Part shown: in pieces, positions 1 through 40,249 of the stretch
How the letters are laid out: each line of letters starts with the position of its first letter
Position numbering within the stretch: the stretch's first letter is position 1
NCBI GenBank assembly: GCA_002688355.1
Contig: NZCT01000023.1
Span: forward strand, 1 to 40,249
Length of the DNA: 40,249 nt
Direction: 5' to 3'
Source: an archaeon
GTDB taxonomy: Archaea; Nanobdellota; Nanobdellia; SCGC-AAA011-G17; GW2011-AR20
Made by a program: the position numbers and the translations under genes
Notes under the pieces: generated by a model
The model's input: the letters and a program-made list of their open reading frames with translations, nothing else
Database searches by the model: none
What the model was told of the DNA's origin: nothing

Positions 1-98
1 AACTTTTTACTCACAGAAGAAAGAAGTAATTTGTAAATTGATAGCATATAATTTAGATAGAAAAATTAAATCAATTTTAGTAGGGTTTCAGCAGAGCC
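1..98 (+). mobile_element. Right end of an insertion sequence (partial, cut by window edge)
   Basis: The 15-mer GGTTTCAGCAGAGCC at 84-98 is the exact reverse complement of GGCTCTGCTGAAACC at 40155-40169, as expected for right and left terminal inverted repeats of one IS. An open frame enters from the left edge toward the repeat, so the visible part is the 3' end. The repeat starts with GG and resembles IS5/IS903- and IS6-type ends, but the family cannot be fixed from this fragment. The copy at the other edge has the same orientation. Confidence 0.7.
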
Positions 99-142
99 CT
101 AAATTCAAAAGGTTTATATATCAAAAAAAGTTATATTTATGA
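2..142 (+). pseudogene. Transposase C-terminal fragment (partial, no start in window)
   Basis: A frame open from the left edge encodes 46 residues ending at TGA 140-142. Its first part contains SQKKEVICKLIAYNL, which resembles the C-terminal helix of DDE transposases, where a conserved glutamate, a lysine and a YN pair are usual. The frame runs through the terminal repeat at 84-98 and stops in flanking DNA, so the last residues are host-encoded. A competing frame stops at 34-36. The transposase reading is inference from orientation, the repeat and this short motif. Confidence 0.4.
111..120 (+). promoter_or_regulatory. TATA-like promoter of candidate small RNA
   Basis: GGTTTATATA contains a perfect archaeal TATA motif (TTTATATA) at 113-120. 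A start about 25 bp downstream would fall near 140, just ahead of the structured GC-rich block at 150-250. Confidence 0.45.
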
Positions 143-258
143 AGGTTTAATCATGGTCAAAACGCGCCATTTGATAGCCTGCTAAATAGACTTCATAAGA
201 TGCTTATCTGCATCGCAGGTCGCTTATGAGGGTTGAGGGGCATTGCCCAATTTTTTTT
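140..258 (+). ncRNA. Candidate small structured RNA, unknown class
   Basis: This stretch is about 46% GC, whereas its surroundings are mostly A and T; in AT-rich archaea such islands often mark RNA genes. Visible pairings are ATCATGG (150-156) with CCATTTGAT (167-175, two bases bulged), TCATAA (193-198) with TTATGA (224-229), and inside that GATGC (199-203) with GCATC (210-214). It ends with GGGC-ATT-GCCC (238-248) followed by eight T, a terminator-like end. A TATA-like box lies at 113-120. A 10-codon ORF from ATG 153 is the only coding option. The class is not recognised. Confidence 0.4.
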
Positions 259-871
259 ATCTAAACGCTTTCTTTATATATTCTTCATTTAATTTATAAT
301 CACACGCTTTGAATAATCCAAAATTATCTAAATCCTTCTTCTTCATTTTTCTATGTGCTGAAGCTACAAAATCTGAAAATTTAATCAAATCATTTGTTTT
401 TGACATTGCTATTGAAAAATTAAATTTAAATTTATTAGCTTTTGCTATTCTATTTGATATCATTATAGCCTTTTTTATGTCCATATATGATTCAATATCT
501 AAAATTATTTGATGGGATTTGTGCTGTCTACATACGATCTCCAATACAAGAACATATAACATCCCAATTACTCTTTCAATTAAATTAGATTTGTTTTTAT
601 AGTGGTTTAAAAAATTCATCCATTCTTCAGTTTTAAAACGAAGAGAAACCATACGAACATTATTTTCATTTAGAAATCTAATGATTGATTTTAATTCATC
701 TGGTTTTCTTTTAGATCCTTTTTGTTTTGATCTAAAGAATAAAGGATATTTCTTTTTAAATTTTTTAGTTATTTTATCTATAGAATGACTGGGAATACTT
801 ATTAATCCTAAATATAATGTCGCATAAGGTTGGCCACTTATATCAATTATTATGTTTACAGGTAATGCCAC
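257..871 (-). CDS. Uncharacterised protein, possibly DUF3800/RNase H-like
   Basis: A 204-residue protein starting at GTG 869-871. The N-terminus has a beta-strand followed by an IDISGQP motif, reminiscent of the I-D-E-S-G strand in DUF3800 proteins (RNase H-like fold). A basic middle follows, and near the C-terminus there is FSDFVASAHRKMKKK, comparable to the conserved D-x-x-A helix of that family. The usual acidic residue after the first Asp is replaced by Ile, so catalysis is doubtful. It stands alone beside the IS end and the candidate RNA. The family assignment is a weak pattern match; the coding status is more secure. Confidence 0.45.
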   Translation of the reverse strand: MALPVNIIIDISGQPYATLYLGLISIPSHSIDKITKKFKKKYPLFFRSKQKGSKRKPDELKSIIRFLNENNVRMVSLRFKTEEWMNFLNHYKNKSNLIERVIGMLYVLVLEIVCRQHKSHQIILDIESYMDIKKAIMISNRIAKANKFKFNFSIAMSKTNDLIKFSDFVASAHRKMKKKDLDNFGLFKACDYKLNEEYIKKAFR

Positions 872-960
872 TCTCTTTAATCCTATTTTTTAAATCAATC
901 ACAAAAATAAACATATGATAATATATTTAATATTTGCGACGATTTCTTATGCTCTCTTAA

Positions 961-1110
961 TCATAATTTTTTCTTAATATCTTCTGAAGAATTTTCTTTT
1001 TGACAACTTCTACAAACACTTCTTTGTTTCTTATCCACTCTAATATAAGTCCCAATAATCTTATTCAAAAAAGTTTCATCAATAGTTTTCTTACACAAAT
1101 CACATTTCAT
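961..1110 (-). CDS. Small zinc-ribbon protein (49 aa)
   Basis: A 49-codon ORF, ATG at 1110 and TGA at 961. Cys3-x2-Cys6 and Cys33-x2-Cys36 form the two knuckles of a zinc ribbon, with a charged, lysine-rich tail (KENSSEDIKKKL). The even spacing of two CxxC pairs is unlikely by chance in such AT-rich DNA. It lies just downstream of dys on the same strand and may be the last gene of that transcript. Similar ribbons occur in RNA- or DNA-binding microproteins; the role is unknown. Confidence 0.6.
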   Translation of the reverse strand: MKCDLCKKTIDETFLNKIIGTYIRVDKKQRSVCRSCQKENSSEDIKKKL

Positions 1111-1136
1111 TTTATTCTTTTAATGATCTAAAATAT

Positions 1137-2057
1137 TTAAACTTTTCCTATTCTATCTTTCAAAGCTGCTAAAATAATGGGTAACGCAATCGTAGAATCA
1201 CACTTTAAATCAACATAATTAGCACTTTCGTCTAACTTTCCCCAAGAAATACCTTCATTTAGCGGAGCGCCACTAGAACCACCATAATTAGGAACATCTG
1301 TAGTTATTTGTACAGCATATTTAGCTTCCTTAGAAAATTGCATTGCCTGTTGTATAAAGTTCTTAGGAACTCCGCCACTTACGTAAAATACTCCAGATTT
1401 TTTAGAAGTCCAAGCAGTATCTAATATTTCTTTTAAATCATCAAAAGCATCAATATTTATTTTCATACCTTTAGCTAATTTCCCCCAAATCATTAATCCA
1501 ATACCAGAATCAGCAATAGCAGGACAATATATTGGAATTTTATTTTTATAACAAGTATGTAAAACAGTATTTTCAGGAGAAACTTTACCTAAGATATTTA
1601 AAAATTCTTTAATATTCTTAGCTTTACTTAACTCTTCAAAATTATCTTCAAAGAAAACTTCTAATCTTTCATAGACACTATTTTGCATTAAAGAATCATA
1701 CATCCTAACTAAACCTTTTTTATTTAACTCAGCATCATCCATCTTTTCATTACCTTGAATATGATTGTAACCAAGACCTTCAACTAAATCATGTGTTAAC
1801 ATAGCTCCAGTCGTTACAAATACATCAACATATTTATTATCAAGAAAATCAATAATTACATTTTGCATTCCACCAGGAATCATAGCTCCAGCAACACCAA
1901 AAAATACTTTACATTCTTTATCATTTATCATTAATTCTAAAGCATCAACGGCTTTTCCTAAATTACCAGAACCCATAACACCAACATTAGCCATTTCTTT
2001 AATTAAATCATTAACTTTTAAATTTCCACTAATTTTAATTTGTTTAACTGGTTTCAT
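1137..2057 (-). CDS. dys: Deoxyhypusine synthase
   Basis: Transfers the aminobutyl group of spermidine to a lysine of translation factor aIF5A using NAD, the first step of hypusine formation. The 306-residue length fits the family. The C-terminal motif around GISWGKLDE carries Lys274, which aligns with the catalytic lysine of the family (Lys329 in the human enzyme); GSGNLGKA and FGVAGAMIPGGM near the N-terminus belong to the cofactor-binding region. It starts one base after pdaD ends, so the two are almost certainly co-transcribed; PdaD supplies agmatine for the polyamine that this enzyme consumes. The aIF5A gene is not in the window. Confidence 0.93.
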   Translation of the reverse strand: MKPVKQIKISGNLKVNDLIKEMANVGVMGSGNLGKAVDALELMINDKECKVFFGVAGAMIPGGMQNVIIDFLDNKYVDVFVTTGAMLTHDLVEGLGYNHIQGNEKMDDAELNKKGLVRMYDSLMQNSVYERLEVFFEDNFEELSKAKNIKEFLNILGKVSPENTVLHTCYKNKIPIYCPAIADSGIGLMIWGKLAKGMKINIDAFDDLKEILDTAWTSKKSGVFYVSGGVPKNFIQQAMQFSKEAKYAVQITTDVPNYGGSSGAPLNEGISWGKLDESANYVDLKCDSTIALPIILAALKDRIGKV

Positions 2058-2606
2058 TTATTCAAGATGTGTATGGTCATCAAAACATATTGCAACAATT
2101 GCAGTTCCATATTCTTTTTTAGATGTAATGCTTTGTGTTACTATCATATCTTCTAACATATAACCTTCTTCCATATGATTTTGATACATTTCCTTTAAGC
2201 TAGTCCTAAGAAAATTTTCAGCATCTTGTTTAGATGAGTATACAACACATCTTTCAACATCACCTTTAATTTCGCAAACAAATCCTTTTAATCTTTCTTG
2301 TGATCCAAAATCGTAAAGCCATCCAAGAATGATACCTGCTATTCCTGTTTCATCCTTTCTAACATTTACTCTAGATTGGATTAGAGATTTCTGCTCACCA
2401 TGTAAAATTTTAGATTCATCTATTGAAATTTCTTGAGCTTCTTTAGGCATTGTAGAAGAATATAAACTAATATTCAGTCCACTAATTTCAGCATCATACA
2501 ACGCTTTATGATAAGATCCAGGATCATGACTTAAATCACTTTCTCCAGCACCTTTAGTCCAAAAATATTTTCTAGGTATTATATGTTTTACAATTCTACT
2601 TTCCAT
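2058..2606 (-). CDS. pdaD: Pyruvoyl-dependent arginine decarboxylase
   Basis: Converts arginine to agmatine for polyamine synthesis. The proenzyme cleaves itself between two serines and turns the second into the pyruvoyl cofactor; here that pair is Ser50-Ser51 in LYSSTMPKEAQEI. The N-terminal PRKYFWTKGAGES segment and the GIAGIILGWLYDFG strand are family hallmarks, and 182 residues is a normal length. It is the first gene of a two-gene unit with dys, which is the metabolic consumer of the resulting spermidine-type polyamine. An AT-rich divergent promoter region separates it from the ThiI-like gene. Confidence 0.93.
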   Translation of the reverse strand: MESRIVKHIIPRKYFWTKGAGESDLSHDPGSYHKALYDAEISGLNISLYSSTMPKEAQEISIDESKILHGEQKSLIQSRVNVRKDETGIAGIILGWLYDFGSQERLKGFVCEIKGDVERCVVYSSKQDAENFLRTSLKEMYQNHMEEGYMLEDMIVTQSITSKKEYGTAIVAICFDDHTHLE

Positions 2607-2657
2607 TATAAAATCAAAATAAATATAATTATAAGGCTATCTTTTTAAATAAAATTT

Positions 2658-3470
2658 ATGGATTCAATAATAGTTAGATACGGAGAAATATGGCTAAAAG
2701 GCCAAAATAGACCCTTATTTGAGAACAAATTAGTTAGAAATATAAAAGAATTTCTTAAAAAAAATAATATAGAAGCAAAGGTAAAAAAATTCAGAGGAAG
2801 AGTTCTAATTAACTACAATAAAAAATTACCAAACTTAAAAAATATCTTCGGAATAACAAGTTACAGTTACGCTAAAGAATTAGATTTAGATATAGAAATC
2901 ATAAAAAAACAAGCAATTAAACTAATAACTAAAAATACAAAATCATTTAGAGTATCTTCCAAAAGAGTTCAAAAAGACATAGACATAAATTCCCAACAGA
3001 TTAACGAAACAATTGGAGAATATATCTTTGAAAAATTAAAAACAAAAGTTAATCTAAAACAGCCAGAAAAAAACATAACAATTGAAATATTTAACAAAAA
3101 AGCATATTTATTTGAAAATAATAAACAAACAGTAAAAGCTTATGGTGGCCTTCCCGTAGGTGTTTCAGGTTTAACAACACTAATCTTAGAAAATAAAGAT
3201 TCGTTATTGGCTGGAGTTTTAATGTTAAAGCGTGGCTGTTCCTTAGAATTAATCAACAAAAATAAAATTAACCACAAAACTTTAGAAAATTATTCTTATG
3301 GTTTAAACATAAAGGAAACTAAAACCTCAACTGAAAATTCTTATGCCATAGTTCTTTCAGAAACCCTAAAAAATTACAAGGAAAGAAAATTTAAAAAAAT
3401 AATCTTAAGACCTTTAATTTCTTACTCAGAAAAAGATATAAAAAATCAAATAAAATATTTTAGTATATAA
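2658..3470 (+). CDS. ThiI-like THUMP protein with degenerate PP-loop
   Basis: Residues 1-165 match the N-terminal ferredoxin-like and THUMP RNA-binding domains of tRNA 4-thiouridine synthase ThiI: IIVRYGEIWLKGQNRPLFE at the start, FRVSSKR near 97, and the linker GGLPVGVSG at 163-171. ThiI should then show SGGxDS for ATP binding, but the corresponding stretch reads LILENKDSLLAG (Glu178-Asn-Lys-Asp-Ser182), so both glycines are lost. The chain is 270 residues, well below a usual ThiI of about 390, although the helix with MLKRGC still aligns. It probably binds tRNA without making thiouridine in the known way. It may be a neofunctionalised paralogue. Confidence 0.8.
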   Translation: MDSIIVRYGEIWLKGQNRPLFENKLVRNIKEFLKKNNIEAKVKKFRGRVLINYNKKLPNLKNIFGITSYSYAKELDLDIEIIKKQAIKLITKNTKSFRVSSKRVQKDIDINSQQINETIGEYIFEKLKTKVNLKQPEKNITIEIFNKKAYLFENNKQTVKAYGGLPVGVSGLTTLILENKDSLLAGVLMLKRGCSLELINKNKINHKTLENYSYGLNIKETKTSTENSYAIVLSETLKNYKERKFKKIILRPLISYSEKDIKNQIKYFSI

Positions 3471-3483
3471 AAAAGAAAAAAAG

Positions 3484-4299
3484 TTATTTAACTTTCTCTG
3501 CAGCTGGCATTTGATTCCAAGCTAAGTCAAATACTCCTTCTAAAGCATTTGCAAAGTATGGTGTGTTAACCCAGATACCAATATCATAACTTGGATGCAC
3601 ATTATCATCATGCATTACCATAAACATTAATTCCTTACCATCGACGATAGCAAATCTAGAATTAACTTTAGTTGAGTTCCTAACTTCAGAAAACTTAGAT
3701 AAATCTTTTAAAGCATCTGAATTCTCTTTGTTAATTGGTGCTGCAACTCTAATTTTAACATTTTTCTTTTTTAATTTTTCTAATGTTGGTTTTAAAGTAT
3801 CTAATTTTCTCAATAAACCTTTACTTGTCGTAACAATAGTAACATTCTTTTCAGCACCTTTCAACATAGTTTCTAAATGAGAATAGATATTATGTCTACC
3901 TCTTATTGCACCAGATAAATCTGTTGGTTCAACAAATTCTATTCCTTGGTTAAATAATAAATCTAATTCTTTTAATACATCCGTACCTTTTAATTCATCT
4001 AATCTTAGTACAGCATCTTCAGCATTACTTCTCATTAATTTTTTTGATCTTTCAACAACCTCTTTAGGTTCAACAGCAATGTATTTTATTGGTTTACCCA
4101 ATTTCATAACAACAAAACCTTTTTTTTCTAAACTTTCTAGAATATCATATGCCCTTGATCTTGGAACATTTCCAATATCAGATAATTCTCCTGCAGTGCT
4201 AACACCACGAGAAAGAAGCGCAGTCCAAATCTTTACCTCATATAGATTTAGAGCAAAAAATTGCCTCAACTTATTCAAAAATTCATCTTTTACAATCAT
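3484..4299 (-). CDS. TrmB-family transcriptional regulator
   Basis: A 271-residue two-domain regulator. Residues 10-80 form a TrmB-type winged helix (LNLYEVKIWTALLSRG, then VPRSRAYDILESLEKKG as recognition helix), followed by a helical linker. Residues 120-265 form a phospholipase-D-like sensor domain of the kind found in archaeal sugar-responsive TrmB proteins. An AGGAGG Shine-Dalgarno site lies 11 nt upstream of the ATG. No sugar transporter is adjacent, so target and ligand are unknown. Confidence 0.88.
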   Translation of the reverse strand: MIVKDEFLNKLRQFFALNLYEVKIWTALLSRGVSTAGELSDIGNVPRSRAYDILESLEKKGFVVMKLGKPIKYIAVEPKEVVERSKKLMRSNAEDAVLRLDELKGTDVLKELDLLFNQGIEFVEPTDLSGAIRGRHNIYSHLETMLKGAEKNVTIVTTSKGLLRKLDTLKPTLEKLKKKNVKIRVAAPINKENSDALKDLSKFSEVRNSTKVNSRFAIVDGKELMFMVMHDDNVHPSYDIGIWVNTPYFANALEGVFDLAWNQMPAAEKVK

Positions 4300-4310
4300 T
4301 CTTAAATCAA

Positions 4311-4316
4311 CCTCCT
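4311..4316 (-). promoter_or_regulatory. Shine-Dalgarno site of the TrmB-family gene
   Basis: The minus strand reads AGGAGG, 11 nt ahead of the ATG at 4299. It is notable because most genes in the window lack such a site. Confidence 0.6.
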
Positions 4317-4413
4317 TTTATTACACCTTATTACTTTTTAAATACTTTTATTATTGAACAGATAAAACAAATCTACTATATAAAGATTACTATCTTTCAG
4401 TTATAATTTTATG

Positions 4414-6087
4414 TTACCTCTCTCCTCTTTGTATTTTATATATTTTCTCGACGGTGTTTAAATCATTTACTTCACTTAATGGCTTATCCATACGTAAAAA
4501 GTGTACGCGAGGAAATCTTAACGCAAATCCAGAATTATAATTAGTACTTTTTTGTATTTCTTCATAACCAACTTCAATAATTATTTTTGGTTTAACAATA
4601 ACTTCCTTACCTTTTTGTTTTTTTATCAATGGTTTTAATAGTTTAGTCATTTCATTATACGTTAGCCCTTCAGTTTTTTCTTTAACACCGGTAGAAACTT
4701 TGCCCAACTCTAAATACTCATCACCATTCTTACATGCAACAGTATAACTAGATAACCATTTAGTTCTTTTACCCTCTCCAAATTCAGCTTTAACAATTAC
4801 CAAATCTAAAGGATCTAAAATATTCTTTAACTTAACCCAACCATTAACATATCTCCCTGGTCTATATTTAGAATCTAAATTCTTAACCATAACACCTTCC
4901 ATTCCTTTCTTCAAAGATTCATCATAAAATTTCTCTGCTTTTTCTATAGAATTAGTTACTAATTTTTTAGTCAAAACTATTTTCCTCTTACTTTCCTTAA
5001 CAATCTTCTCAAGTAATTTTCTTCTTTCCATTAAATTTTTGTCCATTAAACTTTTGTCATTATAAAAAATTAAATCAAAAACACTAATCTCAACTGGAAA
5101 ATCTTTAGCCATTTTTTCAATATCATGTTTTCTTCTAATTCTCTGAGAAATACTTTGAAAAGGAGTATGTTTTCTAGTTTTCTTATCAATACCAACAACT
5201 TCACAATCTAAAATAAAATTTTCACCCTTAACTTTTTCTTTAATAATAGAAACAACATCAGGAAATTGATTAGTAACTTCTTCTAAATTTCTTGTAAATA
5301 ATCTAATATTATCACCATATTTATGCACCTCAACACGAAAGCCATCAATTTTTTCTTCTATCTGTACTTTCTTACCTAAAGATTCAAAAGATTCTTGAAT
5401 ATTTTTACTTAACAAAGCTAACATTAATTTCAAAGGTCTTCCAGGTTTTAAAGAAACTTTATTTAATTTATTTTCCTTAGCTAATAATGCAACTTCACCA
5501 AAATCAGCAAGTAAATCTGAACTTTTCTCAACATCTTTTACATCTCTATCAAAAGCCTTAGATATGGAATCTCTCATTACACCAGAAGCAGTGCCAACTC
5601 TTAACTCTTCTAAAATAGTTTTAACAATATATCTAGCTTCTTCTTTATTAGCATGAACTAATAGTTCAGTAACGTACGATAATTTTTTATTAACTGTTCC
5701 CTCACCTTCCAAGTCCGCGAGTTTATGAATATTCAGAACAACTTTATCAACTGTAATATTTTTACTTGTTAAAGTTCTTTGAGTTTTCTTATCTAACAAT
5801 TCTAATGCAGCATCTCCTAAATCTCCTTTCTTAGTAAACAGTTTTTCTACATCATCAGAAGTTCTTCCAGAACAAGTAGCTAAAGCCTTTATCATTAACC
5901 TAGTAGAAAAACCAATTTTCCTATCATCCCATTCAGGAAAGATTCTACCCTCTAACAAATATATAATTTTACTTAAGTTTTCTTTACTAATTTTCTTAAT
6001 AAAATCAGCTATAATATCTGTTTTTTCAAGCCTTTTAGTTGTTTTTTCAAGTTCTTGGTATACTTTTACTAATTCTGAATATAGCAT
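4414..6087 (-). CDS. lig: ATP-dependent DNA ligase
   Basis: Seals nicks in duplex DNA during replication and repair, using ATP. The 557-residue chain has an N-terminal helical DNA-binding domain (1-220), the adenylation domain with catalytic Lys246 in EEKIDGFRVEVHK, motif IV GMEGVMVKN, motif V GWVKLKN, and a C-terminal OB fold ending with LRFPRVHFLR. Length and order match archaeal replicative ligases. It is transcribed divergently from the cyclophilin gene 38 bp away. All key residues are present. Confidence 0.95.
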   Translation of the reverse strand: MLYSELVKVYQELEKTTKRLEKTDIIADFIKKISKENLSKIIYLLEGRIFPEWDDRKIGFSTRLMIKALATCSGRTSDDVEKLFTKKGDLGDAALELLDKKTQRTLTSKNITVDKVVLNIHKLADLEGEGTVNKKLSYVTELLVHANKEEARYIVKTILEELRVGTASGVMRDSISKAFDRDVKDVEKSSDLLADFGEVALLAKENKLNKVSLKPGRPLKLMLALLSKNIQESFESLGKKVQIEEKIDGFRVEVHKYGDNIRLFTRNLEEVTNQFPDVVSIIKEKVKGENFILDCEVVGIDKKTRKHTPFQSISQRIRRKHDIEKMAKDFPVEISVFDLIFYNDKSLMDKNLMERRKLLEKIVKESKRKIVLTKKLVTNSIEKAEKFYDESLKKGMEGVMVKNLDSKYRPGRYVNGWVKLKNILDPLDLVIVKAEFGEGKRTKWLSSYTVACKNGDEYLELGKVSTGVKEKTEGLTYNEMTKLLKPLIKKQKGKEVIVKPKIIIEVGYEEIQKSTNYNSGFALRFPRVHFLRMDKPLSEVNDLNTVEKIYKIQRGER

Positions 6088-6125
6088 AAAATATTTAACT
6101 AACCTATACTTTTAATCTTTTTGGA

Positions 6126-6695
6126 ATGAAAAAAAGAAACAAAATAATAACAATCTTTATAATCCTAATCTTGATCGTAATAGGTTATAAAATGACTCAA
6201 GAAACACCAGAATTAAAAGAAAATACAATAGTTTTGCTAGAAACAACTAAAGGTAATATTAAAATTGAATTATACAAAAATATGCCAATAACAGCAGGAA
6301 ATTTCATAGATCTAGTTAAAAAAGGATATTATGATGGAATAATATTCCATAGAGTTATACCAGATTTTATGATACAAGGTGGAGATCCTAAAGGTGATGG
6401 TACCGGAGGTCCTGGTTATTCTATAGACGATGAATTTGTTGAAGGCTCCTCAAATATTAGAGGAACAATATCAATGGCTAATTCAGGCCCTAATTCAGGG
6501 GGAAGCCAATTTTTTATAAACATAAAAGATAATACTTTCTTAGATTGGGATAAAGAACCTTCTTCAAGTAAACATCCTGTTTTTGGTAAAGTTATTGAAG
6601 GGCTAGAAATAGTAGATGAAATATCTTTAGTTGATCGTGATTCCGGTGATAAACCTTTAGAAGATGTTAAGATAACAAAAGCTTCAATTCTATAA
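6126..6695 (+). CDS. Membrane-anchored cyclophilin-type peptidyl-prolyl isomerase
   Basis: Catalyses proline cis-trans isomerisation. Residues 1-25 are basic then hydrophobic (IITIFIILILIVIGY), acting as a signal anchor, so the enzyme probably sits outside the membrane. The cyclophilin fold follows: FHRVIPDFMIQGGDP with the catalytic Arg, MANSGPNSGGSQFFI, and HPVFGKVIEGLE. At 189 residues it is a single-domain bacterial/archaeal type. A TATA-like ATATTTAA lies just upstream of the start. It could help fold exported proteins such as those at 18900-22680 and 32083. Confidence 0.92.
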   Translation: MKKRNKIITIFIILILIVIGYKMTQETPELKENTIVLLETTKGNIKIELYKNMPITAGNFIDLVKKGYYDGIIFHRVIPDFMIQGGDPKGDGTGGPGYSIDDEFVEGSSNIRGTISMANSGPNSGGSQFFINIKDNTFLDWDKEPSSSKHPVFGKVIEGLEIVDEISLVDRDSGDKPLEDVKITKASIL

Positions 6696-6734
6696 ATCGA
6701 AATTATTATAAGTAAATATTCTTAACAAGTTATT

Positions 6735-7364
6735 ATGGATTTAGACAAAGCAATAGATAATAGATTTTCGTGCAGATCTTTCTTAGATAAAAAAATAGAA
6801 TTTGAAACTTTAAAAAAATTATTTGATTCTTGTATAAAATCACCAACAGCAGGAAATTTACAAGATTTTAGATTTATCATAGTAACAGATGAAGGAAAGA
6901 AAAAAGAAATTGCAGAATCTTGTTTGAAACAATTATGGATGTGTAACGCTCCTGTATTAATAGTTATAGCTAGTGATTTAAAAAATTTAATAAGATTTTA
7001 TGAAGATAGAGCCGAATTTTACGCTGTACAAGATACTGCAGCAGCAGCACAAACTTTAATTTTAAAAGCTACAGATCAAGGTCTAGGAAGTAATTGGATT
7101 TCAGTTTTTGATACTAATGTTATTTCACGAGTCTTAAAACTACCAGATCATGTTAAACCATATGTTATCGTTCCATTAGGTTATACAAAAGAACAACCGC
7201 AAGAGAAAAAAAGACATGCCACTGAAACATTTTGTCACTTTAATGAATATGGAAATAAACAACATGGTAAAGATGTTTTTCCAATATTAAAATATCAACA
7301 AGAAAAACCTGAAGAAAAGAAAAATATTTTTACAATATTAAAAGAAAAGTTTTCTAAAAAATAA
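6735..7364 (+). CDS. Nitroreductase-family FMN oxidoreductase
   Basis: A 209-residue NAD(P)H/FMN reductase-like protein. NRFSCRSFLDKKI at the N-terminus and SPTAGNLQDFRFIIV are FMN-binding motifs of the family; QDTAAAAQTLILKATDQGLGSNWI is the central helix with the conserved Gly-Ser, and VIVPLGYTKEQP closes the core. After residue 170 a lysine-rich tail is added that is not part of the fold. The substrate cannot be told from sequence. It follows the cyclophilin gene by 39 bp on the same strand. Confidence 0.88.
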   Translation: MDLDKAIDNRFSCRSFLDKKIEFETLKKLFDSCIKSPTAGNLQDFRFIIVTDEGKKKEIAESCLKQLWMCNAPVLIVIASDLKNLIRFYEDRAEFYAVQDTAAAAQTLILKATDQGLGSNWISVFDTNVISRVLKLPDHVKPYVIVPLGYTKEQPQEKKRHATETFCHFNEYGNKQHGKDVFPILKYQQEKPEEKKNIFTILKEKFSKK

Positions 7365-7366
7365 AA

Positions 7367-7690
7367 TTATTTAATGTTTTTTCCCATCGCTTCATAAACT
7401 TCTTTTGCTCCTTTGATTCTGCCTTTAGATATTTTTATTCTACTTTCTAAACCATAAAGTGTAATTTTAACATGTTCTAAACTTTTTTTATAAATCTTAG
7501 ATTTATTTTCAACTTCTAAAGTATCAGAACTTACAAACTTCAAAGTTATTCCTTCGGGGTCCATATGATATGTAAATTCATTGGAGGAAGAAGAAACTTG
7601 GTCTACCTCATCAAAATATTCCATAAATTTTGGAAATTCATCTCTATTATAAATTATTGTCGCTGGACCTTCATATAATATCTTTTCCAT
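7367..7690 (-). CDS. Hypothetical small protein (107 aa)
   Basis: Not recognised. The 107 residues alternate strands and helices (LYEGPATIIYN, then EFTYHMDPEGITLKFVSSD, then a basic C-terminal helix), suggesting a compact alpha/beta fold without membrane segments or metal-binding cysteines. It converges on the nitroreductase gene, 2 bp away, and lies downstream of the ftsZ terminator, so it needs its own promoter in the AT-rich gap at 7691-7740. Confidence 0.6.
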   Translation of the reverse strand: MEKILYEGPATIIYNRDEFPKFMEYFDEVDQVSSSSNEFTYHMDPEGITLKFVSSDTLEVENKSKIYKKSLEHVKITLYGLESRIKISKGRIKGAKEVYEAMGKNIK

Positions 7691-7726
7691 AATTCAAGAA
7701 AAAGTGAAATTTATTTAAACTTAATT

Positions 7727-7766
7727 ATAAAAAAATAAAAAAAGAACTAATGCCAAGCGGCATTAG
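7727..7766 (-). terminator. Hairpin plus U-tract terminator of ftsZ
   Basis: CTAATGCC (7747-7754) and GGCATTAG (7759-7766) form a perfect 8-bp stem around a 4-nt loop. On the minus strand it is followed by TTCTTTTTTTATTTTTTT. It lies 24 bp past the ftsZ stop codon. A bacterial-looking intrinsic terminator is unusual for archaea, which generally end on U-tracts alone. Confidence 0.65.
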
Positions 7767-7790
7767 CCAGACACAAAGGGGGTAAATCTT

Positions 7791-8867
7791 TTATGCCTTA
7801 ACCATGTCAATACCTAGTTCATTACTAAGTCTGGCAGACTCAGTACTTTCTTTTGTCCTGTCAACTTTTCCTAGTACGTAAGGACTATTAACTCCGGTAA
7901 TTATTGTCATTACTCGTAGTTTATTCGTCATGTCTTCACTAATTCTAGCTCCCCAGATAACTTGTGCATCTGGATCTAAAGCTTCAGTCACTAATTCTCC
8001 AACTTTACTCACTTCATCTAGTGTTAAATCTTCTCCACCAGAAATATGAATTAAAGCACCTGAAGATCCTTCATAACTAACGTCAAGTAAAGGATTACTC
8101 AATGCTCTTTTGACAGCTTCATCCACTTTTCTTTCAGTATCACTTTCTCCAATACCAATTACAGAAACTCCACCATCACTCATAATTGCTTTTACATCTG
8201 CATAATCTAAGTTTACTAATGATGGTACAGCAATAGTTTCTACAATACCTTTAATCATAGTACTAATTAATTCATTAGCAACTGCAAAAGCCTGTCTTAA
8301 TGGTAAATTACCAGCAATTTGAACTAATCTATTATTATCAATTACAATAACAGTATCACAAGTATTTCTTAATTGTTGCAAGCCAAATTCAGCTTTATCA
8401 ATTCTAGCTTTTTCAATATCTAAAGGCATAGTTACAGTTCCTATAACAATAGAACCAGTTTCTTTAGCCAATTGTGCAACAACTGGTGCAGCACCTGTTC
8501 CAGTACCTCCACCCATTCCAGCACATATAAAAACCATATCAGAACTTTTAACAGAATCTCTTATTTGGTTCATACTTTCTTTAGCAGCTTCTTGTCCAAC
8601 ATTTGGGTATCCACCAGCTCCTAGCCCTTTCGTCAAATTAGCTCCAATAAGAAATTTGCTATCAGCTTCACTTATATCTAAATGCTGTTTATCAGTATTT
8701 ATAGCATAAATCTCTGCTCCTTGTATTCCTTTTTTATATAACCAAGATGTCGCATTAGTTCCTGCTCCACCTATCCCAATTACTTTTATATTAGCTTTTC
8801 CGATCTCTGTTTCAGAAAAATTATTCTGTTTTGACCCTTGCAACGCGTCTTGCACAATAAACTCCAT
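7791..8867 (-). CDS. ftsZ: Cell division GTPase FtsZ
   Basis: A tubulin-like GTPase that polymerises at mid-cell to form the division ring. The 358-residue protein has the nucleotide-binding GIGGAGTN loop at 31-38, the tubulin signature GMGGGTGTGAAP (Gly119-Gly125 as core), and the T7 loop N219-L-D-Y-A-D224 that supplies the catalytic acidic residues. The C-terminus ends LGIDMVKA without a long linker. A purine block AGGGGG lies 10-15 nt ahead of the ATG, with a TATA-like TTATATAAAT further upstream. No other division genes are adjacent. Confidence 0.96.
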   Translation of the reverse strand: MEFIVQDALQGSKQNNFSETEIGKANIKVIGIGGAGTNATSWLYKKGIQGAEIYAINTDKQHLDISEADSKFLIGANLTKGLGAGGYPNVGQEAAKESMNQIRDSVKSSDMVFICAGMGGGTGTGAAPVVAQLAKETGSIVIGTVTMPLDIEKARIDKAEFGLQQLRNTCDTVIVIDNNRLVQIAGNLPLRQAFAVANELISTMIKGIVETIAVPSLVNLDYADVKAIMSDGGVSVIGIGESDTERKVDEAVKRALSNPLLDVSYEGSSGALIHISGGEDLTLDEVSKVGELVTEALDPDAQVIWGARISEDMTNKLRVMTIITGVNSPYVLGKVDRTKESTESARLSNELGIDMVKA

Positions 8868-8896
8868 TTTTATTTTCCCCCTTTTGGTTTAGTTTT

Positions 8897-8908
8897 ATTT
8901 ATATAAGG
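8897..8908 (-). promoter_or_regulatory. TATA-like promoter of ftsZ
   Basis: On the minus strand CTTATATAAATA lies about 30-40 bp ahead of the ftsZ ATG. A start 25 bp downstream would give a short leader containing the AGGGGG block. Confidence 0.4.
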
Positions 8909-8930
8909 TATATAATTTAACACAGTAATA

Positions 8931-8938
8931 TTTATATA
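8931..8938 (+). promoter_or_regulatory. TATA box facing the GCCCA-hairpin region
   Basis: TTTATATA is a perfect archaeal TATA motif on the plus strand. Transcription would start near 8958-8963 and run through the hairpins at 8982-9067. Confidence 0.5.
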
Positions 8939-8957
8939 TCACTAGCGATTATACTAC

Positions 8958-9085
8958 CTCTAAGAAATCATATATACATATCTAAACAGCCCAATGTTTA
9001 GTATTACAGATTTCAGCTGCCCATTAGATTTTAACGCCCAAGAAAAAATCTAACAATTTTGAAATCTTTTCTAATTTTTATATTT
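8958..9085 (+). ncRNA. Candidate structured RNA with three unpaired GCCCA motifs
   Basis: Within the 350-bp gap between ftsZ and gatD three nested or adjacent helices are visible. Helix 1: CTAAAC (8982-8987) with GTTTAG (8996-9001), loop AGCCCAAT. Helix 2: AGATTTCA (9008-9015) with TGAAATCT (9060-9067). Helix 3, inside helix 2: TTAGATTTT (9024-9032) with AAAATCTAA (9045-9053), loop AACGCCCAAGAA. The internal loop between helices 2 and 3 reads GCTGCCCA. GCCCA is therefore unpaired three times (8989, 9019, 9036). A TATA box lies upstream and a U-rich run (TTTTCTAATTTTTATATTT) follows. No known class is recognised. Confidence 0.45.
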
Positions 9086-9184
9086 AATTGACAGAAGTTA
9101 TATTTAAATGTTATTAAACAGTAAAATATATTTTTCTCCACATATATGGATGATATTCTTGCTTGTTAAAGCGTAATTAAAAAG

Positions 9185-9192
9185 ATTTTTAT
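9185..9192 (+). promoter_or_regulatory. TATA-like promoter of gatD
   Basis: TTTTATAC lies about 25-30 bp ahead of the gatD ATG with no purine-rich site between them, which fits a leaderless mRNA. Confidence 0.45.
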
Positions 9193-9215
9193 ACTTTCAA
9201 ACTTTCTAAAATTTT

Positions 9216-10535
9216 ATGAAAAGTTTAAATTTTGGTGATCACATCGAAATAACAACAAAGAATCAGTCTTTAAAAGGAATCTACATAAATTCTCCAAAAA
9301 AAGATGTAATAATTCTAAAAAAGAACTCAGGTTATAATATGGGAGTAAATAAAAAAGATATTAAGAAAATAAAGGTTGTAAAAAAAGCTTCAAAAGCCAA
9401 AAAAGTAAAAGGTAAAGGTTCAATAAAAACTAACAAAAAGCTACCAAATATTACTATACTAAAAATTGGCGGAACAATAGTTAGTAAATTAGATTATTCA
9501 ACTGGAGCTGTCTCAGCGAAAATTACAGCAGAAGAACTTTTAGAAAATATACCTGAACTTAGAAAAATAGCTAATATCAATTACAAAGATATTGCATCCA
9601 TAATGTCGGAATCTATGAGGTTCTCTCATTACAATTTAATTGCAAAAGAAATACAAAAAGAAATTAAGAAAAATAAAAACTTAAAAGGAATAATAATTCC
9701 TCACGGAACAGATACATTACATTACACCTCAAGTGCGTTATCATTTATGTTAGAAAATATTAACATTCCAATAATTCTTGTTGGAAGTCAAAGATCCTCT
9801 GATCGTGGAAGCTCAGATTCTTTCATTAATTTAACTTGTGCAGCTCAATTTATTGCAAAAACAGATTTTAAAGGAGTAGCAATTTGTATGCACGAAGATA
9901 TCTCAGATGATACGTGTTTAATTCTTCCAGGAACTAAAACAAATAAAATACACACTTCAAGAAGAGACGCATTTAAATCAATTAACACACAGCCAATAGC
10001 AAGAGTAGATTACTTCAAGAATAAAATAGATTTCTTAACTAAAAATTATAACAAGTTTTATGACGAATCTAAAAAAATAAATACAAAATACTTTAAAGAT
10101 AATTTAAAAGTAGGAATCCTAAAATCACATTCAAATATTCATCCTGAAAATATTTCTGCTTTTAAAAATTATAAGGGATTAATCTTAGAAGGAACAGGTT
10201 TAGGACATTTTCCTACAAAATCTTTTGATCCTTTATCTAAAGTTAATGAAAAGAATAGAAAAGAAATTGAACGTTTAATTAAAAAAAATTGTGTAGTAAT
10301 CTTAACAAGCCAATGTACTTATGGTCGTGTTAATATGAACATCTATACACCAGGAAGAGAGTTAATAGAACTTGGAATTGTTCCAGGAAAAGATATGACA
10401 ACAGAGACAGCATTTATAAAATTAGCATTTTTATTAAGCAATTACAAAAAAGAACAAGTTAAATCTTTATTTAAAGAAAATTTAAGAGGAGAGATTAGTG
10501 AAAGAATATTACCTCATGAATTCGTTGATTATTAA
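9216..10535 (+). CDS. gatD: Glu-tRNA(Gln) amidotransferase subunit D
   Basis: The asparaginase-like subunit of the archaeal amidotransferase; it releases ammonia from glutamine or asparagine for GatE to amidate Glu-tRNA(Gln). Residues 1-75 form the small N-terminal GatD domain with a lysine-rich linker. The asparaginase core follows, with the first active-site threonine in GGTIVS (85-90) and the second in HGTDTLHYT (163-171), then VGSQRSSDRGSSDS. At 439 residues it has normal length. It is the first gene of a unit that should lead directly to gatE but is interrupted by two other genes. Confidence 0.95.
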   Translation: MKSLNFGDHIEITTKNQSLKGIYINSPKKDVIILKKNSGYNMGVNKKDIKKIKVVKKASKAKKVKGKGSIKTNKKLPNITILKIGGTIVSKLDYSTGAVSAKITAEELLENIPELRKIANINYKDIASIMSESMRFSHYNLIAKEIQKEIKKNKNLKGIIIPHGTDTLHYTSSALSFMLENINIPIILVGSQRSSDRGSSDSFINLTCAAQFIAKTDFKGVAICMHEDISDDTCLILPGTKTNKIHTSRRDAFKSINTQPIARVDYFKNKIDFLTKNYNKFYDESKKINTKYFKDNLKVGILKSHSNIHPENISAFKNYKGLILEGTGLGHFPTKSFDPLSKVNEKNRKEIERLIKKNCVVILTSQCTYGRVNMNIYTPGRELIELGIVPGKDMTTETAFIKLAFLLSNYKKEQVKSLFKENLRGEISERILPHEFVDY

Positions 10536-10556
10536 TTCTTTAGAAAACTATATAAA

Positions 10557-10603
10557 TGGACAAATGTTCATTATATTGGACAATTATATAAAAAAATGGA
10601 CAA
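10557..10603 (+). promoter_or_regulatory. Three TGGACAA direct repeats at 20-bp spacing, likely operator
   Basis: TGGACAA occurs at 10557-10563, 10577-10583 and 10597-10603, so start-to-start spacing is exactly 20 bp twice. The array covers the stretch from just after a TATA-like ACTATATAAA to the start codon of the HTH-nucleotidyltransferase gene; the last copy overlaps the ATG. Two helical turns between copies would place a repeated DNA-binding domain on one face. Autoregulation by the HTH protein just downstream is inferred. Confidence 0.5.
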
Positions 10604-11126
10604 TATAATAGAATATTTCATAAAAGAAACAGAGAGAGAATTCCATGTTAGAGAACTAGCGAAATTAACAAGAAAATCACCTACAACAATATCAAAATAT
10701 CTAAGTGAGTTAAAAAAAGAAGATCTATTAACTTCAAGGAAGAAATTTAATCATCTATTATTCAAAGCTAATACAGAAAATACCAATTTTAAAGATTTAA
10801 AACTTTATTATAATATAAAAAAATTAAGGGAATCTAAATTAATAAATTATTTAATAGAAAAACTTAACCACCCAGAAGCAATAATTTTATTTGGGTCATA
10901 TCAAAAAGCAGAAAATACAGTTAACAGTGATATTGATATACTAATAGTAACATCTTCTAAAAAACCATTAAGCCTAGAAAATTTTGAGAAAATATTAGGA
11001 CATAAAATACAATTATTTTTACATTCAAATAATGATATAGATAAAATGAAGACACAAAATAAAGAGTTATTAAATAATATCCTAAATGGAACTATACTGT
11101 ATGGATATTTGGAGATTTTCAAATGA
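10596..11126 (+). CDS. Winged-helix fused to MNT-type nucleotidyltransferase
   Basis: Residues 1-60 form a winged helix (FHVRELAKLTRKSPTTISKY). Residues 80-176 form a minimal nucleotidyltransferase with Gly100-Ser101 and the metal-binding pair Asp112-x-Asp114 (SDIDILIV). The next gene overlaps it by 4 bp and encodes a HEPN protein, the usual partner in MNT/HepT toxin-antitoxin modules, where the transferase AMPylates and silences the HEPN RNase. The fused HTH suggests it also represses its own promoter. The third expected acidic residue is not clear. It lies between gatD and gatE. Confidence 0.82.
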   Translation: MDNIIEYFIKETEREFHVRELAKLTRKSPTTISKYLSELKKEDLLTSRKKFNHLLFKANTENTNFKDLKLYYNIKKLRESKLINYLIEKLNHPEAIILFGSYQKAENTVNSDIDILIVTSSKKPLSLENFEKILGHKIQLFLHSNNDIDKMKTQNKELLNNILNGTILYGYLEIFK

Positions 11127-11545
11127 ACTTTAAAAATTTTATTGAAAAAGGACAAGTAAGAAAAGCTTCTAAAGATATACAATTAGCAAAATCATTAATA
11201 GATACAGCAGATAGTGATCTAATTTTTTTCAAAAAAATAGAAATAAATAAAATTTCTGCAAGAAAAGTAATGACAAATTACTATGATATTCTAAGAAGTA
11301 TACTAGAAGCAACAGCAGCTCTTGAAGGCTATAAAATCTACTCACATGAAGCATTTACATATTTCTTAATAGAGAAAAATGAAACATTAATCTCACAAAA
11401 ATTTGATCGATTTAGAAAAATAAGAAATGGAATAAATTACTATGGGAAAAACATATCTCCAGAAGAAACAAAAGAAAATATAGTAGAAATAGTTAAGTTA
11501 ATTAATGTTTTAAAAAAGAGATATTTAATTAAAAATGAATTATAA
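11123..11545 (+). CDS. HEPN-domain protein, HepT-like, with altered RNase motif
   Basis: A 140-residue all-helical HEPN protein, partner of the nucleotidyltransferase that it overlaps by ATGA. The RNase motif of HEPN toxins is Arg-x4-6-His; here the stretch reads FRKIRNGINYYG, with Arg101 present and Tyr106 where His is expected. This may be a catalytically weakened or purely regulatory HEPN. Its 3' end overlaps the gatE start by 11 bp, so gatE translation may depend on ribosomes finishing this gene. Confidence 0.75.
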   Translation: MNFKNFIEKGQVRKASKDIQLAKSLIDTADSDLIFFKKIEINKISARKVMTNYYDILRSILEATAALEGYKIYSHEAFTYFLIEKNETLISQKFDRFRKIRNGINYYGKNISPEETKENIVEIVKLINVLKKRYLIKNEL

Positions 11546-12965
11546 AAAACTCAATCTAAAAATTGGAATAGAAGTTCACAGACAATTAAATACTGGAAAA
11601 TTATTTTGCCGTTGCCCATCATTATTAACAGAAGACAAACCAGATTTTACATTTAAAAGAAAACTAAGACCTGTTATTTCCGAGTTAGGAGAAATAGATA
11701 AAACAGCATTATATGAATCAACAAAGAAGAAATATGGTATTTATGAAGGTCACTATAAAAATTCTTGTGAAGTAGAACTAGATGAATCCCCAGTTTATGA
11801 TATAAATATGGATGCATTAAATACAATGATACAAGTTTCTAAAATGTTAAATGCTTCTACAATTAACACAATAGAAATTATGAGAAAACAAGTTCTAGAT
11901 TACTCTAACACAACAGGTTTTCAACGAACAGCATTAATCTCAACAAACGGAAATATCAAAACAGAAGATAACAACATAAAAATAGATACAATAATTCTAG
12001 AAGAAGATGCAGCTAGAAAAACTAAAGAAACAAAAGAGTCTATTTCCTTTAAATTAGATAGACTAGGTATACCATTAATAGAAATTGCAACAGCTCCAGA
12101 TATTAAAACTCCTGAAGAGGCAAAAGAAATTGCAGAACATCTTGGAATGGTTTTAAAATCAACTGGAAAGTTCCGATCTGGTTTAGGAACAATTAGACAA
12201 GATTTAAATCTATCAATTAAAAATGGTTCAAGAGTAGAACTAAAAGGTGTACAAGATCTAAAAAATATTCCAAAAATAATTGATATTGAAATAGAAAGAC
12301 AATTATCCATACTTAAAGAAGGAAAAGAGGTAGAAGAAGGTGTAAGAAGAATAGACAAAGACCTAACAAGTACTTACTTAAGACCTCTTCCAGGAAAATC
12401 TAGAATATATTCTGAAACAGATCATCCTCTTATATCAATTACTGATGAACACATTAAAAAAATAAAAATACCAGAATTAATTTCAGATCTCTCTTTAGCA
12501 TTAGAAAAAAAATACAAACTAAGTAAAGAATTAGCAAAGGAAATAATTAAAGAAAATAAAAAAGAATTCTTTGAAACATTAACAAATAAACTAAAAAATT
12601 TAACTCCAGGAATAATTGCTCATACAATCATAGACACACCAAAAGAGATAGAATCTAAATTTAACATTACAACAGAAAAATTAAATGAGAATGTTTTTTA
12701 CAAAATCTTAGAAGCATTAAACAATGAAAAAATTAGTAAAAATTCAGTAATAGAAATTTTAGTCGATTATATTAACACAGAAAAACTAGATTTAAGTAAA
12801 TATAAAACAGTTAACACAAAAGATCTAGAAAAGGAAATAAAGGATTTAATTCAAAAAAACCCTGAGTTAAACATCGGAGCATTAATGGGTATTTTAATGT
12901 CTAAACACAAAGGCAAAGTTGACGGAAAGTTAGCAGCACAATTAATCAATAAATATAAAAAATAG
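11535..12965 (+). CDS. gatE: Glu-tRNA(Gln) amidotransferase subunit E, short form
   Basis: The kinase/transamidase subunit partnering GatD. GatE hallmarks are KIGIEVHRQLNTGKLFCRCP, SELGEIDKTALYEST, SNTTGFQRTALI and EEDAARK, followed by LRPLPGKSRIYSETDHP and a C-terminal helical plus YqeY-like tail. The chain is 476 residues, whereas archaeal GatE is usually above 600. What is missing is the AspRS-like GAD insertion, expected just before LRPLPG near residue 283, where only a short loop remains (about 262-282). It overlaps the HEPN gene by 11 bp. GatE is preferred over GatB because of the N-terminal signatures and the gatD neighbour. Confidence 0.92.
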   Translation: MNYKKLNLKIGIEVHRQLNTGKLFCRCPSLLTEDKPDFTFKRKLRPVISELGEIDKTALYESTKKKYGIYEGHYKNSCEVELDESPVYDINMDALNTMIQVSKMLNASTINTIEIMRKQVLDYSNTTGFQRTALISTNGNIKTEDNNIKIDTIILEEDAARKTKETKESISFKLDRLGIPLIEIATAPDIKTPEEAKEIAEHLGMVLKSTGKFRSGLGTIRQDLNLSIKNGSRVELKGVQDLKNIPKIIDIEIERQLSILKEGKEVEEGVRRIDKDLTSTYLRPLPGKSRIYSETDHPLISITDEHIKKIKIPELISDLSLALEKKYKLSKELAKEIIKENKKEFFETLTNKLKNLTPGIIAHTIIDTPKEIESKFNITTEKLNENVFYKILEALNNEKISKNSVIEILVDYINTEKLDLSKYKTVNTKDLEKEIKDLIQKNPELNIGALMGILMSKHKGKVDGKLAAQLINKYKK

Positions 12966-12970
12966 GTGAA

Positions 12971-13828
12971 ATGGACTCTAAAAAAATAATAGAATTAGTT
13001 ATAATATTTGCAATTTTATTAGTTTCTGCTAGAGTGGCAAATGAATTCGCAGCTCAAAGTGTTGATGATTCCTTAGAACGTAACGAAGATGGAGTAATAA
13101 TTGGTGCTGAAACTTTTTACATAGATAATAACTCTACAAAATCAGTTTTATTATTACATGGTTTTGGTGCAAATCCTTTCAGTTTTCAAGAGATGTCCAC
13201 TTTCTTCTCAGACTTAGGTTACAATGTTTACAGTCCTCGTTTACCCGGACATGGAACTTCTGGTTTTGATTTAGAAAAATATTCTTGGAAAGATTGGGAA
13301 GCTGAAAGTGAAAGAGCATATCTTTCCCTAAGAGAAAATTCAGAAGAAGTATATGTTCTAGGATACTCAATGGGAGGAGATCTAGCACTAAATTTAGCAA
13401 AAAAGTATGATATTGATAAATTAGTAACAATGAATGCTCCTTATCATTTATTAACCAAATTAAAATACGCAATACCAATAGCATATATATCGCAAAGTTA
13501 TACAATAGATATTTTATTCAAAGGAACAGATAGAGAGAAAAAAAGTAAAAAATATAAAATATATCCAGTTTTACCTATAAAAAGTTTTAGTGATCTTCTA
13601 GAGTTAGTTACAAATACAAAAATAGATTTAGAAAGCATAGAAGAAGATATACTAATTATCCAATCAAAACAAGATACATTAGTAGATCCAGAAAGTGCAA
13701 ACACAATATACAGAAGAGTAAGTTCTAAAAATAAAAGATTAGTTTTCTTAGAATATTCAGATCATATAGAAATAGAAGAATATGATAAAGAAGTTACTTC
13801 TCAAGCTTTAAAAGAACATTTAAAATAA
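12971..13828 (+). CDS. Membrane-anchored alpha/beta hydrolase (esterase/lipase-like)
   Basis: A serine hydrolase resembling carboxylesterases and monoacylglycerol lipases. Residues 6-20 form an N-terminal hydrophobic anchor. The oxyanion motif LLHGFGAN is at 61-68 and the nucleophile Ser133 in GYSMGG; Asp235 (SKQDTLVDP) and His265 (YSDHIEIEE) complete the triad. The family covers lipids and small esters, so no substrate is claimed. It follows gatE by 5 bp and probably shares its transcript. Confidence 0.85.
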   Translation: MDSKKIIELVIIFAILLVSARVANEFAAQSVDDSLERNEDGVIIGAETFYIDNNSTKSVLLLHGFGANPFSFQEMSTFFSDLGYNVYSPRLPGHGTSGFDLEKYSWKDWEAESERAYLSLRENSEEVYVLGYSMGGDLALNLAKKYDIDKLVTMNAPYHLLTKLKYAIPIAYISQSYTIDILFKGTDREKKSKKYKIYPVLPIKSFSDLLELVTNTKIDLESIEEDILIIQSKQDTLVDPESANTIYRRVSSKNKRLVFLEYSDHIEIEEYDKEVTSQALKEHLK

Positions 13829-13839
13829 AAAATAAAAAA

Positions 13840-14166
13840 TTATCTTCTTCTTCTAACTGTTTTCTTTACTTTTCTTTTAGCAGCAGATCGAACATTCTTT
13901 ACTTTCTTTCTTATTCTTGAAGATTCTTTTTTAGAAGCTCTTATTGCTTTACCTATTTCCTTTCTAGCTTTAGCTTGTAAAATCTTCCTCACTCTCTTTT
14001 CTTCTTTTAGAGTTTCTCTCAAAACAGTTTTACTTAACGCAGAAGCTTTTTTTCTATCTAACCCACTCTTAGAAATTGCTCTTTTTATAACACTCTTAGC
14101 TTTGTTTTTTGTTATATTACCTAAAGCCAATCCCAATGAAATTCCTTTTTTTAAGTACTTAGTCAT
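13840..14166 (-). CDS. Basic phasin-like small protein
   Basis: A 108-residue, very basic helical protein. The first 55 residues (LKKGISLGLALGNITKNKA, then SGLDRKKASALSKTV) resemble the phasin-like/polyhydroxyalkanoate-regulator family that often stands next to ABC1 kinase genes in bacteria. The C-terminal half is almost all Lys/Arg/Ala helix and ends in RRRR. It lies one base after the ABC1 kinase gene on the same strand, so the pair is co-transcribed. No PHA synthase is visible, so a granule role is unlikely; partnership with the kinase is inferred. Confidence 0.65.
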   Translation of the reverse strand: MTKYLKKGISLGLALGNITKNKAKSVIKRAISKSGLDRKKASALSKTVLRETLKEEKRVRKILQAKARKEIGKAIRASKKESSRIRKKVKNVRSAAKRKVKKTVRRRR

Positions 14167-14167
14167 T

Positions 14168-15838
14168 CTAACCTCCTTTTTTTAAATTCCTCGAACTTAA
14201 AAATACTAAAAATAGAAGAATTGCTAACATTAAAAAGATTACTGAAGCTAAAGGAATTCCAAAAATTGAATTTTTAGCCTCTTTTGTTAGCATAAATGCC
14301 GAGCTTAAGATTAAAGCTGCTATAATCAATCCATATGTTACCTTAGACATAGATTTATTTACACTATCTTCAATTTGTTCTATATTTCTTTGATCTAATT
14401 GTATTTTATGATTTTCTTTAGAATTTAAAAATCTTTTAAAATTATTAGGCAAATCAGTAATAAAATTTCTTAACTCAAATGCATTTTCTTTCACAGCAGA
14501 TATAATATGATCAGGGTCTTTTCTCTTTCTTAATATTTTATTCATATAAATCTTCCAATATTTCATATAATCATATTCTGGATAGTATTCTTTAACAAAA
14601 CCATCTATTGTTATCATAGATTTAACAAATAAAATAAAATTCTGAGGGTAATCTATTTCATATTTTCTTGCAATAGTTATTAAATCATATAAAACATTTC
14701 CAATTGCTATATCAGCTAAACCGGCAGCATAATATTGTGATAAGTGTTCTGATAAATCATTCTTAAATTCTTCAACATTAACATCATTTTTAACAAAACC
14801 AAGTCCAATCATTGATTCAGCTAACATAACTCGATCAGCAGAGACTAATGAAATAAATAAATTCTCAACTTTTTCTTTTAAGTCATGACTAATATGTCCA
14901 ACAATACCAAAATCTAGTAAAGCAATTTTATTATATTTTAAAAATAAAATATTTCCAGGGTGTAAGTCTGCATGAAATGTATTAAAAACAAAAAGTTGTT
15001 TCAGATATGAATTAGAAACTGAATTAACTATATTTTTTTTATGTAATTTAAACTTTGAATCATCTTTTATTTCTGTTAGTTTATCTCCATCAATAAATTC
15101 AGCAACTAAGATTCTTTTATTACTATATTTTTTGTACACTTCAGGTATTACAACATTCTTATCAGATTTAAAATTATTATAAAAAACTTCGATATTTCTT
15201 GCTTCAATTGTAAAGTCCAATTCTTTCTTACTATAGTTCTCAAATTCTTTTATTAATTTTCTAGGATTTATTACTTTTAGTTCAGGATAATGTCTTTCTA
15301 TTAAACCAGCAAGATCTTTTAATAAACTAATATCTGTTTCAAAAATATCTTCAATTAAAGGTCTTTGTATTTTAACAGCAACTTTTTTACCATTTTTTAA
15401 CCAAGCTTTGTGAACTTGACTTACAGAAGCAGAAGCTATGGGTTTTTTTTCAAACTTTAAAAAAACTCTTTTTAATTTTTTACCATATTCTTCTTCAATA
15501 ATATCTACAACATCATCATAAGGAACTTCTTTTACATTATCTTGTAATCTAGAAAATTCTTCAATATATTCTTTTGAGATTAAATCAGGTCTTAAACTTA
15601 GTAATTGTCCTAGCTTAACAAAAGAACCACCTAATTTTTCCATAGAAATTCTTATTCTTTTAGGCATATCTTTAGAACTAGGAGTTTCAGAAAATTTCTT
15701 TCTATTAACTCTTTTATGGAAGAACAAATGAGTTTTTAATTTAGTTTTTTCTATTAAATAACCAAAACCTTCCTCAAATAAAATATTAACTACTTGCCTT
15801 AATCTATCAAGCTCTTTTATCTTTGTTACAATACCCAT
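14168..15838 (-). CDS. ABC1/UbiB-family atypical kinase
   Basis: An atypical kinase linked to isoprenoid lipid/quinone metabolism in other organisms. The KxGQ motif is in GGSFVKLGQLLSLRPD, the ATP-site lysine in VAVKIQRP, the catalytic loop in FHADLHPGNIL, and the metal-binding DFG in IALLDFGIVGH. Two membrane helices lie at the C-terminus (YGLIIAALILSSAFML and VIFLMLAILLFLVFL). The start is set at the ATG at 15838 rather than 15847, because the TATA-like CTATTTAAAC at 15860-15870 would start transcription right there. No quinone genes are nearby. Confidence 0.9.
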   Translation of the reverse strand: MGIVTKIKELDRLRQVVNILFEEGFGYLIEKTKLKTHLFFHKRVNRKKFSETPSSKDMPKRIRISMEKLGGSFVKLGQLLSLRPDLISKEYIEEFSRLQDNVKEVPYDDVVDIIEEEYGKKLKRVFLKFEKKPIASASVSQVHKAWLKNGKKVAVKIQRPLIEDIFETDISLLKDLAGLIERHYPELKVINPRKLIKEFENYSKKELDFTIEARNIEVFYNNFKSDKNVVIPEVYKKYSNKRILVAEFIDGDKLTEIKDDSKFKLHKKNIVNSVSNSYLKQLFVFNTFHADLHPGNILFLKYNKIALLDFGIVGHISHDLKEKVENLFISLVSADRVMLAESMIGLGFVKNDVNVEEFKNDLSEHLSQYYAAGLADIAIGNVLYDLITIARKYEIDYPQNFILFVKSMITIDGFVKEYYPEYDYMKYWKIYMNKILRKRKDPDHIISAVKENAFELRNFITDLPNNFKRFLNSKENHKIQLDQRNIEQIEDSVNKSMSKVTYGLIIAALILSSAFMLTKEAKNSIFGIPLASVIFLMLAILLFLVFLSSRNLKKGG

Positions 15839-15875
15839 ATTAATCAAATATTATTTTCGTTTAAATAGATTTCTT

Positions 15876-17198
15876 TTACAAAACAGGCCTAGTTATATTC
15901 ATATCTTTAACTAAAATACTCGGAGCAATAACAGGAATTTCAGCTTCCCAACTTCTAATCTGTTGTAAATCATTTGCTCTATCTTTAATATTATTCAAAA
16001 TATTTAACATATTCTCACTAATTCTTATATTATTAACAGCCCCATTAATCTCTCCGTTTTTAATAACAAATATTCCATCTCTTGGAATAGTTGAAAAGTC
16101 TCCAGTAGCGTAATTAGTAAATCTTGTATACCAAACATTTGTAATATACAACCCATCTTTAACGTCTTTAATTAAACTTTCAACACTCTTACTTCCATTA
16201 TCTAAAACAATATTACTTGGATCTGGAGAGACTAAACCAGCATTTCCAGTACTCTTAGTTTTGTATTTCTTAGCTGTAGAAGCATTATGTAAATAAGATT
16301 TCAAAACTCCATTTTTAATTACTGTAGTTTTCTGAGATGGACTTCCTTCCCCATCAAAATCACTTGAATTTAGCCCATTAGCGTAAGTGGCATCATCATA
16401 TAAAGTAAAATTATTATTAGCCACTTTCTGATTTAATTTATCCATGAAAAAACTTGTTCCAGATTCAACACTAAATATGGAAGCAGAGTTTCCTATATTA
16501 TCTAACAAAGGAGCGCTAGCAAGAGGATCTAAAATAACATCAAATTTTCCAGGATTTCCTTTCTTAGGTTTCCTAGAGTCTTTAGCAATCTCTCCTGCCT
16601 TTAAACCAGCATACTCAACATTAAAATCTTTTAACATTCTTCCTGCAACGTTCTTATGTCCACTACTATCTTTATCATAAAAAGATCTTAAAGATAAATA
16701 AAAATGAGTTCCTTCTTGTTCCTTCTCAACATTATTAGACGTTAGTAAATAATTCTTAAATTTATTAGATTCTAATATGCCACTAGATCTTTTTCCATTG
16801 ACTAAAGAAGCATTAATCGCTTTCATAGTTAAATCAACCATATCAATATTATCATATTTTTTATCATACAAATCTTTAACATTTTTATATTTGAAATCTC
16901 CTTTAGCAACACCATAGTAATCATCTTTCTTTTGAATATTTTTAGAGAAAGCTAATATCTCTTTTATTAGTTTATCAGCAGCTGCTTGAGAAAAATCTCT
17001 TAAAGAAGTAGAAACCAACTTATTTTTAAAATTAGCAAACACATCTAAATGATCTATAAACTCAACTCCTGTTTTTACAATTTCATTATTAACAAATTTT
17101 ACTTGTTTAGCATCTACTTCACCTACATTAACTACAACATCAGAGGCACCTTTCTTTACTAATTCCTTGTTAATATATTTAGCTAATTTTTCTTTCAT
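15876..17198 (-). CDS. tldE: TldE/PmbA-type subunit of TldD/TldE protease
   Basis: The non-metal subunit of the TldD/TldE heterodimer, which degrades small unfolded peptides and processes modified peptides in bacteria. The 440-residue protein has the family's N-terminal alpha/beta domain and C-terminal barrel, with KPKKGNPGKFDVILDP and FDGEGSPSQKT among recognisable motifs, and lacks HExxxH. Its ATG overlaps the tldD stop by 4 bp, fitting a stoichiometric complex. No peptide substrate gene is recognised nearby. Confidence 0.9.
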   Translation of the reverse strand: MKEKLAKYINKELVKKGASDVVVNVGEVDAKQVKFVNNEIVKTGVEFIDHLDVFANFKNKLVSTSLRDFSQAAADKLIKEILAFSKNIQKKDDYYGVAKGDFKYKNVKDLYDKKYDNIDMVDLTMKAINASLVNGKRSSGILESNKFKNYLLTSNNVEKEQEGTHFYLSLRSFYDKDSSGHKNVAGRMLKDFNVEYAGLKAGEIAKDSRKPKKGNPGKFDVILDPLASAPLLDNIGNSASIFSVESGTSFFMDKLNQKVANNNFTLYDDATYANGLNSSDFDGEGSPSQKTTVIKNGVLKSYLHNASTAKKYKTKSTGNAGLVSPDPSNIVLDNGSKSVESLIKDVKDGLYITNVWYTRFTNYATGDFSTIPRDGIFVIKNGEINGAVNNIRISENMLNILNNIKDRANDLQQIRSWEAEIPVIAPSILVKDMNITRPVL

Positions 17199-18607
17199 TT
17201 TATTGTAATATTTCTAATTCTAATACTTGGTCCACCTAAACTAACTGGTAATCCTTGCATTGGCTCCCCCTTACCACATGAAGCAGAATGCAACTCAAAA
17301 TTTTTACCAATTGCATCTATAGATCCATACAACGATGGCGTAGTAATTTCAATAGTTGGTCTAATTAATGGATAAGCAATCTCTCCATTCTTAATTAAAT
17401 AAGCTTCACTTCCAACATATTTTTGATTCCATCTCTTATCATCAATATTCCATTCTGTAAAACTCTTCATTAAAATTCCATTTTTCACACCTTCAATCAA
17501 CTCTTCTTCAGAATATTTTCCTTGTTTAATGTAAGTGTTACTCATTCTAATTAATGGTTCAACTCCAAAAGAAGAAGCTCTGGAAGATCCATTACTCTTT
17601 TTATTTAACTTAAAAGAAGTTTGTCTGTCATGTAAAAATTCATTTATTATTCCATTTTTCATTAAATATTTTTTCTTAGCTTTGACACCTTCATCATCAT
17701 ATTGATAATATCCAAAAGCATTCTCAATCATAGGGTCATCTATTACAGTAACAGCCTCATTACCAATCTTCTCTCCAATTGAATTAATATTAACAAAAGA
17801 TTCTCCAGCTTGTGCACCTTCTCTTCCATAAATCCTATCAGCTTCATAAGGATGACCACATGCTTCATGCACAGCTATTCCAGTAATCTCAGGACCAGCA
17901 ACAACATCTATCTTTCCTTGCGGTCCTTTCTTACCATTTTTCTGCACAAGATCAAGAGCTTTTATTTCATCTTGTAAAACATTATGAATATTCCATTTCT
18001 TAATAGCCTCATAACCAGAAACAGCACCATACTGCCAATATCTTTGAACTAATTTTTTACCAGCACCAATAGTTAAAAAATAAAATAAATTTATCCTAGG
18101 GATTGTAGATGTAATCTCCTTACCTTCTGAGTTAATATAATATTTCTTAGTTAAAACATCACTTAAAGAAAAATATCTTGCAGGGACTTTAACTTTAGTG
18201 TTTAAAACATCTTTATCTAATTCTTTTAAAATATTTATCTTATCCTCTGGTCTCAGATCTTCTATTTTTTGTTTCTGCTTTACTTCATAATTTTTCTTGT
18301 AAATAGAATCTTTAGATAAATCAACTTTCTCTCCTATTTGAGAAGATTTTTTAGTTAAGCTTAAAGATTTGTCAATAGTTTGTTTTATTTTATCTTTATC
18401 AAAATTATTAATAGAAACAAAACCCAATGTTTGATGATAAATAAATCGTAAACCTAAGCCTGAATTCTTATCAAACCCGCTGATTTCAGGAGTATTGTTC
18501 TTCAACATAAATCCAGTATTATCATATTCTTCTAATCTGGCTTCTGCATATTCAGCTCCTTTTTCTTGTAAATACTTAATAGAAAAATTAGCAATGTCTT
18601 TTTCCAT
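17195..18607 (-). CDS. tldD: TldD metalloprotease subunit
   Basis: The catalytic zinc subunit of the TldD/TldE protease. The HExxxH motif is at residues 247-252 in VHEACGHPYEAD, followed by GREG and FGYYQYDDEGVKAKK. The 470-residue length is typical. A TATA-like CTATTTAAAC about 25 bp upstream of the ATG and the absence of a Shine-Dalgarno site indicate a leaderless mRNA carrying tldD and tldE. Confidence 0.93.
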   Translation of the reverse strand: MEKDIANFSIKYLQEKGAEYAEARLEEYDNTGFMLKNNTPEISGFDKNSGLGLRFIYHQTLGFVSINNFDKDKIKQTIDKSLSLTKKSSQIGEKVDLSKDSIYKKNYEVKQKQKIEDLRPEDKINILKELDKDVLNTKVKVPARYFSLSDVLTKKYYINSEGKEITSTIPRINLFYFLTIGAGKKLVQRYWQYGAVSGYEAIKKWNIHNVLQDEIKALDLVQKNGKKGPQGKIDVVAGPEITGIAVHEACGHPYEADRIYGREGAQAGESFVNINSIGEKIGNEAVTVIDDPMIENAFGYYQYDDEGVKAKKKYLMKNGIINEFLHDRQTSFKLNKKSNGSSRASSFGVEPLIRMSNTYIKQGKYSEEELIEGVKNGILMKSFTEWNIDDKRWNQKYVGSEAYLIKNGEIAYPLIRPTIEITTPSLYGSIDAIGKNFELHSASCGKGEPMQGLPVSLGGPSIRIRNITIK

Positions 18608-18627
18608 GTTTTCTGAAAAGAAAATAG

Positions 18628-18638
18628 AGTTTAAATAG
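18628..18638 (-). promoter_or_regulatory. TATA-like promoter of tldD-tldE
   Basis: The minus strand has CTATTTAAAC, centred about 26 bp before the tldD ATG, the spacing of a leaderless archaeal promoter. Confidence 0.45.
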
Positions 18639-18649
18639 ATTACGCTGAA

Positions 18650-18853
18650 CTATGAACTTACTTTGTTTTCTATAGTTCTTGAGTATGCAACTCTAGTTAC
18701 GGCAATACTCTTTAATTTTCGATCAGAATATAAAAAGTGAATAAGATCTAGATAATTTTTTGGCTGTAATATCATCTTATATTTTCCAAGAACTTCAATA
18801 GGTTTATCCTTATATATTTCGCAAAACTTATCAATAATATCTTCTTTTTTCAT
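18650..18853 (-). CDS. Hypothetical small protein (67 aa)
   Basis: Not recognised. The 67 residues begin with an acidic helix (KKEDIIDKFCEIYKD) and include two short strands; there is one cysteine and no membrane segment. A TATA-like ATATTTAAAG about 25-30 bp ahead of the ATG supports independent leaderless expression. It lies between tldD and the surface-protein locus, all on the same strand. Confidence 0.5.
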   Translation of the reverse strand: MKKEDIIDKFCEIYKDKPIEVLGKYKMILQPKNYLDLIHFLYSDRKLKSIAVTRVAYSRTIENKVSS

Positions 18854-18899
18854 ATTGCTTTTTAGAAAATCAAACTTTAAATATATTGCGCTAATTTGT

Positions 18900-19673
18900 T
18901 TATCGCTTCTTATCTTTCTTTTTACTTAAAACTGCTTTCAACAGACCTTTAATTAGCTTACGACCATCGGTTTTTTTATTTTTCTCTCTAGTTTCTTCTT
19001 TTAATATTATCTCTTGCAATGTCGAATTTTTCTTATCTTTAACCATATCTTTAGATATTTTTTCTTGCAATGTCGAATCTTTCTTCTTCTTCAACATATC
19101 TTTCGATATTCTTTTTTGCAATATTGAATCTTTATCTTTTTTGACCATTTCTTTAAATATTTCTTTTTGCAATATTAAATTAGGTTCCTCTAATTTAGAC
19201 TTAGGATCTTTTTCATTCTTTAGAATCTTTAGGACATCTCTAATTATTTTGTTTATCTCAATCCTCTTAAAATAAATTATCATATATATCGATAATAATA
19301 TTATAACCCACCAAATTACATCAGGTGATTGGCCTTTAGGCTCTTCTAATGTAACTTTTATCTCCTCTCCTTGTTCAACAAAGACAGTTCTATGTGATGT
19401 TGCTTGATAATTTTCAAATGTTACCTGTACATTAAATTCATAAGACCCAGTTTCTAAATCTTTAGGGATAAATATCTTCGTTACTTCTGTTTTTTCCTCA
19501 AAAGCTCCTAAATATATTGTGTCTTGTCCAGAACTAATCATTTCTTCATCTTTTTCAAGCCAAAAATTTATTATAACATCTCCATAAATCTGAGCCATGC
19601 CTTTTATAAGATATTTAAAATCCAGAAATCCATCATTACCTACTGGAGAATCAACATCAATTATTTTACACAT
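18900..19673 (-). pseudogene. C-terminal part of frameshifted LamG surface protein
   Basis: Residues 1-115 form an extracellular beta-rich domain (GDVIINFWLEKDEEM; VTFENYQATSHRTVFVEQG), then a membrane span (VIWWVIILLSIYMIIYF) and a lysine-rich cytoplasmic tail of 120 residues. The tail has four 17-residue repeats with the pattern LQ-x2-I-x-K-[DE]-M-x-K-x3-[DN]-S. The frame overlaps the upstream ORF by 13 bp, and the two peptides share the CxK region; one extra A in the A-run at 19664-19667 would join them in frame. The ATG at 19673 is thus probably internal. Confidence 0.75.
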
Positions 19674-22548
19674 TGATTATAGAAACATGTTTTATCTTCA
19701 GAGCAATCAGAGTTAGTAACACATTTAAATTTCTCAATAGTATCTTCTTCAACTACTTTTTTACTTCTACGTCCACCACTTCCACTTCCACTAGTGCTAC
19801 TTGTACCACTAGGATCAGCTTGAATTCCTCTTATACCTGAATATTTTAAGTTTTCAATCTTGATCGTTGATCCATCATCAGTGCAGTTTATACCATTTAT
19901 TCTAACAACACTTCCTAAACAAGAATTAAAATTAGTTTCATTACTTCCAGTACAATCAGAACTAATTTCATCTATAGAATTTATCTCTTCATCTTTAACA
20001 CATAAACTAACAAAACTATTATCTGTAATATATAAAGTTTTATTACCTTGTAATTGACCAGATAAATTAAATATTAATGATGTTGATGTTTTACTGATCG
20101 TAATTTTGCTTAAATCTAAATTCGATTGACTAAAATTATGACTAAAATTAACAATTAAATCGCTTTGATCATAAAATAAAATTTCTTCTGTACTAATACT
20201 AAATGTACTACTAGTAGAGTTTCCACCAATAGTAATATTTAATTCACTAACTCCAGAAGTTGTGACATTTGTTTCATTATATAATAATTTATCAGAATTA
20301 TCTGAGACTCCATCCCCATCAGTGTCTGTCACATTTACAGTATAATATCTATTTGATGAAACATTCAAATTTGCAGAACTCCCATTACCATAAGAGCTCC
20401 AGTTATAAAGATAAGTCTCGTTTATCAATCCAGAAATAGAAAGATTATATACATTTGAAGTAACATTATTAACATAATAATCACTCCCATTTATTGTTAA
20501 AAAAACTGTCCCATTTGTATTCTCAACAGTTACATTAAATAATGCAACTCCTCCAGAAATTATTGAAGCATTGTTATCATAGTAACCTGAAAAAGTTGGA
20601 TAAGTTGTATCTGAACTAATTGTAACTGTTCTAGTTTCAGTTTGATTTGAATTTCCTGCTTTATCTTTTACTGAGATAAAATAGGTATAATCGGCATTAT
20701 TTAAACCTGAAGTTGAGTTAGTACTTTGATTCACATATAGGTACCATTGTGTTTGATTAAACTTATTTAAATTTGAAGCATATAGTTGATAAATCTCTTC
20801 TTCCGATAAAGTTCGATTCCATATCTGAATTTCATCTAAGGTTCCATTCCACTCCCTATTGGTATTATGATTCCATGTTCCGATTCTCATATTTGTTTCA
20901 ACGTTAGGTGGTTGTGTTGGAGAATCACCACTTCCCCATGTGATACCTGTAATATTAATCCCATTAAGATAGATGGCATAATATGAATCAGAAATAACTG
21001 CGGCCATATGAATCCAGTTTTCATGTAATGCAAAACCTTGTGCCCCTGCATCTGCTGTTATAGTATTGCCATCAACTGCAATATTAATATCGTTATCATT
21101 CTGAACATATATTGCATACCCGTTCTGTGCAGTACCTCCATCAGATTTGTCTATTATTCTCTGCCAACTGTTTCCTGCATATTTATAGAACCAAGCTGTA
21201 ATTGTTAAATTAGAATTTGCAAACATTAGTGGATGCCCTGGAGTTATTGCTCCCAACTCAATAAAATCATCATCTCCATCAAATTCGAATGCCCCATTAT
21301 ATTTGCCTGTTAAATTCCATGTTGGATTTGTTCCTGCAGTTGAATCTCCTAAAGTACCGTTATTTTTATATTTTGAGATATCTACAACACCATTTGTTGC
21401 ATTTCTGGTATAATTCTCTCCAATTGAGGTGATATTATCAAAGTTCATCATGAAGATTAAAGAATCATTATACATTGTAAAATTAGTACCATTCCAGTTG
21501 TATTTTATATCATTTATCTCATTTAGATCTGTTATAGATATATTGATTTTAATAGAAGTGTTTGTTGTAGTTGAAGCGTTGCTTAAAGTAGGGTATGTGA
21601 AATTTATTATTGGAGAGGTAGTGTCAACAATTATTGTTCTAGTTGTTGTTATATTTTCACTTCCTGAACCATTTGTTACAGATGCATAGTAAGTATAAGT
21701 TCCATCATCTAAGACTGTTGTAGCATTTTTAGATTGATTTACATATAATGACCAATTTTGTGTGTCATATTTATTTAGATTTGAGATGTATAATTGATAG
21801 ATTTCTTCCCTTGTTAAGACTCTGTTTAAAATCATATAATTATCAACTAATCCATCTAGATCTTTAGTTGTACTAGGAGGGGTTGGTGCACCAATTCTTA
21901 CTTTGTCTGAACTAGATTCTATGGATGTTATTGTTGCTGTTGATTCTGCAGTAGCTGCTTGTTTACCATCTAAATATAAATTTAATCCTGTTAAATCACT
22001 AGCTTTAAATGTCCCAACTATAAAATGCCAATTATTATCATTAAAAGATCCTGAAGAGGAACAAATTCTTTGATCTGTTGCACCTGTTGATACAAGTAAA
22101 GTTAATGTGTCACTAGCAGAAGAACAAGGATTAGATGTTGATTCATCTCTCCAGAATAAAACAGGGACCCTGGTACTAAAAGCTCCTTTTGATAAAAATG
22201 TATTGTCTTTTGTTAAGTCATCAACTTTCGCCCAGAAGACAACACTAAATTCTGTGGCTGAATCAAAAATTATATCTCCAAGTTCAATATAATCTGCGTT
22301 TCCATCAAAATCGACTGCACTTCCGTATTTTCCAGTTACCCAGTTGCAACTGTCTCCCATTCCTGTACAATTTCCATTATTCGTATGATTCGAGATATCT
22401 ATAGTGGTATTAGTGTCAGCTTCATTTAGAGCACTTACGTTGTCTAGATTTAAGAAGAGGAGAACACTTTCATTATATAATGTATAGTTAATATCATTCC
22501 AATTATATTTTATTTCACTGATATTTGAAGCTGTAAAAGTAAAGTTAA
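19661..22548 (-). pseudogene. Main body of frameshifted LamG surface protein
   Basis: The frame is open from about 22548; the ATG at 22360 lies inside a LamG domain and is not a believable start. Two LamG/concanavalin-like domains (SAVDFDGNADYIELG and GAFEFDGDDDFIELG starts) sit in two homologous modules, each preceded by an IKYNWN strand and followed by EEIYQLY. A thrombospondin-3-like calcium motif DTDGDGVSDNSD, many Asn-x-Ser/Thr sequons and a Cys-rich CVTNSDCSEDKTCFYNQC segment follow. This suggests a glycosylated cell-surface adhesin or carbohydrate-binding protein. Confidence 0.8.
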
Positions 22549-22680
22549 TTCAATAGTGGTTTTTTGTGTATGATTATTATTGGCAGGAGTTAATGTTGAG
22601 AAATCAACTAATGGTGTTGCTGAAACTACTGTGATAACAAATAAGATTATTGCTACAAATAATAGGTTTTTTTTATTCAT
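22510..22680 (-). pseudogene. N-terminal signal-peptide part of frameshifted LamG surface protein
   Basis: The ATG at 22680 (MNKKN) overlaps the stop of the upstream HTH gene as ATGA, a typical coupled start, and is preferred over the ATG at 22698. A clear signal peptide follows (LLFVAIILFVITVVSATP), then the mature N-terminus PLVDFSTLTPANNNHT. The frame stops at 22510, but restoring one A near 22549 continues it as INFTFTASNISEIKYNWND into the LamG body. With both shifts restored the gene spans 22680-18900 and gives 1,260 residues; 3,781 nt plus two is divisible by three. Confidence 0.75.
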
Positions 22681-22874
22681 AATTTCTTCCTCTTCCAATA
22701 ATGTAGTTTAGCTTTTCCAACAGGCCTAATCCTAATCAAATTAGCACCTTTCAATTCTGCCAAAATAACAGGGACAGTATTCCTAGAAATTTTCAATTCT
22801 TTAGCAATCTCTATAATGGTAAGTCCATCAGTATTCTTTTTCAGTAATTTAACAACTAATTCTTTCTTATTCAT
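22677..22874 (-). CDS. Small winged-helix regulator (65 aa)
   Basis: A 65-residue winged helix-turn-helix: LTIIEIAKELKISRNTVPVI supplies the HTH and the rest forms a basic wing (IRIRPVGKAKLHYWKRKK). There is no ligand domain. Its stop overlaps the ATG of the surface-protein gene (ATGA), so it is translationally coupled to it. Two perfect palindromes lie immediately upstream, suggesting that it represses its own operon. Confidence 0.8.
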   Translation of the reverse strand: MNKKELVVKLLKKNTDGLTIIEIAKELKISRNTVPVILAELKGANLIRIRPVGKAKLHYWKRKKL

Positions 22875-22876
22875 TA

Positions 22877-22913
22877 TGCATTAATGCACCTTTTAATGCT
22901 ATGCATTAATGCA
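22877..22913 (-). promoter_or_regulatory. Two perfect 12-bp palindromes, likely operators
   Basis: TGCATTAATGCA occurs at 22877-22888 and 22902-22913, each a perfect palindrome, 25 bp apart. The first ends 2 bp before the HTH start codon; the second lies between the TATA-like GTTTATAAAT (22920-22929) and the predicted transcription start near 22898. Occupancy would block initiation of the regulator/surface-protein operon. Binding by the 65-aa HTH protein is inferred. Confidence 0.65.
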
Positions 22914-22919
22914 CTATCA

Positions 22920-22929
22920 TTTATAAACT
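22920..22929 (-). promoter_or_regulatory. TATA-like promoter of HTH/surface-protein operon
   Basis: The minus strand reads GTTTATAAAT; the expected start about 25 bp downstream falls between the two palindromes. Confidence 0.45.
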
Positions 22930-22977
22930 TTTCTATCAATAATAAGCTTTAAAAATTCTACTTATTCAATAATACAA

Positions 22978-24045
22978 ATGACAATAGATCCAAGAATAAC
23001 AAAAGCAGCAGAAATCTTAGTTAATTACTCAACTAAAGTTCAAAAAGGTGAATATGTTCAAATCTTAGGTGATATAGAATCTAAAGATTTAATTCTAGAA
23101 GTATACAAATTATGCATACAAAAAGGAGCTTTCCCAACTACAAAAATAGGTTTACCTGGACAATCTTACATTTATTACAAAAACGCATCAGAAGAACAAT
23201 TAGAACATTATCCGGAAATTTCAGAAGAAGAAATGAAAAAAACAGATGCATATATTGCTATTCGTGGTAATTCTAACACTAGAGAATTAACAAACATAGA
23301 TCCAAAAATAATATCAAAGAGAAGAAAAGTTCTAAGACCCTTACAAAATATTAGACTAACAAAAAAATGGGTTCTTTATGATTATCCTTCTCATAGTCTA
23401 GCTCAAGAAGCAGATATGTCAACAGAAGAGTTTGAAGATTTTGTTTTCTCCTCAACAAACATAGATTGGACATCATTCATTAAAGATTTAGAAAAAATTC
23501 AAAAAATAATGCAATCTGGAGATGAAGTACGTATTGTAACAAAAGATACTGACATTAAGTTTAATACAAAAGGAAGAAAATATATCATAGGAGACGGTAC
23601 GCATAACATGCCAGACGGAGAAATATTCACAGCACCAATTGAAACATCAACTGAAGGTCATATTAAATTTTCTTATCCTACTATCTATGGTGGTAGAGAA
23701 GTTGACGATATTTACTTAGAATTTAAAAATGGAGAAATTGTAAAATTCTCAGCTAAGAAAAATGAAGAATTCTTAAAGACAATGATAGCTTCTGACGAAG
23801 GTGCAAAAAAATTAGGAGAATTAGGTATAGGATTAAATCCAATGATTAAAAAACCAATTAAAAATATCTTATTCGATGAGAAGCTCAATGGAACAATTCA
23901 CTTAGCTATAGGTTCAGCATACAAAGAATGTGGAGGAGTTAATGAAAGCTCTGTACATTGGGATATGATTAAAGATCTTAAAAAAGATGGAAAGATATTT
24001 TTGGATGGAAGATTAATCTATGAGAAAGGTAAATTCCTTCAATAG
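22978..24045 (+). CDS. M29-family metallo-aminopeptidase
   Basis: Removes N-terminal residues from peptides; the family (AmpS/aminopeptidase T) uses two metal ions. The 355-residue length is slightly shorter than the usual 370-410. The conserved C-terminal core is present: NMPDGEIFTAP, GGREVDDIYLEF, GELGIGLNP, and HLAIGSAYKECGG followed by SSVHWDMI with the metal-binding Glu and His. A TATA-like GCTTTAAAAAT about 25-30 bp ahead of the ATG suggests a leaderless mRNA, divergent from the HTH operon. It may act with TldD/TldE in peptide turnover. Confidence 0.92.
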   Translation: MTIDPRITKAAEILVNYSTKVQKGEYVQILGDIESKDLILEVYKLCIQKGAFPTTKIGLPGQSYIYYKNASEEQLEHYPEISEEEMKKTDAYIAIRGNSNTRELTNIDPKIISKRRKVLRPLQNIRLTKKWVLYDYPSHSLAQEADMSTEEFEDFVFSSTNIDWTSFIKDLEKIQKIMQSGDEVRIVTKDTDIKFNTKGRKYIIGDGTHNMPDGEIFTAPIETSTEGHIKFSYPTIYGGREVDDIYLEFKNGEIVKFSAKKNEEFLKTMIASDEGAKKLGELGIGLNPMIKKPIKNILFDEKLNGTIHLAIGSAYKECGGVNESSVHWDMIKDLKKDGKIFLDGRLIYEKGKFLQ

Positions 24046-24080
24046 AAACCTTAATAAAAACTATTCTTTAATAAATTAAA

Positions 24081-24575
24081 ATGGTAGAAAGAACATTTGT
24101 TGCAATAAAACCAGATGGTGTGCAAAGATCTCTAGTTGGAGAAATTCTAAAGAGATTTGAATTAGCTGGTTTAAAAATTGTAGGAATGAAGATGCAATGG
24201 CTTGATAAGGAATTTGCAGAAAAACATTATACAGAAGATATTTCAAAAAGAAGAGGGGAAAAAGTAAGAAACTTATTATTAGATTTTATAATAGAAGGTC
24301 CTGTTCTAGCTATAGTTTTTGAAGGTGTTAATGTAATTGAAAACGTTAGAAAATTAGTTGGAGACACAGAACCAAGAGCAGCTCAACCTGGAACTATAAG
24401 AGGAGACTTCTGTCATGTAAGTTATGATTATGCTGATAAAAAAGAAATAGCAATTAAAAATATAATACATGCTTCTGCAAATAAAGAAGATGCTGAGTAC
24501 GAAATTAAACTATGGTTCAAAGATGAAGATTTACATTCATATGAAACAGTTCACGAGAAACATATTCTAAATTGA
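24081..24575 (+). CDS. ndk: Nucleoside diphosphate kinase
   Basis: Transfers the gamma-phosphate between nucleoside triphosphates and diphosphates. The active-site histidine is His130 in NIIHASANKEDAEYEI. The N-terminal TFVAIKPDGVQR and PGTIRGDF are conserved. The chain has 164 residues, longer than the 135-150 of most bacterial enzymes, with an extra loop around residues 50-70 (SKRRGEKVRNLLLDFI). It follows the aminopeptidase gene by 35 bp. Confidence 0.95.
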   Translation: MVERTFVAIKPDGVQRSLVGEILKRFELAGLKIVGMKMQWLDKEFAEKHYTEDISKRRGEKVRNLLLDFIIEGPVLAIVFEGVNVIENVRKLVGDTEPRAAQPGTIRGDFCHVSYDYADKKEIAIKNIIHASANKEDAEYEIKLWFKDEDLHSYETVHEKHILN

Positions 24576-24613
24576 TAAAAAGGCTTATATATTTTTTTAA
24601 ACACTAAACTAAA

Positions 24614-24925
24614 ATGGGCGGCGGAACAGGAACAATTGATGAGAGAATAGATTTCAAAGAAGGTTCAATAAAGAAACAACATGGTGCTTTAGCACTTACT
24701 TTTGGAAATTATTTTTCCACTTTTGAAGACATAGAAAAATTAGATGAAATAATTCTGCCTTTTATTTTCTACAGAACTATTAACGATAATACAAAAGCAA
24801 AGAAAACATTAGTGGGCGGATTAAAACTAAAAAGAAGATATTTTGCAGACAATTTTCATGGTAATGGAGAGACAATTTTTTCCAGGAAAGAATACCAACA
24901 AATAAGAGAGCATTATCAAGATTAA
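24614..24925 (+). CDS. Hypothetical small protein (103 aa)
   Basis: Not recognised. The 103-residue protein has a glycine-rich start (MGGGTGTIDERIDF), a central aromatic segment (LPFIFYRTINDN) and a charged C-terminus. A TATA-like TTATATAT lies about 25-30 bp ahead of the ATG and no Shine-Dalgarno site is present, which supports it as a leaderless gene. It has no cysteines or membrane span. Confidence 0.55.
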   Translation: MGGGTGTIDERIDFKEGSIKKQHGALALTFGNYFSTFEDIEKLDEIILPFIFYRTINDNTKAKKTLVGGLKLKRRYFADNFHGNGETIFSRKEYQQIREHYQD

Positions 24926-24964
24926 ACAATATCTTTAAATAATAATTAATTCTCACATTTTAAA

Positions 24965-25876
24965 GAGGTAATGAAAATTATAGAAAAAAGAGATAGATTT
25001 GGAAAATTTGTAAAAGGGATAGTACCTTGGAATAAAGGAAAGAAAGAACCATATTCTGCAGAAACATTAAAAAGAATGAGTGGTGCCAAGAAAGGTAAAT
25101 GTCCAAATACAGGTTATGAATTTAAAAAAGGACATATTCCATGGATTAAAGGAAAAAAAGGAGTAACAAAAGCTAATATAACTTCATTTAAAAAAGGACA
25201 AATATTTTCCAAGGCAATAATAGAAAAAAGACTAAAAAATCTTAGGAAAAAAGTTCTAATAAAACCAAACTTAAAAATAAGTCAAGATTTAGCTTATATT
25301 ATTGGTATATTGCTTGGAGATGGGTCAGTTTTTAAATGCAGTACAACATATAATATTGTTCTTGACATAACAGATAAAAATATAGCACTAAAATTCTTTA
25401 ATTCATTGAAAAGTATAGGATTAAATCCAAGAATTAATGAAAGGATGCCTACAAACGGCATCGGAAAGCTAAAAAAATATATTGTAATTGCACATTCGAC
25501 TAATTTTGGTTTGTGGTTTAAAAATTTATCAATTAAAAAATTAAAGAAATCGTTAAATAAAAAATATTTACTTAAATCATTCATATGTGGATTCTATGAA
25601 GCAGAAGGTACAATGTATACGACCAAACAAAAATATAAAAACAAAGTATATAAAAAATTTCACATAGGAATGTCAAATACAGATATAAAACTTATCCAAT
25701 TTGTTAAGGGTTTAACTGATAAATTAGATTTTAAATTTAATCTAAATGGTCCTTATAAAAATCATGGATTAGGATACCCCAATGCAAAATCAATATACAG
25801 AATTGAAACAGCTATTAAAGATGATGTTTATAGATTCATAGAATTAATAAAGCCAGTTGGTAAGAATATTTGGAGG
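24965..25876 (+). mobile_element. Possible homing-endonuclease insertion on the gdh leader
   Basis: The endonuclease ORF is bracketed by the 8-mer GAGGTAAT at 24965-24972 and again at 25873-25880. The left copy acts as its own ribosome-binding region and the right copy as that of the dehydrogenase. Removing one repeat and everything between rebuilds a compact promoter, Shine-Dalgarno and ATG for the dehydrogenase. This fits insertion but also chance reuse of a Shine-Dalgarno-like 8-mer. Confidence 0.35.
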
Positions 25877-25879
25877 TAA
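24971..25879 (+). CDS. Free-standing LAGLIDADG homing endonuclease with NUMOD-like N-terminus
   Basis: A 302-residue protein with two LAGLIDADG helices, AYIIGILLGDG (108-118) and FICGFYEAEG (204-213), so one chain can form the monomeric endonuclease with both acidic residues present. The first 80 residues have three short basic repeats with W-x-K-G-K-K or F-K-K-G-Q/H cores, resembling NUMOD3 DNA-binding modules usually seen with GIY-YIG nucleases. It is not inside an intein or an obvious intron. Its last codons (TGG AGG TAA) contain the Shine-Dalgarno of the next gene, whose ATG is 5 bp beyond the stop. Confidence 0.85.
   Translation: MKIIEKRDRFGKFVKGIVPWNKGKKEPYSAETLKRMSGAKKGKCPNTGYEFKKGHIPWIKGKKGVTKANITSFKKGQIFSKAIIEKRLKNLRKKVLIKPNLKISQDLAYIIGILLGDGSVFKCSTTYNIVLDITDKNIALKFFNSLKSIGLNPRINERMPTNGIGKLKKYIVIAHSTNFGLWFKNLSIKKLKKSLNKKYLLKSFICGFYEAEGTMYTTKQKYKNKVYKKFHIGMSNTDIKLIQFVKGLTDKLDFKFNLNGPYKNHGLGYPNAKSIYRIETAIKDDVYRFIELIKPVGKNIWR
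25872..25876 (+). promoter_or_regulatory. Shine-Dalgarno site deciding the dehydrogenase start
   Basis: GGAGG lies 8 nt before ATG 25885, inside the last codons of the endonuclease. It favours 25885 over the in-frame TTG at 25870. The stretch 25871-25901 is a near tandem duplication (TGGAGGTAATTTTTA, then TGGAAGTAATTTTTGA). Confidence 0.6.
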
Positions 25880-25884
25880 TTTTT

Positions 25885-26994
25885 ATGGAAGTAATTTTTG
25901 ATGAATTTGGACCTGAAAAAATCTTAGAAGTCTACAATCCAAAAGTTGGAATGCATGGTTTTGTTTGTGTAGATTCAAGTGCATTGGGTGTTGCAAAAGG
26001 TGGAATTAGAATGACACCAACAGTTTCTATTGAAGAAGTTGCTAAATTAGCAAGAACTATGACATGGAAGAACAGCATGGCCTCGATTCCTTTTGGTGGA
26101 GGAAAAGCAGGAATAATAGCAGATGATAGACAAATCTCACCAGAAAAAAAACAAGAAATAGTACAAGCTTTTGCTGAAGAAATAAAAGCAATCTGTCCTT
26201 CTTTTTACATTGCAGGTCCAGATATGAACATGGCAGAAGGAGAAATGGAAACATTTGCAAAGGCTAATGGAAGTAGAAAATCTGTAACAGGAAAACCAAA
26301 ATCTTTAGGTGGTTTACCACATGAACTTGGCTCAACTGGGTTTGGAGTTTCTCACGCTACTATAGTTGCAGCAAAATACAAAAAATTAAAAATTAAAAAT
26401 TCTTCTTTCACAATAGAAGGTTTTGGAAACGTAGGCTGGTTTGTAGCTAAATTTCTAACAATGCAAGGAGCAAAACTAGTTGGTGTTTCAGATTCAAAAG
26501 GTTCTATTTACAATAAAGATGGATTAATCTTTGAGAAACTTTGTAATATAAAAGAAAAAACAGGTTCAATAATAAATTACACAGATGCAGAACAACACCC
26601 TTCAACAGACATAATAAAACTAAAAACAGATATCCTAGTAACTGCAGCAATTCCTGACTTAATAAAAGCAGGAGATGTAAATGAAGTCAATGCAAAAATT
26701 ATAGTAGAGGGTTCAAATATTCCAATGACATCAGATATAGAAGAAGTATTCCATAAAAAAGATGTTTTAGTTATCCCAGATTTCGTAGCTAACGCAGGTG
26801 GTGTTATCTCATCTTACGTAGAAACTATTAATGGCACACCAGAAAAAATGTTTAAAATAGTTGAACAAAAGATCCTAAAAAACACTGAAGAAATGTTAAA
26901 AACATCTTACAAGAAAAAAATAATGCCTAGAACTGCAGCATTAGAAATTGCTCAAGAAAGAGTTAGAAAAGTTTGTAAGGTCTGTAAGATTTAA
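25885..26994 (+). CDS. Glu/Leu/Phe/Val dehydrogenase family enzyme
   Basis: An NAD(P)-dependent amino-acid dehydrogenase, probably glutamate or leucine. The catalytic core shows KGGIRMTP, IPFGGGKAGI with the active-site lysine, IAGPDMNM with the catalytic aspartate, and a Rossmann motif GFGNVGWFVA followed by VIPDFVANAGGVISSY. From the ATG at 25885 it has 369 residues, nearer leucine/phenylalanine dehydrogenase (about 350-370) than classical glutamate dehydrogenase (about 420). Substrate specificity is not assigned. It is translationally coupled to the upstream endonuclease gene. Confidence 0.88.
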   Translation: MEVIFDEFGPEKILEVYNPKVGMHGFVCVDSSALGVAKGGIRMTPTVSIEEVAKLARTMTWKNSMASIPFGGGKAGIIADDRQISPEKKQEIVQAFAEEIKAICPSFYIAGPDMNMAEGEMETFAKANGSRKSVTGKPKSLGGLPHELGSTGFGVSHATIVAAKYKKLKIKNSSFTIEGFGNVGWFVAKFLTMQGAKLVGVSDSKGSIYNKDGLIFEKLCNIKEKTGSIINYTDAEQHPSTDIIKLKTDILVTAAIPDLIKAGDVNEVNAKIIVEGSNIPMTSDIEEVFHKKDVLVIPDFVANAGGVISSYVETINGTPEKMFKIVEQKILKNTEEMLKTSYKKKIMPRTAALEIAQERVRKVCKVCKI

Positions 26995-26996
26995 AT

Positions 26997-27269
26997 TTAT
27001 TTTTCTTGTTTTTCTATTAATTCATCTATAATTAATTCAATAGAATGTGGATCAAATCTAATATTTTTAGTATCTAACAAATATTGACGTACAATAACCC
27101 CAGAGTAGTCTTCCACATGGCCTTGTGGATCAATCTTTATACCTTGTTCTTTGCATTGAGATTTGTGTTCTAAAACTCCCATAACTTTATCTCTAAAGTC
27201 AGAATTAGTTCTGTATGTATTTAGTGCTTTTGATACAGTCCCTTCATTAACATAATCTGTAATTACCAT
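26997..27269 (-). CDS. Hypothetical protein (90 aa)
   Basis: Not recognised. Ninety residues, mostly helical, with DPHSIELIIDELIEKQEK at the C-terminus and GVIVRQYLLDTKNI before it. A TATA-like TTTATAAATATA lies about 20-25 bp ahead of the ATG, inside the 3' end of rtcB, so it can be transcribed independently. It converges with the dehydrogenase gene, 2 bp apart. Confidence 0.55.
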   Translation of the reverse strand: MVITDYVNEGTVSKALNTYRTNSDFRDKVMGVLEHKSQCKEQGIKIDPQGHVEDYSGVIVRQYLLDTKNIRFDPHSIELIIDELIEKQEK

Positions 27270-27291
27270 AATAACACATAGAAAAATATAT

Positions 27292-28857
27292 TTATAAATT
27301 TATTGAAAATCTAATAGTAAAAAATATGACAAACATGATTACAAAAATTAATAAAAAATACAAATTATATTTTAAGTTAGAAGCTCCCTTGACATTACCA
27401 ATTGGAATTAATTTAACAGTTTTCTTAGAAATTCCAGCTTTATCCACTGAATCAATTACTTCATCAACATCTTTATACGCTCCACCAAATTCTTCAGCTA
27501 ATCCTGGAAATGAAATAGCTTTAACATAAATTCCTCTTTTCTCCATATCTTGTTGTAATTTATCTCCTCGAACCATTTTTTTAGCTTTAGTTCTAGACAT
27601 AGTTCTTCCAGATCCATGACATGTACTACAAAAAGTTTCTTTTGAATTTTCACTTCCAGTTAACAAATAAGAACCTGTCTCCATAGACCCTCCAATTATA
27701 ACAGGGCTTCCACTTTCTCTATACAAAGGAGGAATTTCTTCTCTTCCAGGATAATAAGAACCTGTAGCTCCTTTTCTATGCACAATTAATTTTTTCATTT
27801 TACCATCAACTTCATGTTTTTCTAAACTTGCACGATTATGAGAAACATCAAAAACCTGTTTCATCTCAAGTTCCTCTGGAGATTTATTAAATATTGAAGA
27901 AAATGTTTCCCTTAACCTATGTACAATAACTTGTCTATTTGCAAAGCTCATATTGACACCACAAGCCATTGCTTTGTAATAATCTTGACCTTCATCACTA
28001 TTAAAAGGAGCGCATGCTAACTCTCTATCTGGAATTTTAATATTATACTTTGGTCCCATTACTTTCAAAAACTGCTGTAAATAATCTGTTGCAACCTGAT
28101 GTCCAAAACCTCTAGAACCACAATGAAACATAATTACAATTTGATCTTCAAATATTCCATATTTTTTTGCTAGTTCTTCATCAAAAATATTACCTCTCTT
28201 AACATGTTGAATTTCTAAATAATGATTTCCAGAACCTAAAGTTCCAATTTGATTAAATCCTCTTTGTATTGATCTTTCTGAAATTTTAGAATTGTCAGCC
28301 CAATCAGCTCTTCCATCTAATTCAGTTTTTTCTAAATCTTCTTCCCAGCCATATCCTTCTTTTACACACCATTTAGATCCTTCTTCCACAACTTCTTTAA
28401 ACTGATTTTGATTTATTTTTAAGAATCCTTTTGAACCTACACCAGCTGGAACTTTCTTAAATAACTCATCCACTAAAGTTTTAATTTTAGGTTTAACATC
28501 TTTTAAAGTTAAATTTGTAGTAATTAAACGCATTCCACAGTTTATATCAAAACCAATTCCCCCAGGACTTATTACACCCCCATCTTCAACATCAAAAGCA
28601 GAAACTCCACCTATAGGATAACCATATCCATAATGTCCATCAGGCATACACATAGCATACTTTACAATTCCAGGCAATGTAGCAACATTAGTTATTTGGT
28701 CAAAAACTCCATAATCCATATCGTTTAAAATTTTCTTATTTGCATAAATTCTTGCTGGAACTCTCATCTCTTTCTTAAATGATTTTGGTACTTCCCAAAC
28801 TAAACCTTGCTTATCTACTTGTTTTATACTCTTTGGAGGTCCAGTTCTTTGTTCCAT
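27292..28857 (-). CDS. rtcB: RtcB RNA-splicing ligase with hydrophobic C-terminal tail
   Basis: Joins tRNA exon halves after intron removal, using GTP and Mn2+. The metal-binding Cys lies in GGIGFDINCGMR, and MPDGHYGYGYPIGG and FHCGSRGFGHQ are conserved. TCHGSGRTMSR contains the histidine that is guanylylated in characterised RtcB. The start is placed at the second ATG (28857), because the TATA-like TTATAAAT at 28881-28888 implies a leaderless start there. The normal end (LIPIGNVKG) is followed by 30 extra residues containing a membrane-like stretch (YFLLIFVIMFVIFFTI). Archease is encoded on the other side of the promoter region. Confidence 0.95.
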   Translation of the reverse strand: MEQRTGPPKSIKQVDKQGLVWEVPKSFKKEMRVPARIYANKKILNDMDYGVFDQITNVATLPGIVKYAMCMPDGHYGYGYPIGGVSAFDVEDGGVISPGGIGFDINCGMRLITTNLTLKDVKPKIKTLVDELFKKVPAGVGSKGFLKINQNQFKEVVEEGSKWCVKEGYGWEEDLEKTELDGRADWADNSKISERSIQRGFNQIGTLGSGNHYLEIQHVKRGNIFDEELAKKYGIFEDQIVIMFHCGSRGFGHQVATDYLQQFLKVMGPKYNIKIPDRELACAPFNSDEGQDYYKAMACGVNMSFANRQVIVHRLRETFSSIFNKSPEELEMKQVFDVSHNRASLEKHEVDGKMKKLIVHRKGATGSYYPGREEIPPLYRESGSPVIIGGSMETGSYLLTGSENSKETFCSTCHGSGRTMSRTKAKKMVRGDKLQQDMEKRGIYVKAISFPGLAEEFGGAYKDVDEVIDSVDKAGISKKTVKLIPIGNVKGASNLKYNLYFLLIFVIMFVIFFTIRFSINL

Positions 28858-28938
28858 TATACATTTCAATAAACTACACTATTTATAAGATTTTTTCTAA
28901 TTCGTATAATTTTTAAACTATATTATTCTAAAATTTAT

Positions 28939-29817
28939 ATGAAAAAAACTCCAACATTAATAATAACAGGATACTTAGGATCTGGAAAAACAACATTACT
29001 AAAGCATATTCTAAAAAATTCTAAAAAGAAAATTGCAATTATAATGAATGAATTTGGCGAAATATCAATAGACTCTAAGATTGTAAAAGGTAAAAACATT
29101 AACATGACAGAACTAATGAATGGTTGTGTATGTTGTTCCTTAACTGGAGAGTTTGAAGAGGCTATAAAAGAAGTAATAAACAAAATAAAACCAGAATTAA
29201 TAATTGTAGAAACAACAGGAATAGCTGAACCAGATGCCTTAATAGTAGACGTAGAAAAAAACCTAAAAGAAATTTACCTAGATTCTGTTATTACAATAGT
29301 TGATGTAGATTCTATAATTGAATTTCCGCAAATAAGTAGAACAACGATATTACAAATAGAAATGGCAGATATTATTTTACTAAATAAAGTAGATCTTATA
29401 ACAAAAAAACAATTAACTTTAGTTAAAACAAAGATTACTAAAATAAATAATAAAGCTTCTCAAATTGAATGTTTAAATTGTGATGTTGATATCAATTTAT
29501 TATTCTCTTTACATGAAAAGCACTGGATCAATTTAAAGAAAAATAAACAACATACAAAAATAGAAACTTTTACATTTGAAAAAGATATTAAATTTAATAA
29601 ATCTAAATTAGAAAAAATAATAAAAACACTACCAAAAGAAATATACAGATTAAAAGGTTTTGTAAATTTTAAAAACGGAACTTTCTTATTAAATTACGTT
29701 TCCTCAAGATTTAATTTAGAAAAATCTAATAAAGAGAAAACACAATTAGTTTTCATTGGAGAAAATATTAAAAAATATCAAAGTGAAATGGAGAAAGAAT
29801 TAGAAAAATCAAAATGA
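28939..29817 (+). CDS. COG0523 (CobW/ZNG1-like) metal-chaperone GTPase
   Basis: A G3E-family GTPase that delivers metal to client proteins. Walker A is GYLGSGKT (11-18), the metal-binding motif CxCC is Cys63-Val-Cys65-Cys66 in NGCVCCS, and the specificity motif is NKVDL. The C-terminal domain is present but short, total 292 residues. It lies divergent from rtcB and its stop overlaps the archease start by 4 bp (ATGA). The client is unknown; RtcB, a Mn-dependent enzyme, is a tempting but unproven neighbour. Confidence 0.9.
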   Translation: MKKTPTLIITGYLGSGKTTLLKHILKNSKKKIAIIMNEFGEISIDSKIVKGKNINMTELMNGCVCCSLTGEFEEAIKEVINKIKPELIIVETTGIAEPDALIVDVEKNLKEIYLDSVITIVDVDSIIEFPQISRTTILQIEMADIILLNKVDLITKKQLTLVKTKITKINNKASQIECLNCDVDINLLFSLHEKHWINLKKNKQHTKIETFTFEKDIKFNKSKLEKIIKTLPKEIYRLKGFVNFKNGTFLLNYVSSRFNLEKSNKEKTQLVFIGENIKKYQSEMEKELEKSK

Positions 29818-30233
29818 CATATAAATTCATAGAACATACAGCAGATGTTGCTTTTGAAATAAAAGATAAAACTCTAGACGAATTATTCGAATCAGCAGCG
29901 TTAGCAACAGAACAAACAATGATCAAAGATCTAAAAACAATTAAAACTACAACAACTAAAAAAATAAAACTAAAAGCAGATGATCTAGAAGAATTATTAT
30001 TCAATTTCCTACAAGAACTAATTTTCTTAAAGGATGCTAAATTATTACTATTTTCAAAATTTAAAATAAAGATAGATCAAGATAATAACTCTTTAACAGC
30101 AGAATTAAAAGGAGAAAAATTAAATCCTAAAAAACATGAGTTATTAGTAGATGTAAAAGCTATTACGTATCACAAGTTCAAATTAGAAAAGGTTAAAAAT
30201 TCTTGGGAATCATTTATTATATTGGATGTTTAA
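29814..30233 (+). CDS. Archease, activator of RtcB
   Basis: Promotes guanylylation and multiple turnover of the RtcB ligase. The 139-residue protein begins with YKFIEHTADVAFEIK, containing the conserved His-Thr-Ala-Asp, and ends with the family's basic strand ITYHKFKLEKV and FIILDV with its terminal Asp. It shares a 4-bp overlap with the COG0523 gene and lies about 1 kb from rtcB in divergent orientation, consistent with joint function in tRNA splicing. Confidence 0.93.
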   Translation: MTYKFIEHTADVAFEIKDKTLDELFESAALATEQTMIKDLKTIKTTTTKKIKLKADDLEELLFNFLQELIFLKDAKLLLFSKFKIKIDQDNNSLTAELKGEKLNPKKHELLVDVKAITYHKFKLEKVKNSWESFIILDV

Positions 30234-30234
30234 A

Positions 30235-30579
30235 ATGTCACTATTTGAAGAATCTAAAAAAGATGAAAATATAGAAGAAATTGAAGGTCATTATGATGAG
30301 ATGAAAGACTGGAAATATGATCCTAAAGGGTATTTTCTCATTCGCGTTAACAAAAAAACAAAAGAAATTGAAGCAGCTCATTGTAAACAAAACAACGTAG
30401 TAGAAAAAATAATCAAAGGTAAAAAACCTCAAGATGTTTACTTTACTATAACAGAATTAGAATTAGTCTCAAGACCAGATCATGCTGCTTACTTAGGCAA
30501 GGAACTAGAAAAAGCATACTTATCTATAAAATATGATTTAGATTACGTACAAGACAAAGAATTAAAGATAAAAAATTAG
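30235..30579 (+). CDS. DUF4346-like protein
   Basis: A 114-residue conserved protein from the ATG at 30235 (another ATG at 30226 overlaps the archease end). The core YDPKGYFLIRVNKKTKEIE, then SRPDHAAYLGKELEKAYLS and DLDYVQD resemble the DUF4346 family of archaea and cyanobacteria, which has no established function. It follows archease by 1 bp and is surely co-transcribed with it. The family name is from memory of its motif. Confidence 0.65.
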   Translation: MSLFEESKKDENIEEIEGHYDEMKDWKYDPKGYFLIRVNKKTKEIEAAHCKQNNVVEKIIKGKKPQDVYFTITELELVSRPDHAAYLGKELEKAYLSIKYDLDYVQDKELKIKN

Positions 30580-31469
30580 TCGAAACCAATCAGTAAAGTA
30601 GCTTCGTCTTTTAATTTTAAATTAAACTTTTCAACTAAATAATCATGAATTTTCTTATTGGGGGAAGAACTTACCACATTCTCTTCATTAACTTCTGGAA
30701 ATGGAATTCCTGGAAATAAAATATTTTTTTTACCTTTTACAACGATTTTTCCTTTAGGATTTCTAAAATGGGAATTATGAGTTAACACAATTGTATATCT
30801 CCTTTTCAAACATTCTAAAACTCCTCTATTATTCTTATCTTCTTTTTTAAAAATATATTTTTTAACCTCTTTATCTAATAAATAAATATTATCTAAACCC
30901 TTAACATTTTTCAAGTGAGAAATAACTTTTTTTATCTTATCTAAAGCTTTTAAATTTAATTTACCTAAAATATCTTTAAAAACATCTTTTCTAGTTTGAT
31001 AGCCATTAACAACAATTAATTTATCTAATTTCTTATAATATTCTATAATTGATTTTATATTATCTTCATATGTCTTTACTCTCTTGTTAATGATATCTTC
31101 ACTTCTATCATCAGCTCTATTTTGAGTTCTTCCTCTAATTTTTAATCTTTTTATTATTTCATCTTTACTTAAAGTAATTAAAATAACAAAATCAGGGTCT
31201 TTACAATATGAAAGTTTTAACTGTTCCTTAGATCTAGGAGTTCCATCTAAAACTATATTTTTTTTATCTTTAACATATTTTGAAACTATCTCATCAAATA
31301 AATCATCAGGAATTAAATTTCCTTTATCAATATAAGAACTTATCCTTGGATCTGTTTCTTTTCTTAATACTTCTCCAGTTGAAATTACTTCTAAATTAAA
31401 ATAATTAGCTAATCTATCTGCTTGAGTATCTTTACCAGCTCCAGGCGGACCTAAAATTATAATATTCAT
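30576..31469 (-). CDS. Adenylate kinase with unidentified C-terminal region
   Basis: Interconverts adenine nucleotides. The P-loop GPPGAGKDT is at residues 7-15, with DGTPRSKEQL and GRTQNRADDRSED (short LID) following; the kinase ends near residue 180. The start is put at the ATG at 31469, with GAGGT 5 nt upstream, rather than 31499. Residues 190-297 are additional: a basic helical linker, then strands around YTIVLTHNSHF and GKKNILFPGIPFPEV. Adenylate kinases normally stop at about 180-220 residues. The extra region is not recognised and could alter the substrate or bind RNA. Confidence 0.85.
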   Translation of the reverse strand: MNIIILGPPGAGKDTQADRLANYFNLEVISTGEVLRKETDPRISSYIDKGNLIPDDLFDEIVSKYVKDKKNIVLDGTPRSKEQLKLSYCKDPDFVILITLSKDEIIKRLKIRGRTQNRADDRSEDIINKRVKTYEDNIKSIIEYYKKLDKLIVVNGYQTRKDVFKDILGKLNLKALDKIKKVISHLKNVKGLDNIYLLDKEVKKYIFKKEDKNNRGVLECLKRRYTIVLTHNSHFRNPKGKIVVKGKKNILFPGIPFPEVNEENVVSSSPNKKIHDYLVEKFNLKLKDEATLLIGFD

Positions 31470-31518
31470 AATACACCTCTTCAATAAAAAAAGAATCATC
31501 TATTTAATATTTTTGAAA

Positions 31519-31995
31519 TTATCCAAAATAATTATCTGGAACTATCTTTTCTTCTTTTCTCCAAGATTCTTGCATTATATCTACAACATTTTTCATCTCT
31601 TTTTTGTATTTTAATAATTCATTATAAACATTATTAATATATTTAGCATCTTTTTCACTATTAGGTATAATATCTAATCTTAAAGATTCTCTTTCAAATA
31701 TCATTAATTGTCTATATGATTCTAATATTTTTTTCTTAATATCATCATCAAAATATTTAGATTCATGCATGTTAATTATATTAGCTTGAACAGGAAACAA
31801 TAAACCTTCAATAATTCTACAAAAGAAAATAATCTTATCATTCATCTTTCTTCTAATATCCCTTAATAAAAATTCTTTTTTATAATCACTTTCATTTCTA
31901 GAAATTTCAAACTCATCATTTAATTTTTCAAAATTAGGTAGTTTAGCTTTTAATTGTGAATATTCTTCTTTTAATTTAAATTTATCTTTTTCCAT
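31519..31995 (-). CDS. Hypothetical helical protein
   Basis: Not recognised. A mostly helical 158-residue protein from the ATG at 31995 (an upstream ATG at 32016 is possible). An N-terminal coiled-coil-like segment (KDKFKLKEEYSQLKAKL) is followed by LLRDIRRKMNDKIIFFCRIIE, then a long helical C-terminal half with charged residues. There is no membrane span. It lies just upstream of the adenylate kinase on the same strand and may share its transcript. Confidence 0.55.
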   Translation of the reverse strand: MEKDKFKLKEEYSQLKAKLPNFEKLNDEFEISRNESDYKKEFLLRDIRRKMNDKIIFFCRIIEGLLFPVQANIINMHESKYFDDDIKKKILESYRQLMIFERESLRLDIIPNSEKDAKYINNVYNELLKYKKEMKNVVDIMQESWRKEEKIVPDNYFG

Positions 31996-32082
31996 TTTTA
32001 CTTTAAATCTATACAAAATATATAAATCTTCTTAAATTTAAATAACAATAATATTTTTAAACACATAACCTAAACTATAATT

Positions 32083-33108
32083 ATGAATTTTAAAAAATTC
32101 TCTCTAATTATCTTCATTTCACTACTTTTGCCGCTTTCTGCAGATGCATTAAAAGTAAATAATATAGAATGTAATAATGATGGTTCCTTAGAATTTAAGA
32201 TAGAAGGAGAGTTTGATGATAAAATATACACAAAAGATATAGGTGTTATCGTTGAAGACCATGAAGATAATGGTTCATGGGACAGTATTAGTATACAAAA
32301 ATCATACAGTGATTCTCAAAGATATGCAACATTCGCCATACCAGAAGCATCTTTAAATGAAAATAAAATTTATAAAGTTTCTTTAAATTACACAGAGGAT
32401 GGTCAAGATAAGAAAAAGGAATTCAACGCAGAATGTCCAGGTTTATTGTTTAGTTGTAATTTACTAAATATAGATATCACCAAATGTTCAACACAAGATA
32501 GAAAATTTACAGCTGAGTTCAGCGCCAAAGGATTAAAACAATCAAAGTTATCTGGAGGTTTTAATGTAGATGTAAGTAAAGTTCTAGATTTTTTTATAAA
32601 CACAGACGAACCTTTTAAATCCAGAAAGAACATTTCATATAAATCTGGACCCCTACCAACTGAAGTGGATTTTAAACATTTAGGTAATGATAATTATATT
32701 CTTAGTTTCGATTTTGGTTCAGATAATTATGTTAAAAACATAAGAGTTGATTATGATCCTCAAAGTAAATATCCTGCAACCCTTGCAAATTCTTGTAAAG
32801 AAAAAGATTACCCAAATATTAACCTATCAGATTACACAACTTGTTTTATTTCCCAAGGAGAAACTACAACAACCTTAAACGAAAATAATGTAACTGAAGA
32901 AGAAATAGTGGAAACTACAACTACCATCATAACTACCACTACAACTATTGAAAAGATACAGAATAATCCCATTACAGAAAATGTAGTAGATGAACAACTA
33001 AAATACAATGGTATTATTTTAGGTTTTGTTATTGTTGTAATTCTTTTATTGATTTCTATTATAATAAATTTATATTTTATTAATAAAAAATTAAGAGAAA
33101 AACTCTAA
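32083..33108 (+). CDS. Secreted, C-terminally anchored surface protein
   Basis: A 341-residue exported protein. Residues 1-23 form a signal peptide (IIFISLLLPLSADA). Beta-rich extracellular domains follow, with cysteines at CNNDG, CPGLLFSC, KCSTQ, SCKEK and TTCF. A threonine-rich linker (ETTTTIITTTTTIE) looks like an O-glycosylated stalk. The C-terminus is a membrane span (GIILGFVIVVILLLISIIINLYF) with a short basic tail. This is the layout of archaeal S-layer-associated proteins. No domain family is recognised. The stop codon directly abuts the tRNA-Thr 3' end. Confidence 0.8.
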   Translation: MNFKKFSLIIFISLLLPLSADALKVNNIECNNDGSLEFKIEGEFDDKIYTKDIGVIVEDHEDNGSWDSISIQKSYSDSQRYATFAIPEASLNENKIYKVSLNYTEDGQDKKKEFNAECPGLLFSCNLLNIDITKCSTQDRKFTAEFSAKGLKQSKLSGGFNVDVSKVLDFFINTDEPFKSRKNISYKSGPLPTEVDFKHLGNDNYILSFDFGSDNYVKNIRVDYDPQSKYPATLANSCKEKDYPNINLSDYTTCFISQGETTTTLNENNVTEEEIVETTTTIITTTTTIEKIQNNPITENVVDEQLKYNGIILGFVIVVILLLISIIINLYFINKKLREKL

Positions 33109-33191
33109 AGCCTTGGCTGAGAATTGAACTCAAGACCTTCACATTTTTGTAAAATACCAATGTGATGCTCTACCTACTAAGCTACCAAGGC
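33109..33191 (-). tRNA. tRNA-Thr(GGT) with a 10-nt intron
   Basis: The acceptor GCCTTGG (33191-33185) pairs with CCAAGGC (33116-33110), with T73, the discriminator of archaeal tRNA-Thr. The D arm is GCTT/GAGC, the anticodon stem TCACA/TGTGA, and the T arm TTGAG/CTCAG with loop TTCAATT. The anticodon loop is 17 nt: TTGGTA, then TTTTACAAAA, then A. Removing 33154-33145, the canonical site after position 37, gives a 7-nt loop with anticodon GGT (33158-33156). The gene is 83 nt, or 73 after removal. The intron is very short for a bulge-helix-bulge substrate. Confidence 0.85.
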
Positions 33192-33206
33192 ATGTAAAAT
33201 TATGAA

Positions 33207-33367
33207 TGCGAGAGACAGGATTTGAACCTGCGTAAGCACTAAGCTACAGGATTTCTCAACATGAAAAATCTGCGCTTAAGTTTGACATAGATTTATAAAA
33301 AACCTAACCTGCCCGTTGACAGTCTGAGATTTAAAAAACCTCAAATTCCAGACTCCGGCACTCTCGC
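33207..33367 (-). tRNA. Probable tRNA-Leu interrupted twice
   Basis: The acceptor GCGAGAG (33367-33361) pairs with CTCTCGC (33214-33208), with A73 at 33207. The T arm is GCAGG/CCTGT with loop TTCAAAT and the extra arm is long (TAGCTTAGTGCTTAC), so this is a type II tRNA; TGCCGGAGTCTGG fits Leu. The D stem CCG/CGG closes only if about 28 nt (33347-33320) is removed from the D loop; AGTCTG and CAGACT pair around it. About 48 nt (33307-33260) interrupts the anticodon arm. The mature length is then about 85 nt. TTGAGAA at 33259-33253 suggests anticodon GAG, but the stem is off by one base in simple joins, so anticodon and splice sites are unsettled. Confidence 0.7.
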
Positions 33368-33405
33368 ATACAAATACTAATGAAGAATTATTTTATAAAA
33401 CTTTC

Positions 33406-33534
33406 TCACCTTTTAAATGCACTTCTAAAGCTCTTAACTATCTTATTAAACACACCAATCTGATATAATATAGCAATTAGTGGAGCTGTAAATACTAATA
33501 ATAACCCAAAAGATTCAATTGTTTCACTAACCAT
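33406..33534 (-). CDS. Membrane microprotein (42 aa), downstream copy of tandem pair
   Basis: A 42-residue protein with one membrane span (FGLLLVFTAPLIAILY) and a basic tail (KIVKSFRSAFKR). It aligns without gaps to the 41-residue protein encoded just upstream: Met1-Val2, Glu4, Phe9-Gly10, Leu13, Phe15, Pro18, Ile20, Ile22-Leu23-Tyr24 are shared, and both tails are basic. Its start overlaps the end of the upstream ORF by 8 bp. The matching proline in mid-membrane and shared length indicate a real duplicated gene. Function unknown. Confidence 0.6.
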   Translation of the reverse strand: MVSETIESFGLLLVFTAPLIAILYQIGVFNKIVKSFRSAFKR

Positions 33535-33652
33535 GTTTCTTAAATAATTTTTTGTATAATTTACTCAAATATTTTTCTTCATATAAAATAAGTATAATTG
33601 GCAATAGGAATAACAAAAACACTCCAAACACACCTAAGATTTCATTTACCAT
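33527..33652 (-). CDS. Membrane microprotein (41 aa), upstream copy of tandem pair
   Basis: A 41-residue protein with one span (VFGVFLLFLLPIILILY) followed by a lysine-rich tail (SKLYKKLFKKHG). Its ATG lies 3 bp after the dph5 stop, so it is the next gene of the dph5 transcript. It is a paralogue of the 42-residue protein downstream, with the same positions of Phe9-Gly10, Pro18 and Tyr24. The N-out, K-in topology is predicted by the positive-inside rule. Confidence 0.6.
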   Translation of the reverse strand: MVNEILGVFGVFLLFLLPIILILYEEKYLSKLYKKLFKKHG

Positions 33653-33655
33653 TTT

Positions 33656-34381
33656 TCATTTAAAGTTTAATAAATATTCTTCTTCAATAAAATGTAATTT
33701 TCCCGGAACAATTATACAGTAAGGTTCCTTCCCAAAATCAACATCTTTTATTTTATCAATTTCTCCAAATTTTATAAATCTATCTTTTCTACCTAATCGA
33801 GAACAACCAATCACTTTTTCCCCTTTATCTAAACCATTTCTTAAAAGATAATCTAATCCTTCTTTAATTGTTAAAAACTTTTTATCTTTTGGATTTAAAT
33901 CTAATAGCAATAAAGTATGCATCCCTAATCTTTTATTTTGTTTTAAAATATCGTAAGCTATCTTAACATCTTTATTTTCAAAGGGTATTGAAGCTACTTT
34001 TCCAAAATTGTACAAATTCAAACCAGTTTCACTTATACTTGTTAAAATAGAAACACCATGGATAACTTCTACTTTAACATTTAGCTCTTTAGCTTCCTGT
34101 AATAAAGAAATATGTGTAGTTGCACTTAAACAATCTCCATAAACTAACAAACCAATATTATCTTTTTTTGCTTTTTCTATTAAAGATTTAGAATTATTTT
34201 CTAATAAATCTCTATCGGCAAGTAATATTTTTTTATTAAACAGTTTTTCTAATTTTTCAACATCAGAACCAACAGAGGTATAATTATCTAAGTAAATTTC
34301 CTTGCATTCCTTTATTGCTTCTAACGCCTTTAAAGTTAAATCGTTTTCATCTAGTCCAATTCCAATTAAATATAATGTCAT
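33656..34381 (-). CDS. dph5: Diphthine synthase
   Basis: An S-adenosylmethionine-dependent methylase that trimethylates the modified histidine of elongation factor aEF2 during diphthamide synthesis. The 241-residue protein begins MTLYLIGIGL, the family's SAM-binding glycine motif; GLLVYGDCLSATTH, VIHGVSILTSISETGLNLYNFG and IPFENK are conserved. The start is at 34381, one base after the rhodanese stop; the in-frame ATG at 34411 would overlap that gene. It heads the run rhodanese-dph5-two microproteins. Confidence 0.94.
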   Translation of the reverse strand: MTLYLIGIGLDENDLTLKALEAIKECKEIYLDNYTSVGSDVEKLEKLFNKKILLADRDLLENNSKSLIEKAKKDNIGLLVYGDCLSATTHISLLQEAKELNVKVEVIHGVSILTSISETGLNLYNFGKVASIPFENKDVKIAYDILKQNKRLGMHTLLLLDLNPKDKKFLTIKEGLDYLLRNGLDKGEKVIGCSRLGRKDRFIKFGEIDKIKDVDFGKEPYCIIVPGKLHFIEEEYLLNFK

Positions 34382-34382
34382 T

Positions 34383-34670
34383 TTATAATAAACTCCACAT
34401 ACTAAACCCACCTTCTAAATTTTTGATATTTGAATACCCTCTAGATTCTAAAAATTGAGCAGCAATACCTGAACGAAAGCCACTTCTACAATAAACAACA
34501 ATTTCTTGATTCCTAGGAATATTTGCACCATTATCTCTAATTACCTCTCCTAAAGGAATATGGATAGCATTCTCAATATGTTCTTGATCATACTCATCTT
34601 TCTCTCTAACATCAAGTATGAAAACTCCATTTATCTTTTTCTTAAATTCTTGAGGTGTGATAACTTCCAT
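34383..34670 (-). CDS. Single-domain rhodanese
   Basis: A 95-residue rhodanese-type sulfurtransferase. The active-site loop CRSGFRS starts at Cys61, and FILDVREKDEYDQEHIENAIHIP is the family's opening motif. GGFSMW near the end is standard. Members carry persulfide sulfur, but the acceptor is unknown. The degenerate ThiI-like protein at 2658 has no visible rhodanese domain, and whether they are linked cannot be told. It is encoded directly ahead of dph5. Confidence 0.9.
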   Translation of the reverse strand: MEVITPQEFKKKINGVFILDVREKDEYDQEHIENAIHIPLGEVIRDNGANIPRNQEIVVYCRSGFRSGIAAQFLESRGYSNIKNLEGGFSMWSLL

Positions 34671-34697
34671 AGAAATATTAGATTAATTAGCTTTAAA

Positions 34698-35414
34698 TCA
34701 CTTTCTTATTACAAAAAAGATCTCATTTTCAATATCATAATCCTTGTATTCATAGTTTAATTCACTTAAAATTCTTCTAAACCAGCTTCTACCTTTTTTC
34801 CTTATATTCCCTCTTTTACTCAAAACATTCTTCGCAAAACTAACAATTATTAATTTACTCTTTAATTTTTTAAGAATATCCTTACTAATATTTCTTTCAT
34901 AGTATTCTAAAGATTCTAAAACTCTAAATAAGAACACAACATCAACTCTAGGCAATTTTCCTAAATCATCATAAATTAAATCAAAAATAAATCCTTTTCC
35001 TTTAATTTTATTCTTCTTCAAATATTCATTAATATTTTTGATCTCATCAACATTAACATCGCCACAATAATATTTGGAATTTTTATTTAACTTAGCATAA
35101 TCTAATGGATTCAACCCGCAACCCAAATCTAATAAACTATTAAACTTGCCAATTAAAGAAAATATTTCCTTATAAGATTCTAAACTTCTCTTATCTTTAA
35201 CATTTCTAAAAACACCATAAACAATTCTTAGCTCTCTTCTCATATCTTTAAAAAATTTAATATATTTTTTATTTCTATTTTTAAAATCTTCTTCCTTAAT
35301 TTCTAAATTGTTTTTCTTTAAATAATCTTTGACTCTAAGTAAAACAAATTTATCATCTAAATCTTTTAGTTCTTTCTTTCTCTTAATGTCTTTTGATATA
35401 TTCTTTAATAGCAT
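34698..35414 (-). CDS. FmrO-like 16S rRNA methyltransferase
   Basis: A SAM-dependent methylase. LLDLGCGLNPLDYAKL (94-109) is the diagnostic SAM motif of the FmrO/ArmA/Rmt group that modifies G1405 of bacterial 16S rRNA and gives aminoglycoside resistance. Further matches are DVVFLFRVLESLE, LIIVSFAKNVLSKRG and KKGRSWFRRIL near the C-terminus. The N-terminal 90 residues are helical, as in that family. In an archaeon this is more likely a housekeeping rRNA modification. The start overlaps the upstream membrane-protein gene by 32 bp. Confidence 0.78.
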   Translation of the reverse strand: MLLKNISKDIKRKKELKDLDDKFVLLRVKDYLKKNNLEIKEEDFKNRNKKYIKFFKDMRRELRIVYGVFRNVKDKRSLESYKEIFSLIGKFNSLLDLGCGLNPLDYAKLNKNSKYYCGDVNVDEIKNINEYLKKNKIKGKGFIFDLIYDDLGKLPRVDVVFLFRVLESLEYYERNISKDILKKLKSKLIIVSFAKNVLSKRGNIRKKGRSWFRRILSELNYEYKDYDIENEIFFVIRK

Positions 35415-35865
35415 GTAAAAAGGCCCCTATACAAATCCCATTTAAAATAACATTATAACTTAAAACAAAATCTCCAAAAAATACTAAAACAAAAGGAATA
35501 ATAAAAATCACAAAACTTTTCATTACTTCTAAAATTATTCTTTCTCTTGTTAAATCTATAAATTTCCTACTGTAAACTAATCCAATTATAAAAATTAAAA
35601 CCACTAAAGGTAAAACAAAACCATTAACACTTAACAACAATCCAAAGTAAAAATAAATATTCTTTAAAATAAAATACAAAAAGAATCCAATTAAAATTCC
35701 TAATAGAATCATATAACTAAAATCAAAAATTAAAACAGCTATAATAATTAACAAAAAAGAATAAGCAACATCAAAATATCTTTCCCAATCTTTTAACTCT
35801 TCTTTTGAGATCTTAGATATAAAAATTCCAAATATTAACCCCAAAAAACTTAGTATTTCTATCAT
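35383..35865 (-). CDS. Polytopic membrane protein, unknown
   Basis: A hydrophobic 160-residue protein from the ATG at 35865 (MIEILSF; another ATG lies at 35898). About five membrane segments are visible, including ILSFLGLIFGIFI, SFLLIIIAVLIFDF, MILLGILIGFFLYFIL, FVLPLVVLIFIIGLVY and FVIFIIPFVLVFF. No family is recognised. It shares 32 bp with the following methylase gene, so the two are co-transcribed. Confidence 0.65.
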   Translation of the reverse strand: MIEILSFLGLIFGIFISKISKEELKDWERYFDVAYSFLLIIIAVLIFDFSYMILLGILIGFFLYFILKNIYFYFGLLLSVNGFVLPLVVLIFIIGLVYSRKFIDLTRERIILEVMKSFVIFIIPFVLVFFGDFVLSYNVILNGICIGAFLHAIKEYIKRH

Positions 35866-35973
35866 TTTACTTTTAAAACAAATTATACTTAAAAACATAA
35901 CTAAAACCTATATTTTCTATTTTACTATTCTATAATAAAAAACTTTATAAAAAGAACCCTCTTTTAGGAATAT

Positions 35974-36234
35974 ATGGCTGAAATTAAGTATGTAGAAGAG
36001 GATGGTAAAAAATTTAAGGTTGATAATGATGGTGAGAAATATCGAATTAGCTGGTCTGAAGAACTACAATTAAAACAATTAAAAGAACAAAAATCAACAA
36101 GAAGATTGTTAACTATGAATTTCTATGTTGCTATAGTTTTAGGGATATTATTCTTAACATTAGTTGTTACAATGATATTTACACTATACAGATTAGATCA
36201 AATAAATTTCTTTACAGGATTACTGTATAGATAA
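35974..36234 (+). CDS. Small single-span membrane protein (86 aa)
   Basis: Not recognised. The first 45 residues are charged (EIKYVEEDGKKFKVDNDGEKY), followed by one membrane span (FYVAIVLGILFLTLVVTMIFTLY) and a short tail. A TATA-like CTTTATAAAAA lies about 25-30 bp ahead of the ATG, supporting leaderless expression. It precedes the DTD2 gene by 32 bp. Confidence 0.6.
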   Translation: MAEIKYVEEDGKKFKVDNDGEKYRISWSEELQLKQLKEQKSTRRLLTMNFYVAIVLGILFLTLVVTMIFTLYRLDQINFFTGLLYR

Positions 36235-36266
36235 CATTTTTATATTAAATAAATTTAAAACAACTT

Positions 36267-37085
36267 ATGATTGCAATAATTACATCTAAAAAATGTCCCG
36301 TTGGTATTAATGTTAGTTCTATTTTCCTAGATTCATATAATTTTAAAGAAACAGAAAACTTTGAAGATAATCCAGTTTATACTTTAAACGAGAATAAAGA
36401 TATTAAGCTATACACAATAAATGAATTACATATTAATGCAGAAAATTTACATAAAAAAATAAAAGCAGATCTCTTTCTTTTTGTAAGCACCCATAGAAGT
36501 AAGAAACAAGTAAACTCTTTATCAATACATCCAATAGGCAATTGGAACGACGCAAGATTAGGAGGTTTACCAAATAAACTAGTTCCTGTAAATTCAAATT
36601 ACTTAAAAGAATTATTTTTAGAATTAGAAAAAAATAACAATCTAGATTACGAAACAATAATAGAATCAACACATCATGGACCATACAACGAAAAACCTTG
36701 TCTATTTATAGAAATAGGATCATCAGAAAAACAGTGGCAAGATAAAAAAGCAGGAGAAATCATAGCAAAAACAGTTATTAACACATTAACAAAAAAAATA
36801 AATTCTTACAAAAATGTTGTAATCTTTGGAGGAACTCATTATAATTACTTAGCTATTAAAATTCTAAAACAATCTAATTACTCAATAAGCCACATTTGCC
36901 CAAAATATAACATGGAATCTCTTTCTGAAAACTTAATTAAACAATCTTTTGAAAAATCAATCCCAAAACCAGAATTTGCAGTTATAGAATGGAAATCCAT
37001 GAACGCAGAACAAAGAAATGAATTAATTCAAAAATTTGATTCTTTAAAAATAAAATATAAAAAAGATAAGGAATTATTCAATTAA
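36267..37085 (+). CDS. dtdA: D-aminoacyl-tRNA deacylase (DTD2/GEK1 type)
   Basis: Hydrolyses D-amino acids from mischarged tRNA; this type occurs in archaea and plants. Motifs are [42 protein letters not shown] and [17 protein letters not shown] with the conserved histidines. Length 272 is normal. It converges with the YbjQ-like gene, the 3' ends overlapping by 12 bp. It belongs with the other translation-fidelity genes in the window. Confidence 0.93.
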
Positions 37086-37394
37086 AACAGCTGTTCCACT
37101 TACACTTACCATTAGCATGCTACCTTGTGCACCAACAGTTTCATAATCTAAATCAACACTTAAAACAGCATTAGCACCTAATTCTTGAGCCCTATCTTCC
37201 ATTTCCTTAACAGCTATCTCTCGTGCTTTACCTAATTCCTTTTCATAAGCTTCAGATCTTCCACCTACTATGTCTCTAATACCTGCAAAAAAATCTTTAA
37301 AAATATTAGCTCCCAATATTGCTTCTCCAGTTACAAGACCTAAATATTTCGTAGCTTTTTTACCTTCTATACTTGGTGTTGTTGAAATTATCAT
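37074..37394 (-). CDS. YbjQ/UPF0145-family protein
   Basis: A small dodecin-like domain protein of 106 residues from the ATG at 37394, chosen because GGAGG lies 5 nt upstream (37400-37404) and [19 protein letters not shown] is the usual family start. [25 protein letters not shown] and [18 protein letters not shown] are diagnostic. The family is described as putatively heavy-metal-binding, but function is not established. Its promoter would lie inside the 3' end of the upstream methylase gene. Confidence 0.88.
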
Positions 37395-37410
37395 TTTATC
37401 CTCCAATAAA

Positions 37411-38151
37411 TTATATCTCATCATACTTAAATTGTTTTCCATCAATCTTAAAATCATCTCCAAAAGCTTTAGCTAGTTTTTCGTCTTTTTCCCCTAATTT
37501 AAGTTTTAAAAAAGAACTTGCAATAACGCCATATTCATATTCCTTTATCTTGTATTTCTTAATGTTATATTTATTCTCAATCAAGTTATTTAAAAGGATA
37601 GGGTTACTATTATGGCAAACTAAAAATCCTTCTTCATCTAGGAGATTCTTCAAATCAGATAAAAACTTCCTGCCATATAGTTCCTTATTTTTAACATATG
37701 AAAAAGGATCCAAAAGAATAACATCGAATTTATCATTTATGTTTTTTACAATATTAGAAGCATTTCTAACTTCTAATTTAAAATTAATATTATCTGTTCT
37801 TAACTTTTTTAGTTTTACACCTTTTTTTAAAATGTCAAAACTATTAATTAAGTTCTGAGAAATAACTAAAGATTCTATTTCATTTAAAATTAAAGAATTT
37901 TTTTCAATAGCAAATATTTCTAATTTAATATTATTTTGTATACATTTTTCAATTACACACAAACTATTGTAACCTAAGCCAAAACCAATATCTAAAATTC
38001 TTAATTTTTTATATTTAGCAAAATCTATTTGATTAACATAAACATCATTTGCTCTCTTTACTGCCCCATACAAAGGATTGTAAACTTCTTTAATATCTGA
38101 ATCTAAGAAAGTATACGATCCATCATTAGTCTTAATTTTTCTCATTTTCAA
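37411..38151 (-). CDS. MnmC-like SAM methyltransferase
   Basis: A 246-residue methylase with a SAM motif [13 protein letters not shown] (52-64) and a catalytic-region strand [19 protein letters not shown]. The opening [19 protein letters not shown] resembles the methylase half of MnmC, where S-T-L-Y-S/D loops precede the motif; that enzyme completes the 5-methylaminomethyl group on tRNA wobble uridines. There is no oxidase half. It overlaps the Mtq2-type gene by 20 bp. Confidence 0.72.
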
Positions 38152-38665
38152 AAATCAAATAAACATACAATTTTTCAAAGAATAATTTCTCTTCTTCAAT
38201 TAGTTTAAATTTCAAATTATTTTTACTTATCAAACTATCTATTTTTTCTTTATTCGTCAAAGAACTAAATAATAATAAAACTTTACCATTTTCAGTTAAG
38301 TGTTCTTTTATTTGTTCTAAAAATCTCTCAATAATTTCATAACCTTTCTTTCCACCAGAAACAACAGCACTAGTTTCTCGTTTCTCCAATTCTTTTTCAG
38401 GCAAGTATGGTGGATTAAAAATAATTAAATCAAATTTTTCTTTAACATTAGAAAATAAATCTGATTGCCTTACATTAAGTCCTTTTTCCTTACAATATTT
38501 AACAACTTCAGAATTAACATCAACAGATAGAACATCTTTAGAATATTTTAATGCTTCTTCACTCAATATTCCAGAACCACAACCTAGATCTAATACTTTA
38601 TCTTTACAATATTTTTTTACACATTTTAATAATAAGTAAGAATCTTCCTGTGGTTCATATATCAT
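38132..38665 (-). CDS. Mtq2/HemK2-type release-factor methyltransferase
   Basis: A SAM-dependent methylase of the N5-glutamine type acting on the GGQ loop of release factor aRF1. YEPQEDSYLLL at the N-terminus is typical of the archaeal/eukaryotic Mtq2 branch, DLGCGSG (26-32) is the SAM site, and Asn84-Pro-Pro-Tyr87 is the substrate glutamine-binding motif. The 177 residues lack the bacterial HemK N-terminal domain, as expected. The partner Trm112 is not in the window. It overlaps the wHTH gene by 4 bp. Confidence 0.88.
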   Translation of the reverse strand: MIYEPQEDSYLLLKCVKKYCKDKVLDLGCGSGILSEEALKYSKDVLSVDVNSEVVKYCKEKGLNVRQSDLFSNVKEKFDLIIFNPPYLPEKELEKRETSAVVSGGKKGYEIIERFLEQIKEHLTENGKVLLLFSSLTNKEKIDSLISKNNLKFKLIEEEKLFFEKLYVYLIFENEKN

Positions 38666-39117
38666 TTTTTATCATCTAAAATATCAAAGTAATCTTTCAC
38701 CCTATCTAATATGCTACTTAAATAATAATTTTGAATCTTATCCTCAAATATTTTCTTTAATTTCTCATTTTCCGTAATTCTATAATTGTTATTGATATTC
38801 TCAATTAAAAAAATATCTTTTAATCTTTTCAATTGTCTCCTTATATTAGATGGTGCAATTCCCTTTAATGGCAAGCTCTCTTCCTCTCTACCCTTTATAG
38901 CAAGATTCTTTATCTCTTCAGAGCTTAAAGCATCCTTAGAGTTTATTAAAACATGTAAGACATCCACTACAATATCTCTAGAATCTCCTGGTTGTAAAAG
39001 ACCAATACTTAAACATAATTTTCTAATCAATTCTCTTTTACCCTGATCATAAGGTCTTTCATATTTTCTTAAAGTAATTTCTGCTAAAGGAATATCTTTT
39101 GAAACTGTTTTAACCAT
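38662..39117 (-). CDS. Conserved winged-helix-like protein
   Basis: A 151-residue protein with a basic, conserved-looking N-terminus (PLAEITLRKYERPYDQGKRE), a central LLQPGDSRDIVVDVLHVLI, and a winged helix around APSNIRRQLKRLKDIFLIE. It probably binds nucleic acid. Its stop overlaps the Mtq2-type start by ATGA, so they form one operon. No regulated target is visible; similarity to any named family is not certain. Confidence 0.65.
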   Translation of the reverse strand: MVKTVSKDIPLAEITLRKYERPYDQGKRELIRKLCLSIGLLQPGDSRDIVVDVLHVLINSKDALSSEEIKNLAIKGREEESLPLKGIAPSNIRRQLKRLKDIFLIENINNNYRITENEKLKKIFEDKIQNYYLSSILDRVKDYFDILDDKK

Positions 39118-39156
39118 TTTAAACCTTAAACAATATTAATTTAAATTATTTACTAA

Positions 39157-40107
39157 TTACAAATTTTCAACATAATTTCTTAAAGATTTAGTCAAATTAA
39201 AATGGTACTTATTTCTTATTCTTAAAGCGTTGTCATAAAAAGAAGTCCCAGGTTTAGAATTCAATTCAACTAACCAAGCTTTTTTATCATTATCAATTAA
39301 AAAATCAGCAGAATATGATCTTTCTCCAAATTTTTTAAGTTTTTTATCAATAAAATTTACTTTCTCTTTAATGTTTTTAGGGATTTCATCATTATCAATA
39401 TATTTTTTTGTTGCTCCATATTCCATATTGCCTAAAAAAGAATTTCTCTTTGGTAATCTAAAATAACTATGGTCTATTTTCCCATCAACAATCACACATC
39501 TTAGGTCATGAGATCCTTTAACTTTTAATGACTTAACACCATTGGATGAATCAATAAACTCTTGTAAAACAGTATCTCTTGTAATCCCATTTTTCAGATC
39601 TTTTTTATCAATAATTACAACACCTCTCCCCAGAGATCCAAACCTAGGTTTAATGACTACTTTGTCACTTCTTATATATTTTAAGCATCTCTGTAAATCA
39701 TAATGATTATTAATCAAGAATGTTTTTGGCATTAACCTTGGGAACACAATACTCGTTAATATTTTATCACAACATAAATTTTCTAATTCATAATTGTTTC
39801 TCATAGGATATTTTAATCTGTTAATATATTTCCCAAATTTTAAACCATTAACATTCCTACCCCTATAAAAGATCATATCAAATTTTTTATTTTTAATCTT
39901 AGACCATTTCCCATCTTCAAAAGTCCAAGCAATATTAATTTGTTTTTTATTTCTATTATAAAATTCCATATTTGAAAAAATAACATTTAAATCGCTTTTT
40001 CTTCCTTGTTCTACAAGGCTAGAAAATGAATTATTTTTCCTTTCGCTTGAACTAGGAACATTGTCCTTAAAAGAAAAACCAACTTGGTGAACCATTACTG
40101 TCTTCAT
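39157..40107 (-). CDS. RimK-like ATP-grasp ligase
   Basis: A 316-residue ATP-grasp enzyme that would join a carboxylate to an amine or thiol. The ATP loop is VVIKPRFGSLGRGVVII, then LQEFID, then DLRCVIVDGKI, and the Mg-binding ADFLIDNDKKAWLVELNSKPG region near the C-terminus. The N-terminal 110 residues form the preATP-grasp domain. The substrate is unknown; RimK, glutathione-synthase-like and YheC/D types are all possible. A TATA-like CTTAAATAAC lies about 25 bp ahead of the ATG. It is the last gene before the IS copy. Confidence 0.85.
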   Translation of the reverse strand: MKTVMVHQVGFSFKDNVPSSSERKNNSFSSLVEQGRKSDLNVIFSNMEFYNRNKKQINIAWTFEDGKWSKIKNKKFDMIFYRGRNVNGLKFGKYINRLKYPMRNNYELENLCCDKILTSIVFPRLMPKTFLINNHYDLQRCLKYIRSDKVVIKPRFGSLGRGVVIIDKKDLKNGITRDTVLQEFIDSSNGVKSLKVKGSHDLRCVIVDGKIDHSYFRLPKRNSFLGNMEYGATKKYIDNDEIPKNIKEKVNFIDKKLKKFGERSYSADFLIDNDKKAWLVELNSKPGTSFYDNALRIRNKYHFNLTKSLRNYVENL

Positions 40108-40186
40108 TCTTTTGCTGTGAATTATTATTTGTTATTTAAGTCTTTCTATTATTTGGCTCTGCTGAAACCTTTAAATAATTAAAAGA

Positions 40187-40220
40187 ATTGGATGTCAACT
40201 TGAAAGAGGTGACATCCAAT
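40187..40220 (+). promoter_or_regulatory. Perfect hairpin over the transposase ribosome-binding site
   Basis: ATTGGATGTCA (40187-40197) and TGACATCCAAT (40210-40220) form an 11-bp perfect stem around a 12-nt loop. The AGAGG of the loop and the first bases of the start codon region would be partly hidden, which could keep transposase translation low. Confidence 0.5.
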
Positions 40221-40249
40221 GATAAATAAAAATGATTCTAAATATTTAA
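40219..40249 (+). CDS. Transposase N-terminal fragment (partial)
   Basis: ATG at 40219 opens a frame (MINKNDSKYL) that runs off the window edge, with AGAGGTGA about 7 nt upstream. It begins 50 bp inside the left terminal repeat, the position expected for an IS transposase. Ten residues are too few to name a family. Confidence 0.4.
   Translation, partial: MINKNDSKYL

What the first reader, a model, noticed from the sequence alone, without database searches (positions are those of the whole stretch)
33406..33652. Tandem paralogous 41-42 aa membrane microproteins after dph5
Two tiny overlapping ORFs align gaplessly, sharing MV-x-E at the start, Phe9-Gly10, Phe15, Pro18 and Ile22-Leu23-Tyr24, with basic tails. 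Shared spacing and divergent sequence mean purifying selection on the pattern, not recent duplication. Such pairs could act as a hetero-oligomer, a small toxin-like or pore unit, or subunits of an unrecognised membrane complex.
Basis: seen in the sequence. Interest (0 to 1): 0.68.

Follow-up and report, generated by a model that had tools for sequence, protein, structure and literature searches.

The report
Tiny paired archaeal membrane proteins
A Woesearchaeote carries two overlapping genes for 41- and 42-residue single-span membrane proteins that descend from a common ancestor, one of them conserved in a related species at the same place, so they are genuine but belong to an unnamed, very narrowly distributed family of unknown role.

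Summary
ORF1 (33527-33652, minus) and ORF2 (33406-33534, minus) overlap by 8 nt, follow dph5, and are homologous: gapless 14/41 identity; region-preserving shuffles reach the score with p about 6e-6 or less. A profile made without ORF1 (ORF2 plus its relative) picks ORF1 out of the window's six frames at E=8.5e-5. ORF2 is a real gene: it has an ortholog in a co-linear 12-kb block of Ca. Woesearchaeota RIFCSPHIGHO2_02_FULL_32_10, with 19/35 core residues identical, pN 0.26 against pS 0.93, and the other frames broken. All three proteins share an acidic N-terminus, an FGxxLxFxxPxxxILY span and a basic amphipathic C-tail. Neither ORF was found in the other genomes sampled, at other dph5 or tRNA-Leu loci, in viral, phage or plasmid records, or in Pfam, NCBIfam or PHROGs. 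So this is a lineage-restricted orphan family, not a general 'dph5 microprotein' system. Best reading: a small accessory or regulatory membrane subunit, N-out/C-in, whose tail lies on the cytoplasmic face. Pore or toxin readings are not excluded but have no specific support.

The parts
33527..33652 (-). ORF1, 41 aa: acidic N-terminus, transmembrane span about residues 8-25 with Pro18, amphipathic Lys-rich tail
   Evidence: Homologous to ORF2; predicted one long helix 2-40, pLDDT 82; found only in the window's genome
33406..33534 (-). ORF2, 42 aa: same architecture; the member of the pair with an ortholog
   Evidence: Ortholog L005:2397-2528 in a co-linear block; pN 0.26, pS 0.93; predicted helices 2-25 and 28-40, pLDDT 82
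33527..33534 (-). 8-nt stop/start overlap (ATGGTTAG) joining ORF1 to ORF2, suggesting translational coupling
   Evidence: Seen in sequence; coupling is inferred
33656..34378 (-). dph5 (diphthine synthase), 3 nt upstream of ORF1; probably co-transcribed with the pair
   Evidence: TIGR00522 E=8.8e-68, 228 bits against cut-off 114; co-transcription is inferred from spacing
33206..33368 (-). tRNA-Leu(UAA) with a 66-nt intron, directly downstream of ORF2; boundary of the locus
   Evidence: ARAGORN; part of the same segment is found downstream of the ORF2 ortholog in G006

Best explanation
The two ORFs are real genes for single-pass membrane microproteins of one lineage-restricted family. Shown: homology of the three known members, coding constraint on ORF2, synteny, and the shared architecture. 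Inferred: each inserts with its acidic N-terminus outside and its Lys/Arg-rich amphipathic C-terminal helix on the cytoplasmic face; the Pro18-containing span (FGxxLxFxxPxxxILY) packs against a larger membrane protein or against itself; and the protein works as a small accessory or regulatory subunit. ORF1 is a diverged duplicate placed between dph5 and ORF2, translated by coupling, so in this species the original single protein may be supplemented by a second form. The link to dph5 is one of position and probably transcription, not shown to be functional.
For: ORF1-ORF2 homology. ORF2 ortholog in the same place within a co-linear 12-kb block, 53% identity over 36 aa, comparable with neighbouring membrane proteins at 44-49%. 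Codon-position identities 22/27/12 of 35; pN 0.26 and pS 0.93, close to Dph5 at 0.19 and 0.75. The same charge pattern and an amphipathic tail in all three, moment 0.57-0.76, shuffle p 0.006-0.03. Helical models with pLDDT 82. Known small membrane proteins of this size are usually regulators or subunits of larger complexes (established knowledge; the abstract of PMC11539335, says the same of well-studied cases).
Against: No partner protein is identified. Dph5 is a soluble enzyme and the genes downstream of dph5 are not conserved across the order, so the neighbourhood points to no complex. Only three sequences exist, too few for coevolution. Codon usage is only weakly gene-like. No expression data.
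Confidence: 0.45

Rival explanations
1. Young, possibly de novo-born membrane microproteins under selection only to be a harmless or mildly useful amphipathic membrane anchor, with no dedicated partner.
For: Found in only two species of one family-level clade; absent from G002, a one-contig genome whose dph5 and tRNA-Leu loci were both examined. De novo candidates tend to be small and rich in transmembrane segments (PMC9258230).
Against: Third-position saturation with conserved first and second positions over a divergence where Dph5 is 67% identical argues for a specific, maintained function. Absence elsewhere may partly be a detection limit: ORF1 itself scores only 18 bits with a profile of the other two.
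Confidence: 0.3
2. Membrane-active peptide: an intrinsic toxin of the type I toxin-antitoxin kind, a holin-like pore, or a secreted membrane-lytic factor aimed at a host or competitor archaeon.
For: Size, a hydrophobic span and a cationic amphipathic tail resemble small membrane toxins (general knowledge); DPANN are mostly thought to be symbionts.
Against: Tight placement 3 nt behind a housekeeping gene and stable synteny with a related species are unlike mobile toxin loci. No antitoxin gene or antisense RNA was identified (the Rfam scan of the locus gives only a tRNA), and no family match in PHROGs or Pfam.
Confidence: 0.12
3. ORF1 and ORF2 form an obligate hetero-oligomer.
For: Overlapping genes imply coupled output; the paralogs keep the same spacing over 41 residues.
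Against: The only relative has ORF2 without ORF1. The dph5-ORF2 gap there holds no significant ORF1 remnant (best score 31, shuffle p=0.13), so an obligate pair is not ancestral or has been lost there.
Confidence: 0.1
4. Chance ORFs: AT-rich intergenic sequence with accidental open frames.
For: Spurious ORFs of this length are common in the window; codon scores are weak, and 17% and 7% of spurious ORFs score as high as ORF1 and ORF2.
Against: A syntenic ortholog of ORF2 with a coding substitution pattern and other frames broken, plus significant homology of ORF1 to both.
Confidence: 0.03

Closest known systems
Small single-span accessory subunits of bacterial membrane complexes (CydX, KdpF, AcrZ as a class; from general knowledge)
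   Same: 30-50 residues, one transmembrane helix, often at the end of an operon, missed by annotation
   Different: No sequence match to any Pfam or NCBIfam model and no neighbouring membrane complex gene
Type I toxin-antitoxin peptides (Hok/Ldr/Fst-like, as a class; from general knowledge)
   Same: Short hydrophobic span with charged tail
   Different: No antitoxin identified; operon position behind a housekeeping gene; stable synteny; no family match
Lineage-specific hypothetical proteins of archaea (PMC9258230)
   Same: Small, membrane-predicted, lineage-restricted, no function
   Different: That study describes families widespread within major clades; this one is known from two species only, in one as a tandem pair

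Membership tests
Unnamed Woesearchaeote microprotein family (ORF1, ORF2, G006 ORF) | Significant sequence homology among members | tested here: met
Unnamed Woesearchaeote microprotein family (ORF1, ORF2, G006 ORF) | FG-x2-L-x-F-x2-P-x3-ILY span followed by a basic amphipathic tail | tested here: met
   Alignment A4; moments
Unnamed Woesearchaeote microprotein family (ORF1, ORF2, G006 ORF) | Translated in the cell | not testable with these tools
   No Ribo-seq or proteomics available
Any Pfam, NCBIfam or PHROGs family | Score above the curated or a significant threshold | tested here: not met
   Best hits E 0.02-0.13, below Pfam cut-offs (Gate 15.8 of 29.6; PEMT 13.4 of 25); NCBIfam none
Type I toxin-antitoxin system | Antisense or divergently transcribed RNA antitoxin | tested here: inconclusive
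   Rfam scan of 32900-34700 finds only the tRNA; a novel RNA cannot be excluded
Type I toxin-antitoxin system | Growth arrest on over-expression | not testable with these tools
   Bench experiment
Accessory subunit of a membrane complex | Co-purification or conserved linkage with a membrane partner | tested here: inconclusive
   Linkage conserved in two species but no partner singled out; binding not testable
dph5-associated DPANN microproteins | Recurrence at dph5 loci across DPANN relatives | tested here: not met
   Only 2 of 30 dph5 loci examined have it; profile searches of sampled class and phylum add none

The most novel reading that the evidence does not exclude
A very young membrane microprotein gene family, originated within one Woesearchaeal clade, that has already duplicated and kept both copies as a translationally coupled, diverged pair acting as an interfacial membrane module (for example in contact with a host cell) with no counterpart elsewhere.
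Probability: 0.12. Interest if true: 0.55.

Novelty: new member of a known kind. Interest (0 to 1): 0.33.

Why it matters
It shows that sub-50-residue genes, below the usual annotation cut-offs, are real and maintained in reduced DPANN genomes, and gives a small, tractable case of a lineage-restricted membrane microprotein that has duplicated. It does not by itself open a known question about Dph5 or symbiosis.

Tried and rejected
Weak profile hits in relatives (E 1e-3 to 0.5): those I translated were inside other reading frames, interrupted by stops, or matched only about 15-25 residues, so I treated them as chance; the two best later hits are G128 (already read as chance) and G327, which lies in a 1005-aa frame. 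A pilin-like N-terminus in L038 (LYQQGYFSRL) resembles the motif but was selected by the profile itself. Search for ORF1 in the dph5-ORF2 gap of G006: best score 31, p=0.13, not significant. tRNA-Leu loci of the other family members, in case the gene was linked to the tRNA rather than to dph5: none. PDB sequences: no credible match. Viral contigs, phages, plasmids: none. A resemblance to eukaryotic Ost4 was recalled and dropped: the spacing of the FG and Y positions differs.

Full report
Observation. The window is contig 23 of a 0.96-Mb genome; its closest relative held here by Dph5 identity is G006, Candidatus Woesearchaeota archaeon RIFCSPHIGHO2_02_FULL_32_10. On the minus strand, dph5 (TIGR00522, 228 bits against a cut-off of 114) ends at 33656. 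ORF1 starts 3 nt later (33652-33527, 41 aa), and ORF2 starts inside the last codons of ORF1 (33534-33406, 42 aa; overlap ATGGTTAG). Downstream lie a tRNA-Leu(UAA) with a 66-nt intron and a second intron-bearing tRNA.

Is the resemblance more than chance? Anchored at their starts, the proteins align without gaps with 14/41 identities and a BLOSUM62 score of 62. Shuffles of ORF1 that keep N-terminus, span and tail apart average -11 (sd 14) and never reach it in 500,000; allowing offsets of up to 4, p=6e-6. Dropping the first eight residues, p=3e-6. ORF1 outscored every other 33-residue window in about 105,000 six-frame windows from the DNA at hand; the runners-up at 39-42 came from loci that the profile itself had selected. 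A profile made without ORF1 (ORF2 plus the relative) finds ORF1 as the only other significant match in the window's six frames, E=8.5e-5. They are paralogs.

Are they genes? ORF2 has an ortholog at L005:2397-2528: MEQISNHSSFGLLLAFAAPVLGILYQVGILSRIIKSLRNIFGK. It sits in the same place in a co-linear block running from the CobW-like gene to the ATP-grasp gene, neighbours 44-78% identical, and is itself 53% identical over 36 aa. Identities by codon position are 22, 27 and 12 of 35. Nei-Gojobori counts give pN 0.26 and pS 0.93 (synonymous sites saturated); Dph5 over the same pair gives 0.19 and 0.75. The other two frames are broken by stops in at least one species. This is a coding pattern. For ORF1 the evidence is its homology to both, with dN 0.73 and dS 1.98 against ORF2; codon usage is only weakly gene-like for both.

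Anatomy. All three proteins have an acidic N-terminus, a span FGxxLxFxxPxxxILY and a tail rich in Lys and Arg with an amphipathic helical pattern. AlphaFold2 gives helices 2-25 and 28-40 for ORF2 and one helix 2-40 for ORF1, mean pLDDT 82 each; with three sequences these models show helicity, not an assembly. The positive-inside rule predicts N-out/C-in.

Distribution. ORF1 is not in the relative: the 178-nt gap between dph5 and ORF2 there holds nothing significant (best score 31, p=0.13). Neither ORF is found in the other 28 dph5 loci read, nor near tRNA-Leu-query matches in the 11 other genomes of the family, nor by profile in searches of 145, 378 and 371 related genomes, which overlap; the weak hits I translated proved to be chance. 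A scan of 84,980 species found only the relative. Viral contigs, phages and plasmids gave nothing, and neither did Pfam, NCBIfam, PHROGs or PDB. A caveat on all these negatives: ORF1 scores only 18 bits with the two-sequence profile, so members more diverged than ORF1 would be missed in whole genomes.

History. ORF2 is nearer to the relative (18/33 core identities) than ORF1 is to either (11 and 13 of 33). Either the duplication predates the split and the relative lost ORF1, or ORF1 evolved faster after a later duplication; with no outgroup member this cannot be decided.

Mechanism. The best-supported class is a small accessory or regulatory membrane protein whose span packs against a partner and whose tail lies on the cytoplasmic face (0.45). 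The partner is unknown; dph5 is a neighbour, and the genes downstream of dph5 vary across the order, so no functional link to diphthamide is claimed. A toxin or pore has no specific support.

Verdict. It is a genuine, lineage-restricted orphan microprotein family, one of many expected in DPANN genomes (compare PMC9258230).

Noticed in passing
33109-33191, minus strand: tRNA with an intron in the anticodon loop that ARAGORN could not type or called Phe(AAA). Read by hand, the loop TTGGTATTTTACAAAAA fits tRNA-Thr(GGU) with a 10-nt intron after position 37, and the relative has tRNA-Thr(GGU) in the same place.
   Followed up: partly
34698-35414, minus strand: A homolog of the FmrO/Rmt 16S rRNA m7G1405 methyltransferases (Pfam FmrO E=2e-9; NCBIfam Rmt 82.6 bits, below the 250 cut-off), 65% identical in the related Woesearchaeote. 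Probably a housekeeping archaeal member; role not tested.
   Followed up: no
24971-25879, plus strand: ORF that by eye looks like a LAGLIDADG-type homing endonuclease with NUMOD-like N-terminal repeats, lying just upstream of a Glu/Leu dehydrogenase-like gene; not searched.
   Followed up: no
31519-32016, minus strand: A 165-aa conserved hypothetical protein without a significant Pfam or NCBIfam match; similar sequences appear near matches to the tRNA-Leu query in G002 and G012 (L068, L074), so the gene and tRNA may be linked across the family.
   Followed up: no
L005 2219-2396: The dph5-ORF2 gap in the relative holds a hydrophobic stretch followed by a stop and a basic stretch; it could be a decayed ORF1 but is not significant (p=0.13).
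   Followed up: partly
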